From assembly GCF_003933745.1 (NCBI RefSeq), contig NZ_RSEB01000002.1:868001-932000 (forward strand): DNA of 64,000 nucleotides, written 5' to 3'. Under the pieces are notes generated by a model that saw nothing but the letters and a program-made list of their open reading frames with translations, was not told the origin of the DNA and ran no database searches. The position numbers and the translations under genes are program-made. This document shows, in pieces, positions 1 through 64,000 of the stretch. The stretch's first letter is position 1. Each line of letters opens with the position of its first letter. This stretch comes from Glycomyces terrestris. Its GTDB lineage: Bacteria; Actinomycetota; Actinomycetes; Mycobacteriales; Micromonosporaceae.

Positions 1-265
1 GGTCCCCAACCTGGAGATCGAGACCGGCGAGATCGCCGGCGCCGGCCACGCCTCCGCGACCGGCCGCTTCGACGAGGAGCACCTGTTCTACCTCCAGTCG
101 CGCGGCATCCCCGAGGCCGAGGCCCGCCGCCTGGTCGTCAAGGGCTTCTTCAACGAGATCATCGCCAAGGTCCCCGACGAGGCCCTCCGCGAGGAGCTCA
201 CCGAGCTCGTCGTGGCCCGCCTCGACCAGGGCCCCGACGCCGCCCCCGCCCAGGGAGCGGCCTGA
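1..265 (+). CDS. sufD: Fe-S cluster assembly protein SufD, C-terminal end (partial)
   Basis: The last 87 residues of a SufB/SufD-family scaffold protein are present; the rest lies before the window. The visible part has the family's terminal pattern: GAGHASATGRFDEEHLFYL, then RGIPEAEARRLVVKGF and an amphipathic FFNEII helix. SufD joins SufB and the SufC ATPase in the SufBC2D complex that builds Fe-S clusters in the cytosol. An alanine/proline-rich tail ends in TGA, whose last base is the first base of the next ATG, so translation is coupled. SufD rather than SufB is inferred from its position just before the Rieske protein and sufC, as in other actinobacterial suf operons. Confidence 0.88.
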   Translation, partial: VPNLEIETGEIAGAGHASATGRFDEEHLFYLQSRGIPEAEARRLVVKGFFNEIIAKVPDEALREELTELVVARLDQGPDAAPAQGAA

Positions 266-603
266 TGACCGACGCCGAATTCCTGCGCGTGTGCGCGCTC
301 GACGACCTGCCGGAGTCCGAGCCCGTCGCGGCCGACATCCACGGCACGTCGATCCTGCTCGTGCGCAAGTCCGACGAGGTGTTCGCCCTCTACGACGAGT
401 GCTCCCACGCGGCCGTGGCGCTCTCCGAAGGCGACGTCGACGACTGCTCGATCGAATGCTGGCTGCACGGGTCGATGTTCGACCTGCGCACCGGCAAGCC
501 GTCGGGGCCGCCCGCCACGACGCCGGTGCCGACCTACCCGGTCGAGCTCCGCGACGGCGACGTCTACCTCAGCCTGAAGCCCAAGACCACCGAAAACGCC
601 TAG
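265..603 (+). CDS. Rieske [2Fe-2S] ferredoxin within the suf operon
   Basis: A 112-residue Rieske protein of the type annotated as non-heme iron oxygenase ferredoxin subunit. Cluster ligands are visible as C46-x-H48 and C65-xx-H68 (CSH and CWLH). It has no signal peptide or membrane segment, so it is a soluble cytosolic electron carrier. The ATG overlaps the sufD stop by one base and sufC follows 14 bp later, so it is co-transcribed with SUF assembly genes. A ferredoxin here is typical of actinobacterial suf operons and may supply electrons for cluster assembly; that role is inference. No oxygenase alpha subunit is nearby, so the oxygenase label should not be taken literally. Confidence 0.9.
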   Translation: MTDAEFLRVCALDDLPESEPVAADIHGTSILLVRKSDEVFALYDECSHAAVALSEGDVDDCSIECWLHGSMFDLRTGKPSGPPATTPVPTYPVELRDGDVYLSLKPKTTENA

Positions 604-617
604 AGGAAACCAGCACC

Positions 618-1379
618 ATGAGCAAGCTCGAGATCCGCGACCTGCACGTCTCGGTCAACACCGACGAAGGCGCCAAGCCGATCCTGCACGGCGTCGACCT
701 CACCATCAACTCCGGGGAGACCCACGCCATCATGGGCCCCAACGGCTCCGGCAAGTCGACCCTGGCCTACTCGCTGGCCGGGCACCCGAAGTACGAGATC
801 ACCGGCGGCACGGTCCTCCTCGACGGCGACGACGTCCTCGAGATGAGCGTCGACGAGCGCGCCCGCGCCGGCCTCTTCCTCGCCATGCAGTACCCGGTCG
901 AGGTCCCCGGCGTCAGCGTCTCCAACTTCCTGCGCACCGCCAAGACCGCGGTCGACGGCGAGGCCCCCAAGCTCCGCACCTGGATGAAGGACCTCAAGGG
1001 CGCCATGGCCGAGCTGAAGATGGACGAGGCGTTCATCAACCGCAACGTCAACGAGGGCTTCTCCGGCGGCGAGAAGAAGCGCCACGAGATCGTCCAGATG
1101 GAGCTCCTCAAGCCCAAGTTCGCGATCCTCGACGAGACCGACTCCGGCCTCGACGTCGACGCCCTCCGCGTCGTCTCCGAGGGCATCAACCACGCCAAGG
1201 AGACCACGAACTCCGGCGTCCTCCTCATCACCCACTACACCCGCATCCTGCGGTACGTGAAGCCCGACTTCGTGCACGTCTTCGTCGACGGCCGGATCGC
1301 CGAGGAAGGCGGCCCGGAGCTCGCCGAGAAGCTCGAGGCCGAAGGCTACGAGTCCTACGTCGGCACGAAGGCCGCCTAG
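618..1379 (+). CDS. sufC: Fe-S cluster assembly ATPase SufC
   Basis: This 253-residue ABC-type ATPase powers the SufBC2D scaffold. Walker A GPNGSGKST is at residues 40-48, followed by the Q-loop region AMQYPVEVPG, the SufC-type signature FSGGEKKRHE and Walker B FAILDETDSGLD. There is no membrane segment, which agrees with SufC being a soluble ABC ATPase not involved in transport. The ATG at 618 is chosen because it begins at the canonical SufC N-terminus and follows an AGAGGA ribosome site; upstream in-frame sequence is merely the shadow of the Rieske gene. It sits 14 bp after the ferredoxin gene and 14 bp before sufS. Confidence 0.97.
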   Translation: MSKLEIRDLHVSVNTDEGAKPILHGVDLTINSGETHAIMGPNGSGKSTLAYSLAGHPKYEITGGTVLLDGDDVLEMSVDERARAGLFLAMQYPVEVPGVSVSNFLRTAKTAVDGEAPKLRTWMKDLKGAMAELKMDEAFINRNVNEGFSGGEKKRHEIVQMELLKPKFAILDETDSGLDVDALRVVSEGINHAKETTNSGVLLITHYTRILRYVKPDFVHVFVDGRIAEEGGPELAEKLEAEGYESYVGTKAA

Positions 1380-1393
1380 ACCAGGAGGAGCCC

Positions 1394-2662
1394 GTGGAGG
1401 CTGTCACCAAGCTCGACGTCGAGGCGATCCGCGCCGACTTCCCGATCCTCCAGCGCCGGATCGGGGACCGCGCGATCGCCTACCTGGACTCCGCTGCGAC
1501 CTCGCAGAAGCCCGTCCAGGTCGTCGAGGCCATGCGCCGCTTCACCGAGCACTCGAACGCGAACATCTCGCGCTCGGTGCACACCCTCGGGGCCGAGGCC
1601 ACCGAGGCGTACGAGGGCGCCCGCGCCCGGGTCGCCGCCTTCATCGGCGCCCCCAGCGCGAACGAAGTGGTGTTCACCAAGAACTCCACCGAGTCGATCA
1701 ACCTGCTCGCGTACGCGTTCCAGAACGCCACGCTCGACCCGCACGCCGACCCGCGGTTCCGCCTCGCGCCCGGCGACGAGATCGTCGTGACCGAGATGGA
1801 GCACCACGCGAACCTCATCCCGTGGCAGCAGCTCGCCCAGCGCACCGGCGCGACCCTGAAGTGGATCGGCATCACCGACCACGGCCGGCTCGACCTCGAG
1901 TCGATCCCCGAGGTCATCACCGAGCGCACCAGGGTCGTCTCCTTCACGCACGTCGCGAACCTGCTCGGCACGGTCAACCCGACCTCGCAGATCACCGCCC
2001 GCGCGCGCGAGGTCGGCGCCCTGGTCGGCCTCGACGCCTCCCAGTCCGTCCCCCACATTCCCGTGAACGTCGCCGAGCTCGGCGTCGACTTCATCGCCTT
2101 CACCGGCCACAAGATGCTCGGGCCCACCGGCATCGGCGTCCTGTGGGCGAAAGCGGACCTCCTCGACGCCATGCCGCCGTTCCTCACGGGCGGCTCCATG
2201 ATCAAGACCGTCACCATGGAGCGGACCACGTTCGCCGACGCGCCCGCCAAGTTCGAGGCCGGCACGCCGCCGATCGCCGAGTCCGTGGGCCTCGCCGCCG
2301 CCGTCGACTACCTCGACAAGCTCGGCATGGAGAACGTGCGCGCCCACGAGAAGGAGCTCGCCGGGTACATGCTGGAGCGGCTCGAGACCGTCGACGGCCT
2401 CGCGATCGTCGGGCCCCGCGTCCCGATCGGCCGCTCCGCCACCGTCTCCTTCACGCTCGACGGCGTCCACCCGCACGACGTCGGCCAGGTCCTCGACGCC
2501 GAGGCCGTCGCCGTCCGCGTCGGCCACCACTGCGCCAAGCCCACCTGCGACCGCTTCGGCGTCAACGCCACCACCCGCGCCTCCGCGTACGTGTACAACA
2601 CGCACGAGGAAATAGACCGGCTCGTGGAGGCGTTGGGCAAGGTGCGAAAGGTGTTCGGCTGA
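1394..2662 (+). CDS. sufS: SufS-type cysteine desulfurase
   Basis: A 422-residue class V aminotransferase-fold enzyme that removes sulfur from L-cysteine, giving alanine and an enzyme persulfide for cluster building. The PLP-binding lysine is K240 in TGHKMLGPTG, and the catalytic cysteine is C380 in GHHCAKP, the short loop characteristic of group II (SufS) enzymes. The GTG start follows AGGAGG at a spacing of about seven bases. The stop overlaps the sufU ATG (TGATGA), consistent with SufU being its sulfur-acceptor partner. Length is normal for the family. Confidence 0.97.
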   Translation: MEAVTKLDVEAIRADFPILQRRIGDRAIAYLDSAATSQKPVQVVEAMRRFTEHSNANISRSVHTLGAEATEAYEGARARVAAFIGAPSANEVVFTKNSTESINLLAYAFQNATLDPHADPRFRLAPGDEIVVTEMEHHANLIPWQQLAQRTGATLKWIGITDHGRLDLESIPEVITERTRVVSFTHVANLLGTVNPTSQITARAREVGALVGLDASQSVPHIPVNVAELGVDFIAFTGHKMLGPTGIGVLWAKADLLDAMPPFLTGGSMIKTVTMERTTFADAPAKFEAGTPPIAESVGLAAAVDYLDKLGMENVRAHEKELAGYMLERLETVDGLAIVGPRVPIGRSATVSFTLDGVHPHDVGQVLDAEAVAVRVGHHCAKPTCDRFGVNATTRASAYVYNTHEEIDRLVEALGKVRKVFG

Positions 2663-3114
2663 TGAATCTCGACGAGCTCTACCAGGAAGTCATCCTGGAC
2701 CACTACAAGCACCCGCGCGGCGCCGGCCTGCGCGAGCCCTACGAGGGCGAGTCCCACCAGGTCAACCCGACCTGCGGCGACGAGATCACCCTCCGGGTCC
2801 ACGTGGACGGCGACACGATCGGCGACGTCTCCTACGACAACGTCGGCTGCTCGATCTCCAAGGCCTCCGCCTCGGTGATGTACGAGCTGGTCAACGGCGC
2901 CACGGTGGACGACGCGCTGGCCCGCCTGGCCGAGTTCACCGAGCTCATGAACTCCAAGGGCCAGGCCGAGGGCGACGAGGAGACCCTGGAGGACGCCGTC
3001 GCGTTCGCGGGCGTCTCGAAATACCCGATGCGCGTCAAGTGCGCGCTCCTGGGCTGGATGGCGTTCAAGGACGCCCTGGTCCGCGCCTCGACTCCCGGAA
3101 GGACCGAAGCATGA
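2662..3114 (+). CDS. sufU: SufU zinc-dependent sulfurtransferase
   Basis: A 150-residue IscU/NifU-fold protein. The zinc-site residues of Gram-positive SufU are recognisable: C38 and D40 in NPTCGDE, C63 in NVGCSISKAS and a third cysteine in RVKCALLGW. It also has the insertion between the second and third ligands that separates SufU from IscU. In Bacillus and mycobacteria SufU accepts sulfur from SufS by zinc-ligand exchange and is not a scaffold; I transfer that role here. Start and stop overlap the neighbours by 1 and 4 bases. Confidence 0.95.
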   Translation: MNLDELYQEVILDHYKHPRGAGLREPYEGESHQVNPTCGDEITLRVHVDGDTIGDVSYDNVGCSISKASASVMYELVNGATVDDALARLAEFTELMNSKGQAEGDEETLEDAVAFAGVSKYPMRVKCALLGWMAFKDALVRASTPGRTEA

Positions 3115-3449
3115 CCGACACCGTGAAGGCGAAAGAGGACGACATCCTCGAGGCCATGAAGGACGTCGTCGACCCCGAGCTGGGCATCAACGTCGTCGAC
3201 CTGGGCCTGATCTACGGCGTCCACGTCGACGAGTCGAACGTCGCGACCCTCGACATGACCCTCACCTCCGCGGCCTGCCCGCTCACCGACGTCATCGAGG
3301 ACCAGTCCCGCTCGGCCCTCTGCTCGGGCGCCGAGGGCGGCATCGTCTCCGACCTCAAGATCAACTGGGTGTGGATCCCGCCGTGGGGTCCCGACAAGAT
3401 CACCGACGACGGCCGCGACCAGCTCCGCGCCCTCGGCTTCAACGTCTGA
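3111..3449 (+). CDS. SufT-like MIP18/DUF59 Fe-S assembly factor
   Basis: A 112-residue DUF59 (MIP18) protein. It has the family patterns DVVDPELGINVVDLGLIY and LTSAACPLTD with a single conserved cysteine, then VWIPPWGPDKIT near the end. Such proteins act in maturation of Fe-S proteins and close suf operons in actinobacteria and firmicutes, where the gene is often called sufT or paaD-like. The ATG overlaps the sufU stop by four bases. It is the last gene of this operon; a 20-bp gap leads to the next gene, so read-through into it is possible. Confidence 0.9.
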   Translation: MTDTVKAKEDDILEAMKDVVDPELGINVVDLGLIYGVHVDESNVATLDMTLTSAACPLTDVIEDQSRSALCSGAEGGIVSDLKINWVWIPPWGPDKITDDGRDQLRALGFNV

Positions 3450-3469
3450 GGCGCGGGAACGCGGCGACC

Positions 3470-4975
3470 ATGGTCAAGATCCGCCCCGCCGCGGGCGGCG
3501 GCACGATCGTCGAGGTCGAACCCGAGCGCCTGCGGCGCTGGGTCGAGAACTTCGCGGCGCGGAACGGCGGCATCGCCGCCCACCACGCCCAAGGCGACGC
3601 CTGGACGATCGAAGCGAACGAGGGAGCGCCGGCCGGCCCCGGTGAACCTGTCAGCCGTACCTCGGCACAGGTCCAGTGGGCGCTGGCCGGCGGCCTCCCC
3701 GCGGGCTGGCTTCTCGACGACGACCCCCTCGTCGCCGCCGAGCGCCTGAGCGCCTACGCGCTCGAACCGCGCGTGATCGCGGTGCTGCTGGCCCGCAAGG
3801 GCGCCTACTCGGTCGGCGTCCTCGACGACGGCCGCATCCTGGCCTCGAAGACCGACACCGCTTACGTCCAGGGCAAGACCAAGGCGGGAGGCCAGTCCCA
3901 GCAGCGCTTCGCGCGCCGCCGCGAGGGCCAGGCCCACGCCGCCGAGAAGCGCGCCCGCGACGCGGTCGTCGCCGTCCTCGGCGGCGCCCGCTTCGACGCC
4001 CTCGTCACCGGCGGCGTCGTCGACGGCATCCTGGACGACCCCCGCCTCGCGCACCTCCGCGCCGCGGTCCACTTCGGCGACATCGCCGAGCCGAAGCAGT
4101 CCCTGCTCACCGCGACCGCGTACCGCGCCATCGGCTTCCGCGTCAGGATCGTCCCGGGCGCCGCCGACTTATACTCAGGCGTTCCCGCTTCCTCCACGAA
4201 GGACGCCGCCTTGCGCACCTCGCCCGCCCGCGCGATCCTCCTCGCGACGGCCGTCCAGCTCGCCCGCTTCGGCCTCATCGTCGGCGCGCTCGCCATCGCC
4301 CCCGACCTCGGCATCCACGGCTGGTACCAGGGGCTGTTCGCCAACGCGGTCTGCGCGCTCTTCGCGATCGCCGTCGTCACCCGGCTCCGGCTGTGGCGGC
4401 GCTCCGGCCTCTTCGCGCTCCGGCGCTCGGGCCGCGCCGCGCTCCTGCTGCTGCCCTTCGTGTTCGAAGCCCTGGTCTGGCTCGCCTACCCGGGCGGCTT
4501 CGGCCCGCTCGCGCCCGGCTACGGCCTCTGGGCCCTCACGCTCCTGCTCGTCGGCGTGAACGAGGAGCTCACCTCCCGCGTCGCGGTCCTCGAGAGCCTC
4601 CGCACCGCGTTCAGCTCCAGGTGGGCGGTCCTGATCGCCGGGGTCATGTTCGGCCTCCAGCACCTGTCGCTGCTCGCCACGGGGGACCCGTCCACCGAGG
4701 ACGTGGTCACGATCCTGGTCCTCACCTCGATCTACGGCATCGCCCTGGGCGCCTACCAGGTCCGCTTCGCCTGGGTCCTGCCGCTCGTCCTCGTCCACGC
4801 CGCCAGCGACTTCACCCAGATCCTCACCGCCGACCCGGTCCCCTTCGCGATGCACGCCGTCCTCAGCCTCGGACTCCTCGCGTTCGGACTCCGGCTCCTC
4901 GCCGGCCGCCGCGAGGGCCCGACCGGCGCCGCTCTCGTCCCGCCGTGGAGGGGCCCCGTCGCCGGCCGCACCTGA
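3470..4975 (+). CDS. Vms1-like peptidyl-tRNA hydrolase (acVLRF1) fused to CPBP membrane protease
   Basis: A 501-residue two-part protein. Residues 1 to about 235 resemble the actinobacterial Vms1-like release factor family (acVLRF1), with the catalytic-loop motif KAGGQSQQRFARRR, which would hydrolyse peptidyl-tRNA on stalled ribosomes. Residues about 248-501 form a multi-pass CPBP (CAAX-type) intramembrane protease: EELTSR (EExxxR), FGLQHL (FxxxH) and a final HAASD. The frame is unbroken. The junction is odd: a rare TTA leucine codon at 4169-4171 (residue 234), a TATACT hexamer at 4170-4175, and a TTG at 4211 preceded by AAGGA seven bases upstream. A membrane-tethered fusion or an internal second gene are both possible. 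ATG 3470 opens the family's N-terminus but has only a weak ribosome site. Confidence 0.75.
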   Translation: MVKIRPAAGGGTIVEVEPERLRRWVENFAARNGGIAAHHAQGDAWTIEANEGAPAGPGEPVSRTSAQVQWALAGGLPAGWLLDDDPLVAAERLSAYALEPRVIAVLLARKGAYSVGVLDDGRILASKTDTAYVQGKTKAGGQSQQRFARRREGQAHAAEKRARDAVVAVLGGARFDALVTGGVVDGILDDPRLAHLRAAVHFGDIAEPKQSLLTATAYRAIGFRVRIVPGAADLYSGVPASSTKDAALRTSPARAILLATAVQLARFGLIVGALAIAPDLGIHGWYQGLFANAVCALFAIAVVTRLRLWRRSGLFALRRSGRAALLLLPFVFEALVWLAYPGGFGPLAPGYGLWALTLLLVGVNEELTSRVAVLESLRTAFSSRWAVLIAGVMFGLQHLSLLATGDPSTEDVVTILVLTSIYGIALGAYQVRFAWVLPLVLVHAASDFTQILTADPVPFAMHAVLSLGLLAFGLRLLAGRREGPTGAALVPPWRGPVAGRT

Positions 4976-4981
4976 CCGCAT

Positions 4982-5020
4982 GCGAAGGCCGCCCCGGCAA
5001 CTTGCCGGGGCGGCCTTCGC
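4982..5020. terminator. bidirectional hairpin terminator between convergent genes
   Basis: A perfect 19-bp inverted repeat (4982-5000 with 5002-5020) lies between the stop codons of the fusion protease gene and the convergent oxidoreductase gene. It lacks a long T-tract, as is usual in very GC-rich genomes. Its position and symmetry suit termination from both sides. Confidence 0.85.
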
Positions 5021-5027
5021 GTCCGTG

Positions 5028-5645
5028 CTATGCGGCGGCGAACGTGAGGGCGGTCGCCCAGCCTCCCTTGATCTGCTCCTGGGCCTTCATGTGCAGGAGC
5101 TGGAAGGCTTCGAGGGCGGCGGCGTGCTTGAGGCCGCCGACGTCGATCGGGCGCAGGTCGGCGTCGAGGCACAGGCCGGTGATCGTCTTCTTGGCCTCGG
5201 GGTCGTCGCCCGCGATGAAGACGTCGAGCGGCGTGGAGTTCGCGAGCCGGGAGGCGAACGTGGTGTTGAACGCCTTGACGACCCGGGCGCCGGGCGCGGC
5301 CGCCGCGATCTCCTCGGCCGCCGACTTCCCCGGCGGCGTCACGAGGCCGTCGAAGGTGTCGTAGTCGACCGGGTTGCAGATGTCGACGACGGTCTTGCCG
5401 GCGAGGTCGCCGGCCCACATCTCCGCGACCTGCTTGCTGCCCTCGTACGGCGTGGCGAGCACGACGACCTCGGCGCCGGCGGCGTTGTTCAGCGGTTCGC
5501 CGGCCGCGCTGTCGCCGAGCTCGGCGGCCAGGTCGGCGGCCTTGTCGGGTTCGCGGTCGGCGATGCGGACGCGGTGTCCCCCGCGCACGAGCCGCAGGCC
5601 GATCCCGCGGGCCATGTTCCCCGAGCCCACGATCAGGACTTCCAT
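5028..5645 (-). CDS. NADPH-dependent F420 reductase-like oxidoreductase
   Basis: A 205-residue Rossmann protein of the F420-dependent NADP oxidoreductase family (COG2085). The dinucleotide motif VGSGNMARG lies at the N-terminus, followed by an acidic/basic strand end (ADREPDKA), ATPYE and VKAFNTTFA typical of this family. Characterised members pass hydride between NADPH and the deazaflavin F420, which actinobacteria make; many relatives have unknown substrates, so F420 use here is inferred. The ATG follows AGGAGG at nine bases. It is a single-gene unit: the next gene upstream on this strand ends 135 bp away behind a hairpin. Confidence 0.8.
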   Translation of the reverse strand: MEVLIVGSGNMARGIGLRLVRGGHRVRIADREPDKAADLAAELGDSAAGEPLNNAAGAEVVVLATPYEGSKQVAEMWAGDLAGKTVVDICNPVDYDTFDGLVTPPGKSAAEEIAAAAPGARVVKAFNTTFASRLANSTPLDVFIAGDDPEAKKTITGLCLDADLRPIDVGGLKHAAALEAFQLLHMKAQEQIKGGWATALTFAAA

Positions 5646-5747
5646 CGGTGGTTCCTCCTTCTGCCGTCCTGTTGAGACACTCGTGCGGGGCGGCAGGGGG
5701 AGGACGAAGGGGGCGGGGGGCTCGCCGGTTCGCCCCTTGGAGCGTAG

Positions 5748-5771
5748 GGCCCGCCTCCGCGGAGGCGGGCC
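5748..5771. terminator. hairpin terminator downstream of the GH42 gene
   Basis: A perfect 24-bp palindrome (GGCCCGCCTCCG and its complement) starts 10 bp beyond the stop codon of the minus-strand beta-galactosidase gene. It folds to a very stable GC hairpin and would end that transcript before the oxidoreductase gene. Confidence 0.75.
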
Positions 5772-5780
5772 GAAACGGGC

Positions 5781-7691
5781 CTATTGGGGCTTCTTGTCGA
5801 CCGCCCAGGAGCCGGCGGGGACGATCACGTGCCCGACCTGCGCCTCCTTCTCGGTGTGGTTGACGATGAAGCGCCATTCGCCGCGGTCGACGACGTCGAG
5901 GCCGGGCCCGCCGGGGCCGGCGAGTTCGAGCTCCTCGAAGAGGCGGTCCCAGGCGTCGTCGCCGAGCTTGCAGGAGACGTACCAGGCCTCGCCCTCGCCG
6001 AACGGGTTGACGGTGACGGCGGGCTGGCCCTCGATGAGGTCGCCGGTGGCGTACTGGGTGACGCACTGGGCGCCGCGCAGCTCCACGAGTTCGCAGAAGC
6101 GCTCGGCGGCCCCGAAGTTCCACAGGGCGCGCCGCTCGCCGGCGGGCTGGGGGAGGTGCTCGGTGACGCGGATGCCGAACAGGTCGGTGAGGCCGCCGAG
6201 GTACCCGTCGAGCCACACCTGGCAGTGCTCGTCGACGGCGCCGGTGAGGTAGGAGGCGACGAGGCGCCCGCCGCCGGCGGTGAACCAGCGGAGGTTCTCG
6301 GCCGCGGCCTGCGACAGCAGGTACGTGGTCGGGGCGATCACGGTCGAGTACTTCGACAGGTCGCCCTCGGGGGCGGCGAAGTCGGCGACGACGCCGCGGT
6401 CGCGCAGGACGCGGTGGATCTGGGCGACGTTCTCGAGGTAGTCGACGGGCGCCGGGAGGTGCGCGGCGGCGGTGGCCCACCACGACTCGGGGCTCCACAG
6501 GATCGCCACGGACGCCTCGACCGGCGCGGCGACGGTGTGCGCGATGCCCGGGAGCGTGTTGCCGAACTCGGCGACCTCGCGGAACATGCGGGTGTGCTTG
6601 CCCGCGTGGGGGAGGAGCGCGGAGTGCCACTGCTCGGCGCCGCCGCGCCCGGCCCGCCACTGGAAGAACATGGCGCCCTTGGAGCCGCGGCTGATGTGGA
6701 TCATCGAGTGCCGGGCCATGCGGCCGGGGGACTTGGCGATCGCGCCGTCCTTGGAGTGGACGGACGCGGCGGCCTGCTCCATGAGGAGCCAGTCGCCGCC
6801 GCCGGCCCAGGACCGCGACAGGTCGGCGTGGAGGGCGCTCTGCTGCTCGGCCCGCTCGTCGGGGGCCGAGGGGTAGGAGTCGAACGCGACGAGGTCGACC
6901 TCGCCGGCCCACTTCCACGGGTCGACCGGGACCCACTGCCCGAACACGAGGTTCGTGGTGATCGGGACCGCGGGGTTCGCCGCGCGCAGGATCTCGCGCT
7001 GCTCCTTGTAGTGCTCCAGCATCGCGTCGGAGGTGAAGCGCTTGAAGTCGAGCTCGTGCGCGGGGTTGCCGAGGTACTGGGTGGCGCGCGGGGCGAGGAT
7101 CTGGTCCCAGTCGCCGTAGTGCTGGCTCCAGAACGAGCCCCACCACGCGGCGTTGAGCGCGTCGAGCGTCCCGTACTTCGCCTCCAGCCAGGCGCGGAAC
7201 GCGCGCTCGGCGTGCTCGGAGTGGCTGATCGACCCGTACTCGTTGTGGACGTGCCACATCGCGAGCGCGGGGTGCTCGGCGTACCGCTCGGCGAGGGCGG
7301 CGGCGATGCGCCGGGACGCCTCCCGGTAGGCGGGCGCGCAGACGTCGTACGTGTCGCGCGAGCCGTGGACCTGCCGCACCCCGTCGGGGCGCACGTTGAG
7401 CGCGTCGGGGTGCGCGAGGGTGAACCACGGCGGCGGCGAGGCGGTCGGGGTGGCGAGGTCGACGCGGATGCCGCCGGCGTGGAGCTTCTCCAGGACGGTG
7501 TCGAGCCAGCCGAAGTCGTACTCGCCTTCGCGCGGTTCGAGCCGCGCCCACGAGAAGACGCCGACGGTCACGAGGTTGACGCCGGCCTCGCGCATGAGGA
7601 GGACATCGTCGTCCCAGACCTCCTCGGGCCACTGCTCGGGGTTGTAGTCGCCGCCGTAGCTCAGGCCGTCGAGGCCGAGGGGCCAGTCCAT
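5781..7691 (-). CDS. GH42 beta-galactosidase
   Basis: A 636-residue cytosolic glycoside hydrolase of family 42. Features are the N-terminal SYGGDYNPEQWP motif, the acid/base glutamate E151 in WHVHNEYG, and the nucleophile region LLMEQAA near residue 305. A trimerisation domain and a C-terminal beta domain follow, at normal family length. No signal peptide, so it acts on imported galactosides such as lactose or galacto-oligosaccharides. Of three in-frame ATGs the third (MDWPLGLDG) is chosen, because AGGAG lies eight bases before it and GH42 proteins begin there. A palindromic operator at 7750-7778 precedes it. No transporter is adjacent, so the substrate cannot be refined. Confidence 0.93.
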   Translation of the reverse strand: MDWPLGLDGLSYGGDYNPEQWPEEVWDDDVLLMREAGVNLVTVGVFSWARLEPREGEYDFGWLDTVLEKLHAGGIRVDLATPTASPPPWFTLAHPDALNVRPDGVRQVHGSRDTYDVCAPAYREASRRIAAALAERYAEHPALAMWHVHNEYGSISHSEHAERAFRAWLEAKYGTLDALNAAWWGSFWSQHYGDWDQILAPRATQYLGNPAHELDFKRFTSDAMLEHYKEQREILRAANPAVPITTNLVFGQWVPVDPWKWAGEVDLVAFDSYPSAPDERAEQQSALHADLSRSWAGGGDWLLMEQAAASVHSKDGAIAKSPGRMARHSMIHISRGSKGAMFFQWRAGRGGAEQWHSALLPHAGKHTRMFREVAEFGNTLPGIAHTVAAPVEASVAILWSPESWWATAAAHLPAPVDYLENVAQIHRVLRDRGVVADFAAPEGDLSKYSTVIAPTTYLLSQAAAENLRWFTAGGGRLVASYLTGAVDEHCQVWLDGYLGGLTDLFGIRVTEHLPQPAGERRALWNFGAAERFCELVELRGAQCVTQYATGDLIEGQPAVTVNPFGEGEAWYVSCKLGDDAWDRLFEELELAGPGGPGLDVVDRGEWRFIVNHTEKEAQVGHVIVPAGSWAVDKKPQ

Positions 7692-7749
7692 GTGGGGACT
7701 CCTCACATCCATGGCTCGCAAGCGTCGCCGGGAGGCGCGCGGAAGGGGG

Positions 7750-7778
7750 CCAGTTAGTTGTTCAACAAAACTAACTGG
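7750..7778. promoter_or_regulatory. palindromic operator upstream of the GH42 gene
   Basis: CCAGTTAGTT (7750-7759) is repeated perfectly inverted as AACTAACTGG (7769-7778) around GTTCAACAA. AGTT...GTT-CAAC...AACT palindromes are the style of ROK/XylR-family sugar repressor sites. The site lies about 60 bp before the beta-galactosidase start, a position fit for repression. The cognate regulator is not in this window. A second small hairpin (CTGGG/CCCAG) follows at 7781-7797. Confidence 0.6.
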
Positions 7779-7871
7779 GTCTGGGTGTTTTGCCCAGCCT
7801 AATGCGAGAGTTCCACGTCTCCGGTCCTCGGGCGGCGCGGCCTTCCGTCCCGTGGGACGCGGCCGCGCGCG

Positions 7872-8597
7872 CTACTGCGCCGCCGCCTGGAGCGCCTGGA
7901 ACCGCTCCGAGCGCAGCCGCTCGGGCCACGTGTCGTCCAGCGGCGGCAGCTGCGCCGGGTCGACGCCGATCGCCCAGCCCAGGAGCAGGTCCGCGAGCCG
8001 CGGATTGCGGGCCAGGCCCGGGCCGTGCATGTAGGTGCCGATGACGTGGCCGGCCCAGGCGCCCTCGGTCGTGCCGTCGTTGCCGACGCCGGCGGTGACG
8101 CGCGCGAGCGGCTGCACCGCCTCGCCGAGGTGGGTGCGCCCGCCGTGGTTCTCGAACCCGGTGATCGGCCCGATCCCCAGCTGCGGGTGCGAATCGCCGG
8201 CGATCTCGCCGACCGCGCGCGAGGGGCCGCGGTCCGAGCGCAGGTCGAGGATGTTCAGGCCCTCGTACGCCCGCCCGTTCGCGTAGAACGAGGAGCCGAG
8301 CAGCTGGTAGCCGGCGCAGATCGCGAGGATCGGCTTCCCGGCCTCGGCGGCGCGGCTGAGCGCGCCGTCCTGGAGGAGCCGGTCGGCCGCGACGGCCTGC
8401 GGGCCGTCCTCGCCGCCGCCGATGAGGTACATGTCCGCGGTGTGCGGGATGTGCTGGTCGCTGCGGATCTGCATCGGCTCCACGTCGATCCCGCGGGCGC
8501 GGGCCCGGTGGGCCAGGACCAGGAGGTTCCCCCGGTCCCCGTACGTGGACAGGAGGTCCGGGTAGAGCCAGACGATGCGCAGGGTGCTCAGTGCCAC
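7872..8597 (-). CDS. gatD: Lipid II isoglutaminyl synthase, glutaminase subunit GatD
   Basis: A 241-residue class I glutamine amidotransferase of the CobB/CobQ-like type. The nucleophile is C94 in LAICAGYQ and the catalytic histidine is H191 in GTYMHGPG. With MurT it amidates the alpha-carboxyl of D-glutamate in lipid II, GatD releasing the ammonia. The gene follows murT by 19 bp on the same strand, the standard pairing. The GTG start has AAGGAAG about ten bases upstream. GatD lacks the glutamate of the usual Cys-His-Glu triad in characterised members; I did not try to place that residue here. Confidence 0.93.
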   Translation of the reverse strand: MALSTLRIVWLYPDLLSTYGDRGNLLVLAHRARARGIDVEPMQIRSDQHIPHTADMYLIGGGEDGPQAVAADRLLQDGALSRAAEAGKPILAICAGYQLLGSSFYANGRAYEGLNILDLRSDRGPSRAVGEIAGDSHPQLGIGPITGFENHGGRTHLGEAVQPLARVTAGVGNDGTTEGAWAGHVIGTYMHGPGLARNPRLADLLLGWAIGVDPAQLPPLDDTWPERLRSERFQALQAAAQ

Positions 8598-8616
8598 GGG
8601 GAACGCTTCCTTCTCG

Positions 8617-9861
8617 CTAGTTGACCCGGTTGAATTCGGCGCGGATGTCCTGGAACGCCGTGTAGTTCGCGACGACCTCCACCGGACCCGGCGGCACCGC
8701 CGCGATCGCGGCCCGCACGTCGTCGACCACCAGGAAGTCGACCCCGTCGACCTCCAGGCGCACGGCCAGGTCTGTGCGGCGGTCGCCGGTGACGACGACC
8801 TTGCGCCCGGCCAGGGAGGTGAAGTCCACGTCGTAGATCCACGAGGTGTCGAAGCCGTCGACCTCGCGCGCGTTCAGCGACAGCACCACTGGCGGGTTCG
8901 GCTCGATCATGTCGAACGACTCCAGCCAGCCCGCCGGGTTCTTCGCCAGCAGCAGCCGCAGGTGGCGGCCGTCGCGCTCGACCTTCGCGTACCGGCCCGC
9001 GACCGAGGCCACCTCCGAGAGGCGCGGCGCGGCCTGCGCCGGGTCCACCCCGAACAGGGACGCCACCGCGAGCGCGGTCGCCGCGTTCGCGCGGTTCACC
9101 CGGCCCGGGAGCTGGAGGTTCAGGTCGTAGCGGCGCCCGTCCGGGCCGACCACGGCCTCCCCCTGGTGCGCCACCGACCACTGCGGGCTCGGGCGGTTCA
9201 GGCCGCAGTTCGTGCAGCGCCAGAACTCGCCGAACCGGTCGAGGTGCGCGCCGCAGTTCGGGCAGATCGCCGAGTCCGCGGTCCAGCTCTGGCCGGCCGC
9301 GACCCACACGACCCGCTCGCACACCGACGCGGCCCACACGATGAGCGGGTCGTCGGCGTTGGCGACGATCGTGGTCTGCCCGGCCGAGGCCTGGAGCGTC
9401 TGGCGCCACTTCGCGGCCAGCGCCGTCACCTCCATGGCCCGGTCCAGCTGGTCCCGGGAGAGGTTGAGGAGCGCCACGACCTTCGGGCGGGCCGCGTCCA
9501 GCAGCTGCCCCAGATAGTGCTCGTCGCACTCCAGGGCCGCGTACTCGGCCTTCGGGGCCTTCGCGAGCGCCGTGGTGTGGCCGGTCGGCATGTTCGCGCC
9601 GAACGAGTTCGTCGCGACCCGGCCGATGGCCTCGAGCGCGGCCGTCGTGAACCGCGTGGTCGTGGTCTTGCCGTTGGTGCCCGAGATGAGCACCACGTGG
9701 CGGCCCTCGGCGAGGAGTTCGAGGAGCCGCGGTTCGACGATCAATCCGACTCGGCCGCCGATCACCGACCCGTCGCCCCGGCCCGTGGCGCGCGAGAGCG
9801 CGGCCGCGGTCCGCAGGAGCGTGGTGGCGAACTTCGCGCGTGGGGTCAGATTCGCGCTCAT
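8617..9861 (-). CDS. murT: Lipid II isoglutaminyl synthase, Mur ligase-like subunit MurT
   Basis: A 414-residue Mur ligase relative. The ATP-binding loop SGTNGKTTTTR is near residue 60. A four-cysteine zinc ribbon (CPNCGAH and CTNCG) sits in the central domain, and the C-terminal DUF1727 domain ends near FQDIRAEFNRVN. MurT activates the D-isoglutamate carboxyl of lipid II for amidation by GatD-derived ammonia, a modification needed for efficient cross-linking. The ATG at MSANLTPRAKF is chosen because that is where the domain starts and the upstream in-frame sequence has the composition of non-coding DNA. It is divergent from mraZ across a 555-bp gap. Confidence 0.93.
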   Translation of the reverse strand: MSANLTPRAKFATTLLRTAAALSRATGRGDGSVIGGRVGLIVEPRLLELLAEGRHVVLISGTNGKTTTTRFTTAALEAIGRVATNSFGANMPTGHTTALAKAPKAEYAALECDEHYLGQLLDAARPKVVALLNLSRDQLDRAMEVTALAAKWRQTLQASAGQTTIVANADDPLIVWAASVCERVVWVAAGQSWTADSAICPNCGAHLDRFGEFWRCTNCGLNRPSPQWSVAHQGEAVVGPDGRRYDLNLQLPGRVNRANAATALAVASLFGVDPAQAAPRLSEVASVAGRYAKVERDGRHLRLLLAKNPAGWLESFDMIEPNPPVVLSLNAREVDGFDTSWIYDVDFTSLAGRKVVVTGDRRTDLAVRLEVDGVDFLVVDDVRAAIAAVPPGPVEVVANYTAFQDIRAEFNRVN

Positions 9862-10314
9862 GCGGGCTCTCTCTTTCGTCTTGATCGCACTCGACGGCCG
9901 TGCTTTCCGAACGACTATGCACAAGAGTTTGTCACACGAGTCCCCGCTGGCGTGACGAGCGGCCGGTGGCCGTGAGGCCGCCCGCCCCCGGCGCGCCCGA
10001 GGCAGTGACGGACGCGAATGCCCTTGCCGCGCCGCGGCGGCCGCCCGGCGCGGCCCCCGCCCCGCCCCCGCGGCCATCACTCCACAGTGACCGATCGCGG
10101 ACGGCCCGTGCCCGGCGCCGGTCGCACTCCGTGAGTCCGCGGCGGCGGAGCGTCGGATCGCCTGCGTCCCAAGCCACTCGGACGAGTGAACAATGAATGA
10201 AACTCACCTATCGCGCCCCGTGTTGCGCAACCGTCACTCCACTGTCCTCCACCATCGCTGACCTGCCACGACGCCGCGCCCAACACGGATGCCACGCGGA
10301 AACAACCCCCATAG
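9862..10314. other. non-coding divergent region between murT and the dcw cluster
   Basis: No credible gene is present; open frames here have shadow-like, arginine/alanine/proline-rich translations and no ribosome sites. The part next to murT is comparatively AT-rich around 9900-9945 and probably holds its promoter, but I could not place a convincing -35/-10 pair. A small inverted repeat CACTCG-GA-CGAGTG sits at 10175-10188, followed by an AT-richer stretch at 10185-10205. The MraZ box begins at the right edge. Confidence 0.5.
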
Positions 10315-10350
10315 GTGGGGGAGAGTGGAGTAAGGTGGGGCGCAATGGCG
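10315..10350 (+). promoter_or_regulatory. MraZ box: four direct repeats with a 10-bp period
   Basis: GTGGGG, GTGGAG, GTGGGG and ATGGCG begin at 10315, 10325, 10335 and 10345, each separated by four bases. The core TGGNG is thus repeated with five-base spacers, the layout known for MraZ binding in several bacteria. The array ends about 67 bp before the mraZ ATG. It should let MraZ control its own operon, including rsmH, ftsL and ftsI. Confidence 0.85.
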
Positions 10351-10416
10351 GGGCAGGTGACCCGCCACAGCGGTCGGGGAGGCCGCGCAGCCTGAGAGTC
10401 ACGGGGGGTGGCGCCG

Positions 10417-10848
10417 ATGTTCCTCGGCACCCACACCCCGAGGCTGGACGACAAGGGCCGCGTGATCCTTCCCGCGAAGTTCCGGGAAGGACTGGCGGAG
10501 GGAGTCGTGATCACCAAGGGACAGGAGCGCTGCCTCTACGTGTTCCCCGAGGCCGAGTTCGCGCGCATCGCCGAGTCCCTCCAGCAGGCCCCCATGTCGA
10601 GCAAGACCGCCCGCGCCTACACGCGCGTGTTCTTCGCCTCGGCCCACGACGAGGTCCCCGACAAGCAGGGCCGCGTCACCATCCCCCAGCGCCTGCGCGA
10701 CTACGCCGGACTCGACCGCGACCTCGTCGTCATCGGCGCCTCGAACCGCGTCGAGATCTGGAACGCCCCCACCTGGGACGAATACCTGGAGGCCTCCGAG
10801 GAGGCCTTCGCCGACATCGAAGAGGGCGACCTGCCCGAAGGACTGTGA
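10417..10848 (+). CDS. mraZ: Transcriptional regulator MraZ
   Basis: A 143-residue protein with the two tandem SpoVT/AbrB-like halves of Mra[23 protein letters not shown] at the N-terminus (conserved DxKGR) and the second half [16 protein letters not shown]. It forms a ring that binds direct TGGNG repeats and adjusts expression of the dcw cluster; such repeats lie just upstream. The ATG 10417 is preferred over a GTG nine bases earlier, because [10 protein letters not shown] is the universal N-terminus and GGGGGG is suitably placed. rsmH follows after 16 bp. Confidence 0.95.
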
Positions 10849-10864
10849 GAAGGAGGTGAGCGGA

Positions 10865-11836
10865 ATGAACGACGCTCCGCACGTGCCCGTCATGCTGGAC
10901 GAGGTGCTCGACCACCTCGCGCCCGCCGCGTCCCGGCCCGGCGCGCTGGCGGTCGACGCCACCCTCGGCGCCGGCGGCCACAGCGAGGCCCTCCTGACCG
11001 CGCACCCCGGCCTCACCGTCATCGGGATCGACCGCGACCCCAACGCCCTCGAGCTCGCCTCCAAGCGGCTCGCCGGCTTCGGCGACCGGTTCATCCCCGC
11101 CCGCGCCGTCTACGACGCCATCCCGGACGTCCTGCGCGCCAACGGCTTCCGCGAACTCGACGCCGTGCTGTTCGACCTCGGGGTCTCCTCGATGCAGCTC
11201 GACCAGCGCGAACGCGGCTTCGCCTACAGCCAGGACGCGCCCCTGGACATGCGCATGAACCCCGACGACGAGCTCACCGCCGAGATCGTCGTCAACACCT
11301 ACGAACCGGGTGAACTCGTGCGCATCCTGCGGACCTACGGCGAGGAGAAGTTCGCGCCGCGCGTCGTCAGCGCGATCGTGAACGCCCGCGCCAAGGCCCC
11401 CATCACCTCCAGCAGCGCCCTCGCCGACCTGGTGCGGGACGCCATCCCGGCGGCCGCCCGCCGCACGGGCGGCAACCCCGCCAAGCGCACCTTCCAAGCG
11501 CTGCGCATCGAGGTGAACGGCGAGCTGGAGACCTGGGAGCGGGCCCTGCCCGCCGCCCTCGACGCCACGGCCCCCGGCGGCCGCGTCGTCGTCCTCTCCT
11601 ACCACTCGCTCGAAGACCGCATCACCAAGCAGGAGCTGGCCAAGCGCGCCAGGTCCAACAGCCCGGCCGGCCTCCCGGTCGACCTCCCCGGCACCGAGCC
11701 CACCTTTCGACTCCTTACGAAGAAGGCCCAGCAACCGACCCAGACCGAACTCGATCGCAACCCGCGCTCGGCGCCCGCCCGGCTCCGCGCGGCCGAACGC
11801 ATCGCACCGTCCACACGAGCAGGAGGCGCAACATGA
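10865..11836 (+). CDS. rsmH: 16S rRNA (cytosine1402-N4)-methyltransferase RsmH
   Basis: A 323-residue SAM-dependent methyltransferase that modifies C1402 in the decoding centre of 16S rRNA. Its hallmark pieces are HVPVMLDEVL, the SAM motif VDATLGAGGHSEA, FDLGVSSMQLD and the late VLSYHSLEDR. The ATG 10865 is chosen since AGGAGGT lies about seven bases upstream; a GTG at 10856 would overlap that ribosome site. It is the second gene of the dcw cluster and overlaps the ftsL start by four bases. Confidence 0.96.
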   Translation: MNDAPHVPVMLDEVLDHLAPAASRPGALAVDATLGAGGHSEALLTAHPGLTVIGIDRDPNALELASKRLAGFGDRFIPARAVYDAIPDVLRANGFRELDAVLFDLGVSSMQLDQRERGFAYSQDAPLDMRMNPDDELTAEIVVNTYEPGELVRILRTYGEEKFAPRVVSAIVNARAKAPITSSSALADLVRDAIPAAARRTGGNPAKRTFQALRIEVNGELETWERALPAALDATAPGGRVVVLSYHSLEDRITKQELAKRARSNSPAGLPVDLPGTEPTFRLLTKKAQQPTQTELDRNPRSAPARLRAAERIAPSTRAGGAT

Positions 11837-12414
11837 GCGACCAGTACCGTCGCGCTCAGGCCGACCCCGAGGAGATCATCAAGGCCGCCCGCCGCCGGGC
11901 GCGCGCCGCGTCGTCGCGGCGACGATCCCTCGTGGGCGACGCCGAAGCCGCCGCGCCTGCCTTCGACGGGAACCTGGCGATGCAGCCCGCGCCCGTGGAG
12001 ACCCCGGTCGAGGCGCCCGCCGAGGCGCCCGCCGCGCCGCAGCGCGAGACCGTCGTCATCCCGCGGACCAAGACCGCCGAGCGCCCGAGCGCCAAGCCGG
12101 CCCCCGAGCCGGTCGAGGTGCCGCGCCCGGCGTTCGTCGGCGGCATCGTCGGCCTGGTCGTCGCGGGCATCGTGGGCCTGCTGCTGCTCAACACGGTCAT
12201 CAACGAGGACGCCTACCACCTCCAGGAGCTGCGGACGCAGGCGGACGAGCTGGACCAGACCGAGCAGGCGCTGGCCGACGAGCTCACGAACCTGAACTCG
12301 CCGAACAACCTGGAGGCCGAGGCCGTGCGCTTCGGCATGGTCCACCCGGAGAAGGTCACGTTCCTGTACCTGCCCGGCGGGGAGACCGTCGAGGTGCCCT
12401 GGAACGAGGAGTAG
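11833..12414 (+). CDS. ftsL: Divisome protein FtsL-like
   Basis: A 193-residue bitopic membrane protein with a long basic and then Pro/Ala/Glu-rich cytosolic N-terminus (residues 1-97). One membrane helix follows at about 98-122 (VGGIVGLVVAGIVGLLLL), then a short extracytoplasmic coiled coil (ELRTQADELDQTEQALADELTNL) and a tail. Sequence identity to FtsL is always low; the call rests on topology and on position between rsmH and ftsI. FtsL pairs with DivIC to activate FtsW-FtsI septal synthesis. The ATG overlaps the rsmH stop and follows AGGAGG. Confidence 0.82.
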   Translation: MSDQYRRAQADPEEIIKAARRRARAASSRRRSLVGDAEAAAPAFDGNLAMQPAPVETPVEAPAEAPAAPQRETVVIPRTKTAERPSAKPAPEPVEVPRPAFVGGIVGLVVAGIVGLLLLNTVINEDAYHLQELRTQADELDQTEQALADELTNLNSPNNLEAEAVRFGMVHPEKVTFLYLPGGETVEVPWNEE

Positions 12415-12422
12415 GGAGTTCG

Positions 12423-14639
12423 ATGACCGAGACCGACCCCCGACGGCGCCGCGACCCCTCCTCGATCAGCCGGGCGCGCCGGTACACGCCCCGCGGACGC
12501 ACCGTCCGCGAAGCGGCGGAGGCGGGGGAGGACAACCGGGCCCGGGAGAACGGGGCGCGCGACCGCGAGGCCGCGCGCCGCGAGCGCAACCGGGCCGCGC
12601 AGCAGGAGACCGGGGCCGAGGACCTCGCGGCGAAGCGCCGCCGCGAGGCCGCGGCCCGCTCCCGCGAGCGGCGCCAGCGCGAGACGGGCGCGGTCCCGGC
12701 CGAACCCCGGGCCGACGCGGCCCGCACCGCGACCTCCCGCCGCACGGGCGCCGCCAAGTCGGAGCCCGTGCGGCGCACCGGGACCGTGCGCGCGAACCCG
12801 AACCGGCGCACCGGGACCGTCGGCCCCCAGCGGCGCCCGGCCTCGCGCGCCACCGGCCCCGTCAAGGCCGTCCCGGCCCGGCCGCACCCGCGGCTGCCGC
12901 GCCTGGGCAGCCCGCGCCGGCGCCTGCGCATGGCCTCGGCGTTCGTCATGATCCTGCTGCTCGCCTCCGGCGCGCGGCTCGTCCAGCTCCAGGTCACCGA
13001 CTCGGCGGCGTACGCGGCCGAGGCGATGAACCAGCGCCTGACGACCGAGCCGCTCCCGGCCGAGCGCGGGGCGATCCTCGACCGCAACGGGAACCGCCTG
13101 GCCTACTCGATCGAGGCGAACTACATCGCGGTCGACCCGGTCATGGTCAAGGGCGACGCCGGCGAGCTCGCCGCGAAGCTCGCCCCCCTGCTGGGCCGCA
13201 CCGCGTCCGAGCTCGAACCGCTCATCGCGACCAAGGAGACCGCGCAGGGCGACCCGATCCGCTTCGCCTACCTCCAGCGCGGCGTGGACCTCGCCATCGG
13301 CGACGAGATCCGCGAGATGGAGAACCCGGGCCTGATCATCGGCGACGACGAGCGCCGGGTGGTGCCCGGGCACGACCTCGCCGCCAACGTCCTCGGCTTC
13401 ACCGGCGGCGACGCCGGCGAGGGCCTCGGCGGCCTGGAGGCCGCCTACAACGACTGGCTCACCGGCACCGACGGCGAGGTCTCCTACGAGCGCAGCCAGT
13501 CCGGCCAGCCGATCCCCGGCGCGTTCTACCGCGAGGAGGAGGCGGTGCCGGGCAAGGACATCCAGCTCACCATCGACGCCGACCTCCAGTTCCAGGTGCA
13601 GAAGATCCTGGAGCAGACCGTGACCGACCACGACGCCGAGTTCGGCTCGGCCATGGTCATGGACGTGCACACCGGCGAGATGCTGGCGATGGCCTCGACC
13701 CCGACGTACGACGCGGCCAACCCGTTCGACGTCGAGAGCGACGAGGCGTACCGCGACTACGGCACCCAGGCCACAGTGGACCCCGGTTCGATCCACAAGG
13801 CGGTCGTGTTCGCCGCGGCCCTCGAGGAGGGCTGCATCGAGCCCGACGGCACCATGCACGTCGAGCAGTCGATCAACAAGGGCGGCACCGACTACCGCGA
13901 CGGCTACGACCACGGCAGCGCGGTCCTGAGCCTGGCCGGGATCATCGCCCAGTCCTCGAACGTGGGCACCATCCAGCTCGCCGACTGCGTCGGCAAGGAG
14001 AAGCTCTACGAGTACCAGCAGGCGTTCGGCCTCGGCCAGGTGACCGGAGTGGGCGTCGCCGGCGAGGCGTCGGGCATCCTCCAGCCGCCGGACCAGTGGT
14101 CGGGCACCTCGTACGGCTCGGTCCCGATCGGCCACGAGGGCACCGCCACGATCATCCAGATGGCCGCCCTCTACGCCGCGATCGCCAACGACGGCGTGTA
14201 CGTGCAGCCGACCCTCGTCGACCACCTCATCGACGAGGACGGGAACCCCGTCGAAGACGACGAGGAGCCCGAGACCCGGCGGGTCATCTCGACCGAGACC
14301 GCCCAGGACCTCCAGTACCTGCTCCAGGCCCCCATCGCGGCCGAGACGGGCACGGGCCGCAACGCCGAGCTGGAGAACTACCACCTCGCCGGCAAGACCG
14401 GCACCGGCGGCCTGGTGGTCGACGGCGAGTACGCGCCGGGCAACGTGGCCTCGTTCGTGGGCTTCGCCCCGGCCGAGGACCCGCAGTACGTGGTGGCCGT
14501 CAGCGTCTACGTCCCCGGCGGGGGCGGCGGCGGTGCGACCACCGGCGAGGCGTTCAAGGAGATCAACGAGTTCGCGTTGGGCTACTTCGGGGTTCGCCCC
14601 GCGACCGGCCCCGCCCCGGAGTTCGACGTCTGGGGATGA
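12423..14639 (+). CDS. ftsI: Septal peptidoglycan transpeptidase FtsI (PBP3/PbpB)
   Basis: A 738-residue class B penicillin-binding protein. An unusually long (about 165 residues), Arg/Ala-rich, low-complexity cytosolic N-terminus precedes the single membrane anchor (MASAFVMILLLASGARLVQL). The dimerisation domain then follows (ERGAILDRNGNRLAYS), then the transpeptidase domain with S456-x-x-K (GSIHK), SSN and KTGTGG. It cross-links septal peptidoglycan at the division site. There is no PASTA domain. The ATG follows GGAG after an 8-bp gap from ftsL. The gene ends the dcw block here; no murE, murF or mraY follows. Confidence 0.96.
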   Translation: MTETDPRRRRDPSSISRARRYTPRGRTVREAAEAGEDNRARENGARDREAARRERNRAAQQETGAEDLAAKRRREAAARSRERRQRETGAVPAEPRADAARTATSRRTGAAKSEPVRRTGTVRANPNRRTGTVGPQRRPASRATGPVKAVPARPHPRLPRLGSPRRRLRMASAFVMILLLASGARLVQLQVTDSAAYAAEAMNQRLTTEPLPAERGAILDRNGNRLAYSIEANYIAVDPVMVKGDAGELAAKLAPLLGRTASELEPLIATKETAQGDPIRFAYLQRGVDLAIGDEIREMENPGLIIGDDERRVVPGHDLAANVLGFTGGDAGEGLGGLEAAYNDWLTGTDGEVSYERSQSGQPIPGAFYREEEAVPGKDIQLTIDADLQFQVQKILEQTVTDHDAEFGSAMVMDVHTGEMLAMASTPTYDAANPFDVESDEAYRDYGTQATVDPGSIHKAVVFAAALEEGCIEPDGTMHVEQSINKGGTDYRDGYDHGSAVLSLAGIIAQSSNVGTIQLADCVGKEKLYEYQQAFGLGQVTGVGVAGEASGILQPPDQWSGTSYGSVPIGHEGTATIIQMAALYAAIANDGVYVQPTLVDHLIDEDGNPVEDDEEPETRRVISTETAQDLQYLLQAPIAAETGTGRNAELENYHLAGKTGTGGLVVDGEYAPGNVASFVGFAPAEDPQYVVAVSVYVPGGGGGGATTGEAFKEINEFALGYFGVRPATGPAPEFDVWG

Positions 14640-14750
14640 CCGGGCGGCGGGCGCGGGCGTGACGCCGCTCCGAAACCTTCCCGAGGGGGAATCGGGGGTC
14701 GGCCTCCGGCGTTAGCATCGAAGGCGTCAAGGAAGAAGGAGCCGATTGTT

Positions 14751-15665
14751 TTGAACGATGACCCTTGGGCACTGTGTGAAGTCCTCGCCGAGCCCCCGGA
14801 GGCCCGGGGTGCGGTGCTGCTGCACTTCCTCGACGGGTTCATGGACGCGGGTCAGGCGGGTCGAGGGGTCGTGGACCACCTGTTCAAGACCCTCGAGCAC
14901 ACCCCAGTCGCGTCCTTCGACGTCGACCAGCTCATCGACTACCGCTCGCGGCGGCCGAACCTGACGTTCTCGATCGACCGGTGGTCGGACTTCGAGGCGC
15001 CGCAACTGGTCGTCTACCTCATGCGCGACGCCTCCGACCGGCCGTTCCTGCTCATGACCGGGCCCGAGCCCGACTTCGCCTGGGAGCGGTTCGTGGACTC
15101 GGTCGAGGACCTCATCGAGCACTGGCACGTGCCGCTGACCCTGGGCTTCCAGGGCATCCCCATGGGCGTGCCGCACACCCGCGCGCTCGGCATGACCGTG
15201 CACGCCACCCGCCCCGAACTCGTCTTCGACAACCGCCCCGTGTTCAACGAGGTCACCGTCCCCGGGAACGCCGCGGGCCTGCTCGAGTACCGCCTCGGCG
15301 AGTCCGGCCGCGACGCGATCGGCCTCTCGGTGCACGTGCCCCACTACGTCATGCAGATGACCTACCCCGCGGCCACGATGCGCCTCCTGGAGGGCATCCG
15401 CGAGGCCACCGGCCTCGACCTGCCCGCCGACGAGGAGCTCGAACTCGAACGCACCCAGGTGGACTCGGACATCGCCGAGCAGGTCGCCGAGTCCGACGAG
15501 GTCGCCGACGTCGTCAAGACCCTTGAGGAGCAGTACGACTCGTTCACCGAGGCCGCCGATGCCGACGAGATGCTCCAAGAGGGGCGCATCCCCACGGCCG
15601 ACGAACTCGGCGCGGCGTTCGAGCACTTCCTCGCTGAGCGCCAGCGAGGCGAGGACGAGAAGTAG
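14751..15665 (+). CDS. PAC2-family (proteasome assembly chaperone-like) protein
   Basis: A 304-residue protein of the PAC2 superfamily (COG2047-type, found in actinobacteria with proteasomes). It shows the typical blocks LLHFLDGFMDAGQAGRG, FDVDQLIDYRSRRP, LLMTGPEPDFAW and GIPMGVPHTR, and ends in a long acidic helical tail. Actinobacterial members have a PAC2-like fold; whether they assist proteasome assembly is unproven. The start is taken as TTG 14751, with AGGAG nine bases upstream; the in-frame protein begins NDDPWALCE. Its last codons lie inside the first copy of a 40-bp tandem repeat. Confidence 0.85.
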   Translation: MNDDPWALCEVLAEPPEARGAVLLHFLDGFMDAGQAGRGVVDHLFKTLEHTPVASFDVDQLIDYRSRRPNLTFSIDRWSDFEAPQLVVYLMRDASDRPFLLMTGPEPDFAWERFVDSVEDLIEHWHVPLTLGFQGIPMGVPHTRALGMTVHATRPELVFDNRPVFNEVTVPGNAAGLLEYRLGESGRDAIGLSVHVPHYVMQMTYPAATMRLLEGIREATGLDLPADEELELERTQVDSDIAEQVAESDEVADVVKTLEEQYDSFTEAADADEMLQEGRIPTADELGAAFEHFLAERQRGEDEK

Positions 15666-15760
15666 GGCCTCGACGCGGCGCCGGTGAGGCGAGGACGAGC
15701 AGTAAGGCCCTGACGCAGCGCCGGGGAGGCGAGGACGAGCAAAAGGGCCCGGCCCGGCAC
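15641..15760. repeat. three tandem copies of a 40-bp repeat
   Basis: The core GAGGCGAGGACGAG starts at 15646, 15686 and 15726, an exact 40-bp period. The copies are about 80 percent alike by eye. The first copy covers the last codons and TAG stop of the PAC2-family gene; the other two are downstream and non-coding. Because 40 is not a multiple of three, expansion into the gene would change its frame. I know of no family for this repeat. Confidence 0.9.
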
Positions 15761-15968
15761 GACCAGCGCGACGACGAGTCATCCGACGAGTTATCCACAG
15801 GGGCAGAAGTTTTTCTTGAGTCCATTGACTTCTTGTGAAAAGCTTGCCCCAGTTTTGGTGTAGGTCGGCGGTGAGTAGGGGACCGCGCGGACCGTCGGAA
15901 GACTGCGGCGCGGGATGGCTCCCGCGCCGCGGCACCTGCACCAGACCGCGCAGCGCACAACCGAATAC
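15761..15968. other. non-coding region with a perfect DnaA box
   Basis: No gene is visible. TTATCCACA, a perfect match to the DnaA-box consensus, lies at 15791-15799, preceded by a degenerate TCATCCGAC. The next 50 bases (about 15805-15855) are unusually AT-rich for this genome. Only one good box is present, far fewer than in an origin, so regulatory titration or chance are the likely explanations. Confidence 0.5.
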
Positions 15969-16007
15969 GGGTGAGGGCCGGAGCTCGCCAAGCTCCGGCC
16001 CTCACCC
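15969..16007. terminator. hairpin terminator of typA
   Basis: A perfect 17-bp stem (15969-15985 with 15991-16007) with a CGCCA loop lies 10 bp past the typA stop on the minus strand. It is the obvious terminator for typA and may also stop transcripts from the plus strand. Confidence 0.85.
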
Positions 16008-16016
16008 TCCGAGCGA

Positions 16017-17897
<1,881 letters not shown>

Positions 17898-17993
17898 TGT
17901 CGCCTAGCGGGCCCGTCGCCCTGGTGTTGACCCAGGTGATAGCCGACACCCGTCACAGCACGCCTGTGAAAGCTGTTCACATTGATGCTTTCC

Positions 17994-18022
17994 CTGACAG
18001 ATCGTCCGCGGATTCATATACT
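17994..18022 (+). promoter_or_regulatory. SigA-type promoter of the glucosaminidase gene (probably leaderless)
   Basis: CTGACA (17994-17999) and TATACT (18017-18022) are each five-of-six matches to -35 and -10 consensus with an ideal 17-bp spacer. The predicted transcription start, about seven bases beyond the -10, falls within two bases of the ATG at 18031, and no ribosome site exists. Confidence 0.75.
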
Positions 18023-18030
18023 GCCATGCT

Positions 18031-19125
18031 ATGGGCGTATTCCATATATCCATCCGATTTGTTATGGTTCTCGCGCTCGCCGCCGGAGCGACCCTCGTCG
18101 GCGCGCTCCCGAGCTACGCCAAGATCACCGGCGCGGTCGTCTCCACGAGCGGCGGCACGGTCAACGTCCGCTCGGGGCCCGCCACCGACCAGCGCGCCGT
18201 CGGCACGCTCGAGCGCGGCGCCAACCCGGAGGTCTTCTGCAAGGCCCGCGGCGAGCTCATCGCCGGCCACGTGCGCACCTCCTCCACCTGGTTGCGCATC
18301 GGCAAGGACCGCTGGGTCTCCAACGCCTTCATCGCCTGGTCGCCCCCGCAGGACGTCCCATGGTGCTCGGCCGCGACCAAGGCCCCCACCGCCGCCTCCG
18401 TCACCACCGGCGGCGGCGAGCTCAACGTCCGCGCCGCCGCCTCCTCCACCGCCGGACGCCAAGGCGGCCTCGCCAACGGCGCCGCCGTCCTCGTCCAGTG
18501 CCAGGTCTGGGGCCAGCAGGTCGACGGCACCGCCGGCAAGTCCGGCGTCTGGTATAAGGTCGGCGACAAGCGCTACGTCAGCGCCGCCTACATCAAGTGG
18601 AGCGCCGGCCTGCCCTGGCTCGGCTGGTGCGGCCAGGACCCGCCGTCCGTGCCGCGCGGCGGCAACCAGGGCTTCATCACCGCCCACGCGCCCGCCGCCC
18701 AGGCCAGCGACCGCGCCACCGGCGTCCCCGCCTCCGTCACGCTCGCCCAGGCCATCCTCGAGACCGGCTGGGGCCGGGGCGCGCTGGCCCGCGAGGACCA
18801 CAACCTGTTCGGCATGAAGTGCTTCGGCTCGCCCGGCGACCACGCCCTCGGCTGCCGCGACTACGCCACCTTCGAGTGCAGCCCGACCGGCGGCTGCTTC
18901 GACATGGATGCCACCTTCCGCGCCTACGCCTCGGTCGAGGACTCCTTCCGCGACCACGGCGACCTGCTCTCGAACTGGTCGCGGTACGCGGCCGCGATGG
19001 ACCACGCCGACGACCCGGAGCGCTTCGCCCGCGAGGTGCACAAGGCCGGGTACGCCACCGACCCGAAGTACGCCGACAAGCTCATCGGGATCATGGACGA
19101 CTACGACCTCTACCAGTACGACTGA
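18031..19125 (+). CDS. Secreted SH3b-repeat N-acetylglucosaminidase (GH73-type)
   Basis: A 364-residue exported cell-wall hydrolase. A signal peptide of about 30 residues (FVMVLALAAGATLVGALPSYA) leads to two SH3b domains (about 35-115 and 120-200, each with a GG-VNVR or ELNVR start). A glucosaminidase domain follows, about residues 215-364. The likely catalytic glutamate is E244 in AILETGWGRG, with downstream NLFGMKC and FRAYASVEDSFRDHGDLL typical of FlgJ/GH73 enzymes. Several paired cysteines suggest disulfides. It would cleave the peptidoglycan glycan strand during growth or sporulation. ATG 18031 is supported by the promoter placement. Confidence 0.88.
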   Translation: MGVFHISIRFVMVLALAAGATLVGALPSYAKITGAVVSTSGGTVNVRSGPATDQRAVGTLERGANPEVFCKARGELIAGHVRTSSTWLRIGKDRWVSNAFIAWSPPQDVPWCSAATKAPTAASVTTGGGELNVRAAASSTAGRQGGLANGAAVLVQCQVWGQQVDGTAGKSGVWYKVGDKRYVSAAYIKWSAGLPWLGWCGQDPPSVPRGGNQGFITAHAPAAQASDRATGVPASVTLAQAILETGWGRGALAREDHNLFGMKCFGSPGDHALGCRDYATFECSPTGGCFDMDATFRAYASVEDSFRDHGDLLSNWSRYAAAMDHADDPERFAREVHKAGYATDPKYADKLIGIMDDYDLYQYD

Positions 19126-19140
19126 GGCGCGTCACACGCG

Positions 19141-19166
19141 CGGGCCCGGGCCGCCGCCCGGGCCCG
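19141..19166. terminator. hairpin terminator downstream of the glucosaminidase gene
   Basis: A perfect 11-bp all-GC stem (19141-19151 with 19156-19166), loop CGCC, followed by TTCA, starts 16 bp after the stop codon. It separates this gene from uvrA. Confidence 0.75.
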
Positions 19167-19299
19167 TTCACGTTGGCGCGAAGGTTGAGTGAAAGCTCAC
19201 AGTCGGCGGGATTTCCGCAGCTCCCGGCGAGGTAACCTCGATGGGCGGCCCGCCGCCGGCGCGACTCCGGCGCCCGTTCGAACAGCGGGCCTCCCAGAA

Positions 19300-19322
19300 C
19301 TGTCGGACCCGAACGTTAGATT
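19300..19322 (+). promoter_or_regulatory. RecA-NDp/PafBC-type DNA-damage promoter of uvrA
   Basis: CTGTCGGAC (19300-19308), eight bases, then TAGATT (19317-19322) fits the mycobacterial RecA-NDp pattern TTGTCRGTG-N8-TAnnnT: six of nine in the upstream box, exact spacing, and both required positions of the -10. The predicted start site is the GTG of uvrA (19329), giving a leaderless mRNA. In mycobacteria this class is activated by PafBC independently of LexA. Confidence 0.6.
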
Positions 19323-19328
19323 GCCACC

Positions 19329-22334
<3,006 letters not shown>

Positions 22335-22348
22335 CCGCAGACGCCCCG

Positions 22349-22375
22349 AGCGGCGCGGCCTCGGGCCGCGCCGCT
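22349..22375. terminator. hairpin terminator downstream of uvrA
   Basis: A perfect 12-bp stem (22349-22360 with 22364-22375) with a TCG loop, followed by TCCCTGTG, lies 14 bp past the uvrA stop. Confidence 0.8.
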
Positions 22376-22429
22376 TCCCTGTGCCCGGGAACGGTCGGAC
22401 TCGAAGGAGTGGCCGGCCTCGAATCCTGC

Positions 22430-22747
22430 GCTCGGGCGTGTCGGTTCGCAGGCACCCCCGCTTGCAAGAGTCGCATTTGGGTCCGACATCGTTGGGCCGC
22501 AAGCGGATCACGAGGTCGGGTGTGTCGGTTCGCGAGCGCCCCCGCTTGCAAGCGTGCCAGCGGGGTCCGACATCGATGGGTCGCAAGTGGATCACGAGGT
22601 CGGGTGTGTCGGATTCCGAGCGCCCCCGCTTGCAAGGGTTGCAGATGGGTCCGACATCGTTGGGCCGCAGGCGGATCACGTGGTCGGGCGTGTCGGCTTT
22701 CAGGCGCCCCCGGTTGCAACGGTGCCTCGGGGGTCTGACATTGCCGC
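22430..22747. repeat. 84-bp tandem repeat array, four copies
   Basis: GTGTCGG begins at 22438, 22522, 22606 and 22690, an exact 84-bp period; the last unit is shorter. Each unit has conserved blocks: GTGTCGG, GGCGCCCCCGCTTGCAA (with a CGCTTGCAAGCG palindrome perfect in copy 2), GGGTCCGACATCG and a GGATCACGAGGTCGGG tail. GTGTCGG and CCGACAT form an inverted repeat, so each unit could fold. 84 is a multiple of three, so frames stay open on both strands, but no ribosome site or recognisable product supports a gene. No comparable family is known to me. Confidence 0.9.
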
Positions 22748-22807
22748 CGGAGGCGAGGCGGGCGCGTCGGTGGTGGGGTTGTGCTGGTGCGGTGCGAGCA
22801 TCGGGGG

Positions 22808-23404
22808 ATGGGGTTGTTCGTCGGGGCGGCTGCCGCCGCTCTTGCTGTCGTGCCCGGGCTGCGGCGTGTGGTCGGGGTCGCGACTTCGCGGCGGCCCGGA
22901 GCGGGGCTCGTGGCCGTCGTCGCCGTCGCGGCCGGGCTGCTGATCGCCTGGCGCGCCACCGGGTTCCTGCACGCCGCGGCGCTCGCCCTCGTCGCCGCCT
23001 CCGGCATCGCGGCCGGGTGGATCGACGCGTACGAGCGGCGGCTGCCCGACCTCCTCGTCCTGCCGCTGTACCCCGCGGCGGCCGCCCTCCTCGTCGCCGC
23101 CGGGGACCCTGACCGCCTGTTGCGCGCCGCCGCCGTCTCGGCCGCCGCGCTCGCCCTCTTCGGACTCGCCTGCGCGGCCGGGCAGATGGGGTTCGGCGAC
23201 GTCAAGCTCGCCGGGCTCCTCGCGCTCGTGCTCGTCTGGAACGACTGGGGGACTGCCGCGCTCGCGCTCGTCCTCACCGTCGCGATCGGCGGGGGACAGG
23301 CGGCCGTGGTGATCGCCTTGGGCCGCAAGGATTTTCCGTACGGTCCCGCGATCCTCGCCGGGGCCGCGGGCGCGCTCGCGGTCGCGCCGTGGCTCGCGGA
23401 GTGA
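22808..23404 (+). CDS. A24-family prepilin peptidase, short form
   Basis: A 198-residue integral membrane aspartic protease. Both catalytic aspartates are visible: GWIDAYERRLPD in the first half and GFGDVKLAG in the second, within a protein of about six or seven membrane helices. The N-terminal methyltransferase domain of full-length PilD is absent, as in archaeal-type and many actinobacterial Tad peptidases. It would cleave type IV/Tad prepilin leader peptides, but no pilin, ATPase or other assembly gene is in the window. ATG 22808 is taken over a GTG nine codons upstream, because GGGGG precedes it. Confidence 0.85.
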   Translation: MGLFVGAAAAALAVVPGLRRVVGVATSRRPGAGLVAVVAVAAGLLIAWRATGFLHAAALALVAASGIAAGWIDAYERRLPDLLVLPLYPAAAALLVAAGDPDRLLRAAAVSAAALALFGLACAAGQMGFGDVKLAGLLALVLVWNDWGTAALALVLTVAIGGGQAAVVIALGRKDFPYGPAILAGAAGALAVAPWLAE

Positions 23405-23556
23405 ACGCGTGCGTCACTTACTTATTCGGACTTTTCTTGATAAAGATCAGCTAATTACCATGAAATGCGCAAACCATGCTCGTCAGTGGCATACCGTCAT
23501 GACCGGTCCTGACATTCCGGACCTCCGTTCAACGTCAGCTCACAAAAGGAGCCTTC

Positions 23557-23940
23557 ATGCTTCGTAAAGCGCTCAGCGCGGCTGCGGCGGTCGGTGCCGC
23601 AGGCATGATCATCGCGGCCACCGCCTCGCCCGCCGCCGCAGGCGACGGCTACGAGTACGACCCGGACGACTTCGGCGGCGTCAACGTCCTGTCGAACATC
23701 TGCGCCGGCAACTGGAACGGCAACCTGGTCGACATCCTCAAGATCGCCACGGTCAACAAGCACGACACCTGCAACGGCTGGGACCAGAACCCGGACGGCG
23801 TCAACGTCGGCTCGAACCTGTGCCTGGTCAACTGGGACTGGCAGGGCGCCCTCGTCAACGGCGGCAAGATCGCCACCGTCGACGACTACAAGCTCTGCAA
23901 CTGGTCGGCCGAGGAACTCGAGGCCATGGCGTCCGAGTAG
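23557..23940 (+). CDS. Small secreted protein with a duplicated cysteine motif
   Basis: A 127-residue exported protein that I do not recognise. A clear signal peptide (residues 1 to about 28, ending ASPAAA) is followed by two related segments, 41-75 and 81-116. They share GVNVxSNxC, an NW pair, KIATV and a closing C-N-(G)W; cysteines are C49, C72, C89 and C114, one pair per segment. The mature protein is acidic and small. The strong AAGGAG site and the AT-rich 150-bp upstream region suggest high expression. Its size and export recall chaplin/rodlin-type surface proteins, but the sequence does not match them. A shared terminator separates it from the cellulase gene. Confidence 0.8.
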   Translation: MLRKALSAAAAVGAAGMIIAATASPAAAGDGYEYDPDDFGGVNVLSNICAGNWNGNLVDILKIATVNKHDTCNGWDQNPDGVNVGSNLCLVNWDWQGALVNGGKIATVDDYKLCNWSAEELEAMASE

Positions 23941-23981
23941 GCGCCGGCGCGCGAAGGGCCAGCTTCGCGCTCGCACCTGTC

Positions 23982-24013
23982 AAGGGGCGGCCATCTGACG
24001 ATGGCCGCCCCTT
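23982..24013. terminator. bidirectional hairpin terminator
   Basis: A perfect 14-bp stem (23982-23995 with 24000-24013) and TGAC loop lies between the convergent small secreted protein gene and the GH9 cellulase gene. It has a short T-run on either strand and should serve both. Confidence 0.85.
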
Positions 24014-24050
24014 CGCCGTCCCCGGGCTCACCCTGCCCGGTCGCGGCCGG

Positions 24051-26645
24051 TTAAGCGGTCGTGCAGCCGATCGAGGTCGGCGCGACGGCCGGGCGGCCGT
24101 CCTTGGCGCCGATGAACCCGAACGTGAACGTCCGTCCCGGCTTGAGCGCCGTGCCGCCGCCCACGTTGGTGGCGACGACCTGCTGGCCCTGCTGGTCGAG
24201 CTGCACGCTCCAGGCGTGCACGATGGACTGGCCCGTCGGCAGCGCCCACGTGAGCGTGATGTCCTCCAGCGGCTCGGTGCCGGTGTTCGTCACCAGGACC
24301 TGCGCGTTGAACCCGCTGGGCCACTGGCCGTTGATGCGGAACTCGACGTCGCAGGTCGGCGCGGTCTGGAGGCCGCCGGACTGGTCGGCCGCGAAGTTCG
24401 CGACCTGCGCCAGGGAGGCGTTCCAGTTCACCGTCAGTTCGTTCGTCGCCCACGACCCGATGTCGTCGATGTAGCACCGCTGCGGCGCGCAGCCGGTGAG
24501 CCAGCGCTGCGCGACCGGGTCCCACGTGGACGCGATCGAGTTCGGTCCGCCGGCGAGGGTGCCCGCGGGCGGGTTCGGCAGGTTCGGGTCGAGCTGGTGG
24601 GCGTACCAGCGGCTGTGCTGGTTCTGCGAGAAGTGCGAGCCGTACCCGGTGACGTACGAGTTCCCGAGGCCGTTGCGGCCCAGGATGTAGTCGAGCCCGG
24701 AGAGGACGCCGTCGCGGTACTGCGCCTCGCCCGTGAGGTCGAACGCGGTCGCCACGACCACGAGCCGGTTGAGCACCACGCTGTTCGAGCCCCAGTCGAA
24801 GCTCCCGTTCGCGCCGTACCCGAGGTCCCACGGGTTCCCGGCCTGCTCGGCCAGGTAGTGGTCGGCGCCGGCGACGACCTGCGCCACGACGTCGTCGCGG
24901 CCCGGCAGCGCGTTCGGCACCAGGGCCAGGTCGAGCTTGGCGAGCTGCGCGACCTCGCCCCACCAGAAGCCGCCCGCGCTGAAGACGTCGGCGTCGTGGA
25001 GCTTCGAGTCGAGCACGAACTCCTCGTACTCCTTCGCGCCCGTGGTCAGGAACAGCTCGGCCGCCGCCCAGTAGAACTCGTCCTCGACCTTGGAGTCCCC
25101 GTAGGGACCGCCGCCGGCCGGGCTCGTGTCCGGCGCGTAGACGTCCGGGTGCGCCAGCGCGGCGGCCCAGGCGGTCTCGGCGGCTTCGAGGGCCTGCGCG
25201 GCGAACTCGGCGTCGTAGGGCTCGAAGAGGCGCGCGGCCTGCGCCGCCGCGGCGGCGAGGTTCAGGGTCGCGGCCGTCGACGGCGGCTGGAGGTAGCGCG
25301 GCTGCGGGTCGTCGGCCGGCATGAGCGGCAGGCCGGTCCAGTTCTCGTCGTGGATCTTGTGGTGCGCCATGCCCGCGAGCTCCTCGCCCGCCGGCACCTG
25401 CATCGACATGAGGAACTCGACCTCCCAGCGGGCCTCGTCGAGGACGTCGGGGACGCCGTCGCCGTGCTCGGGGATGCGCATCGAGCCGTCGCCGAGGCGG
25501 CCGGCGTCGCCGGTCGGGGCGTGGAGCGCCCGCTCGTAGACCGACATGAGCTGCGCGACGGAGATGCCGCCGTTGACGACGTACTTGCCGTGGTCGCCGG
25601 CGTCGTACCAGCCGCCGGTCACGTCCAGCGTGTAGTCGCAGGCGTTCGCGGCGCACGGCACCGCGCCGTCGCCCTGGTTCGGGGCCACGTCCACGTGCCC
25701 GGCCGCGCGGCCGTACCCGGGCGCGACGGCGTCGTCGATGGCGATGCCCGAGCGCTGCGGGTAGTAGAACGAGATCGCGTCCACGGTCATGTCGCGGTAG
25801 GCGTCGCCGCCGATCGCGAACGGGTAGGACGTCTCGCCGTCGGCGGTGAGCGTGAAGCCCTCGCCCGCGGCGGTCACCTCCGAGAAGTCGATGACGTGGA
25901 CCGACTCGCCCGAGGCGGCGTCAGCGCCGTGCGGCGCGGTCTGCCCCTCGGCGACCAGGGCGCCCTCGGCGTCGCGCAGCTGCCACGGGAGCGCGGCGGC
26001 CGCATCGGTCACGAGCGTGGCCCGCTTGGGCCCGTCCTGGAGGTAGGCGACCTGGTTGACGCGCACGCGCGGACCCGTGTCCGGTTCGTACACGGGCGGT
26101 TCGGCACCGGTGAGCAACTTGACCTCCGAAAGGCAGAACTGCCACGGCTCGGCGTGGCGGCCGATCTGGAACGCGAGCTGCGCGTCCGTCCAGTCGGCCC
26201 CGGCGGTGAAGGTGTAGCTGAAGTCCTGGGCCTCGGGCGTCAGCGCCGGGAACTCCTCCAGCGCGGTCGGCCACGGGTCGACCGGGCGCTGGACGAGGGC
26301 CCGGACGCTCACCGGCGAGGAGGCCCGCGCGGTGAACTGGAGCTCGTAGGACTCCCCGGTCACCAGCGGCAGCCCGTCTTGGCCGACGATCGCGTCCCAG
26401 GCGTTGGCGGTCCCGCCCGGGACGTCGAGGCACCACTCGCCGGCGTCGACGGCACCGGCGAGGTTCGCGGTGGTCCACCAGCCGGTGGTGCCGTTCGCGA
26501 AGTCGCCGTTGGTGATCAGGTCGGTGGGCTCCTCCTGGGCCATCGCCGCGGGGGCGGCGGCGGCCGCGCCCAGGGCGAAGGCGGTCAGGGCGGCGAGTGC
26601 CAGGGTTCGGCGCCGAGATCGGGTCGGTCGTGCGGGTCGCGGCAT
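24051..26645 (-). CDS. Secreted multidomain GH9 cellulase with CBM2
   Basis: An 864-residue exported endoglucanase. Parts in order: a twin-arginine-like basic N-terminus and signal peptide ending AMA; a CBM4-type module starting [14 protein letters not shown]; a CelD-N immunoglobulin-like domain ([18 protein letters not shown]); and the GH9 catalytic domain with [13 protein letters not shown] (nucleophilic-water aspartates) and [19 protein letters not shown] (acid glutamate). A C-terminal CBM2 follows, starting near [15 protein letters not shown]. It should cut cellulose or mixed-linkage glucan outside the cell. The ATG at [10 protein letters not shown] is chosen for the AGGAG site upstream. 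A CebR-like operator overlaps its predicted transcription start. Confidence 0.94.
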
Positions 26646-26670
26646 GGGGTGCTCTCCTCGCGGGGTTGAT

Positions 26671-26684
26671 TGGGAGCGATTCCA
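26671..26684. promoter_or_regulatory. CebR-like cellulose-gene operator
   Basis: TGGGAGCGATTCCA matches 12 of 14 positions of TGGGAGCGCTCCCA, the cellobiose-responsive CebR operator that controls cellulase genes in Streptomyces and Thermobifida. It lies 26 bp upstream of the GH9 start and covers the start point predicted from the promoter at 26690-26718. Confidence 0.75.
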
Positions 26685-26689
26685 CGCAC

Positions 26690-26718
26690 ATCCTGTCATT
26701 GATGTCTTTGAATGTCAA
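26690..26718 (-). promoter_or_regulatory. promoter of the GH9 cellulase gene
   Basis: On the minus strand a perfect -35 TTGACA (26713-26718) is followed after 17 bp by CAGGAT (26690-26695), three of six -10 matches including A2 and T6. The predicted start at about 26683 is inside the CebR-like operator. Confidence 0.6.
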
Positions 26719-26728
26719 GAATCCGGGT

Positions 26729-27781
26729 TCAGCGCTGGGTCGGCGGACCGCTCGTCCCGCGCACCACCAGCTTCGACTCCAGCTTGAGGGTGGCGCCCGG
26801 CTCGCGCACGCCGCGCAGCTGCTCGTCGGCCGCCTCGACCGCGAGCCGGGCCAGGCGCGGCACGTCCTGGCGGACCGTGGTGAGGTCGATGTGGCTGAGC
26901 CCGGCGATGTGCGAGTCGTCGTAGCCGACGATCGAGACCTGCTCGGGGATCTTCACGCCGGCCCGCGTGAAGACGTCGAGGAGGCCGATCGCGCACTGGT
27001 CGTTCGAGGCGAACACCGCCGTCGGCAGGGCCTCGTCGCTCGCGAGCATCCCGCGCGCGGCGTCCTGGCCGCCCTCCTCGGTGTGGTTGCCGGGGATGAT
27101 CCGGATGCGGTCGGCCAGGCCGTGGAAGCGCATCGCGTCCCGGTAGGCCCGGCGCCGCTCGGGCGCGCCGGGGCGCGACCCGCCGTCGACGTGCGCGATG
27201 TCGCGGTGCCCGAGCGCGACCAGGTGGTCCACGACCTCGCGGGCCCCGGGCCGGTCGTAGGAGGTCACGATGTCGACCGGGGCGGCCTTGAGGTGGCGGC
27301 CGAGGACGACGACCGGCAGCCGCGCCCCCAGGTCGGCGATGTCCTCCTCGCTGATCGTGGGGCCGCACAGCAGCAGCGCCTCGCTGCGGTGGCCGACCAG
27401 GGCCTCGATCGCCTTGTGCTCGTCGCGGCTGGGGACGGCCGCGCTGAGCACCAGGTCGTAGCCGAGCTCCTCGGCGGTGGGGTAGATGGCCTCGACGAGG
27501 TCCACGTGGTGGGGGTTGCGCGCGGTGAACAGCACGCCGAGCACCTTGCTGCGGCCGCGCGCGAGGAGCCGCGCGGCCATGTCGGGCTTGTAGCCGAGGC
27601 GGGCGGCGGCCTCGAACACGCGCTCGCGCGTCTCCGGGCTCGCGCCGGGCTGGTCCCTGAACACCAGGGACACGAGCGCCCGAGAGACGCCCAGCTCGGC
27701 GGCGACGTCCGCCATCGTGGGCTTGCGCGACCGCGGTGCCGGGGAGCGGTCAGAGGGTTGTCTCGGATTGCGGGGGGTCAT
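26729..27781 (-). CDS. LacI-family transcriptional repressor
   Basis: A 350-residue sugar-responsive regulator. The LacI helix-turn-helix and hinge helix occupy about residues 22-70 (PTMADVAAELGVSRALVS), followed by a periplasmic-binding-protein-like sensor domain (VLGVLFTARNPHHVDLVEAIYP, then FASNDQCAIGLL, and GYDDSHIAGLSHIDLTTV). It sits divergent from the inositol operon and directly upstream, on the same strand, of the cellulase gene. Either target set could be its regulon: palindromes lie before iolC, and a CebR-type site lies before the cellulase gene. Its recognition helix is not the usual CebR type, so control of the iol operon seems more likely to me. ATG with AAGGA ten bases upstream. 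Confidence 0.88.
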   Translation of the reverse strand: MTPRNPRQPSDRSPAPRSRKPTMADVAAELGVSRALVSLVFRDQPGASPETRERVFEAAARLGYKPDMAARLLARGRSKVLGVLFTARNPHHVDLVEAIYPTAEELGYDLVLSAAVPSRDEHKAIEALVGHRSEALLLCGPTISEEDIADLGARLPVVVLGRHLKAAPVDIVTSYDRPGAREVVDHLVALGHRDIAHVDGGSRPGAPERRRAYRDAMRFHGLADRIRIIPGNHTEEGGQDAARGMLASDEALPTAVFASNDQCAIGLLDVFTRAGVKIPEQVSIVGYDDSHIAGLSHIDLTTVRQDVPRLARLAVEAADEQLRGVREPGATLKLESKLVVRGTSGPPTQR

Positions 27782-27805
27782 CGGGTCGTGGTCCTTCCGA
27801 TCGAT

Positions 27806-27828
27806 GCGTAATGAAGTTTTTCATACGC
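27806..27828. promoter_or_regulatory. imperfect inverted repeat upstream of the LacI gene
   Basis: GCGTAATGAA and TTCATACGC form an inverted repeat with one bulged base around GTT. It is 25 bp before the regulator's ATG, within its probable leader or promoter, and is AT-rich against the background. It may be an autoregulatory site. Confidence 0.4.
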
Positions 27829-27834
27829 GACCAC

Positions 27835-27864
27835 TTGACTGGGTGACGTGGCGCATGCCATTCT
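27835..27864 (+). promoter_or_regulatory. candidate promoter of the inositol operon
   Basis: TTGACT (27835-27840), five of six to consensus, and CATTCT (27859-27864), three of six, are spaced 18 bp. The predicted start near 27871 falls in the adjoining palindromes. Confidence 0.4.
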
Positions 27865-27868
27865 AGCT

Positions 27869-27897
27869 CTACTAGCGCGCTCTAGTAGCGCGCGCTA
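27869..27897. promoter_or_regulatory. overlapping palindromes before iolC, candidate LacI operator
   Basis: CTACTAG (27869-27875) is mirrored by CTAGTAG (27882-27888) around CGCGCT, and a second perfect palindrome TAGCGCGCGCTA lies at 27886-27897. The latter has the central CG and 12-bp length usual for LacI-family sites. They lie just after the predicted -10, an effective repression position about 75 bp before iolC. Confidence 0.55.
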
Positions 27898-27971
27898 ACC
27901 AGACATATCCCATCCAAACGGCGACCGCCGGGCCCCCGGCGGCCGCCGCCCCATGTCCCCACCTGGAGGCG

Positions 27972-28955
27972 ATGTTGGCTCCGCAGCGGCGAACCGGCCC
28001 GGGCGACCCCCTCGAGGTCGTCACGATGGGCCGCATCGGCGTCGACCTGTACCCGGCCCAGACCGGCGTCCCGCTCCCCGAGGTCGCCTCGTTCAACAAG
28101 TACCTGGGCGGGTCCCCGGCGAACGTCGCCGTCGCGGCCGCCAGGTACGGGCGGCGGGCCGCGATCGTCACCAAGGTCGGCGACGACCCGTTCGGGACCT
28201 ACGTCCGCGCCGCGCTCGCGGCGTTCGGCGTCGACGACCGCTTCGTCGGCACCGACCCGGACAACCCCACCCCGATCACGTTCTGCGAGGTCTTCCCGCC
28301 CGACGACTTCCCCCTCTACTTCTACCGCCACCCCAAGGCCCCCGACCTGAACGTCACCGCCGCCGAACTCGACGCCGGCGCCGTCGCCGCCGCGCAGGTC
28401 TTCTGGGCCACCGTCACCGGCCTGTGCGCCGAACCGAGCCGCGCCGCCACCCTCGCCGCCCTCGAAGCGAGCCGGCCCTGCCCGCACACCGTCCTCGACC
28501 TCGACTGGCGCCCGATGTTCTGGGACAGCCCCGCGGAGGCCGGCCCGTGGATCCGGCGCGCCCTCGCGTTCGCCGACGTCGCGGTCGGCAACCTCGACGA
28601 AGTGGAGGTCGCCGTCGGCGTCCGCGACCCCCGCGAGGCCGCCAAGCGCCTGCGCGGCCTCGGCGTCAGGCTCGCCGTCGTCAAGCAGGGCCCGAAAGGC
28701 GTGCTCGCCGTGGACGACTCCGGCGAGGTCGAGCTCCCGCCCGCGCCCGTCGAGGTCGTCAACGGCCTCGGCGCCGGCGACGCGTTCGGCGGCGCCCTCG
28801 TCGACGGCCTGCTCGCCGGGCTCCCGCTGGAGACCGTGATCGCCCGCGCCAACGCCGCCGGCGCGATCGTCGCCGGCCGCCTCGCCTGCTCCGCCGCGAT
28901 GCCCACCGCGGCCGAGGTCGACGCCAAGCTCCGGGAGGCCGCGGATGCGCGCTGA
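27972..28955 (+). CDS. iolC: 5-dehydro-2-deoxygluconokinase IolC
   Basis: A 327-residue PfkB-family kinase that phosphorylates 2-deoxy-5-keto-D-gluconate in myo-inositol breakdown. The sugar-binding GRIGVDLYPAQTGVPL and NKYLGGSPANVAVAAARYG motifs and the PfkB signature GLGAGDAFGGALVDG near residue 260 are visible. The ATG at 27972 has TGGAGG closely upstream. It is the first gene of the iol operon and overlaps the next by 11 bases. Confidence 0.93.
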   Translation: MLAPQRRTGPGDPLEVVTMGRIGVDLYPAQTGVPLPEVASFNKYLGGSPANVAVAAARYGRRAAIVTKVGDDPFGTYVRAALAAFGVDDRFVGTDPDNPTPITFCEVFPPDDFPLYFYRHPKAPDLNVTAAELDAGAVAAAQVFWATVTGLCAEPSRAATLAALEASRPCPHTVLDLDWRPMFWDSPAEAGPWIRRALAFADVAVGNLDEVEVAVGVRDPREAAKRLRGLGVRLAVVKQGPKGVLAVDDSGEVELPPAPVEVVNGLGAGDAFGGALVDGLLAGLPLETVIARANAAGAIVAGRLACSAAMPTAAEVDAKLREAADAR

Positions 28956-29817
28956 CCGGCTCGCCCGCCTCACCGAGACCCGCGTGCGCCGCCCCGGGGC
29001 GATCGCCGAGGCCGCCGCCCTGCGCCGCCGCGCCGACAGCCCCGTCGGCCCCACCGGCAAGTGCTTCGTCATCGCCGCCGACCACCCCGCCCGCGGCGCC
29101 CTCGGCACCGGCGGGAACCCGCTCGCCATGGCCGACCGCGCCGACCTCCTCGACCGCCTCGCCGTCGCCCTCGAGAACCCCGGCTGCACCGGCGTCCTCG
29201 GCACCGCCGACATCCTCGAAGACCTCCTGCTCCTCGGCGCCCTCGACGGCAAGACCGTGTTCGGCTCCATGAACCGCGGCGGCCTCGCCGGGGCCGCCTG
29301 GGAGATCGACGACCGCTTCACCGGCATGACCGCCGCCGGCATCGACCGGCTCGGCTTCGACGGCGGCAAGACCCTCACCCGCATCGACTACGACGACCCC
29401 GCCACCCCCGCCGTCCTCGAGCACACCGCGCACGCGATCGACGAGCTCGCCGAACGCGGCCTCATCGCCATGGTCGAGCCCTTCATCGCCACCCGCCGCG
29501 ACGGCAGGACCGTCAACGACCTCTCCACCGAGGCCGTCATCAGGTCCGCCGCCGTCGCCTCCGGCCTCGGCGCCACCTCCGCCTACACCTGGCTCAAACT
29601 CCCGACCGCCCCCGACCCGGCCCGCGCCGCCGCCGCGACCACCCTCCCGGTGGTCCTCCTCGGCGGCGAGGTCGCCGACCTCGACGCCCAGCGCGACCGG
29701 TGGGCCCAGGCCCTCGAAGCGCCCAACGCCGTGGGCCTGACCGTGGGACGATCCCTCCTCTACCCCGCCGACGGGAACGTCGCCGCGGCCGTCCAGAAAG
29801 TGGTGGACCTGCTGTGA
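28945..29817 (+). CDS. Cgl0159-family (beta/alpha)8 aldolase-like protein
   Basis: A 290-residue protein of the Cgl0159 family, a class I/DeoC-like barrel that accompanies iolC in actinobacterial inositol operons. Visible patterns include KCFVIAADHPARG, TADILEDLLLLGAL and SAYTWLKLPT (candidate Schiff-base lysine). The pathway needs an aldolase to split 2-deoxy-5-keto-gluconate 6-phosphate into dihydroxyacetone phosphate and malonate semialdehyde; no other candidate is in this operon, so I infer that role. ATG 28945 has GGGAGG upstream and overlaps iolC; the stop overlaps iolB. Confidence 0.78.
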   Translation: MRADRLARLTETRVRRPGAIAEAAALRRRADSPVGPTGKCFVIAADHPARGALGTGGNPLAMADRADLLDRLAVALENPGCTGVLGTADILEDLLLLGALDGKTVFGSMNRGGLAGAAWEIDDRFTGMTAAGIDRLGFDGGKTLTRIDYDDPATPAVLEHTAHAIDELAERGLIAMVEPFIATRRDGRTVNDLSTEAVIRSAAVASGLGATSAYTWLKLPTAPDPARAAAATTLPVVLLGGEVADLDAQRDRWAQALEAPNAVGLTVGRSLLYPADGNVAAAVQKVVDLL

Positions 29818-30635
29818 ACCGCTACCACCTGCCCGCCCGCTCCACCGAGGACGGCCTGTACGACACGGTCGTCACCCCCGAGTCCGCCGGCTGGACCCAC
29901 TCCGGCCTCAAGGTCCTCGAACTCGAACCCGGCGGCGCCCACACCTTCGCCACCGGCCCCGCCGAGCACCTCGTCCTCCCGCTCGCCGGCTCCTGCGACG
30001 TCGTCGTCGACGGCGAGCACTTCCACCTCGACGGCCGCACCGGCGTCTTCGACGGCCCCACCGACTTCGCCTACGCCACCACGGACGCCGCCGTCACCGT
30101 CCGCAGCGACGGCGGCGGCCGCTTCGCCCTCGCCTCCGCCGTCTGCGACCGCGGCCTCCCCAACCGCTACGGCCCGGCCGAGGCCGTCCCGATCGAGCAC
30201 CGCGGCGCCGGCGCCTGCGCCCGGCAGGTCCGCGGCTACTGCATGCCCGGCACCTTCGACGCCGACCGGCTCCTGGTGTGCGAAGTGGTCACCCCCGGCG
30301 GCAACTGGTCCTCCTACCCGCCCCACAAGCACGACGAGGAGCGGGACGGCGAGTCCGTCCTCGAGGAGATCTACTACTTCGAGACCGACCGGCCCGAGGG
30401 CTTCGCGTTCCACCGCGTCTACGGCACCCCCGAGCGCCCCATCGACGTCACCGCCGAGGTCCGCTCCGGCGACGTCGTCCTCGTCCCGCACGGCTGGCAC
30501 GGCCCCTCCGCCGCCGCCCCCGGCTACGACCTGTTCTACCTCAACGTGATGGCCGGCCCCGGCGAACGCGCCTGGCGCATCAGCGACGACCCCGCCCACG
30601 CCTGGATCCGCACCACCTGGGAGACCGACCGATGA
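29814..30635 (+). CDS. iolB: 5-deoxy-glucuronate isomerase IolB
   Basis: A 273-residue bicupin enzyme that isomerises 5-deoxy-glucuronate to 2-deoxy-5-keto-gluconate. The family signature WSSYPPHKHDEERDG, with the metal-binding HKHDE, is followed by EEIYYFETDRPEGFAFHRVY and the second metal histidine in PHGWHGPS. The GTG start overlaps the previous stop as GTGA, and the stop overlaps the iolD ATG as ATGA, so translation is coupled along the operon. Confidence 0.95.
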   Translation: MNRYHLPARSTEDGLYDTVVTPESAGWTHSGLKVLELEPGGAHTFATGPAEHLVLPLAGSCDVVVDGEHFHLDGRTGVFDGPTDFAYATTDAAVTVRSDGGGRFALASAVCDRGLPNRYGPAEAVPIEHRGAGACARQVRGYCMPGTFDADRLLVCEVVTPGGNWSSYPPHKHDEERDGESVLEEIYYFETDRPEGFAFHRVYGTPERPIDVTAEVRSGDVVLVPHGWHGPSAAAPGYDLFYLNVMAGPGERAWRISDDPAHAWIRTTWETDR

Positions 30636-32503
30636 GCACGATCCGACTCACCACCGCCCAGGCGCTCGTCCGCTTCCTCGCCGCCCAGTACACCGAGCGC
30701 GACGGCGAGCGCCGCCGCCTCGTCAACGGCGCCTTCGGGATCTTCGGCCACGGCAACGTCGCCGGACTCGGCCAGGCCCTCCTCCAGGCCGCCCGCACCG
30801 GCGAGGCCGACCTGCCCTACCTCCTCGCCCGCAACGAGCAGGCCATGGTCCACGCCGCCGTCGCCTATGCCAAGGTCGCCGACCGGCTCTCCACCTACGC
30901 CTGCACCGCGTCCATCGGCCCCGGCTCCACCAACATGGTCACCGGCGCCGCCCTCGCCACGATCAACCGCCTCCCGGTGATCCTCCTGCCCTCCGACGTC
31001 TTCGCCACCCGCGCCCCCGACCCGGTCCTCCAGCAGCTCGAGGACACCCGCGGCGGCGACGTCTCCGTCAACGACGCGTTCCGGCCCGTCTCCAAGTACT
31101 TCGACCGCGTCTGGCGCCCCGAGCAGCTCATCCCGGCCGCGCTCGCGGCCATGCGCGTCCTCACCGACCCCGTCGAGACCGGCGCGGTCACGCTCTGCCT
31201 CCCGCAGGACGTGCAGGCCGAGGCGCACGACTGGCCCGCCGAGTTCTTCCGCGAGCGCGTGTGGACGGTCCGCCGGCCCGAGCCCGACGCCGCCGAACTC
31301 GAAGCGGCCCTGGCGGTCCTGCGCGGCGCCGAGCGCCCGCTCATCGTCGCCGGCGGCGGCGCCGTGTACTCCCGCGCCACCGAGGAGCTGCGCGCCTTCG
31401 CCGCCGCCCGCGGCATCCCCGTCGCCGAGACCCACGCCGGGCGCGGCTCGGTCCAGTGGGACCACCCGCAGGCGGTCGGCGCGCTCGGCGCCACCGGCTC
31501 GCGCGCCGCGAACGTCCTCGCGGCCGAAGCGGACGTCGTGCTCGGCATCGGCACCCGCTACTCCGACTTCACCACCGCCAGCCACACCGTGTTCGGCGAC
31601 GCGGCCTTCGTGAACCTGAACGTGGCGGCCCTCGACGCGGCCAAGCACGCCGCCGCGACCCTCGTCGCCGACGCCCGCGCCGGGATCACCGCGCTCGACC
31701 GCGGCCTCGGCGACTGGCGCGCCGACGCGGCCTGGACCGCGCGCGCCGCCGCGCTCGCGGGCGAATGGCAGGCCGTGATCGACGCCGCGAAGCACCCCGG
31801 GCCCGGGCCGCTCCCGGCCCAGACCGAGATCCTTGGCGCCCTCAACGACGCCGTGGACGAGCGCGACATCGTGGTCAACGCCGCCGGCTCGATGCCCGGC
31901 GACCTCCAGATGATGTGGCGCTCAAGGGACCCGAAGCAGTACCACGTCGAGTATGGCTACTCGTGCATGGGCTACGAGATCGCCGCCGGGCTCGGCTGCG
32001 AGCTCGCCGACCCCGACCGCGGCGTGTACGTCCTCGTCGGCGACGGCTCCTACCTGATGCTCGCCTCCGAGATCCCCACGCTCGTCGCCGAGGGCCTCAA
32101 GGTCGTCATCGTCATCGTCCAGAACCACGGCTTCGCCTCGATCGGCGCGCTCTCCGAATCGCTCGGCTCGCAGCGCTTCGGCACCGCGTACCGCTACCGC
32201 GACGCCGAGTCGGGCCTCCTCGACGGCGACGTGCTCCCGGTCGACCTGGCCGCCAACGCCGCCAGCCTCGGCGCCACCGTCCTCAAGGCGGCCACCGTCG
32301 CCGAGTTCAAGGAGGCCCTGGCGACCGCCAAGGCCGCCGCGACCACCACCGTCGTCCACGTCGAGACCGACCCCCGCTCGCCCGGCCTGCCGCAGAGCGC
32401 CTGGTGGGACGTGCCCGTCAGCGAAGTGTCCGAACTGGACTCCACGCGCGCGGCCTTCGACGCCTACACCGACAGCAGGCGCGCCCAGCGCCACTACCTC
32501 TGA
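30632..32503 (+). CDS. iolD: 3D-(3,5/4)-trihydroxycyclohexane-1,2-dione hydrolase IolD
   Basis: A 623-residue thiamine-diphosphate enzyme that opens the ring of the inositol intermediate to 5-deoxy-glucuronate. It has the three ThDP-enzyme domains: the N-terminal domain with the conserved glutamate (ARNEQAM), the central Rossmann domain (PLIVAGGGAVYSR), and the C-terminal domain with GDGSYLMLASEIPT, then a distal NHGFASIGAL. Length and motif order are normal for the family. ATG overlaps the iolB stop by four bases. Confidence 0.95.
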   Translation: MSTIRLTTAQALVRFLAAQYTERDGERRRLVNGAFGIFGHGNVAGLGQALLQAARTGEADLPYLLARNEQAMVHAAVAYAKVADRLSTYACTASIGPGSTNMVTGAALATINRLPVILLPSDVFATRAPDPVLQQLEDTRGGDVSVNDAFRPVSKYFDRVWRPEQLIPAALAAMRVLTDPVETGAVTLCLPQDVQAEAHDWPAEFFRERVWTVRRPEPDAAELEAALAVLRGAERPLIVAGGGAVYSRATEELRAFAAARGIPVAETHAGRGSVQWDHPQAVGALGATGSRAANVLAAEADVVLGIGTRYSDFTTASHTVFGDAAFVNLNVAALDAAKHAAATLVADARAGITALDRGLGDWRADAAWTARAAALAGEWQAVIDAAKHPGPGPLPAQTEILGALNDAVDERDIVVNAAGSMPGDLQMMWRSRDPKQYHVEYGYSCMGYEIAAGLGCELADPDRGVYVLVGDGSYLMLASEIPTLVAEGLKVVIVIVQNHGFASIGALSESLGSQRFGTAYRYRDAESGLLDGDVLPVDLAANAASLGATVLKAATVAEFKEALATAKAAATTTVVHVETDPRSPGLPQSAWWDVPVSEVSELDSTRAAFDAYTDSRRAQRHYL

Positions 32504-32515
32504 GGAGGACCAGCC

Positions 32516-34012
32516 ATGACGACCATCGAGCACTGGATCGGCGGGGCCCCCACCCGCGGCGCCTCCACCCGGACCGCCCCGGTCTACGACCCGGCCGCCG
32601 GCGCCGTGCGGCGCGAGGTCCTCCTCGCCGAGGCCGCCGACGTCGACGCCGCGGTGCGCACCGCCGCGAAGGCGTTCGCGTCCTGGGGCGACTCCTCCCT
32701 GTCGCAGCGCACCAAGGTGATGTTCAGATTCCGCGAGCTGCTGGTGCGCCGCGAGGACGAGATGGCGAGGCTCATCTCGGCCGAGCACGGCAAGGTCGTC
32801 GAGGACGCGCGCGGCGAGATCGTGCGCGGCCGCGAGGTCGTCGAGTACGCCTGCGGCATCGCCGACGCGCTCAAGGGCTCCTACTCCGACCAGGTCTCCG
32901 GCGGCGTCGACGTCTTCAACTTCCGCCAGCCCCTCGGCGTCTGCGCGGGCATCACCCCGTTCAACTTCCCGATCATGGTCCCGATGTGGATGCACCCCAT
33001 CGCGATCGCCACCGGCAACACCTTCATCCTCAAGCCCTCCGAGCGCGACCCGTCCGTGTCGAACCTGGTCGCCGAGCTGTACGCCGAGGCCGGACTGCCG
33101 GACGGCGTCTTCAACGTCGTCCACGGCGACAAGAGCGCCGTCGACGCGATCCTCGACCACCCCGGCATCAGCGCCGTCTCCTTCGTCGGCTCCACCCCGA
33201 TCGCGAAGTACGTGCACGAGAAGGCGACCGCGACCGGCAAGCGGGTCCAGGCCCTCGGCGGCGCGAAGAACCACGCCGTGGTCCTCCCCGACGCCGACCT
33301 CGAGTTCGCCGCGGACCACCTGACGGCGGCCGCGTTCGGCTCGGCCGGGCAGCGCTGCATGGCGATCTCGGTCGGCGTCGCGGTCGGCGAGGCCGGCGAC
33401 GCCCTCGTGGACGTGCTCAAGCGCAAGGCCGAAGCGGTCGTCGTCGGCCCCGGCGACGACCCGTCCTCCGAGATGGGCCCGGTCGTCACCGCCGCGTCGA
33501 AGGCGCGCATCACCGGCCTGGTGGCCTCCGGCATCGAGCAGGGCGCGGTCCCCGTCGTGGACGGCCGCGGGCTCACCGTCCCCGGCCACGAGGACGGCTT
33601 CTTCGTGGGCCCCACCGTGCTCGACCACGTCACGCCCGACATGGATGCCTACCGCGAGGAGGTCTTCGGCCCGGTCCTCGCCGTCACCCGGGCCGCCACC
33701 GTGGACGAGGCGATCGCGCTGATCAACGCCAACCCGTACGGGAACGGCACCGCGATCTTCACCTCCTCGGGCGCCGCCGCACGGCGCTTCCAGCGCGAGG
33801 TCCAGGTCGGCATGATCGGCGTCAACGTCCCCATCCCGGTCCCCATGTCCTACTACTCCTTCGGCGGCTGGAAGGACTCGCTCATCGGCGACTCCCCGAT
33901 CCACGGCCCCGAAGGCGTCCGGTTCTACACCCGCGCCAAGACCGTCACCTCGCGCTGGCCCGTAGAGCGCCAGCGCCCGGACGCCGCCCTCACCTTCCCC
34001 ACCTCCAGCTGA
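32516..34012 (+). CDS. mmsA: Malonate/methylmalonate-semialdehyde dehydrogenase (CoA-acylating)
   Basis: A 498-residue aldehyde dehydrogenase (IolA/MmsA). The catalytic cysteine is C281 in SAGQRCMAIS, and the NAD site region is FVGSTPIAKYVHEKA. The CoA-acylating subgroup motifs GVCAGITPFNFPIMVPMWM and SYYSFGGWKDS are present. It converts malonate semialdehyde to acetyl-CoA and CO2, the last inositol step, and may also serve valine catabolism. The ATG follows GAGGA after a 12-bp gap from iolD. Confidence 0.94.
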   Translation: MTTIEHWIGGAPTRGASTRTAPVYDPAAGAVRREVLLAEAADVDAAVRTAAKAFASWGDSSLSQRTKVMFRFRELLVRREDEMARLISAEHGKVVEDARGEIVRGREVVEYACGIADALKGSYSDQVSGGVDVFNFRQPLGVCAGITPFNFPIMVPMWMHPIAIATGNTFILKPSERDPSVSNLVAELYAEAGLPDGVFNVVHGDKSAVDAILDHPGISAVSFVGSTPIAKYVHEKATATGKRVQALGGAKNHAVVLPDADLEFAADHLTAAAFGSAGQRCMAISVGVAVGEAGDALVDVLKRKAEAVVVGPGDDPSSEMGPVVTAASKARITGLVASGIEQGAVPVVDGRGLTVPGHEDGFFVGPTVLDHVTPDMDAYREEVFGPVLAVTRAATVDEAIALINANPYGNGTAIFTSSGAAARRFQREVQVGMIGVNVPIPVPMSYYSFGGWKDSLIGDSPIHGPEGVRFYTRAKTVTSRWPVERQRPDAALTFPTSS

Positions 34013-34039
34013 ACCCCCGCACCGCGAAGGAGACCGCCA

Positions 34040-34993
34040 GTGGCAACGCACGACTCGCAGGCCTCGCCGAGGCCGACGACCCCGGCCCCGAACCTGCGCC
34101 TCGGCTCGGCCCCCGACTCGTGGGGCGTGTGGTTCCCCGAGGACGACCGCCAGCTCCCGTACGAGCGGTTCCTCGACGAGCTGGCCGAGGCCGGCTACGA
34201 GTGGCTGGAGCTGGGCCCCTACGGCTACCTGCCGACCGACCCGGAGGTGCTGCGCGACGAGGTGGGCAAGCGCGGGCTCAAGGTCTCCGGCGGCACCGTC
34301 TTCGGCAACCTGCACCGGCCCGAGGCCCTCGACGCCACGCTCGACGTCGTCGGGAAGGTCGCCGCGCTCACCGCCTCCCAGGGCGCGAGGCACGTCGTGT
34401 TCATCCCGCCGCTGTTCCGCGACGAGAGGACCGGTGCGGTCGACGACGTCGTGGAGTGGGACGCCGCGCAGTGGAAGACCGTGCACGCCACCGCGAACCG
34501 CATCGGGAGGCAGATGTTCGAGGAGCACGGCGTCACGATCGCGGTCCACCCGCACGCCGACACCCAGATCTGCACGCAGGCGCAGATCGAGACGTTCCTC
34601 GACGGGACCGACGGCGAGCACGTGTCGCTGTGCCTGGACACCGGGCACGTCGCCTACGGCGGCGGCGACAACCTCGACCTCGTCCGCCGCTACGCCTCGC
34701 GCATCGGCTACGTCCACATCAAGCAGATGGACCCCGAGATCCTGCGCCAGGTGCGCGAGGAGGACCTCGGCTTCGGCGAGGCCGTCAAGCGCGGCGTGTG
34801 CGTCGAGCCGCCCGCGGGCGTCCCGGACCCGGCCGACATCGTCGCCGCCCTGTCCGGGCTCGACGCGGAGCTGTTCGTCATCGTCGAGCAGGACCTGTAC
34901 CCGTGCGAGCCCGACGTGCCGCTGCCCATCGCTGTGCGCACCCGCAAGTACCTGAACGGCTGCGGGCTCGGCGGCCGCCGGCAGCAGTCCTGA
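34040..34993 (+). CDS. IolE-like sugar isomerase/epimerase-family protein
   Basis: A 317-residue xylose isomerase-like TIM barrel. It opens with RLGSAPDSWGVWFPED, and metal-site candidates are the histidines and acids in AVHPHADTQ, LCLDTGHVAYGGGD, YVHIKQMD and FVIVEQDLY. In this operon it most likely acts as scyllo-inosose (2-keto-myo-inositol) dehydratase, IolE; many actinobacterial relatives are annotated only as isomerase/epimerase, so the exact reaction is inferred. The GTG start follows AAGGAG at nine bases. Confidence 0.8.
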   Translation: MATHDSQASPRPTTPAPNLRLGSAPDSWGVWFPEDDRQLPYERFLDELAEAGYEWLELGPYGYLPTDPEVLRDEVGKRGLKVSGGTVFGNLHRPEALDATLDVVGKVAALTASQGARHVVFIPPLFRDERTGAVDDVVEWDAAQWKTVHATANRIGRQMFEEHGVTIAVHPHADTQICTQAQIETFLDGTDGEHVSLCLDTGHVAYGGGDNLDLVRRYASRIGYVHIKQMDPEILRQVREEDLGFGEAVKRGVCVEPPAGVPDPADIVAALSGLDAELFVIVEQDLYPCEPDVPLPIAVRTRKYLNGCGLGGRRQQS

Positions 34994-35019
34994 CACACCG
35001 CAGAGGAAGGCACAGGCCC

Positions 35020-36030
35020 ATGAAGATCGGGTTGATCGGCACCGGCTGGATCGGCGAGGAGCACGTCAAGCGCCTCACCGGCACGATCAGCGGCGCGGAG
35101 GTGGTCGCGGTGTCCGACATCGACGCCGAGCGCGCCGCCGCTGTCGCCGCGATCGCCGGCGCGCGCGTGGTCGACGGCGCCGAGAAGCTCGTCGACGACC
35201 CCGAGGTCGAGGCCGTCGTCGTGACCTCGTGGGGGCCCGCCCACGCCGAGCAGGTGCTCGCCTGCATCGCCGCGGGCAAGCCCGTGTTCTGCGAGAAGCC
35301 GCTGACGACCGAGGCCGCCGACGGGCTGCGCGTCATCGAGGCCGAGCAGGCGCACGGGAAGCGCCTCGTGCAGGTCGGCTTCATGCGCCGCTACGACCCC
35401 GGGTACCGCCAGATGAAGGCCGTCCTCGACGCCGGCGGCGTCGGCGCGCCGCTCATGGCCCACTGCGTGCACCGCAACCCCGACTCGCCCGAGTCGTACC
35501 ACTCCGACAAGCCGATGGTCGACACGGCCGTCCACGAGATCGACGCCCTCCGGTGGCTCCTCGGCGAGGAGTTCACCAGCGCGCAGGTCATCGTGCCGCG
35601 CTCGACCGCGAACCGGTTCCCCGACCTCGTGGACCCGCAGATCCTGCTGCTGGAGACCGCCTCGGGCGTCCGCGTCGACGTCGAGGTCTTCGTCAACTGC
35701 CGGTACGGCTACGACATTCAGTGCGAGGTCGTCGGCGAGACCGGCACGGTGCGCCTGCCCGACCCGGCCGCGCCCCTGGTGCGCAGCGGGGGCCGGGCCT
35801 CGTACGCGGTGGTGCAGGACTTCCCGAGCCGCTTCGCCGACGCGTTCGACGTCGAGCTCCAGGCGTGGGTCGACTCGGTGCGCGCCGGCGCGCCGGCCGG
35901 CCCGAGCGCCTGGGACGGCTACGCGGCCACCGTCGTCACCAACGCCGCCGTCGAGGCCCGCCGCACCGGCGCCGTCGTCCCGATCGACCTCCCCGAGCGC
36001 CCCGCGTTCTACCGCGAGGGCGCCCCGTAG
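35020..36030 (+). CDS. Gfo/Idh/MocA inositol 2-dehydrogenase-type oxidoreductase
   Basis: A 336-residue NAD(P)-dependent dehydrogenase. The Rossmann motif is GLIGTGWIGEEH, the family EKP motif is in VFCEKPLTTE, and the catalytic region is DTAVHEIDALRWLLGEE (Asp/His). With the surrounding genes it is the probable IolG, oxidising myo-inositol to scyllo-inosose, the first pathway step. It is the last of seven co-directional genes and is followed by a strong terminator. No inositol transporter is present, so uptake must be encoded elsewhere. Confidence 0.87.
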   Translation: MKIGLIGTGWIGEEHVKRLTGTISGAEVVAVSDIDAERAAAVAAIAGARVVDGAEKLVDDPEVEAVVVTSWGPAHAEQVLACIAAGKPVFCEKPLTTEAADGLRVIEAEQAHGKRLVQVGFMRRYDPGYRQMKAVLDAGGVGAPLMAHCVHRNPDSPESYHSDKPMVDTAVHEIDALRWLLGEEFTSAQVIVPRSTANRFPDLVDPQILLLETASGVRVDVEVFVNCRYGYDIQCEVVGETGTVRLPDPAAPLVRSGGRASYAVVQDFPSRFADAFDVELQAWVDSVRAGAPAGPSAWDGYAATVVTNAAVEARRTGAVVPIDLPERPAFYREGAP

Positions 36031-36052
36031 ACCTTGCTCTGGGGTTAAGGGG

Positions 36053-36080
36053 ACGGGCCCGGCCGCGAGGCCGGGCCCGT
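36053..36080. terminator. bidirectional terminator between the iol operon and the lipoprotein gene
   Basis: A perfect 12-bp stem (36053-36064 with 36069-36080), loop GCGA, lies between the convergent ends of the inositol operon and the substrate-binding lipoprotein gene, five bases from the latter's stop. Confidence 0.85.
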
Positions 36081-36084
36081 TCCG

Positions 36085-37362
36085 TCAGCCGGCGGGGATG
36101 CCGCCGTTGACCAGCGGCACCGGGTCGGCCTCGACCTCGGTCACCTGCCCGACCTCCACCCGGTACGTCGTCCCGTTGTAGGCCTGGACGCCGTCCGCGA
36201 CCGTCATGATCCCGACCGTGCCGTACCCGGCGTGGTTGACGTCGCTGTACGACAGCGGCACGATCCCGTTGCCCTGCAAGGCGCCCGATTCGACCGCGGC
36301 GATGAGCGACTCCCGCGTCGGCTCGTCCCCGGCGGCCGCGAGCGCCTCCGCGAACAGGTAGCCGACGCTCATCCCGACCACCGTGTTCGCCGTGAACGGC
36401 GCGCCCTCGTTGTACTCGTCGTTGATCTGCCGGAACAGGGCCGTCCACTCGTCGTCGGGGCCGAACGGCAGGTAGTTCACGCACACCATGCCCTCCAGGA
36501 GCTGCGCGGCGGTCTCCTCGCCGAGGTGGCCCACCAGCGTCGGGTAGTCGGCGCCCGAGGAGGACACGTACCACTTCGGGAACCAGTCCATCTGCGCCGC
36601 CGTCGCCACCGTCAGGGCCGTGAACCCGTTGATCGTGCCGAGGATGTTCACCTCGCAGTCGGCGGCCTTGAGGGCCGCCAGCTGCACCGACACGTCCGTC
36701 ATCGAGGTCGTGTACGTCTGGATCTGGGTGATCTCGTTGCCGCCCATGACCGCCTCGACGCCTTCGAGGATGCCGTCCCCGTAGTCGTCGGCCTGCCCGA
36801 ACACGCACACGTTCGCGCCCGGCTCCTGCTCGACCGCGTACTGCGCGAGCGCCGCGCCCTCGGTCGTGTACTCGGCGACGTACCCGAACGCGTTCGGGTA
36901 CAGGGACGGCTGGTTCCAGGTGCGCGAGCCCGAGGCGATGAACAGGTCCGGGACGCCCTCGTCCGCGAGGTAGTCGAGGACCACCGAGTGCGTCGGCGTG
37001 CCCAGGCCGTTGACGATCGCCAGGACCTCCTCGTCCTCGACCAGCTCGGTCACCACCTCGTTCGTCAGCTGCGGCTCGTAGGCGTCGTCCCGCACCAGGT
37101 ACTCGATGGACCGCCCGTTGATCCCGCCGTTGGCGTTGACGTACGCGAAGTACGCCGAGGTCGCCGCCGACACCGCCGAGTACCCGGCCGCGGCCGGGCC
37201 CGAGAGGGGCTGGTGCGTCCCGATGGTCACCGTGTCCGCGGTGACGCCCGGGGTCGGCGCCGCCTCCTCCTCGCCGGCCTGGCCCGTGCAGCCGGCCAAA
37301 GCGAGGGCCGCGGCGGCCGCCGCGGCCGCCGCCCTCCTCGACGTCTTCGCGGGGGTCCGCAT
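36085..37362 (-). CDS. LivK-type substrate-binding lipoprotein (orphan)
   Basis: A 425-residue ABC-transporter solute-binding protein of the branched-chain amino acid (LivJ/LivK, Peripla_BP_6) class. A lipoprotein signal ends in the lipobox LALAGC, so it is anchored to the outer face of the membrane. The mature protein has the class motifs IGTHQPLSGPAA and AYFAYVNANGGINGR. The ATG at MRTPAKTSRR is chosen since GAAGAGG lies upstream. No permease or ATPase genes are adjacent, so the ligand and partners are unknown; LivK-like proteins bind amino acids, amides, urea or aromatic compounds. Confidence 0.9.
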   Translation of the reverse strand: MRTPAKTSRRAAAAAAAAALALAGCTGQAGEEEAAPTPGVTADTVTIGTHQPLSGPAAAGYSAVSAATSAYFAYVNANGGINGRSIEYLVRDDAYEPQLTNEVVTELVEDEEVLAIVNGLGTPTHSVVLDYLADEGVPDLFIASGSRTWNQPSLYPNAFGYVAEYTTEGAALAQYAVEQEPGANVCVFGQADDYGDGILEGVEAVMGGNEITQIQTYTTSMTDVSVQLAALKAADCEVNILGTINGFTALTVATAAQMDWFPKWYVSSSGADYPTLVGHLGEETAAQLLEGMVCVNYLPFGPDDEWTALFRQINDEYNEGAPFTANTVVGMSVGYLFAEALAAAGDEPTRESLIAAVESGALQGNGIVPLSYSDVNHAGYGTVGIMTVADGVQAYNGTTYRVEVGQVTEVEADPVPLVNGGIPAG

Positions 37363-37434
37363 GTCGATCACCTCTTCACGTCGTCGCGGGCGCCGCCGTG
37401 CGATGGGGGAGCGGCACACCCGTGTGCTCGGGAA

Positions 37435-37463
37435 ATACTATTCGGTAACTTGTGTTTTCGCAG
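37435..37463 (-). promoter_or_regulatory. candidate promoter of the lipoprotein gene
   Basis: On the minus strand CTGCGA (37458-37463) and TAGTAT (37435-37440) are spaced 17 bp, with three and five matches to consensus. They lie in the only AT-rich part of the divergent region, about 70 bp before the start codon. Confidence 0.45.
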
Positions 37464-37523
37464 CCTCCAAGCCCCGCCGACCGGTCAATTCCGCCTCGGC
37501 CGTCCGGCCGAGCCGCCCCCGGA

Positions 37524-37537
37524 ATGCGAATTCGCAT
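37524..37537. promoter_or_regulatory. perfect 14-bp palindrome before the cupin gene
   Basis: ATGCGAATTCGCAT is a perfect palindrome 40 bp upstream of the cupin ATG, in a locally AT-rich patch of the divergent region. It looks like a dimeric repressor or activator site. No regulator gene is adjacent and I cannot name the family. Confidence 0.5.
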
Positions 37538-37576
37538 CACGAAATTGCCCTAGGCTCGAATGCGGGGGTGACAACC

Positions 37577-37939
37577 ATGAACCACATGAACCACATGACG
37601 GTCAGGAGCTTCGACCGGCCCGAGGAGTCCGTCGACCTCAGCGGCCACGGCCACCGCGACATGGTCATGCTCGACGGGACGCCCGTCGAGCGCTCCGAGT
37701 TCGACCGGGGCTGGCGCTGGTCGAACGACGTCAAGCCCATCGCGGGCACCGACTCCTGCCAGACCCACCACCTCGGCTACTGCGTCGAGGGGCACCTGCG
37801 GGTCCACCTGGACGACGGCACCGACCAGGACATCAACGCCGGCGACGCCTTCGAGATCCCGCCGGGCCACGACGCCGAGGTCGTCGGCGACGCCCGCGTC
37901 GTCCTCGTCGACTTCGGCAAGGCCTTCGACAACCGCTGA
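37577..37939 (+). CDS. Small cupin-domain protein
   Basis: A 120-residue single-domain cupin. The N-terminus repeats Met-Asn-His twice (MNHMNHM), so the exact start is open; ATG 37577 is preferred for a GGGGG site eight bases upstream. The first cupin motif is reduced to THHLGYCVEGHLRVHLDDG, and the second is GDAFEIPPGHDAEVVGD with a PPGH histidine. It probably binds a metal with few ligands. Function is unknown; it may be co-regulated with the divergent lipoprotein gene through the shared upstream region. A terminator follows at eight bases. Confidence 0.8.
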   Translation: MNHMNHMTVRSFDRPEESVDLSGHGHRDMVMLDGTPVERSEFDRGWRWSNDVKPIAGTDSCQTHHLGYCVEGHLRVHLDDGTDQDINAGDAFEIPPGHDAEVVGDARVVLVDFGKAFDNR

Positions 37940-37946
37940 CCGCACC

Positions 37947-37970
37947 GGGCCGCCCCGAACGGGGCGGCCC
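37947..37970 (+). terminator. terminator downstream of the cupin gene
   Basis: A perfect 10-bp GC stem (37947-37956 with 37961-37970), loop GAAC, followed by TCGCT. A second weaker hairpin (CCCCTGG/CCAGGGG) lies at 37984-38010, before aroC. Confidence 0.8.
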
Positions 37971-38045
37971 TCGCTCCGCCCAGCCCCTGGGACGCGATTC
38001 CCACCAGGGGCGGGATCACACCGGCCCGGATGGCAGACTTGACGC

Positions 38046-39224
38046 GTGTTGCGATGGATGACAGCTGGAGAGTCCCACGGCCCCGAACTCGTGGTCACGA
38101 TCGACGGCCTGCCCGCCGGGATCGAACTGACCACTGAGGCGGTCGCCGCCGAACTGGCGCGCCGCCGCCTCGGCTACGGCCGCGGCGCCCGCATGAAGTT
38201 CGAGGCGGACGTCGTCAACTTCATCGGCGGCCTCCGCCACGGCCGCACCCTCGGCTCGCCCGTCGCCATCCGCGTCGGCAACTCCGAGTGGCCCAAGTGG
38301 GAGACCGTCATGGCTCCCGACCCGGTCGACCCCGCCGCCCTCGAAGGCGTCGCCCGCAACGCCCCCCTCACCCGGCCCCGCCCCGGCCACGCCGACCTCG
38401 CCGGCATGCAGAAGTACGACTACGAGGACGCCCGCCCGATCCTCGAGCGCGCCTCCGCCCGCGAGACCGCCGCCCGCGTCGCCGGCGGCACCGCCGCCAA
38501 GGCCTTCCTCAAGCAGGCCTTCGGCATCGACATCGTCTCCCACGTCAAGGCCCTCGGCCCCGTGCGCGCCAAGGACGGCCTCGTGCCCACCCCCGCCGAC
38601 TTCGCGGCCGTTGACGCCGACCCCCTGCGCTGCATGGACCCCGAGGCCTCCGCCCGCATGGTCGCCGAGGTCGACGCCGCCAAGAAGGACGCCGACACCC
38701 TCGGCGGCGTCGTCGAGGTCCTCGCCTACCACGTCCCGCCCGGGCTCGGCTCCCACGTCCAGTGGGACCGCAAGCTCGACGCCCGCCTCGCCACCGCCCT
38801 CATGTCGATCCAGTCGGTCAAGGCCGTCGAGATCGGCGACGGCCTCATGCAGGCCGCCGTCCGCGGCTCCGCCGCCCACGACGAGATCGTGCCCGGCCCC
38901 GACGGCGTCCAGCGCCTCACCGACCGCGCCGGCGGCCTCGAAGGCGGCATCACCACCGGCCAGCCGCTCCGCGTCTCGGCCATGCTCAAGCCCATCTCGT
39001 CGCTGACGCGCCCCCTGCGCACCATCGACACCGAGACCGGCGAGCCCGCCGAGGCCATCAATCAGCGCTCCGACGTCTGCGCCGTCCCCGCCGGCGGCGT
39101 CGTCGCCGAGCACATGGTCGCCTACGTCCTCGCCGAGGCCGCCCTCGAGAAGTTCGGCGGCGACTCCGTGGCCGAGTCCCGCCGCAACTACGAGCACTAC
39201 CTCGAGCACCTCCGGGTGAAGTAG
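38046..39224 (+). CDS. aroC: Chorismate synthase
   Basis: A 392-residue flavin-dependent lyase that converts 5-enolpyruvylshikimate 3-phosphate to chorismate. Conserved patterns are [11 protein letters not shown] at the N-terminus, [12 protein letters not shown], and [18 protein letters not shown] near the end. The GTG at 38046 gives the standard N-terminus ([11 protein letters not shown]). No ribosome site is visible; a weak CAGACT hexamer seven bases upstream leaves open a leaderless mRNA. It heads the aroC-aroKB-aroQ group. Confidence 0.96.
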
Positions 39225-39279
39225 GCCCCGCCCGCCGGCGCCGCCCCGCGGCGCCCCACATCGACCGGAGAACACGCTG

Positions 39280-40836
39280 ATGAGCCTGATCGTCATCGTC
39301 GGGCCGCCCGGCTCGGGCAAGACCACCGTCGGCCGCGCGCTGGCCGAGGCGCTCGGCGCGCCCTTCCGCGACGCCGACGCCGACATCGTCGCGGTCGCCG
39401 GCAAGCCGATCGCCGACATCTTCGTCGACGACGGCGAGGAGCACTTCCGGGCGCTCGAACGCGAGGCGGTCCGCCGCGCCGTGGCCGAGCACGACGGCGT
39501 CCTCGCCCTCGGCGGCGGCGCCGTCCTGGCCGAGTCCACCCGCAAGCTCCTGGCCGACACCACCGTCGTCCACCTGCGCGTGGACCTCGCCGAAGCCGTG
39601 CGCCGCAACGAGATCGACAAGGGACGCCCGCTCCTGGCGGTGAACCCGCGCGCCACGCTGCGCCGCCTCCTGGAGGAGCGGCTGCCGCTCTACCGCGAGG
39701 TCGCGACCATCGAGATCGACACCACCGGAAGGGACGTGGCCGACCTGACCGCCGAGATCCAGGCGAAGCTCGCCGTGCGCACCGTCGTCGTGAACGACGC
39801 CGAGGCGCCCTATCCGGTCCTCATCGGCCGCGGCACCGTCGACCGGCTCCCCGAGTTCCTCGGGAAGGCCGCGCGCGTCGCCGTCCTCCACACCGCCAGC
39901 ACCGCCGCGCTCGCCGAGCGGGTCGGCTCGCTCCTGCCCGAGGGCGTCGAGCCCACGCTCATGGAGCTGCCCGACGCCGAGGACGGCAAGACCGTCGCCG
40001 TCGCCGAGCAGTGCTGGGACGCGCTCGGGGCGGAGGGCTTCACCCGCACCGACCTCGTCGTCGGCGTCGGCGGCGGCGCGGTCACCGACCTCGCCGGGTT
40101 CGTCGCCGCCTGCTGGCTCCGCGGCGTCGCCGTCGTCCACGTCCCGACCTCGCTGCTCGGCGCGGTCGACGCGGCCGTGGGCGGCAAGACCGGCGTGAAC
40201 ACCGCGGCCGGGAAGAACCTCGTCGGGGCCTTCCACCCGCCGCGCGCGGTCCTGGTCGACCTCGACACCTTCGCCACGCTGCCCCGCCGCGACCTGGCCG
40301 CGGGCCTCGCCGAGGTCGTCAAGGCCGGCTTCATCGCCGACCCGGCCATCCTCGACCTGGTCGAAGCCGACCCGGAGGCCGCGCTCGACGCCTCCGGGCC
40401 CGTGCTCGCCGAACTCGTCGAGCGCGCCATCGCCGTCAAGGCCGAGGTCGTCGGCTCCGACCTGAAGGAGGGCGGCCTGCGGGCGATCCTCAACTACGGG
40501 CACACCTTCGCGCACGCGGTCGAGAAGCTCGAGCACTACCGCTGGCGCCACGGCGACGCCGTCGCCGTCGGCATGGTCTACGCGGCGCACCTGAACGCGA
40601 TCACCGGCCGCGTCGACCTCGTCGAGCGCACCAAGGCCGTGCTCGCCTCGCTCGGCCTGCCGACGACGTACGAGGCCGGGCGCTGGGACGACCTGCTGAA
40701 GGTCATGAAGATCGACAAGAAGAACGTCGGCGCCACCCAGCGGTTCGTGCTCCTCGACGCGCTCGCGCGGCCCGTCGTCGTGGACGACGTGACCCCCGAG
40801 CAGCAGCTCGCGGCCTATGAGAGGCTCACCGCATGA
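39280..40836 (+). CDS. aroKB: Bifunctional shikimate kinase / 3-dehydroquinate synthase fusion
   Basis: One 518-residue frame carries two shikimate-pathway enzymes. Residues 1 to about 165 are shikimate kinase: P-loop [12 protein letters not shown], shikimate-binding DADADI, lid REGID-like region [10 protein letters not shown] and GGGAVL. Residues about 170-518 are 3-dehydroquinate synthase: NAD-binding [36 protein letters not shown], and metal-site [11 protein letters not shown]. These are separate adjacent genes in most actinobacteria. There is no stop or start-like site between them. The ATG has GGAG upstream, and the stop overlaps aroQ. Confidence 0.95.
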
Positions 40837-41264
40837 AGACGCTGGTCCTGAACGGCCCCAACCTGAACCGCCTCGGCAAGCGGGAGCCGGCGATCTACGG
40901 CTCCCAGACCCTGGCCGACCTGGAGGCGCTGTGCGTCGCGACGGGCGAGGAGCTGGGCCTGGAGGTGAGCTTCCGCCAGACCAACCACGAGGGCGAACTC
41001 CTCGAGTGGCTCCACGAGGCCGCCGACCACGAGTACCCGGTGGTCCTCAACGCCGCCGCCTGGACCCACTACTCGGTGGCCGTCGGGGACGCGTGCGCGC
41101 AGCTCACGGCCCCGCTCATCGAGGTCCACCTCTCCAACGTCCACAAGCGCGAGGCGTTCCGGCACCACTCGTTCGTGTCGGCCCACGCCGAGGGCGTCAT
41201 CGCCGGCCTCGGCTTCGACGGCTACACCGCCGCCCTGCGGCGCATCGCCGCGCTGCGCGCCTAG
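40833..41264 (+). CDS. aroQ: Type II 3-dehydroquinate dehydratase
   Basis: A 143-residue dodecameric dehydratase of the shikimate pathway. It has [20 protein letters not shown] at the N-terminus with the catalytic tyrosine, the active-site [31 protein letters not shown] and the histidine in [14 protein letters not shown] overlaps the aroKB stop by four bases, so the two are translationally coupled. Confidence 0.96.
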
Positions 41265-41370
41265 CCGCGCCGCTGGTCACAGCCGAAGCGGCCTGCCCTT
41301 CGAGCGGACCGACCGCCCGCTACCATTGACGGTCGCCAGTCAGATCCTCTATCGAAAGAGACGAACGCCC

Positions 41371-41928
41371 GTGGCAACCACGAACGACCTCAAGAACGGC
41401 ATGGTGCTCAACCTGGAGGGCCAGCTCTGGCAGGTGCAGGAGTTCCAGCACGTCAAGCCCGGGAAGGGCCCCGCGTTCGTGCGCACCACCCTCAAGCAGA
41501 TCCCCTCGGGCAAGATCGTCGACAAGACCTTCAACGCCGGAACCAAGGTCGAGACCGCGAACGTCGACCGCCGCACCATGAGCTACCTCTACAAGGAGGG
41601 CGAGGACTTCGTGTTCATGGACATGGAGTCCTACGAGCAGTTCCCGCTCGGGCCCGGCCTGGTCGGCGACGCCGCCAAGTACATGCTCGAGAACTCCGAG
41701 GTCACCATCGCCTGGCACGACGGCAAGGCGCTGTACGTCGAGCTCCCGGCCTCGGTCGAGCTCGTCATCACCTACACCGAGCCGGGCCTCCAGGGCGACC
41801 GCTCCTCCGGCGGCACCAAGCCCGCCACCGTCGAGACCGGCGCCCAGGTCCTGGTGCCGCTGTTCATCGACAACGGCGAGAAGATCAAGGTCGACACCCG
41901 CGACGGCAAGTACCTCTCGCGAGCCTAG
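41371..41928 (+). CDS. efp: Translation elongation factor P
   Basis: A 185-residue three-domain factor that rescues ribosomes stalled at consecutive prolines. Domain I carries K32 at the tip of the VKPGKGPAF loop, the lysine that interacts with the CCA end. The EF-P signature and end ([22 protein letters not shown]) are intact. GTG 41371 is preferred over an ATG 45 bases upstream, because actinobacterial EF-P begins [17 protein letters not shown] hexamer at 41321-41326 may be its -10 box. nusB follows two bases later. Confidence 0.97.
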
Positions 41929-41930
41929 GC

Positions 41931-42377
41931 GTGGGGACCAACCAGCAGAGCGGACCCGACCGGCTCACCGCCCGCACCAAGTGGCGGATGCGGGCCGTCG
42001 AGATCCTGTACGAGGCCGAGTCCCGCGGCGAGAGCGCCAAGCGCGTCCTCGCCGAGCGGGCCGACCGCGCCTTCACCGACCCCGAGGCCCCGCGACTCCC
42101 GAAGTACGCCGAGGAGCTGGTGCGCGGCGTCGACGAGTACCGGTACGAACTGGACGAGGCCATCGGCCGCGCCGCCGACGGCTGGGCCGTCGAGCGGATG
42201 CCCGCGGTCGACCGGAACGTCCTCCGGGTGGCGCTGTACGAGATCATCTACGTCGAGGACGTCGACACGCCCGTGGCCATCAAGGAGGCCATGCGCGTGG
42301 CGGAGCAGATCGGCTCCTCCGACGACACCTCGTTCGTGAACGCGGTCCTCGACGCGGCGGCGAAGGCCGAGGAGTAG
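41931..42377 (+). CDS. nusB: Transcription antitermination factor NusB
   Basis: A 148-residue all-helical protein that with NusE binds boxA RNA in rRNA transcription. Family patterns seen are TKWRMRAVEILYEAESRG, ERMPAVDRNVLRVALYEIIY, TPVAIKEAMRVAEQ and SFVNAVLDAAAK. The GTG start lies two bases after the efp stop, with no own ribosome site; translation probably continues from efp. A strong terminator follows. Confidence 0.95.
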   Translation: MGTNQQSGPDRLTARTKWRMRAVEILYEAESRGESAKRVLAERADRAFTDPEAPRLPKYAEELVRGVDEYRYELDEAIGRAADGWAVERMPAVDRNVLRVALYEIIYVEDVDTPVAIKEAMRVAEQIGSSDDTSFVNAVLDAAAKAEE

Positions 42378-42396
42378 GGCTTCAGGACGCACGAGC

Positions 42397-42428
42397 ACGG
42401 CCGGGTCCGACTGGACCCGGCCGTTCTT
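42397..42428 (+). terminator. intrinsic terminator downstream of nusB
   Basis: A perfect 12-bp stem (42397-42408 with 42413-42424), loop GACT, followed by TTCTTGT. It is among the most conventional terminators in this window and closes the efp-nusB unit. Confidence 0.88.
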
Positions 42429-42553
42429 GTCGCGCGGGAGCGGAAGCGGAAGCGGCCGAGTCGGGCTCCCGCACCGCCCGGCCCCGTCCCGGCGCGGGAA
42501 CGCAGCAGCGGCCGAGCCCTCCGATCCTGGGCCCGGCCGCTTCCCTTCGGGTA

Positions 42554-43054
42554 TTACTCGCCGTCGGAGGCGAAGAACGCCTGGAGGTCGTGCACGAGCA
42601 CGCCGAAGTCCTCGAGCTTCTCGATCAGGCCGGAGGGCGTGGTCGAGTAGACGACCGCGAGCGTGTACAGGTCGTCCGCGCGGATCGAGAGGATGCGGCC
42701 GTTGTAGTCGCCGCGGCGCTGCTGGATGGAGCGCGCGAGCTTGGCGACGTGCTCCAGCTCGGGGTCGGGGTGGTCGTAGAGCGCCTCCAGGTTGAGGACG
42801 ATCTTCTCGGCCTGCTCGACCGGGAGCGGCACGCCCTCGGGAAGCAGCTCGGAGACGGGGATCCGGTAGAAGTCGGCCAACTCCGCGAGGCGGCTGACCG
42901 TGATGGACCGGTCGCCCCGCTCGTAGGAACCGATGACGACGGCCTTCCACTTGCCGCCGGACTTGTCCTCGACGCCTTGCAGGGACAGGCCCTGCTGCAT
43001 CCGAATGTCGCGCAGCCGGTTGCCGAGCGCCTTGGCGTAGTCAGATGTCGCCAT
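42554..43054 (-). CDS. bldD: Developmental master regulator BldD
   Basis: A 166-residue regulator. The N-terminal XRE-type helix-turn-helix spans about residues 8-70. The C-terminal domain has the c-di-GMP signature RGD-X8-RxxD exactly at R114-G-D116 and R125-x-x-D128, the same numbering as Streptomyces coelicolor BldD. BldD bound to tetrameric c-di-GMP represses sporulation genes during vegetative growth. Presence of the intact signature implies c-di-GMP control here and a differentiating, probably filamentous lifestyle. The ATG start follows GGAGT. Position between nusB and pyrR on the opposite strand is conserved in actinobacteria. Confidence 0.95.
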   Translation of the reverse strand: MATSDYAKALGNRLRDIRMQQGLSLQGVEDKSGGKWKAVVIGSYERGDRSITVSRLAELADFYRIPVSELLPEGVPLPVEQAEKIVLNLEALYDHPDPELEHVAKLARSIQQRRGDYNGRILSIRADDLYTLAVVYSTTPSGLIEKLEDFGVLVHDLQAFFASDGE

Positions 43055-43088
43055 GCTGGGATCAACTCCAATTTTCGGTACGAGAGGA

Positions 43089-43117
43089 ATCCTATTGTTG
43101 ACTACCGTCGGTGACCA
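43089..43117 (-). promoter_or_regulatory. bldD promoter with a candidate BldD autoregulatory site
   Basis: On the minus strand TGGTCA (43112-43117) and TAGGAT (43089-43094), both four-of-six matches, are 17 bp apart. The imperfect palindrome TGGTCACCGACGGTAGTCA spanning the -35 side carries GTCAC and GGTAG half-sites similar to the BldD box; BldD represses its own gene in Streptomyces. Confidence 0.5.
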
Positions 43118-43238
43118 TCGGCCGTTGGGGTGCCCCCAAACAGTGTTCTTCGTCGCGTGAGGCCCGAAAGACTGACCGGCAAATCACAGCATACCCGTCA
43201 AAGAAGCAGCTAACGACGCCATGCTTTTGGGATCCGGG

Positions 43239-43267
43239 TTTACGCTCCGTCACCGGCGGCGTAGCAT
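43239..43267 (+). promoter_or_regulatory. promoter of the pyrimidine operon
   Basis: TTTACG (43239-43244) and TAGCAT (43262-43267), each four-of-six to consensus, are spaced 17 bp. A start near 43274 would give a leader of about 53 bases holding the PyrR-binding motif. Confidence 0.6.
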
Positions 43268-43298
43268 GGCCCGCGACGAAACCGTTCTTTAACAGACC

Positions 43299-43321
43299 GT
43301 CCAGTGAGGCGGAGAAGGAGG
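43299..43321 (+). promoter_or_regulatory. PyrR-binding RNA motif abutting the pyrR ribosome site
   Basis: GTCCAGTGAGGC (43299-43310) matches the conserved core of PyrR-binding RNA loops (UCCNGNGAGGY). The ribosome site AAGGAGG (43315-43321) starts five bases later. No antiterminator/terminator pair is visible, so PyrR bound with UMP or UTP probably blocks ribosome entry, as described for mycobacteria, instead of causing attenuation. Confidence 0.7.
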
Positions 43322-43326
43322 TTCGC

Positions 43327-43923
43327 GTGGTTTCCCCTGCCCTCAGGCAGAACGAGGAAGACCCGTCGGGCGACCAGGGCCGTGCGGAGAAGCAGATCCT
43401 CTCCAGCGAGGACATCGGCCGCATCCTCGACCGCATCGCCCACCAGATCCTGGAGAAGACCAAGGGCGCCCCCGACACCATGCTCCTGGGCATCCCCACC
43501 CGCGGCGTCGCGCTCGCCGGCCGGCTCGCCGACCGCATCCGCCGCTTCGCCGACCTCGACGTCCCCGCCGGGACCCTCGACATCACCCTCTACCGCGACG
43601 ACCTGCGCCGCCACGCGCTCCGGGCCCTCGGCCCGACCGAGCTGCCGCCCGGCGGCGTCGACGACCAGCGGGTCATCCTCGTCGACGACGTCCTCTACTC
43701 CGGACGGACCGTCCGCGCCGCGCTCAACGCCGTCCACGACCTGGGCCGGCCCGCCAGCGTCCAGCTCGCCATCCTGGTCGACCGCGGCCACCGCGAGCTG
43801 CCCATCCGCGCCGACTACGTCGGCAAGAACATCCCCACCGCGCGCGACGAGAGCGTGTCGGTGCGGCTGACCGAGTACGACGGCGTCGACGCCGTGATCC
43901 TCACCGGAGGCCGGGAGCGATGA
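43327..43923 (+). CDS. pyrR: Pyrimidine operon regulator PyrR (uracil phosphoribosyltransferase)
   Basis: A 198-residue PRTase-fold RNA-binding regulator. The PRPP motif is [27 protein letters not shown] and [12 protein letters not shown] are typical of PyrR. It senses UMP/UTP and represses the downstream pyr genes; homologues keep weak uracil phosphoribosyltransferase activity. The GTG 43327 is chosen because AAGGAGG lies six bases upstream; earlier in-frame codons would run through the promoter. ATGA overlap with pyrB. Confidence 0.95.
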
Positions 43924-44840
43924 AGCACCTGCTCACCACCAAGGAGCTCACCCGCGACGAGGCCGAGCTCATCCTCGACGTCACCGAGCAGATGGCCGAG
44001 GCCGTCACCGGCCGCGAGGTCCCCAAGCTCCCCGCGTTGCGCGGGCGCACCGTCGTCAACCTCTTCTTCGAGGACTCGACCCGCACCCGCACCTCCTTCG
44101 AGACCGCCGCGAAGCGCCTGAGCGCCGACGTCGTCAACTTCGCCGCCAAGACCTCCAGCGTCAACAAGGGCGAGAGCCTGCGCGACACCGCCCTCACCCT
44201 CCAGGCCATGGGCGCCGACGCGGTCGTCATCCGCCACCCCGCCGCGGGCGCCCCGCAGCGGCTCACCGAGTGGATCGACGGCGCGGTCCTCAACGCCGGG
44301 GACGGCACCCACGCCCACCCGACGCAGGCCCTCCTCGACGCCTACACCATGAAGCGGCGCCTCGGCTCCGTCGAGGGCCGCACCGTCGCGATCGTGGGGG
44401 ACATCCTCCACTCGCGCGTCGCCCGCTCGAACGTCTGGCTGCTCACCAAGCTCGGCGCGAACGTGCGCCTGGTCGGCCCGCCCACCCTGCTGCCCAAGGA
44501 CATCGGCGAATGGCCCGTCGAGATCGGCTACGACCTCGACGCCAGCCTCAAGGGCGCCGACGCCGTCATGATGCTCCGCGTCCAGCGCGAGCGCATGCAC
44601 GCCGCGTTCTTCCCGACCGCCAACGAGTACGCCCGCCTCTACGGCCTCGACGAGCGCCGCCTGAAGCTCCTGCCCGACCACGCGATCGTCATGCACCCCG
44701 GCCCGATGAACCGCGGCATGGAGATCGCCGCGACCGTCGCCGACTCGCCCCGCGCCACCATCACCGAGCAGGTGACCAACGGCGTCTGGGTCCGCATGGC
44801 CGTCCTCTACCTGCTGCTGACGAACGGAGAAGCCCGGTGA
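43920..44840 (+). CDS. pyrB: Aspartate carbamoyltransferase catalytic chain
   Basis: A 306-residue transcarbamoylase making N-carbamoyl-aspartate from carbamoyl phosphate and aspartate. The carbamoyl-phosphate loop [11 protein letters not shown] lies near residue 55, with downstream [16 protein letters not shown] and the final MHPGPMNRG. No pyrI regulatory chain accompanies it, as usual in actinobacteria. Coupled by four-base overlaps to pyrR before and pyrC after. Confidence 0.97.
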
Positions 44841-46135
44841 CCGACCTCCTCATCAAGGGAGCCGACCTGATCGGCAAGGGCCGCAAGGACCTCCTGGTGC
44901 GCGACGGCCGCGTCGCCGAGATCGGCTCGATCACCGCCAAGGGCGCCGAGACCGTCGACGCCGACGGCCTCGTGCTCCTGCCCGGCCTGGTCGACCTCCA
45001 CACCCACCTGCGCGAACCCGGCCGCGAGGACGCCGAGACCGTCCACTCCGGCACCCGCGCCGCCGCCAAGGGCGGCTACACCGCCGTGTGCGCCATGGCG
45101 AACTCCCACCCCGTGGCCGACACCGCCGGCGTCGTCGAGCAGGTCGCCGCCCTCGGCAAGGCCGCCGGGTACGCCGACGTGCAGCCCATCGGCGCCGTCT
45201 CCGTCGGCCTCGAAGGCAGGCAGCTCGCCGAGATCGGCGCCATGGCCCAGTCCGCCGCGAACGTGCGCATGTTCTCCGACGACGGCCACTGCGTCTGGGA
45301 CCCGATCCTCATGCGCCGCGCCCTGGAGTACGTGAAGACCTTCGGCGGGCTCATCGCCCAGCACGCCGAGGAGCCCCGCCTGACCGAGGGCGCCCAGATG
45401 AACGAGGGCGCCGTCTCCGCCGAGCTCGGCCTGCCCGGCTGGCCCTCGGTCGCCGAGGAGGCCATCATCGCCCGCGACGTGCTCCTCGCCGAGTACACCG
45501 GCGCGCGCGTCCACTTCTGCCACGTCTCGACCGCCCGCAGCGTCGACATCATCCGCGAGGCCAAGGCCCGCGGCGCGAACGTCACCGCCGAGGTCTGCCC
45601 GCACCACCTCCTCCTCACCGACGAGGCCGCGCGCACCTACGACCCCGTGTACAAGGTGAACCCGCCGCTGCGGCGCGAAGCCGACGTCGCGGTCCTGCGC
45701 GGCGCGCTCGCCGAGGGCGTCATCGACGCCGTCGCCACCGACCACGCCCCGCACGCCCCCCAGGACAAGGACTGCGAGTGGGCCGCCGCCCGGCCGGGCA
45801 TGCTCGGCCTGGAGACCGCCCTGTCGATCACCGTCCTCGCCCTCGGCGGACCGTCCGCGGTGGACTGGGACGTGGTGGCCGAGCGGACCTCGCGCACCCC
45901 CGCGCGCATCGCCGGCCTCGAAGCCCACGGCCGCGACCCGCAGCCGGGCACCGAGGCCAACTTCACCCTCGTCGACCCCGCCGCGACCTGGACCGTGGTC
46001 CCCGCCGACCTCGCGTCCCTGTCGCGGAACACCCCGTACGCCGGGATGGAACTCCCGGTCACCGTCCAGGCGACGTTCCTGCGGGGACGCGCCACCGTGC
46101 TGAACGGCAAAATTGCAGAGGAGACGACCGAATGA
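44837..46135 (+). CDS. pyrC: Dihydroorotase
   Basis: A 432-residue type I amidohydrolase-fold enzyme that cyclises carbamoyl-aspartate. The first metal motif is [12 protein letters not shown]; later metal-site regions are [23 protein letters not shown] and [13 protein letters not shown]. The GTG start overlaps pyrB as GTGA; the stop overlaps the carA ATG. Length and motif order fit the active, not the pseudo-DHOase, class. Confidence 0.96.
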
Positions 46136-47268
46136 GCAGCAGAGCACCAGCGATCCTCGTCCTCGAGGACGGCCGCGTCTTCCGCGGCGAGGCCTTCGGC
46201 TCGGTCGGCGAGACCTTCGGCGAGGCCGTCTTCAACACCGGCATGACCGGCTACCAGGAGACCCTCACCGACCCGTCCTACTACGGGCAGGTCGTCGCCC
46301 AGACCGCCCCGCAGATCGGCAACACCGGCTGGAACGACGAGGACGACGAGTCCCGCCGCATCTGGGTCGCCGGGTACGTCGTGCGCGACGCCTCCCGCAT
46401 CGCCTCCAACTGGCGCGCCAAGCGCGGCCTCGAGGACGAGCTCGCCTCCCAGGGCGTCGTCGGCATCTGCGAGGTCGACACCCGCGCCCTCACCCGCCAC
46501 CTGCGCGAGGCCGGCGCGATGCGCGTCGGCATCTCCTCCCGCTCCACCGACGCCGAGGAGCTCCTCGCGAAGGTCCGCAACACGCCGCAGATGGCCGGCG
46601 CCAACCACGTCGGCGCCGTCACCGCCTCCGAGCCGTACACCTACCAGGCGAAGGGCGCCGCGAAGTACACCGTCGCCGCCCTCGACCTCGGCATCAAGCG
46701 GAACACCCCGCGCCGCCTCGCGGAGCGCGGCATCACCACCACCGTGTACCCCGCCTACGCCACTGCCGACCAGCTCCTCGAGCACGGCCCCGACGCGGTC
46801 TTCCTCTCCAACGGCCCCGGCGACCCGGCCACCGCCGACCACCAGGTCGAGCTCACCCGCGAGCTGCTGCGCCGCGGCGTGCCCGTGTTCGGCATCTGCT
46901 TCGGCAACCAGATCCTCGGCCGCGCCCTCGGCCTGGAGACCTACAAGCTGAAGTTCGGCCACCGCGGCATCAATCAGCCCGTGCTCGACCGGCACACCAA
47001 CAAGATCGAGATCACCGCCCACAACCACGGGTTCGCCCTGAAGGCCCCCGAGTCCGGGGAGTTCTTCGAGACCGAGTTCGGGCGCGTCCAGGTCAGCCAC
47101 GTCTGCCTGAACGACGACGTCGTCGAGGGGCTCACCTGCCTCGACGCCCCCGCCTACTCCGTCCAGTACCACCCCGAGGCCGCCGGCGGGCCGCACGACG
47201 CCGACTACCTGTTCGACCGCCTCGTCGAACTCATCGAGAAGACCAAGGGGGCCAAGGCAGATGCCTAA
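46132..47268 (+). CDS. carA: Carbamoyl-phosphate synthase small (glutaminase) subunit
   Basis: A 378-residue glutamine amidotransferase subunit that supplies ammonia to CarB. The nucleophile is C256 in [11 protein letters not shown], and the catalytic histidine/glutamate are in [12 protein letters not shown]. The usual GHQ of the nucleophile elbow is GNQ here, a change known in actinobacterial CarA. ATG overlaps pyrC; the stop overlaps carB by eight bases. Confidence 0.97.
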
Positions 47269-50200
47269 GCGCGACGACCTCAAGCACATCCTGGTCATCG
47301 GATCCGGTCCCATCCAGATCGGCCAGGCCTGCGAATTCGACTACTCCGGCACCCAGGCGTGCCGCGTGCTCCGCGAGGAGGGCCTGCGCGTCACCCTCGT
47401 CAACTCCAACCCGGCCACGATCATGACCGACCCCGAGTTCGCCGACGCCACCTACGTCGAGCCGATCACCACCGAGGTCATCGAGCAGATCATCGCCAAG
47501 GAGAAGCCCGACGCGATCCTGGCGACCCTCGGCGGCCAGACCGCCCTGAACGCCGCCGTCGGCCTCCACGAGGCCGGCGTCCTCGCCAAGTACGGCGTCG
47601 AGCTCATCGGCGCCGACATGGACGCCATCCAGCGCGGCGAGGACCGCCAGCAGTTCAAGGAGGTCGTCCTCAAGGTCGGCGGCGACGTCCCCCGCTCCGC
47701 GGTCTGCCACTCCATGGACGAGGTCCGCGACACCGTCAAGGACCTCGGCCTGCCCGTCGTCATCCGCCCCTCCTTCACCATGGGCGGCCTCGGCTCCGGC
47801 ATGGCCTACACCTGGGAGGACGTCGACCGCATCGCCGGCAACGGCCTCGCCGAGTCGCCCACCACCGAGGTCCTCATCGAGGAGTCCGTGCTCGGCTGGA
47901 AGGAGTACGAGCTCGAGCTCATGCGCGACCGCGACGACAACGTCGTGGTCGTCTGCTCCATCGAGAACGTCGACCCCATGGGCGTCCACACCGGCGACTC
48001 CGTCACCGTCGCCCCCTCGATGACCCTCACCGACCGCGAGTACCAGCACATGCGCGACGTCGGCATCGCCATCCTCCGCGAGGTCGGCGTCGACACCGGC
48101 GGCTGCAACATCCAGTTCGCGATCAACCCGGCCGACGGCCGCATGATCGTCATCGAGATGAACCCGCGCGTCTCCCGCTCCTCCGCGCTCGCCTCCAAGG
48201 CCACCGGCTTCCCGATCGCGAAGATCGCCGCGAAGCTCGCCATCGGCTACACGCTCGACGAGATCCCGAACGACATCACCAAGGCCACCCCGGCCGCGTT
48301 CGAGCCGACCCTCGACTACGTCGTCGTCAAGGTCCCGCGCTTCACGTTCGAGAAGTTCCCCGGCGCCGACCCGACCCTCACCACCACCATGAAGTCGGTC
48401 GGCGAGGCCATGAGCCTGGGCCGGACCTTCCAGCAGGCCCTCCAGAAGGCCCTGCGCTCCACCGAGACCAAGGCCGCCGGGTTCTGGACCCGCCCCGACC
48501 CCGCCGGCGCCACCCTCGAGAACACCCTCGAAGCGCTGCGGACCGCGCACGACGGCACCATCTACACCGCCGAGCGCGCACTGCGCCTCGGCGCGAGCGT
48601 CGCCGAGGTCCACGAGGCCTGCAAGATCGACCCGTGGTTCCTCGACCAGGTCGCCCAGCTCATCGAGCTGCGCGACGAGATCGAGGCCGCCGCCGTCGTC
48701 GACGAGGCGCTCCTGCGCCGCGCCAAGCGCGCCGGGTGCTCCGACGCCCAGATCGCGGCCCTGCGCCCCGAGCTCGCCGGCGAGGACGGCGTCCGCCGCC
48801 TGCGCCACCGCCTCGGCCTGCGCCCGGTCTTCAAGACCGTCGACACCTGCGCCGCCGAGTTCGAGGCCCACACGCCCTACCACTACTCCACCTACGAGGA
48901 GGAGTCCGAGGTCGCGCCCTCGAACCGCCCGAAGGTCATGATCCTCGGCTCCGGGCCCAACCGCATCGGGCAGGGCATCGAGTTCGACTACTCGTGCGTC
49001 CACGCCGTGCAGGCCCTGCGCGCGGTCGGCTACGAGACGATCATGGTCAACTGCAACCCCGAGACCGTCTCCACCGACTACGACACCGCCGACCGGCTCT
49101 ACTTCGAGCCGCTCACCTTCGAGGACGTCACCGAGGTCTTCCACGCCGAGCACGAGTCCGGGAAGGCCGCCGGCGGCCCCGGCGTCATCGGCGTCGTCGT
49201 CCAGCTCGGCGGCCAGACCCCGCTCGGCCTCGCCGAGCGCCTCGAGCGGGCCGGCCTGCCGATCGTCGGCACCAGCCCCAAGGCCATCGACAACGCCGAG
49301 GACCGCGGCGTCTTCGGGCGCCTCCTCGGCGACCTCGGCCTCGTCGCCCCCGCCGGCGGCACCGCCACCTCCTACGAGGAGGCCCGCGAGGTCGCCGCCC
49401 AGATCGGCTACCCCGTCCTGGTCCGGCCCTCGTACGTCCTCGGCGGCCGCGGCATGGAGATCGTCTACGACGAGGACACCCTCGCCGGGTACATCTCCCG
49501 CGCCACCGAGGCCAGCCCCGAGCACCCGGTCCTCATCGACCGGTTCCTCGACGACGCGATCGAGATCGACGTGGACTGCCTCTGCGACGGCGAGGACTTC
49601 TACCTCGGCGGCATCATGGAGCACATCGAGGAGGCCGGCGTCCACTCCGGCGACTCCTCCTGCGCGCTCCCGCCGATCACCCTCGGCGCCGCCGTCATCC
49701 GCCAGATCCGCGAGTACACCGCGAAGCTCGCCTTCGGCATCGGCGTGCGCGGCCTCATGAACGTCCAGTACGCCCTCAAGGACGAGCAGCTGTACGTCCT
49801 GGAGGCGAACCCGCGCGCGTCCCGCACGGTCCCGTTCGTCTCCAAGGCCACCGCGGTCCCGCTCGCCAAGGCCGCCGCCCGCATCGCGCTCGGCGCCAAG
49901 ATCAGCGAGCTGCGCGCCGAGGGCATGCTCCTGCCCGAGGGCGACGGCTCCGACGCCGGGCCCGAGGTCCCGATCTCCGTCAAGGAGGTCCTGCTGCCGT
50001 TCAAGCGCTTCCGCACCGTCGAAGGCGCCGGCCTCGACGCCGTGCTCGGCCCGGAGATGAAGTCCACCGGCGAGGTCATGGGCATCGACTCGTCCTTCGG
50101 CCTCGCCTTCGCCAAGGCCACGCTCGCCGTCTACGGCAAGCTCCCCACCTCCGGGAAGCTCTTCGTGTCCGTCGCCGACCGCGACAAGCGCGCCATCGTC

Positions 50201-50581
50201 TTCCCGGTGCGCCGCCTCGTCGACCTCGGGTTCACCGTCTACGCCACCGAGGGCACCGGCCTGGTCCTCAAGCGCCACGGCATCGACTTCACGCCCGTCC
50301 CCCGCCACAGCGCGGGCGAGGCCGAGGACGCCGTCAGCCTCATCGCCTCCGGCGAGATCGACCTGGTCATCACCACGCCCTCGGCCTCCCCGGGCCCGCG
50401 CACCGACGGCTGGGAGATCCGCTCCGCCGCGGTCGTGGCGGACGTCAGCTGCGTGACCACCATCCAGGGCGCGGCCGCCGCCACCCAGGCCATCGAGTCG
50501 GCCTCCCGCGGCGAACTGCGCGTCTCCTCGCTCCAGGAGCTGCACCGGCGCCTGCGTGGCGCCGAGCGCGCCGCCGTCTGA
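47261..50581 (+). CDS. carB: Carbamoyl-phosphate synthase large subunit
   Basis: An 1106-residue enzyme with two homologous ATP-grasp halves. The carboxy-phosphate half opens with [19 protein letters not shown]; the carbamoyl-phosphate half opens near residue 560 with [20 protein letters not shown]-terminal MGS-type allosteric domain (about 960-1106) binds UMP or other effectors. It makes carbamoyl phosphate for both pyrimidine and arginine synthesis. The start overlaps carA by eight bases. Confidence 0.98.
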
Positions 50582-50588
50582 CGGATCA

Positions 50589-50635
50589 CACCGGGTGAGC
50601 GGTCCACGCGCTGTAGGCGTACCGCTCACCCGGTG
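50589..50635 (+). terminator. carB-pyrD intercistronic hairpin
   Basis: A perfect 15-bp stem (50589-50603 with 50621-50635) closes a 17-base loop, eight bases after the carB stop. The loop is larger than in the other terminators of this window and pyrD starts 24 bases later, so it may attenuate or process the transcript between the first five and last two pyr genes rather than end it. Confidence 0.6.
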
Positions 50636-50658
50636 CATTGACGTATACAGGAATGAGC

Positions 50659-51732
50659 ATGCTGTACCAGAACCTCGCCCGTCCGGTCCTGTTCCGGATC
50701 CACCGCGGCGACGCCGAGCGAGCGCACGACACCACGCTGCGCTGGCTGACGCGCCTGTCCGAGCAGCGGCAGGTGCGCAACGCGCTCATCAAGCTCAACC
50801 GGCTGAGCGCGCCCGTCACCGTGTGCGGCATCCCCTTCCCGAACCCGATCGGGCTCGCCGCCGGCCTCGACAAGAACGGCGCCGCCGTCGGCGCCTGGCC
50901 CGCGCTCGGCTTCGGCTTCGCCGAGATCGGCACCGTCACCGCCCAGCCCCAGCCCGGCAACCCCAAGCCGCGGATGTTCCGGGCCAAGGCTTCGCAGGCC
51001 ATCGTCAACCGCATGGGCTTCAACAACGACGGCGCCCAGGCCCTGGCCGCCCGCCTCCAGGGCTCGCCGGCCGTCGACTGCCCGCTGGGGATCAGCATCG
51101 GCAAGTCCAAGGCCGTGCCGCTCGAAGGCGCGATCGAGGACTACCTCCAGTCCCTGCGCTTCCTCTACCCCTTCGCCGACTACTTCGCCGTGAACGTGTC
51201 CTCGCCGAACACGCCCGGCCTGCGCCGGCTCCAGGACGCCGGCGCGCTCCGCGCCCTCCTCGGGGCCCTGCACGCCGAGGGGCAGCGCCTGGCCGCCGGG
51301 CGGCCCACCCGCCCGATCCTGGTCAAGATCGCCCCCGACCTCACCGAGCCGGCCCTCGCCGAGCTCCTGGAGGTCTGCCTCGACGCCGGGGTCGCCGGGG
51401 TCATCGCCACGAACACCACGCTCGGGCGCGACGGCATCCTCCCGGCCGAGGACGACGTGGCCGCCGAGCCCGGCGGCATGTCCGGCCGGCCGCTCACCCT
51501 CGTCTCCCGCGAGATCGTCCGCTTCGTCCACCGCGAGACCGGCGGCCGCCTGCCGATCATCGGCTCGGGCGGGATCATGACCGCCGACGACGCCCAGGCC
51601 ATGTTCGACGCCGGGGCCAGCCTCGTCCAGATCTACTCCGGGCTCATATACAACGGGCCCGGCGTCGTGCGCGCGAGCGTGCGCCGCTACCGCAAGACCG
51701 CCAGCCGCCACCGCACCGCCTCCCACGCCTGA
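50659..51732 (+). CDS. pyrD: Dihydroorotate dehydrogenase (quinone), class 2
   Basis: A 357-residue membrane-associated flavoprotein that oxidises dihydroorotate with quinone. The extended N-terminal helix region ([22 protein letters not shown]) marks class 2. FMN and catalytic motifs are [30 protein letters not shown] with the class 2 serine, and [13 protein letters not shown] 50659 is preferred, because AGGA lies six bases upstream; an ATG two codons earlier has no spacing for it. Confidence 0.94.
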
Positions 51733-51743
51733 ACCGAGGAACC

Positions 51744-52658
51744 ATGTCCAACAAAGCATTCGGCGCCCGCGCCTTCCGCCTCTCCCAGGAGCGCGGCCCG
51801 CTGTGCGCCGGCATCGACCCGCACGGCTCGCAGCTGCTCCAGTGGGGCCTGGACGACGACCTCGCCGGCGCCGAGCGCTTCGCGCTGACGCTCGTGGAGG
51901 CGGTCGCCGAGAAGTGCGCGTTCGTCAAGCCGCAGTCGGCGTTCTTCGAGCGCTTCGGCTCGGGCGGCGTGGCGCTCCTCGAGCGCGTCATCGCCGAGTC
52001 CCGCCGCGCCGGGGCCCTGGTCGTCCTCGACGTCAAGCGCGGCGACATCGGCTCCACGATGGCCGCGTACGCCCAGGCCTACCTGGACCCGGCCTCGCCG
52101 CTGGCCGCGGACGCCATCACGGTGAGCCCCTACCTCGGGGTCGGCTCGCTCCAGCCCGCGTTCGACACCGCCGCCGCGCACGGCAAGGGCCTGTTCGTCC
52201 TCGCCCGCACCTCGAACCCGGAGGGCAAGTACCTCCAGATGGCCAAGCGCCGCGACGGCCGCTCGGTGGCGCAGAGCGTCATCGACGAGGTGAACGAGCG
52301 CAACGGCGAGGCCGAGCCGATGGGCTCCTTCGGCATCGTCATGGGCGCCACGATCGGCGCCTGCGCCTCCGAGGGCGAGGCCCGCCTGCGTGAGTCGACT
52401 TACGGAATCACCCACACCACCGTGAGCCAACGTGACTCCGCTCACGACCTCGCCCAGTTCAACGGCCCCATCCTGGTCCCGGGCATGGGAGCGCAGGGCG
52501 GACGCCCGAGTGATCTTCCGCGCGTCCTCGGCCCCGCGGCGAAGTTCGCAATCCCGTCCTATTCCCGGCAAATCGCACAGCCCGGCCCTGCCGCGGCGAG
52601 CATTCGCACCGCCGTCGAGGCGTTGCAGGAGGAATGCCGCGCCGCCATGGGGGAATAA
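51744..52658 (+). CDS. pyrF: Orotidine 5'-phosphate decarboxylase, type 2
   Basis: A 304-residue long-form (type 2) decarboxylase making UMP. The active-site motif LDVKRGDIGSTM is near residue 95, and CAGIDPHGSQLL lies at the N-terminus. ATG follows GAGGA. From about 52385 to the stop, codon choice is noticeably less GC-biased (CGT, GGA, ACT, TAT, CAA, CTT), unlike the first two thirds and the neighbouring genes. The frame stays intact and the C-terminus GMGAQGG and later helix look normal. Confidence 0.94.
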   Translation: MSNKAFGARAFRLSQERGPLCAGIDPHGSQLLQWGLDDDLAGAERFALTLVEAVAEKCAFVKPQSAFFERFGSGGVALLERVIAESRRAGALVVLDVKRGDIGSTMAAYAQAYLDPASPLAADAITVSPYLGVGSLQPAFDTAAAHGKGLFVLARTSNPEGKYLQMAKRRDGRSVAQSVIDEVNERNGEAEPMGSFGIVMGATIGACASEGEARLRESTYGITHTTVSQRDSAHDLAQFNGPILVPGMGAQGGRPSDLPRVLGPAAKFAIPSYSRQIAQPGPAAASIRTAVEALQEECRAAMGE

Positions 52659-52807
52659 AACCGCCGTTTTCGGTGCCCGGAATTTGCCCCACCCCCGGTC
52701 GCAGGCGTGTCGGCAGGTGGGGTTACCGTCTCCGAGCTGGGTATGCTTCAGCGATACCCGCACGTCAAGGTCCACAGGGACGAAACCATCGACTGCAAGG
52801 AGACCCC

Positions 52808-53131
52808 GTGCCGCTCCCTAAACTGACTCCGGAACAGCGCGCAGCCGCCCTTGAGAAGGCGGCGGCGGCCCGCAAGGCCCGCGCCGAGCTCAAGGAGAAG
52901 CTGAAGTCGGGCGAGACCACCCTGGAAGCGGTCCTCAAGTCCGCCGCCACCGACGACATCTCCGGGAAGATGAAGGTCTCGGCCGTGCTCAAGGCCCTCC
53001 CCGGCATCGGCGACAAGCGCGCCACCCAGATCATGGAGAAGCTCAAGATCGCCGACTCCCGTCGCCTCCGCGGCCTGGGCGAGCACCAGCGCGCCGCTCT
53101 TCTTGATGAATTCAAGGGCGACCAGAACTAG
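52808..53131 (+). CDS. mihF: Actinobacterial integration host factor mIHF
   Basis: A 107-residue nucleoid-associated protein of the mIHF/sIHF family. It is a basic N-terminal helix region followed by a helix-two-turn-helix DNA-binding unit ([20 protein letters not shown]) and [14 protein letters not shown]. It bends and compacts DNA and influences development in Streptomyces. GTG with AAGGAG about five bases upstream. A TATGCT hexamer (52742-52747) lies within a GGGTAT/ATACCC inverted repeat (52740-52760), a possible promoter with operator. Confidence 0.94.
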
Positions 53132-53151
53132 CATCGGGTAGTAGTAGTCGC

Positions 53152-53754
53152 GTGAGCATCGATCACCACCACGCCGCCCTCGCCCAGCGACTGACGGTCC
53201 TCTCCGGCCCGTCCGGCGTTGGCAAGGGCAGCGTCAAGGCACTCATCCAGGAGTACTACCCGTGGGTCTGGCTCTCCGTGAGCTGCACGACCCGCAAGCC
53301 GCGTCCTGGTGAGGTCGACGGCGCCGACTACCACTTCGTGTCGACCGAGCAGTTCGAGTCGATGATCGCCGCGGGGGAGTTCCTTGAATGGGCCTCCTAC
53401 GCGGGGAACCTCTACGGAACCCCCCGCGGCCCGGTCGAGGAGCGCCTGCGCGCCGGACTCCCGGCGCTGCTGGAGATCGAACTGCAGGGGGCCCGCCAGG
53501 TCCGCCGGGCCATGCCCGACGCGCAGCTGGTGTTCCTGGCCCCGCCGTCGTGGGACGAGCTCGTCCGCCGCCTCACCGGGCGGGGGACCGAGGACGCCGC
53601 GACCATCGCGCGCCGCCTGGACGCCGCCCGCGAAGAGCTCGACGCCGAAGCCGAGTTCGATCACACAGTCACGAACGTGTCGATCGAGCAGGCGGCCTCC
53701 GAGCTGGTAGAGTTGCTCAGTTCTCCGGCCATCGTCAAGTCCGGGGCTCATTAG
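53152..53754 (+). CDS. gmk: Guanylate kinase
   Basis: A 200-residue GMP kinase. The P-loop is [11 protein letters not shown] near residue 20, followed by [21 protein letters not shown] (GMP-binding) and NLYGTP. The GTG start at 53152 is 20 bases after mihF and lacks a ribosome site; TAGTAG repeats just before it resemble -10 boxes, so a leaderless mRNA is possible. Order mihF-gmk-rpoZ-coaBC-metK-priA is conserved in actinobacteria. Confidence 0.95.
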
Positions 53755-53784
53755 AGCATTCACGTCGTACACGAAGGACAACAC

Positions 53785-54057
53785 GTGTCAGGGACTGTCG
53801 CCGACCCCGTCGGCATCACCAACCCGCCGATCGACGACCTGCTGAAGAAGAGCCAGTCGAAGTACCAGCTGGTCATCTACTCGGCCAAGCGGGCCCGTCA
53901 GATCAACGCCTACTACTCGCAGCTCGGCGAGGGCCTGCTCGAGTACGTCGGTCCGCTCGTCGAGACCACGCCCGAGGAGAAGCCGCTGTCGATCGCCATG
54001 CGCGAGCTCGACAAGGGCCTCCTCGAGACGAAGGCGTTCGACGACACCGAGGCCTAG
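53785..54057 (+). CDS. rpoZ: RNA polymerase omega subunit
   Basis: A 90-residue small polymerase subunit that chaperones the beta-prime chain. It has the actinobacterial omega pattern: [32 protein letters not shown], then [17 protein letters not shown] start with GAAGGA upstream; 30 bp after gmk. Confidence 0.96.
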
Positions 54058-54083
54058 CAGGCCCCGTCGTCGGAGAGGGACAG

Positions 54084-55274
54084 TTGAACATCGTCCTGGG
54101 CGTGTCGGGCGGCATCGCCGCCTACAAGGCGTGCATCCTGCTCCGCCTCCTCAAGGAGTCCGGTCACGACGTGACCGTGATCCCGACCGAGGCGGCGCTC
54201 AAGTTCGTCGGTGAAGCCACCTGGGAGGCCCTGTCGGGCCGCCCGGTGGCTTCCGGCGTGTTCTCCGACGTCGCCGAGGTCAAGCACGTGCGGCTCGGCC
54301 GCCAGGCCGACCTCGTGGTCGTCGCCCCGGCCACCGCCGACCTGCTCGCGCGGGCCGCCCACGGCCGCGCGGACGACCTCCTCACCTCCACGCTGCTCAC
54401 CGCGACCTGCCCGGTCGTGTTCGCGCCCGCGATGCACACCGAGATGTGGGAGCACGCGGCCACGCGCGCGAACGTGGCGCTGCTGCGCGAGCGCGGCGTC
54501 CACGTCGTCGAGCCCGACTCGGGCCGCCTCACCGGCGCCGACACCGGCCCCGGGCGCCTCCCCGAGCCGGAGGCGATCTTCACCCTCCTCAAGGGCTTCC
54601 TGACGTCGCCCGCCCGCGACCTCGCCGGCCGCAAGGTCCTGGTGACCGCCGGCGGCACCCGCGAGCCGATCGACCCGGTCCGCTTCATCGGCAACCACTC
54701 GTCCGGGCGCCAGGGCATCGCCATCGCCGCCGCGGCCGCCGCGCGCGGCGCCGAGGTCACCCTGATCGCCGCGCACATCGACGCGCCCCTGCCCGCGGGC
54801 GTCCGCGTCGAGCGCGTCGGCACCACCGGCGAGCTGCACGAGGCGACCGTGAAGGCCGCCGTGGACGCCGACGCGATGGTCCTCGCCGCCGCCCCCGCGG
54901 ACTTCACGCCCAAGGAGTCCTCGGACCGCAAGCTCAAGCGCAAGGGCGACCTCGACCTCGCGCTCACCTCGACGCCGGACATCGCCGCGGCCGTGGGCCG
55001 CGCCAAGCGCCCCGAGCAGGTCCTCGTCGTCTTCGCCGCCGAGACCCACGACGGCCCCGAGCACGCCAGGGCCAAGCGCGAGGCGAAGGGCGCCGACCTG
55101 GTCGTCCTCAACGACGTCTCCGGCGGGGCCGTGTTCGGGCGCCTGGAGAACTCCGTCACTGTGTTCGACGCGGACGGCCCGGTCGCCGCGCTCGCCGAGG
55201 CTTCGAAAGAACTGGTCGCGGACGCCGTCTGGGACGCCGTGGCCGCCCGGCTCCCGGTGGGTGGACGGGACTGA
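54084..55274 (+). CDS. coaBC: Bifunctional phosphopantothenoylcysteine decarboxylase/synthase
   Basis: A 396-residue coenzyme A biosynthesis enzyme. The N-terminal flavin-dependent CoaC half has SGGIAAYKACIL and the PAMH-xx-MW substrate motif. The C-terminal CoaB synthase half starts near residue 185, with VTAGGTREPIDPVRFIGN, SSGRQG and AAPADFTP. The frame requires the TTG at 54084, which follows GAGAGGGA; no ATG or GTG sits near the family N-terminus. 26 bp after rpoZ. Confidence 0.94.
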   Translation: MNIVLGVSGGIAAYKACILLRLLKESGHDVTVIPTEAALKFVGEATWEALSGRPVASGVFSDVAEVKHVRLGRQADLVVVAPATADLLARAAHGRADDLLTSTLLTATCPVVFAPAMHTEMWEHAATRANVALLRERGVHVVEPDSGRLTGADTGPGRLPEPEAIFTLLKGFLTSPARDLAGRKVLVTAGGTREPIDPVRFIGNHSSGRQGIAIAAAAAARGAEVTLIAAHIDAPLPAGVRVERVGTTGELHEATVKAAVDADAMVLAAAPADFTPKESSDRKLKRKGDLDLALTSTPDIAAAVGRAKRPEQVLVVFAAETHDGPEHARAKREAKGADLVVLNDVSGGAVFGRLENSVTVFDADGPVAALAEASKELVADAVWDAVAARLPVGGRD

Positions 55275-55299
55275 CACCGGCGCCGCCCAGCGCGGCGAC

Positions 55300-55328
55300 T
55301 TGGTGGGAAGATCGTGAGCGCATAGACT
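55300..55328 (+). promoter_or_regulatory. candidate metK promoter
   Basis: TTGGTG (55300-55305) and TAGACT (55323-55328) are spaced 17 bp, with three and four consensus matches. The resulting leader of about 70 bases contains a CGCCGC/GCGGCG hairpin (55355-55369) followed by TGTTTTG. The same GC sequence is inverted at 55281-55292, upstream of the promoter. Confidence 0.45.
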
Positions 55329-55404
55329 TGTGAGCTGCGAAGTCAGTAGTAGAGCGCCGCTGGGCGGCGTGGCAGTGTTTTGAGCAATGGTTATGAGGAG
55401 TGCC

Positions 55405-56598
55405 GTGGCACGTCGCCTGTTCACCTCCGAGTCGGTCACCGAAGGCCACCCGGACAAGATCGCGGACCAGATCTCCGACGGGATCCTGGACGCACTGCTG
55501 TCCGAGGACCCCGGTAGCCGCGTCGCGGTCGAGACCCTCATCACCACCGGACAGGTGCACGTCGCGGGCGAGGTGACCACCCACGCGTACGCGGACATCC
55601 CGCGGATCGTGCGCGAGACGATCCTGCGCATCGGCTACGACTCGTCCAAGAAGGGCTTCGACGGCGCCTCGTGCGGCGTGAACGTCTCGATCGGCGGGCA
55701 GAGCCCCGACATCGCGCAGGGCGTCGACAAGGCGTGGGAGTCCCGTGTGGACGCCGACGGCCACGACGAGCTGGACCTCCAGGGCGCGGGCGACCAGGGC
55801 CTCATGTTCGGCTTCGCGTGCCGCGAGACCCCGGAGCTGATGCCGCTGCCGATCGCCTTGGCCCACCGCCTGTCCCAGCGCCTCACCGAGGTCCGCAAGG
55901 ACGGCACCGTCCCCTACCTGCGCCCGGACGGCAAGACCCAGGTGACGATCGAGTACCAGGGCAACAAGCCGGTGCGCCTCGACACCGTGGTGGTCTCCAG
56001 CCAGCACGCGCCCGACATCTCGCTGGACTCGCTGCTCTCCCCTGACGTCGCCGAGCACGTGATCGCCCCGGTCGTCTCCGGGCTCGACCTCGACACCGCC
56101 GACTACAAGCTCCTGGTGAACCCGACCGGCCGCTTCGAGATCGGCGGCCCGATGGGCGACGCCGGCCTCACCGGCCGCAAGATCATCGTCGACACGTACG
56201 GCGGCTACGCCCGCCACGGCGGCGGCGCGTTCTCCGGCAAGGACCCGTCGAAGGTCGACCGCTCCGCCGCGTACGCCGCCCGCTGGGTCGCGAAGAACGT
56301 GGTGGCCGCCGGCCTCGCCGAGCGCTGCGAGGTCCAGGTCGCGTACGCGATCGGCAAGGCCAAGCCCGTGAGCATCGCCGTCGACCCGATGGGCACCGAG
56401 ACCGTGGACCCGATCCTCATCGAGAAGGCCGTCCTCGAGGTGTTCGACCTGCGCCCGGCCGCGATCATCCGCGACCTCAACCTGATCCGCCCGATCTACT
56501 CCAAGACCGCCGCGTACGGCCACTTCGGTCGCGAGCTCCCGGAGTTCACCTGGGAGGCGACCGACCGCGCCGCCGCGCTCAAGGAGGCCGTCAGCTAG
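55405..56598 (+). CDS. metK: S-adenosylmethionine synthetase
   Basis: A 397-residue enzyme that makes SAM from methionine and ATP. N-terminal [16 protein letters not shown], the hexapeptide-like [10 protein letters not shown] and the glycine loop [16 protein letters not shown] are intact. GTG 55405 is chosen since GAGGAG lies five bases upstream and [10 protein letters not shown] is the family start; ATGs 12-18 bases upstream overlap that site. A terminator follows. Confidence 0.97.
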
Positions 56599-56615
56599 CG
56601 GCTCACTGCTTCGCG

Positions 56616-56654
56616 CCGGGCGCCCTCCACCGTCGGAGGCGCCCGGTATTTTTA
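56616..56654 (+). terminator. rho-independent terminator of metK
   Basis: A 12-bp GC-rich stem (left 56616-56628 with one bulged C, right 56635-56646), loop ACCGTC, is followed by TATTTTTAT. The T-tract ends five bases before the priA ATG and its TATTTT (56647-56652) could double as the priA -10 box. Confidence 0.88.
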
Positions 56655-56658
56655 TCGG

Positions 56659-58584
56659 ATGACGGAGTCGGCGGCGAGGTATGCGGCGGTGTGCGTGGAC
56701 CACCCGCTGCCGCAGCTCAACCAGCTGTTCGACTACCGCATCCCGGTCGAGCTGTCCGACCGCGTCGAGCCCGGCTGCCGCGTCGCGGTGCGGTTCAGCA
56801 ACCGCCGGCTCAAGGGCACCGTGCTCGCCGTGCGCGACCGCGCCGACTTCACCGGGACGATCCTGCCGATCCTCGAGGTGCTCCCGCCCGGTCCGGTCCT
56901 GACGCCCGAGGTGGCCGAGCTCGCGCAGCGGATCGCCGACCGGTACGCGGGCAACCTCGCCGACGTGCTCCGCCTGGCCCTGCCCGAGCGGAAGGTCCGC
57001 GTCGAGAAGGAGGAGCCGGGCGAGCGGCTGCCGGTGACCGCCCCCGACCTCGCTCCCTGGAATAGGTATATCGCGGGCGAGGCGTTCTTGCGCGCGGTGC
57101 ACGACGGCAAGGCCCCCCGCATCGTCTGGAACGCGGTGCCCGGCGAGGACTGGGCGGCGCGGCTGGCCGAGGCCGCCGCGGTGGCCGCCGCGGCCGGCCG
57201 GGGCGCGCTGCTCGTCGTCCCCGACCAGTACGACCTGGTGCGCCTCGACCGCGCGCTGTCCGCGGTGCTCGGCCCGGACCGGCACGTCACGATCGCGAAC
57301 GCGATGGGCCCCACCCCGCGGTACCGGTCGTTCCTCAAGGCCCTGCGCGGCGAGGTCCGCGTGGTGGCCGGCACCCAGGTCGCCATGTTCGCGCCCGTCG
57401 CCGACCTCGGGCTGGTGGCCGTGTGGGACGACGGCGACAAGAACCTCGTCAGCCTGCACGCCCCCCACCCGCACGCCCGCGAGGTGCTCCTGACGCGCGC
57501 CGAGCTGGCCGGGGCCGCGTGCGTCGTCGGCGGGTTCGCCCGCACCGCCCAGGCGCAGCTCCTGGTCGAGACCGGCTGGGCCGTCTCGGCCGCGGGCCGC
57601 CGCGAGGCCCTGCGCGCCGCGGCCCCCCGCGTGGTCCCCATCGGCGACGACGCCGACCTCAAGATCGACCCCTCGAGCTCGACCGCGCGCCTGCCGTCCG
57701 TCGCCTGGGAGGCCGCCCGCAGGGCCCTTAACGCCGACCTGCCGGTCCTGCTCCAGGTGCCCCGGCGCGGCTACGTGCCCGCCGTCTCCTGCCAGCGCTG
57801 CCGCACGCGCGCGCTGTGCCCCGAGTGCACCGGCCCGCTGCGCCTGACCGGGCCGCGCCGGCCGCCGGTGTGCACCTGGTGCGGGCGGGTCGACGACCCG
57901 CACCGCTGCGCCGAGTGCGGCTCGAACCGCATCCGCGCGGTCGTCATCGGCGCGGCGCGCACCGCCGAGGAGATCGCGAGCGCGTTCCCCGGCGTCGAGG
58001 TCGTGGAGTCGAACGCGTCCGAGCGCCTCGACGCGATCCCCGCGGGCAGGCGCGTCGTCGTCTCCACCCCCGGGGTCGAACCCATTGCGCCGCAGGGCTA
58101 CGGCGCGGTGCTCCTGCTGGACACGTGGGCGCAGCTGACCCGCGCGGAGCTGACGGCCTCCGAGGAGGCTCTGCGGATCTGGATGAACGCGGTGGCGCTG
58201 TGCGCCCCCGGCGGCACGGCGGTGGTCACCGCCGACGGCGGCCTGCCGGTGGTGCAGGCCCTGATCCGCTGGGACGCGGCGTGGTTCGCGGGCCAGGAGC
58301 TGGAGGACCGCCGCGAGCTCGGCTTCCCGCCGGTGATGAGGTTCGCGGCCCTGACCGGCCTGAACGGCGAGCCCGAGAAGCTCGCCGCCGACCTCCCCGC
58401 GGACCTCGGCGTCGAGGTCATCGGCCCGATCCCGGTGGACGAGCAGCACGAGCGCCTGCTGCTGCGCGTGCGCCGCCGCGACGGCGCGGCGCTGGCGGCG
58501 GTCCTCGCCAAGGCCACGGCCGAGCGCTCGAGCGCCAAGGCCGAGCAGGTGCGCGTCCAGATCGACCCGCGCGAGATCGCGTAG
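56659..58584 (+). CDS. priA: PriA-like primosomal protein lacking helicase motifs
   Basis: A 641-residue PriA (N') relative. The N-terminal 3'-DNA-binding domain (HPLPQLNQLFDYRIP) and the zinc region (CQRCRTRALCPEC then CTWCG and CAECGS) are kept. The ATPase core is degenerate: where Walker A should be there is NAVPGEDWAARL instead of a GKT loop, and the DEEH box reads WDDGD. Actinobacterial PriA proteins are known to be like this, so it is probably a structural replication-restart factor rather than a helicase. ATG at 56659 with no ribosome site; a leaderless mRNA is plausible. Confidence 0.92.
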   Translation: MTESAARYAAVCVDHPLPQLNQLFDYRIPVELSDRVEPGCRVAVRFSNRRLKGTVLAVRDRADFTGTILPILEVLPPGPVLTPEVAELAQRIADRYAGNLADVLRLALPERKVRVEKEEPGERLPVTAPDLAPWNRYIAGEAFLRAVHDGKAPRIVWNAVPGEDWAARLAEAAAVAAAAGRGALLVVPDQYDLVRLDRALSAVLGPDRHVTIANAMGPTPRYRSFLKALRGEVRVVAGTQVAMFAPVADLGLVAVWDDGDKNLVSLHAPHPHAREVLLTRAELAGAACVVGGFARTAQAQLLVETGWAVSAAGRREALRAAAPRVVPIGDDADLKIDPSSSTARLPSVAWEAARRALNADLPVLLQVPRRGYVPAVSCQRCRTRALCPECTGPLRLTGPRRPPVCTWCGRVDDPHRCAECGSNRIRAVVIGAARTAEEIASAFPGVEVVESNASERLDAIPAGRRVVVSTPGVEPIAPQGYGAVLLLDTWAQLTRAELTASEEALRIWMNAVALCAPGGTAVVTADGGLPVVQALIRWDAAWFAGQELEDRRELGFPPVMRFAALTGLNGEPEKLAADLPADLGVEVIGPIPVDEQHERLLLRVRRRDGAALAAVLAKATAERSSAKAEQVRVQIDPREIA

Positions 58585-58590
58585 GCGCGC

Positions 58591-58839
58591 TCAGTCGTCC
58601 GCGGGCCGTCCCCTGCGCCGCAGCGCCGTCCACAGTGCCCCGAGGCGCTCCCGCAGCAGGTAGGCGCCGCCGATCGCGATGAGCACGAACGGGATCGCGA
58701 TCGGCAGGACCGTGGTGAAGCCGAGGACGACGACGAGGGCCTCGACGCCGATGAAGGAGATGACGCCCAGGTACCCGAAGGCGGTGAGGGTCTGGACGCG
58801 CACGACGAGGGCCGCGAGGGCGTCGCGGAGGCGGTTCAC
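58591..58839 (-). CDS. Small two-helix membrane protein
   Basis: An 82-residue protein with an N-terminal amphipathic stretch. Two hydrophobic helices (FGYLGVISFIGVEALVVVLG and PIAIPFVLIAIGGAYLL) follow, and a basic tail. I do not recognise a family. Its GTG start overlaps the stop of the MerR-type regulator as GTGA, so the two are co-translated and probably functionally linked. It ends six bases from the convergent priA stop. Confidence 0.72.
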   Translation of the reverse strand: MNRLRDALAALVVRVQTLTAFGYLGVISFIGVEALVVVLGFTTVLPIAIPFVLIAIGGAYLLRERLGALWTALRRRGRPADD

Positions 58840-59198
58840 GCGGTGCCGCTGACGCGTTCGAGGTAGGCCGCGATGGCGTCGCGGTTGCGCAGCACGCACT
58901 CGGCCTTGCGGGTCATCCGGTCGCGCTGCTCGGCGAGCTGGGCGAGCATCTCGGGGTCGGGCACGGGGAAGTAGATCTCGTCGGGGCCGCCGAGGCAGGG
59001 GAGGATCTGCTTGATGATCTTGACGGGGACGCCGGCGTCGAGGAGGCCGCGGATCTGCCGGACGCGGTCCACGGTGGACTCGGCGAAGTCCCGGTAGCCG
59101 TTGGGGGAGCGCTCGGCGGTGATGAGCCCGTGCTGCTCGTAGTAGCGGAGCATCCGCGCCGGTGCGCCGGTGCGCTCCGCCAGTTCGCCGATCCTCAT
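58836..59198 (-). CDS. MerR-family transcriptional regulator
   Basis: A 120-residue regulator. The winged helix-turn-helix is at the N-terminus (RIGELAERTGAPARMLRYYEQHGLI), followed by YRDFAESTVDRVRQIRGLLDAG and a coiled-coil dimer helix (PEMLAQLAEQRDRMTRKAECVLRNR). One cysteine is in ILPCLGG and one in the final helix. No metal-binding cysteine cluster like that of MerR or CueR is seen, so the effector is unknown. A perfect inverted repeat lies 24 bp upstream of its ATG. Confidence 0.9.
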   Translation of the reverse strand: MRIGELAERTGAPARMLRYYEQHGLITAERSPNGYRDFAESTVDRVRQIRGLLDAGVPVKIIKQILPCLGGPDEIYFPVPDPEMLAQLAEQRDRMTRKAECVLRNRDAIAAYLERVSGTA

Positions 59199-59221
59199 CC
59201 GGGCCCCTCACTGCTGGACGC

Positions 59222-59235
59222 TGACATCAGTGTCA
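59222..59235. promoter_or_regulatory. inverted repeat upstream of the MerR gene
   Basis: TGACA-TCAG-TGTCA is a perfect palindrome; read on the minus strand it forms CTTGACACTGATGTCAG, in which TTGACA is also a perfect -35 box. MerR proteins bind such repeats between -35 and -10, so this is a likely autoregulatory site. Confidence 0.6.
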
Positions 59236-59323
59236 AGGTTAGACGCCGCCTCCCGCGATCGCCACGGCCCTCGCCGACCCGCCCGCCGTGCGGGAGGGGC
59301 CGGCGCGCGTTCCCGCCCGCGCC

Positions 59324-61831
59324 TCAGGCGAGCCGCGCGGCGAGCTCGGCCCTGCCGTGGGTGCCGAGCCGCTCGTGGAGTTCGAGCGCCCGCGTCCACT
59401 CCTCGCGGGCCGCCGCCTCGTCGCCGCGGGCGGCGAGCGCGTCGCCGAGGCCGTGCCGGGCGCGGGCTTCCTCGTAGGGGTCGGGCCCGACGAGGGCGAG
59501 GTCCAGTGCCTCCCGGAAGCACCGCTCGCCGGCGAGGAGGTCGCCCGCGATCGTGAAGGCGGTGCCGACGTTGTTGAGCACCTGGAGCCGCAGTTCGACT
59601 CGCTGCACGCCGGTGAGGGCGTCGAGGCAGCGGTTCGCCTCCGCGACCGCCTCGGCGTGGTCGCCGCCGCGGGCGAGGGCCTCGGCGGCGTGGCTGTCGG
59701 TGACGAGCCCGCCGCGGGTGTCGCCGGCGCTGCGGAACGCCTCCCGGGCCCGGTCGAGGAAGCCGACGGCCGCGTCCGGGTCGCCGTCGAGGAGGGCGAG
59801 TTTCGCGAGGCCGATGAGGGCCGAGCCGAGGTCCTGGTTCCACCCGCGCTCGCCGAAGACGACGACCGACCGCTCGAACCGGGACCGGGCGCTCCCGTGG
59901 TCGCCGATGAGGAGGTCGAGCTGCGCGATCTCGTCGAGGGCCTTCGCCTCCCGCGCGGTGTCGCCGAGCTCCCGGAAGCCCTCGGCGGCCTCGGTGACGC
60001 ACGCGCGGGCCTTGTCGAGCTGCCAGCGTTCGCGGTAGGACCAGTTGAGCCCGGCCCGGCTGAGGAGGGCGCCCATCCGGTCGCCGAGGTCGAGCGCGAG
60101 CTGGTGGGCCTCTTCGAGGCGCCGCTCGGCCTCGTCGTGGCGGTCGGTGGCGATGAAGGCGTTGCCGAGCTGGCGCAGGACCGCGACCAGGTGCTCCCGG
60201 TCGCCGAGGCGCTCGTCGGCGGCGAGTGCTATCTCGAGGTCGGCGGCCGCGTCGACGTGGAGGCCGCGGGCGAACCGGTAGCGGCCCAGGGCGGTCACGA
60301 GCCGCGAGGCGTGCCGGTCGAGGCCCGCGGCGTGGGCCTGGCGGACCATCTCGCTGAACGCGCCGTTGCGGGCGTCGAGCCACGCGAGGGCGTCCTCGGC
60401 GCCGGTGAACTCGGGGAGCGGGACGGCCGTCTCGGGGTCGGTCTCGGGCTCGAACTGGAAGACGAGCGTGATCGTCCTGGCGATCGCGGCCAGGTGCCAG
60501 TCGTACAGGCGCGCCAGGGCGTCGGCGCGGCCGTCGAGGCGGGCGGCCTGCTCGCGGGCGTAGGCGCGGACGAGGTCGTGGACGCTCCAGCGGCCCTCGG
60601 CGGCGGGGGCGGCGAGGTGGACGCCCGCGAGGCGGTGGAGCGCGGCCTCGGCGGCGGGCAGGCCGAGGCCGGAGAGGGCCGCGATACCGGCGGGCTCGAA
60701 GTCGGTGGCGGGGTGGAGGCCGACGGCGTCCAGGGCCCGGCGCGCGTCCGGGTCGAGCCGGTCCCGGGTGAGGTCGAGGCAGGCGCGGAGCCCGGCGGCC
60801 TCGTCGCCGGGGAGGTCGAGGTTCGCCAAGGGCGCCTCGGCGATCAGGTCGCGCAGTTCGCCGAGGGGCCGCTCGGGGTGGGCGAGGGTCTGGCACGCGG
60901 CCAGGCGCAGCGCGAGCGGGAGGTCGCCGCAGGCGGCGGCGAGGCCGCGGGCGGCCTCGGGGTCGGTGGCGACCCGGCCGCGGCCGATCATGGCGTCGAG
61001 GAGGTCCATGGACTCCTCGCGGGTGAGCGGCGACAGCCGCAGGTGCGGCACGCCGTGCGTGGCGGTGAGCCCGAACAGGTCGGCGCGGGCGGTGATGAGC
61101 GCGGTCGAGCCCCCGGTGCCGGGGAGGAGGTCGCGCAGCTGCTCGGGGCTGCGGGCGTTGTCGAGGACGACGAGGACGCGGCGGTGCCCCAGGAGCGAGC
61201 GGAACATCGCGGCCCGCTCGTCGCCGTCGGCCGGCACCTCGTCCGGGCCGGTGCCGAGCGCGGTCAGGAACCGGTGCAGGACCGGGCCGGGCGCGAGCGG
61301 GTCGGACCCGGAGAAGCCGCGCAGGTCCACGTACAGCTGCCCGTCGGGGAACGCGTCGAGCGCCCGGTGCGCCCAGTGCAGGGCCAGCGCGGTCTTGCCG
61401 ATCCCGGCGGGCCCGGCGAGGACGACCGCGCGCGGCGACGCGGCCTGGAGGTGCTCGTCGATGAGGTGCAGTTCGCGTTCGCGGCCGGTGAAGGCGTGCG
61501 GCGCGGACGGGAGCTGGCGGGGGACCTCGCCGGTCCCGGCGGCGTCGGCGGCGCTGATGCGCGCGCACTGCGCCAGCCAGGTCTCGACGGCGGCCTCGTC
61601 GCCGCCGCAGGCGCGCACGAGCGCGGCCACGACCTCGGCGCGGGGGACGGCGTCGCGGTTGAGGACCGCGGCCAGGGTGCTGGTGGGGAGCCAGTCGCCG
61701 CGGTCGCGGGCGCGCCGGCTGACTTCGCGGATGCTCAGGCCGGATGCCGCGCGCAGCTCCCGCAGCAGGGCGACCAGCTGCGGCGCCGAGGCGGCGGACG
61801 CGGGGTCCAGGCCGTCGAGGGGGTGACGCAC
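59324..61831 (-). CDS. HTH/NB-ARC/TPR STAND-type regulator
   Basis: An 835-residue signal-transduction ATPase. An XRE-like helix-turn-helix region spans about residues 18-90, then the NB-ARC ATPase with P-loop AGPAGIGKTALAL (140-148 core) and Walker B RVLVVLDNARS (218-228). A winged-helix part (WSVHDLVRAYAREQA) follows, then about 350 residues of tetratricopeptide repeats (for example EHLVAVLRQLGNAFIATDRHDEAERRLEEA). Such proteins are ATP-gated switches; in actinobacteria many regulate nearby genes. The GTG 61831 begins the HTH region; upstream in-frame translation looks non-coding and runs over the divergent gene. A TAGGAT seven bases before the GTG suggests a leaderless start. Confidence 0.88.
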   Translation of the reverse strand: MRHPLDGLDPASAASAPQLVALLRELRAASGLSIREVSRRARDRGDWLPTSTLAAVLNRDAVPRAEVVAALVRACGGDEAAVETWLAQCARISAADAAGTGEVPRQLPSAPHAFTGRERELHLIDEHLQAASPRAVVLAGPAGIGKTALALHWAHRALDAFPDGQLYVDLRGFSGSDPLAPGPVLHRFLTALGTGPDEVPADGDERAAMFRSLLGHRRVLVVLDNARSPEQLRDLLPGTGGSTALITARADLFGLTATHGVPHLRLSPLTREESMDLLDAMIGRGRVATDPEAARGLAAACGDLPLALRLAACQTLAHPERPLGELRDLIAEAPLANLDLPGDEAAGLRACLDLTRDRLDPDARRALDAVGLHPATDFEPAGIAALSGLGLPAAEAALHRLAGVHLAAPAAEGRWSVHDLVRAYAREQAARLDGRADALARLYDWHLAAIARTITLVFQFEPETDPETAVPLPEFTGAEDALAWLDARNGAFSEMVRQAHAAGLDRHASRLVTALGRYRFARGLHVDAAADLEIALAADERLGDREHLVAVLRQLGNAFIATDRHDEAERRLEEAHQLALDLGDRMGALLSRAGLNWSYRERWQLDKARACVTEAAEGFRELGDTAREAKALDEIAQLDLLIGDHGSARSRFERSVVVFGERGWNQDLGSALIGLAKLALLDGDPDAAVGFLDRAREAFRSAGDTRGGLVTDSHAAEALARGGDHAEAVAEANRCLDALTGVQRVELRLQVLNNVGTAFTIAGDLLAGERCFREALDLALVGPDPYEEARARHGLGDALAARGDEAAAREEWTRALELHERLGTHGRAELAARLA

Positions 61832-61871
61832 GCCCCCGATCCTACCGGCGTCCGGTATCGACGGACGTCCC

Positions 61872-61892
61872 TGTCCCGGACGGAACGGGACA
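61872..61892. promoter_or_regulatory. inverted repeats in the NB-ARC/552-aa divergent region
   Basis: TGTCCCG-N7-CGGGACA (61872-61892) is a perfect inverted repeat, and a second, TACCGG-CGT-CCGGTA, lies at 61843-61857. Both are in the 141-bp gap between divergent genes, so one regulator could control both. The HTH of the NB-ARC protein is the natural candidate. Confidence 0.5.
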
Positions 61893-61972
61893 CCCGAGAC
61901 CCTTGCGCCCCAACCTGCTCGGTGCTGAACTCGGGAGAACCCATCCGCTCTGCGACCAGGAGGCGGTCCACT

Positions 61973-63631
61973 GTGCCAGACGAACTCATCAGGACCACCG
62001 ACTTCGGCGCCATGCTCGAAGCCGCGGTGGAGGACTTCAGGAAGGCGCTCCTCAAGCGGTGGCGCGAGCGCGCGGCCACGGCCATCGCCGACGGCACGTA
62101 CGACTTCCCGGCGGGGTGGCGGCGCAACCGCGCGAGCCGGGGCGAGCCGATGTGGCCCTTCTGGGAGTCGCTGTACCGGCGGCACCTCCAGGCCCGGTGC
62201 CGGGTGATCCACTGGGCGGAGGGCGCCCAGCAGGGCGGGGTGCCGCAGTGCGAGGGCTCCATGGACCTCGGCCCGCCCTCGCTCGAGCGGCCGAGCTACG
62301 TCGACGGCAAGGGGCAGGTCCGGCCGATCCCCGAGAACATCCCGTGCGGGATGCCCCGGCTCATGGAGCAGATCGAGGGCTGGTCCCACGAGGAGGCGAA
62401 CGCCGTGCGGACCGCGCTGCCGCAGTTCGACACCCACGACCTGGACGCGATCGAGGCGGCGCAGAAGGCGCTGCTCGAACTCGGCGGCCACCTCGGGCTC
62501 TCGGCCGGCGCCGGATCGGACCCCGACCTCCCCCTCAAGCCCACCAGCAACGCGGCGCTGAAGGAGGACCTGAACGCGCTCGTCGGCGCGAAGGGCGAGG
62601 ACCCGGCCTGGTACGCGGCCTGGACCGGGGTGGCGGCCGAGGCGCTCAAGGACGGGTTCTTCGCGTCGGTCGCGCCGACGGTCAACAACCAGGCCGGGAT
62701 CGCGGCCGGGCTCGCGAACCTGTACGCCTCCCGCGGGACCATCGTCCAGCAGGGGCGCTCGGGCGACCTCGCGATCCTGCGGAACGCGACGGCGGCGCTC
62801 GGCGCGACGCAGCAGCGCTCGACGGACCTCGACGTGGTCTGGAAGGTGTTCGGCGCCGTCGGCACGACCGTGTCCGCCTTCCCTCCGGCCACCCCGATCG
62901 GCACGGCCATCAGCCTCGCGGGCATCGCGGGGGAGATCTTCCTGCCGAAGGTCGAGACGGTCTCGTACGCGAACACGGTCGACAAGGTCATGACCTCGCT
63001 GTGGGACTACGTGGACAAGCACCAGGCCGGGATCGAGGACGTCGAGGCCGACTACGCCGCGGGCGCCGCGCGGCTGCGCGACCTCGTCTACGGCATCCAC
63101 AGCTTCAACCTGGAGATGTACGACCTCACCCAGAACGACGCGAAGGGCAAGGGCGCCGGGAAGGGCTACCAGGCGGACGTCGACGAGATCCTGGAGGTCG
63201 CCGACACGTGCTTCGAGGCCGCCCGGGTGTACGAGGAGGTCCTGCTCCCGCTCCTGAACGGCCTCGGCGCGGCCGACGGCTCGCTCAAGGACCAGGCCGG
63301 CGCCGAGGCCGCGGGCGACGCGCGGCTCAAGGGGCTGCTGGAGGAGTTCCGCGGGTTCGTCTCGACCGCCTGCGGGCGGCTGTACGAGGCCGGGACGCAG
63401 ATCAAGGCGGCCGCGGAGCGGTACAAGGAGACCGACGAGAGCCAGCGCGCGGCCTTCGACAGCGTCACCTGGGACGAGGCCCCCGCCCCCGCCCAGGCCC
63501 GCGAGTGGGCCGAGGCGACCGACCGCAGCGGATGGGACCCGTACCGGGGCAGCAACGTGAAGGAGGGGCAGACGCGGCCGGGGCACAACGACCCCGGTGC
63601 GCAGGACTACGCCGACGCCCTCGGCGGCTGA
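61973..63631 (+). CDS. Uncharacterised 552-residue helical protein
   Basis: I do not recognise this protein. It is predicted largely helical. There is no signal peptide. A hydrophobic Ala/Gly/Ile-rich segment lies in the middle (about residues 288-325, containing VFGAVGTTVSAFPPATPIG). It is followed by long helices rich in Glu/Asp/Tyr (TVDKVMTSLWDYVDKHQAG and later) and a hydrophilic Pro/Gly-rich tail. Cysteines in ARCRV, PQCEG and NIPCG are in the N-terminal half. The GTG start follows AGGAGG at ten bases. It is divergent from the NB-ARC regulator. The helical body with one hydrophobic hairpin-like stretch recalls pore-forming or type VII-exported proteins, but this is only a shape argument. 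Confidence 0.75.
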   Translation: MPDELIRTTDFGAMLEAAVEDFRKALLKRWRERAATAIADGTYDFPAGWRRNRASRGEPMWPFWESLYRRHLQARCRVIHWAEGAQQGGVPQCEGSMDLGPPSLERPSYVDGKGQVRPIPENIPCGMPRLMEQIEGWSHEEANAVRTALPQFDTHDLDAIEAAQKALLELGGHLGLSAGAGSDPDLPLKPTSNAALKEDLNALVGAKGEDPAWYAAWTGVAAEALKDGFFASVAPTVNNQAGIAAGLANLYASRGTIVQQGRSGDLAILRNATAALGATQQRSTDLDVVWKVFGAVGTTVSAFPPATPIGTAISLAGIAGEIFLPKVETVSYANTVDKVMTSLWDYVDKHQAGIEDVEADYAAGAARLRDLVYGIHSFNLEMYDLTQNDAKGKGAGKGYQADVDEILEVADTCFEAARVYEEVLLPLLNGLGAADGSLKDQAGAEAAGDARLKGLLEEFRGFVSTACGRLYEAGTQIKAAAERYKETDESQRAAFDSVTWDEAPAPAQAREWAEATDRSGWDPYRGSNVKEGQTRPGHNDPGAQDYADALGG

Positions 63632-63687
63632 GCCGGACCGCGCCGCCGCCGCGAAGCCGGCCGCCTGACGGGCGGCTCAAGGCGTCC

Positions 63688-63731
63688 CGCGGCTCCACCG
63701 CGGCTCCACTGCGGCTCCACCGCGCCTCCAC
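63688..63731. repeat. 11-bp tandem repeat, four copies
   Basis: CGCGGCTCCAC occurs four times in a row with two single-base changes (units at 63688, 63699, 63710 and 63721) and then decays. It lies between the 552-residue protein gene and the VOC gene, in otherwise non-coding sequence. Confidence 0.85.
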
Positions 63732-63845
63732 CGCGGCCGCTCCGCCGAATCCGCCGCGGGCGGCGCCCTACCGATGAGAATCGGCGCGCCGACTCGTCTG
63801 AACTGGTGCAATCGGGTTGACCGAACCGTTCGGAAGGACGCGACC

Positions 63846-64000
63846 ATGCAGAAGATCGTCACCAACATCTGGTACACCGACGGCGCCGCGCAGGAGGCCG
63901 CCGAGTTCTACACCTCCCTGTTCGACGACGCGAGGATCACCGGGAGCATCCCCTACGTCGAGGACGCGCACGGCGAGCCCGGGACGGCCATGGTCGTCAA
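63846..64000 (+). CDS. VOC-family (PhnB-like) protein, N-terminal part
   Basis: The first 51 residues of a vicinal-oxygen-chelate superfamily protein run off the window. KIVTNIWYTDGAAQEAAEFY followed by SLFDDARITG is the opening of the PhnB/YdeN-like group often mislabelled 3-demethylubiquinone methyltransferase. ATG with GGAAGGA upstream. Substrate unknown. Confidence 0.85.
   Translation, partial: MQKIVTNIWYTDGAAQEAAEFYTSLFDDARITGSIPYVEDAHGEPGTAMVV

Follow-up and report, generated by a model that had tools for sequence, protein, structure and literature searches.

Probable loss of a stop codon between neighbouring acVLRF1-family hydrolase and CPBP protease genes in a Glycomyces genome

CPBP/Rce1-like intramembrane proteases (PF02517) are recognized by the family motifs EExxxR, FxxxH and Hxxx(D/N), and the protease described here has these motifs, together with several hydrophobic segments, in common with them. 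Unlike its three free-standing orthologues in the same genus (246, 250 and 255 aa), it starts inside a longer open frame. The first part of that frame belongs to acVLRF1, the actinobacterial/chloroflexi VLRF-1 family (NF041024, PF18859; PMC6514570), and shares with it nearly the full profile and the GGQ loop; members usually end at about residue 227, whereas the frame here runs on into a second gene. In the main text of PMC6514570, where the term acVLRF-1 is used, the words 'protease' and 'membrane' occur zero times. The merger itself recalls C-terminal extension by stop-codon loss ('The Recent De Novo Origin of Protein C-Termini', PMC4494051), in which loss of a stop likewise lets translation run on as far as the following stop in frame, with the difference that the sequence added here is mostly an existing in-frame gene and not only noncoding DNA. 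No report of VLRF1 together with CPBP, or of Glycomyces with CPBP, was found in the literature searched, which mostly excluded subscription papers, and among the titles listed for stop loss and gene fusion none described this hydrolase-protease pair.

The DNA analysed, called the window throughout, is a 64-kb stretch of contig C8 from an assembly of 15 contigs and 5.24 Mb (99.46% complete, 0% contamination). As read from this assembly, a frame of 501 codons runs from ATG 3470 to the stop TGA at 4973-4975 and is stop-free inside, which agrees with the unbroken frame noted in the first-pass annotation, and a 501-aa single chain is, as the bases stand, encodable in this genome. The merger of the two halves hinges on a single codon, a TCA for which the sister species G. 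artemisiae has a stop (Table 1). We propose, with a probability of about 0.8, that loss of this stop merged two adjacent genes, and that the free protease would still be produced from its own signals alongside a merged chain translated from upstream messages.

Table 1. Features at and around the merged frame (window positions).
Feature	Position	Strand	Basis or remark
Class-V aminotransferase gene, one of the suf-type genes upstream of the hydrolase	1394-2662		
FeS_assembly_P protein gene, 112 aa	3111-3449	+	PF01883, E 1.7e-19
acVLRF1-family peptidyl-tRNA hydrolase part, residues 1-235	3470-4174	+	NF041024 and PF18859 profile matches
-10-like hexamer TATACT, putative protease promoter element	4170-4175	+	TANACT in 5/5 aligned genomes
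TCA (Ser236), probable lost stop codon	4175-4177	+	DNA alignment; TGA in G. artemisiae
Ribosome-binding-site-like GAAGGAC, 6 bases before TTG 4211	4198-4204	+	AAGGAC invariant in five aligned sequences
Intramembrane protease gene of the CPBP (Rce1-like) family, 254 aa from a TTG start	4211-4975	+	PF02517; aligned orthologues
Strong hairpin separating the protease gene from the convergent gene	4980-5022		Folding of positions 4973-5025
Convergent gene downstream of the hairpin	5028-5645	-	

Profile searches bore out the two family assignments that had first been made from motifs alone, an acVLRF1/Vms1-like hydrolase with a KAGGQSQQRF loop and a CPBP protease with EELTSR and FGLQHL. Residues 13-227 matched the acVLRF1 model NF041024 (E 1.3e-48, 165.5 bits against a cut-off of 125) over positions 2-207 of its 208, PF18859 was matched with E 7.1e-29 (101.1 bits against a gathering score of 27.1), and the GGQ-type catalytic loop KAGGQSQQRF was found in the translation. 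The first half is thus a member of acVLRF1, and its hydrolase activity is predicted from profile and loop. In the second half, residues 353-448 matched the Rce1-like model PF02517 (E 2.1e-11, 44.4 bits against a gathering score of 22.4), and the EELTSR, FGLQH and HAASD motifs are intact and invariant across the four aligned orthologues; identity to the free-standing orthologues, which start at an aligned TTG, ATG and ATG, is 80, 76 and 73%. Hydropathy analysis gave overlapping hydrophobic stretches beyond residue 255 and one such stretch within the hydrolase (166-184), which is probably no membrane span. Structure prediction for the 501-aa chain from a seven-row alignment produced a low-confidence model (mean pLDDT 54.4, pTM 0.39), in which the linker 229-250 is among the stretches with pLDDT below 50.

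The same two genes are separate in the relatives used for comparison within the genus, G. artemisiae, G. lechevalierae and G. paridis. These are the three relatives that matched over both halves when 61 genomes were searched, of which 53 gave a match; each has one internal stop, and in all three, whose adjacent copies are intact, it parts hydrolase from protease. The stop is TGA, TAG and TGA respectively, lies 222, 218 and 214 codons past the match start and, counted from its first base, precedes the protease start by 36, 66 and 72 bases. In a further relative (G019, locus L005) the hydrolase ends in TAA and is accompanied by a protease relic (about 1358-1566, minus strand) that reads ATC where the start should be and lacks most of its middle; this relative has therefore lost the protease. 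Among the 22 Glycomyces genomes, the window's included, the pair occurs in four and the wrecked relic in one, while 17 carry acVLRF1 with no close copy of the window's protease (in three of the 17, remote CPBP matches of 28-30% identity lie on contigs other than that of acVLRF1); on these counts the protease is an optional neighbour of acVLRF1. The genus search of these 22 genomes revealed no merged frame besides the window's. In an order-wide search of 397 genomes, a draw to which G. lechevalierae did not belong, 285 had a match, up to three candidates were scored per genome and, among the matches listed, the window's is the only one to span both halves stop-free. The first-pass annotation had suggested looking in related genomes for the same two-domain order and had named relatives that always encode two separate proteins as a refutation, which is what was observed: a joint frame was present in 0/3 relatives with an intact adjacent pair, and all three encode two proteins.

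Between the window and G. artemisiae the alignment is gapless from the hydrolase end to the protease start, which rules out that the merger arose by frameshift. The two sequences are sisters in the acVLRF1 tree (support 99/98, in a tree where many other forks are weak), and since G. artemisiae and both intact pairs outside this sister group keep the stop, its loss most likely took place in the window's lineage. The alternative that a sequencing or assembly error altered the base, the true codon still being a stop and the merged frame absent, appears unlikely. A base-call error would be expected to give an identical picture, as the merged frame rests on one base in one assembly: contig C8 belongs to the source assembly itself and so provides no independent check on the bases, and a search that may omit records of the window's own genome found no second genome of the species. 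Against an error, the assembly is of good quality by the figures given above, and real divergence from G. artemisiae is high (synonymous pS 0.257 and 0.33), which would make a true substitution a priori likelier than a consensus error. Moreover, hydrolase ends vary within the genus, acVLRF1 frames stopping anywhere from 214 to 236 codons past the match start in 20 of 21 same-genus relatives (L022, misread, set aside).

We then considered the start signals of the protease gene. The TANACT hexamer, AAGGAC and the start position are aligned in five sequences, the window's and those of four relatives (one being the relic, with ATC at the start), and in the other four aligned genomes the hexamer reads TACACT, TACACT, TAGACT and TAAACT. 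The second half is accordingly not devoid of start signals of its own, predicted though these are. A pattern combining TANACT, ribosome-binding site and a start that opens a run of 60 or more codons, defined post hoc after the site had been seen, occurs once over both strands of the 64 kb together, at the junction, and on average 0.05 times in 40 mononucleotide shuffles of a single strand. A consensus scan for sigma-70 promoters gave none in 3000-5700. From conservation among the five related sequences, we infer an internal promoter for the protease gene. TANACT is itself rarer in the window than chance would have it, with four occurrences against 8.6 expected. Two of the other three lie upstream of gene starts, those at 55323-55328 and 18017-18022 being upstream of metK and of a glucosaminidase-domain gene, with no such gene start after the third; the scarce TANACT hexamers upstream of gene starts may offer a lead to the -10 element of Glycomyces.

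These data bear on the role that had been imagined for the fusion, nascent-chain release at the membrane beside a protease. If it were functional, a peptidyl-tRNA hydrolase would be tethered to the membrane next to an intramembrane protease and serve in quality control of membrane proteins while they are nascent. In favour of this, a single chain is encodable and neither half has lost its motifs. We regard this as very unlikely, and the proposal is left unsupported by the two-gene relatives, the conserved -10-like element, ribosome-binding site and start, and the optional nature of the protease. All three relatives with intact copies encode two proteins, the protease retains its own predicted start signals, and of the 22 Glycomyces 17 combine acVLRF1 with no close protease copy, one more having just the relic. 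Where distant proteases are listed (G051, G127, G394 and G067), the place of acVLRF1 is listed as well for the first two: the distant protease of G051 is on another contig from acVLRF1, and that of G127 is 1.2 Mb away from it. Nor does coding constraint separate the possibilities. Relative to G. artemisiae, the hydrolase has a dN/dS of 0.305 and the protease one of 0.325 (0.31-0.50 and 0.26-0.52, respectively, across the six pairs of four species), and both halves look to be under constraint; these values mostly reflect the time before the stop was lost, and two working genes would give the same ones whether merged or not.

One feature of the relatives is more than a pure two-gene reading requires: hydrolase stop and protease start keep the same phase. 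The number of bases from one to the other is divisible by three in each intact pair and at the relic position (36, 66, 72 and 39 bases) although several indels lie between, and just one stop interrupts the two halves in each of the three intact pairs. By a rough count over G. lechevalierae, G. paridis and G019, which leaves out G. artemisiae as having no indel relative to the window, chance agreement in phase would occur about once in 27. This could be explained by stop-codon readthrough, with the two-gene relatives making a little fused protein and the window's lineage having made the fusion constitutive. In its fuller form, the pair would be held in phase across Glycomyces because a little membrane-bound hydrolase from readthrough is of benefit; loss of the stop would then have fixed the fusion in the window's lineage, with the internal start kept to supply free protease. 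We consider the chance of either version very slim indeed: the argument from phase is post hoc and comes from four related sequences, the stop and the base after it differ among them (TGAG, TAGT, TGAC and TAAA), and stops are presumably scarce in G+C-rich spacers in any case. The constant phase of the pair in a few relatives is a weak hint of readthrough.

Under the stop-loss reading that we favour, a point change from TGA to TCA would have removed the hydrolase stop in the window's Glycomyces lineage. The protease gene would already have been in the hydrolase frame, with its start 36 bases on, and because of this prior alignment the open frame extends to the protease stop. Free protease would still be made from TTG 4211 on a short message of its own, while ribosomes on messages from the suf-type genes upstream may also produce some hydrolase that carries the protease as a tail, a recent, lineage-specific extension. 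Given that a changed stop joined ordinary neighbours and that the second gene keeps apparent start signals, there is little reason to posit a dedicated quality-control machine, and the merged frame so far says nothing about a new quality-control pathway. The locus illustrates that a single base can be all that separates a striking two-domain frame, present in one genome, from a pair of ordinary genes. Should the merged chain be made, the strain would constitute a natural experiment on whether a ribosome-rescue hydrolase tolerates a membrane-protein tail.

The FeS_assembly_P gene, whose product we take to be DUF59/SufT-like, stops 20 bases short of the hydrolase's ATG, and in 22/22 Glycomyces loci such a gene is located upstream of acVLRF1 within about 155 bases. 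On the other side of the merged frame, positions 4973-5025 have a folding energy of -46.5 kcal/mol (z -7.5), and the hairpin formed is a probable terminator; it is missing from the output of a terminator scan that demands a T run. Beyond the convergent gene lies a GH42 beta-galactosidase gene (5781-7721, minus strand; PF02449). A Phd/YefM-type antitoxin-like frame is found downstream of acVLRF1 or of the protease in five Glycomyces genomes, being assigned by a Pfam match in L002 (3758-4069) and by eye in L004, L005, L010 and L012. Finally, in another Glycomyces locus (L008, genome G016) a similar module of TACACT and GAAGGAC stands beyond the acVLRF1 stop and before a different frame, judged kinase-like by eye only.
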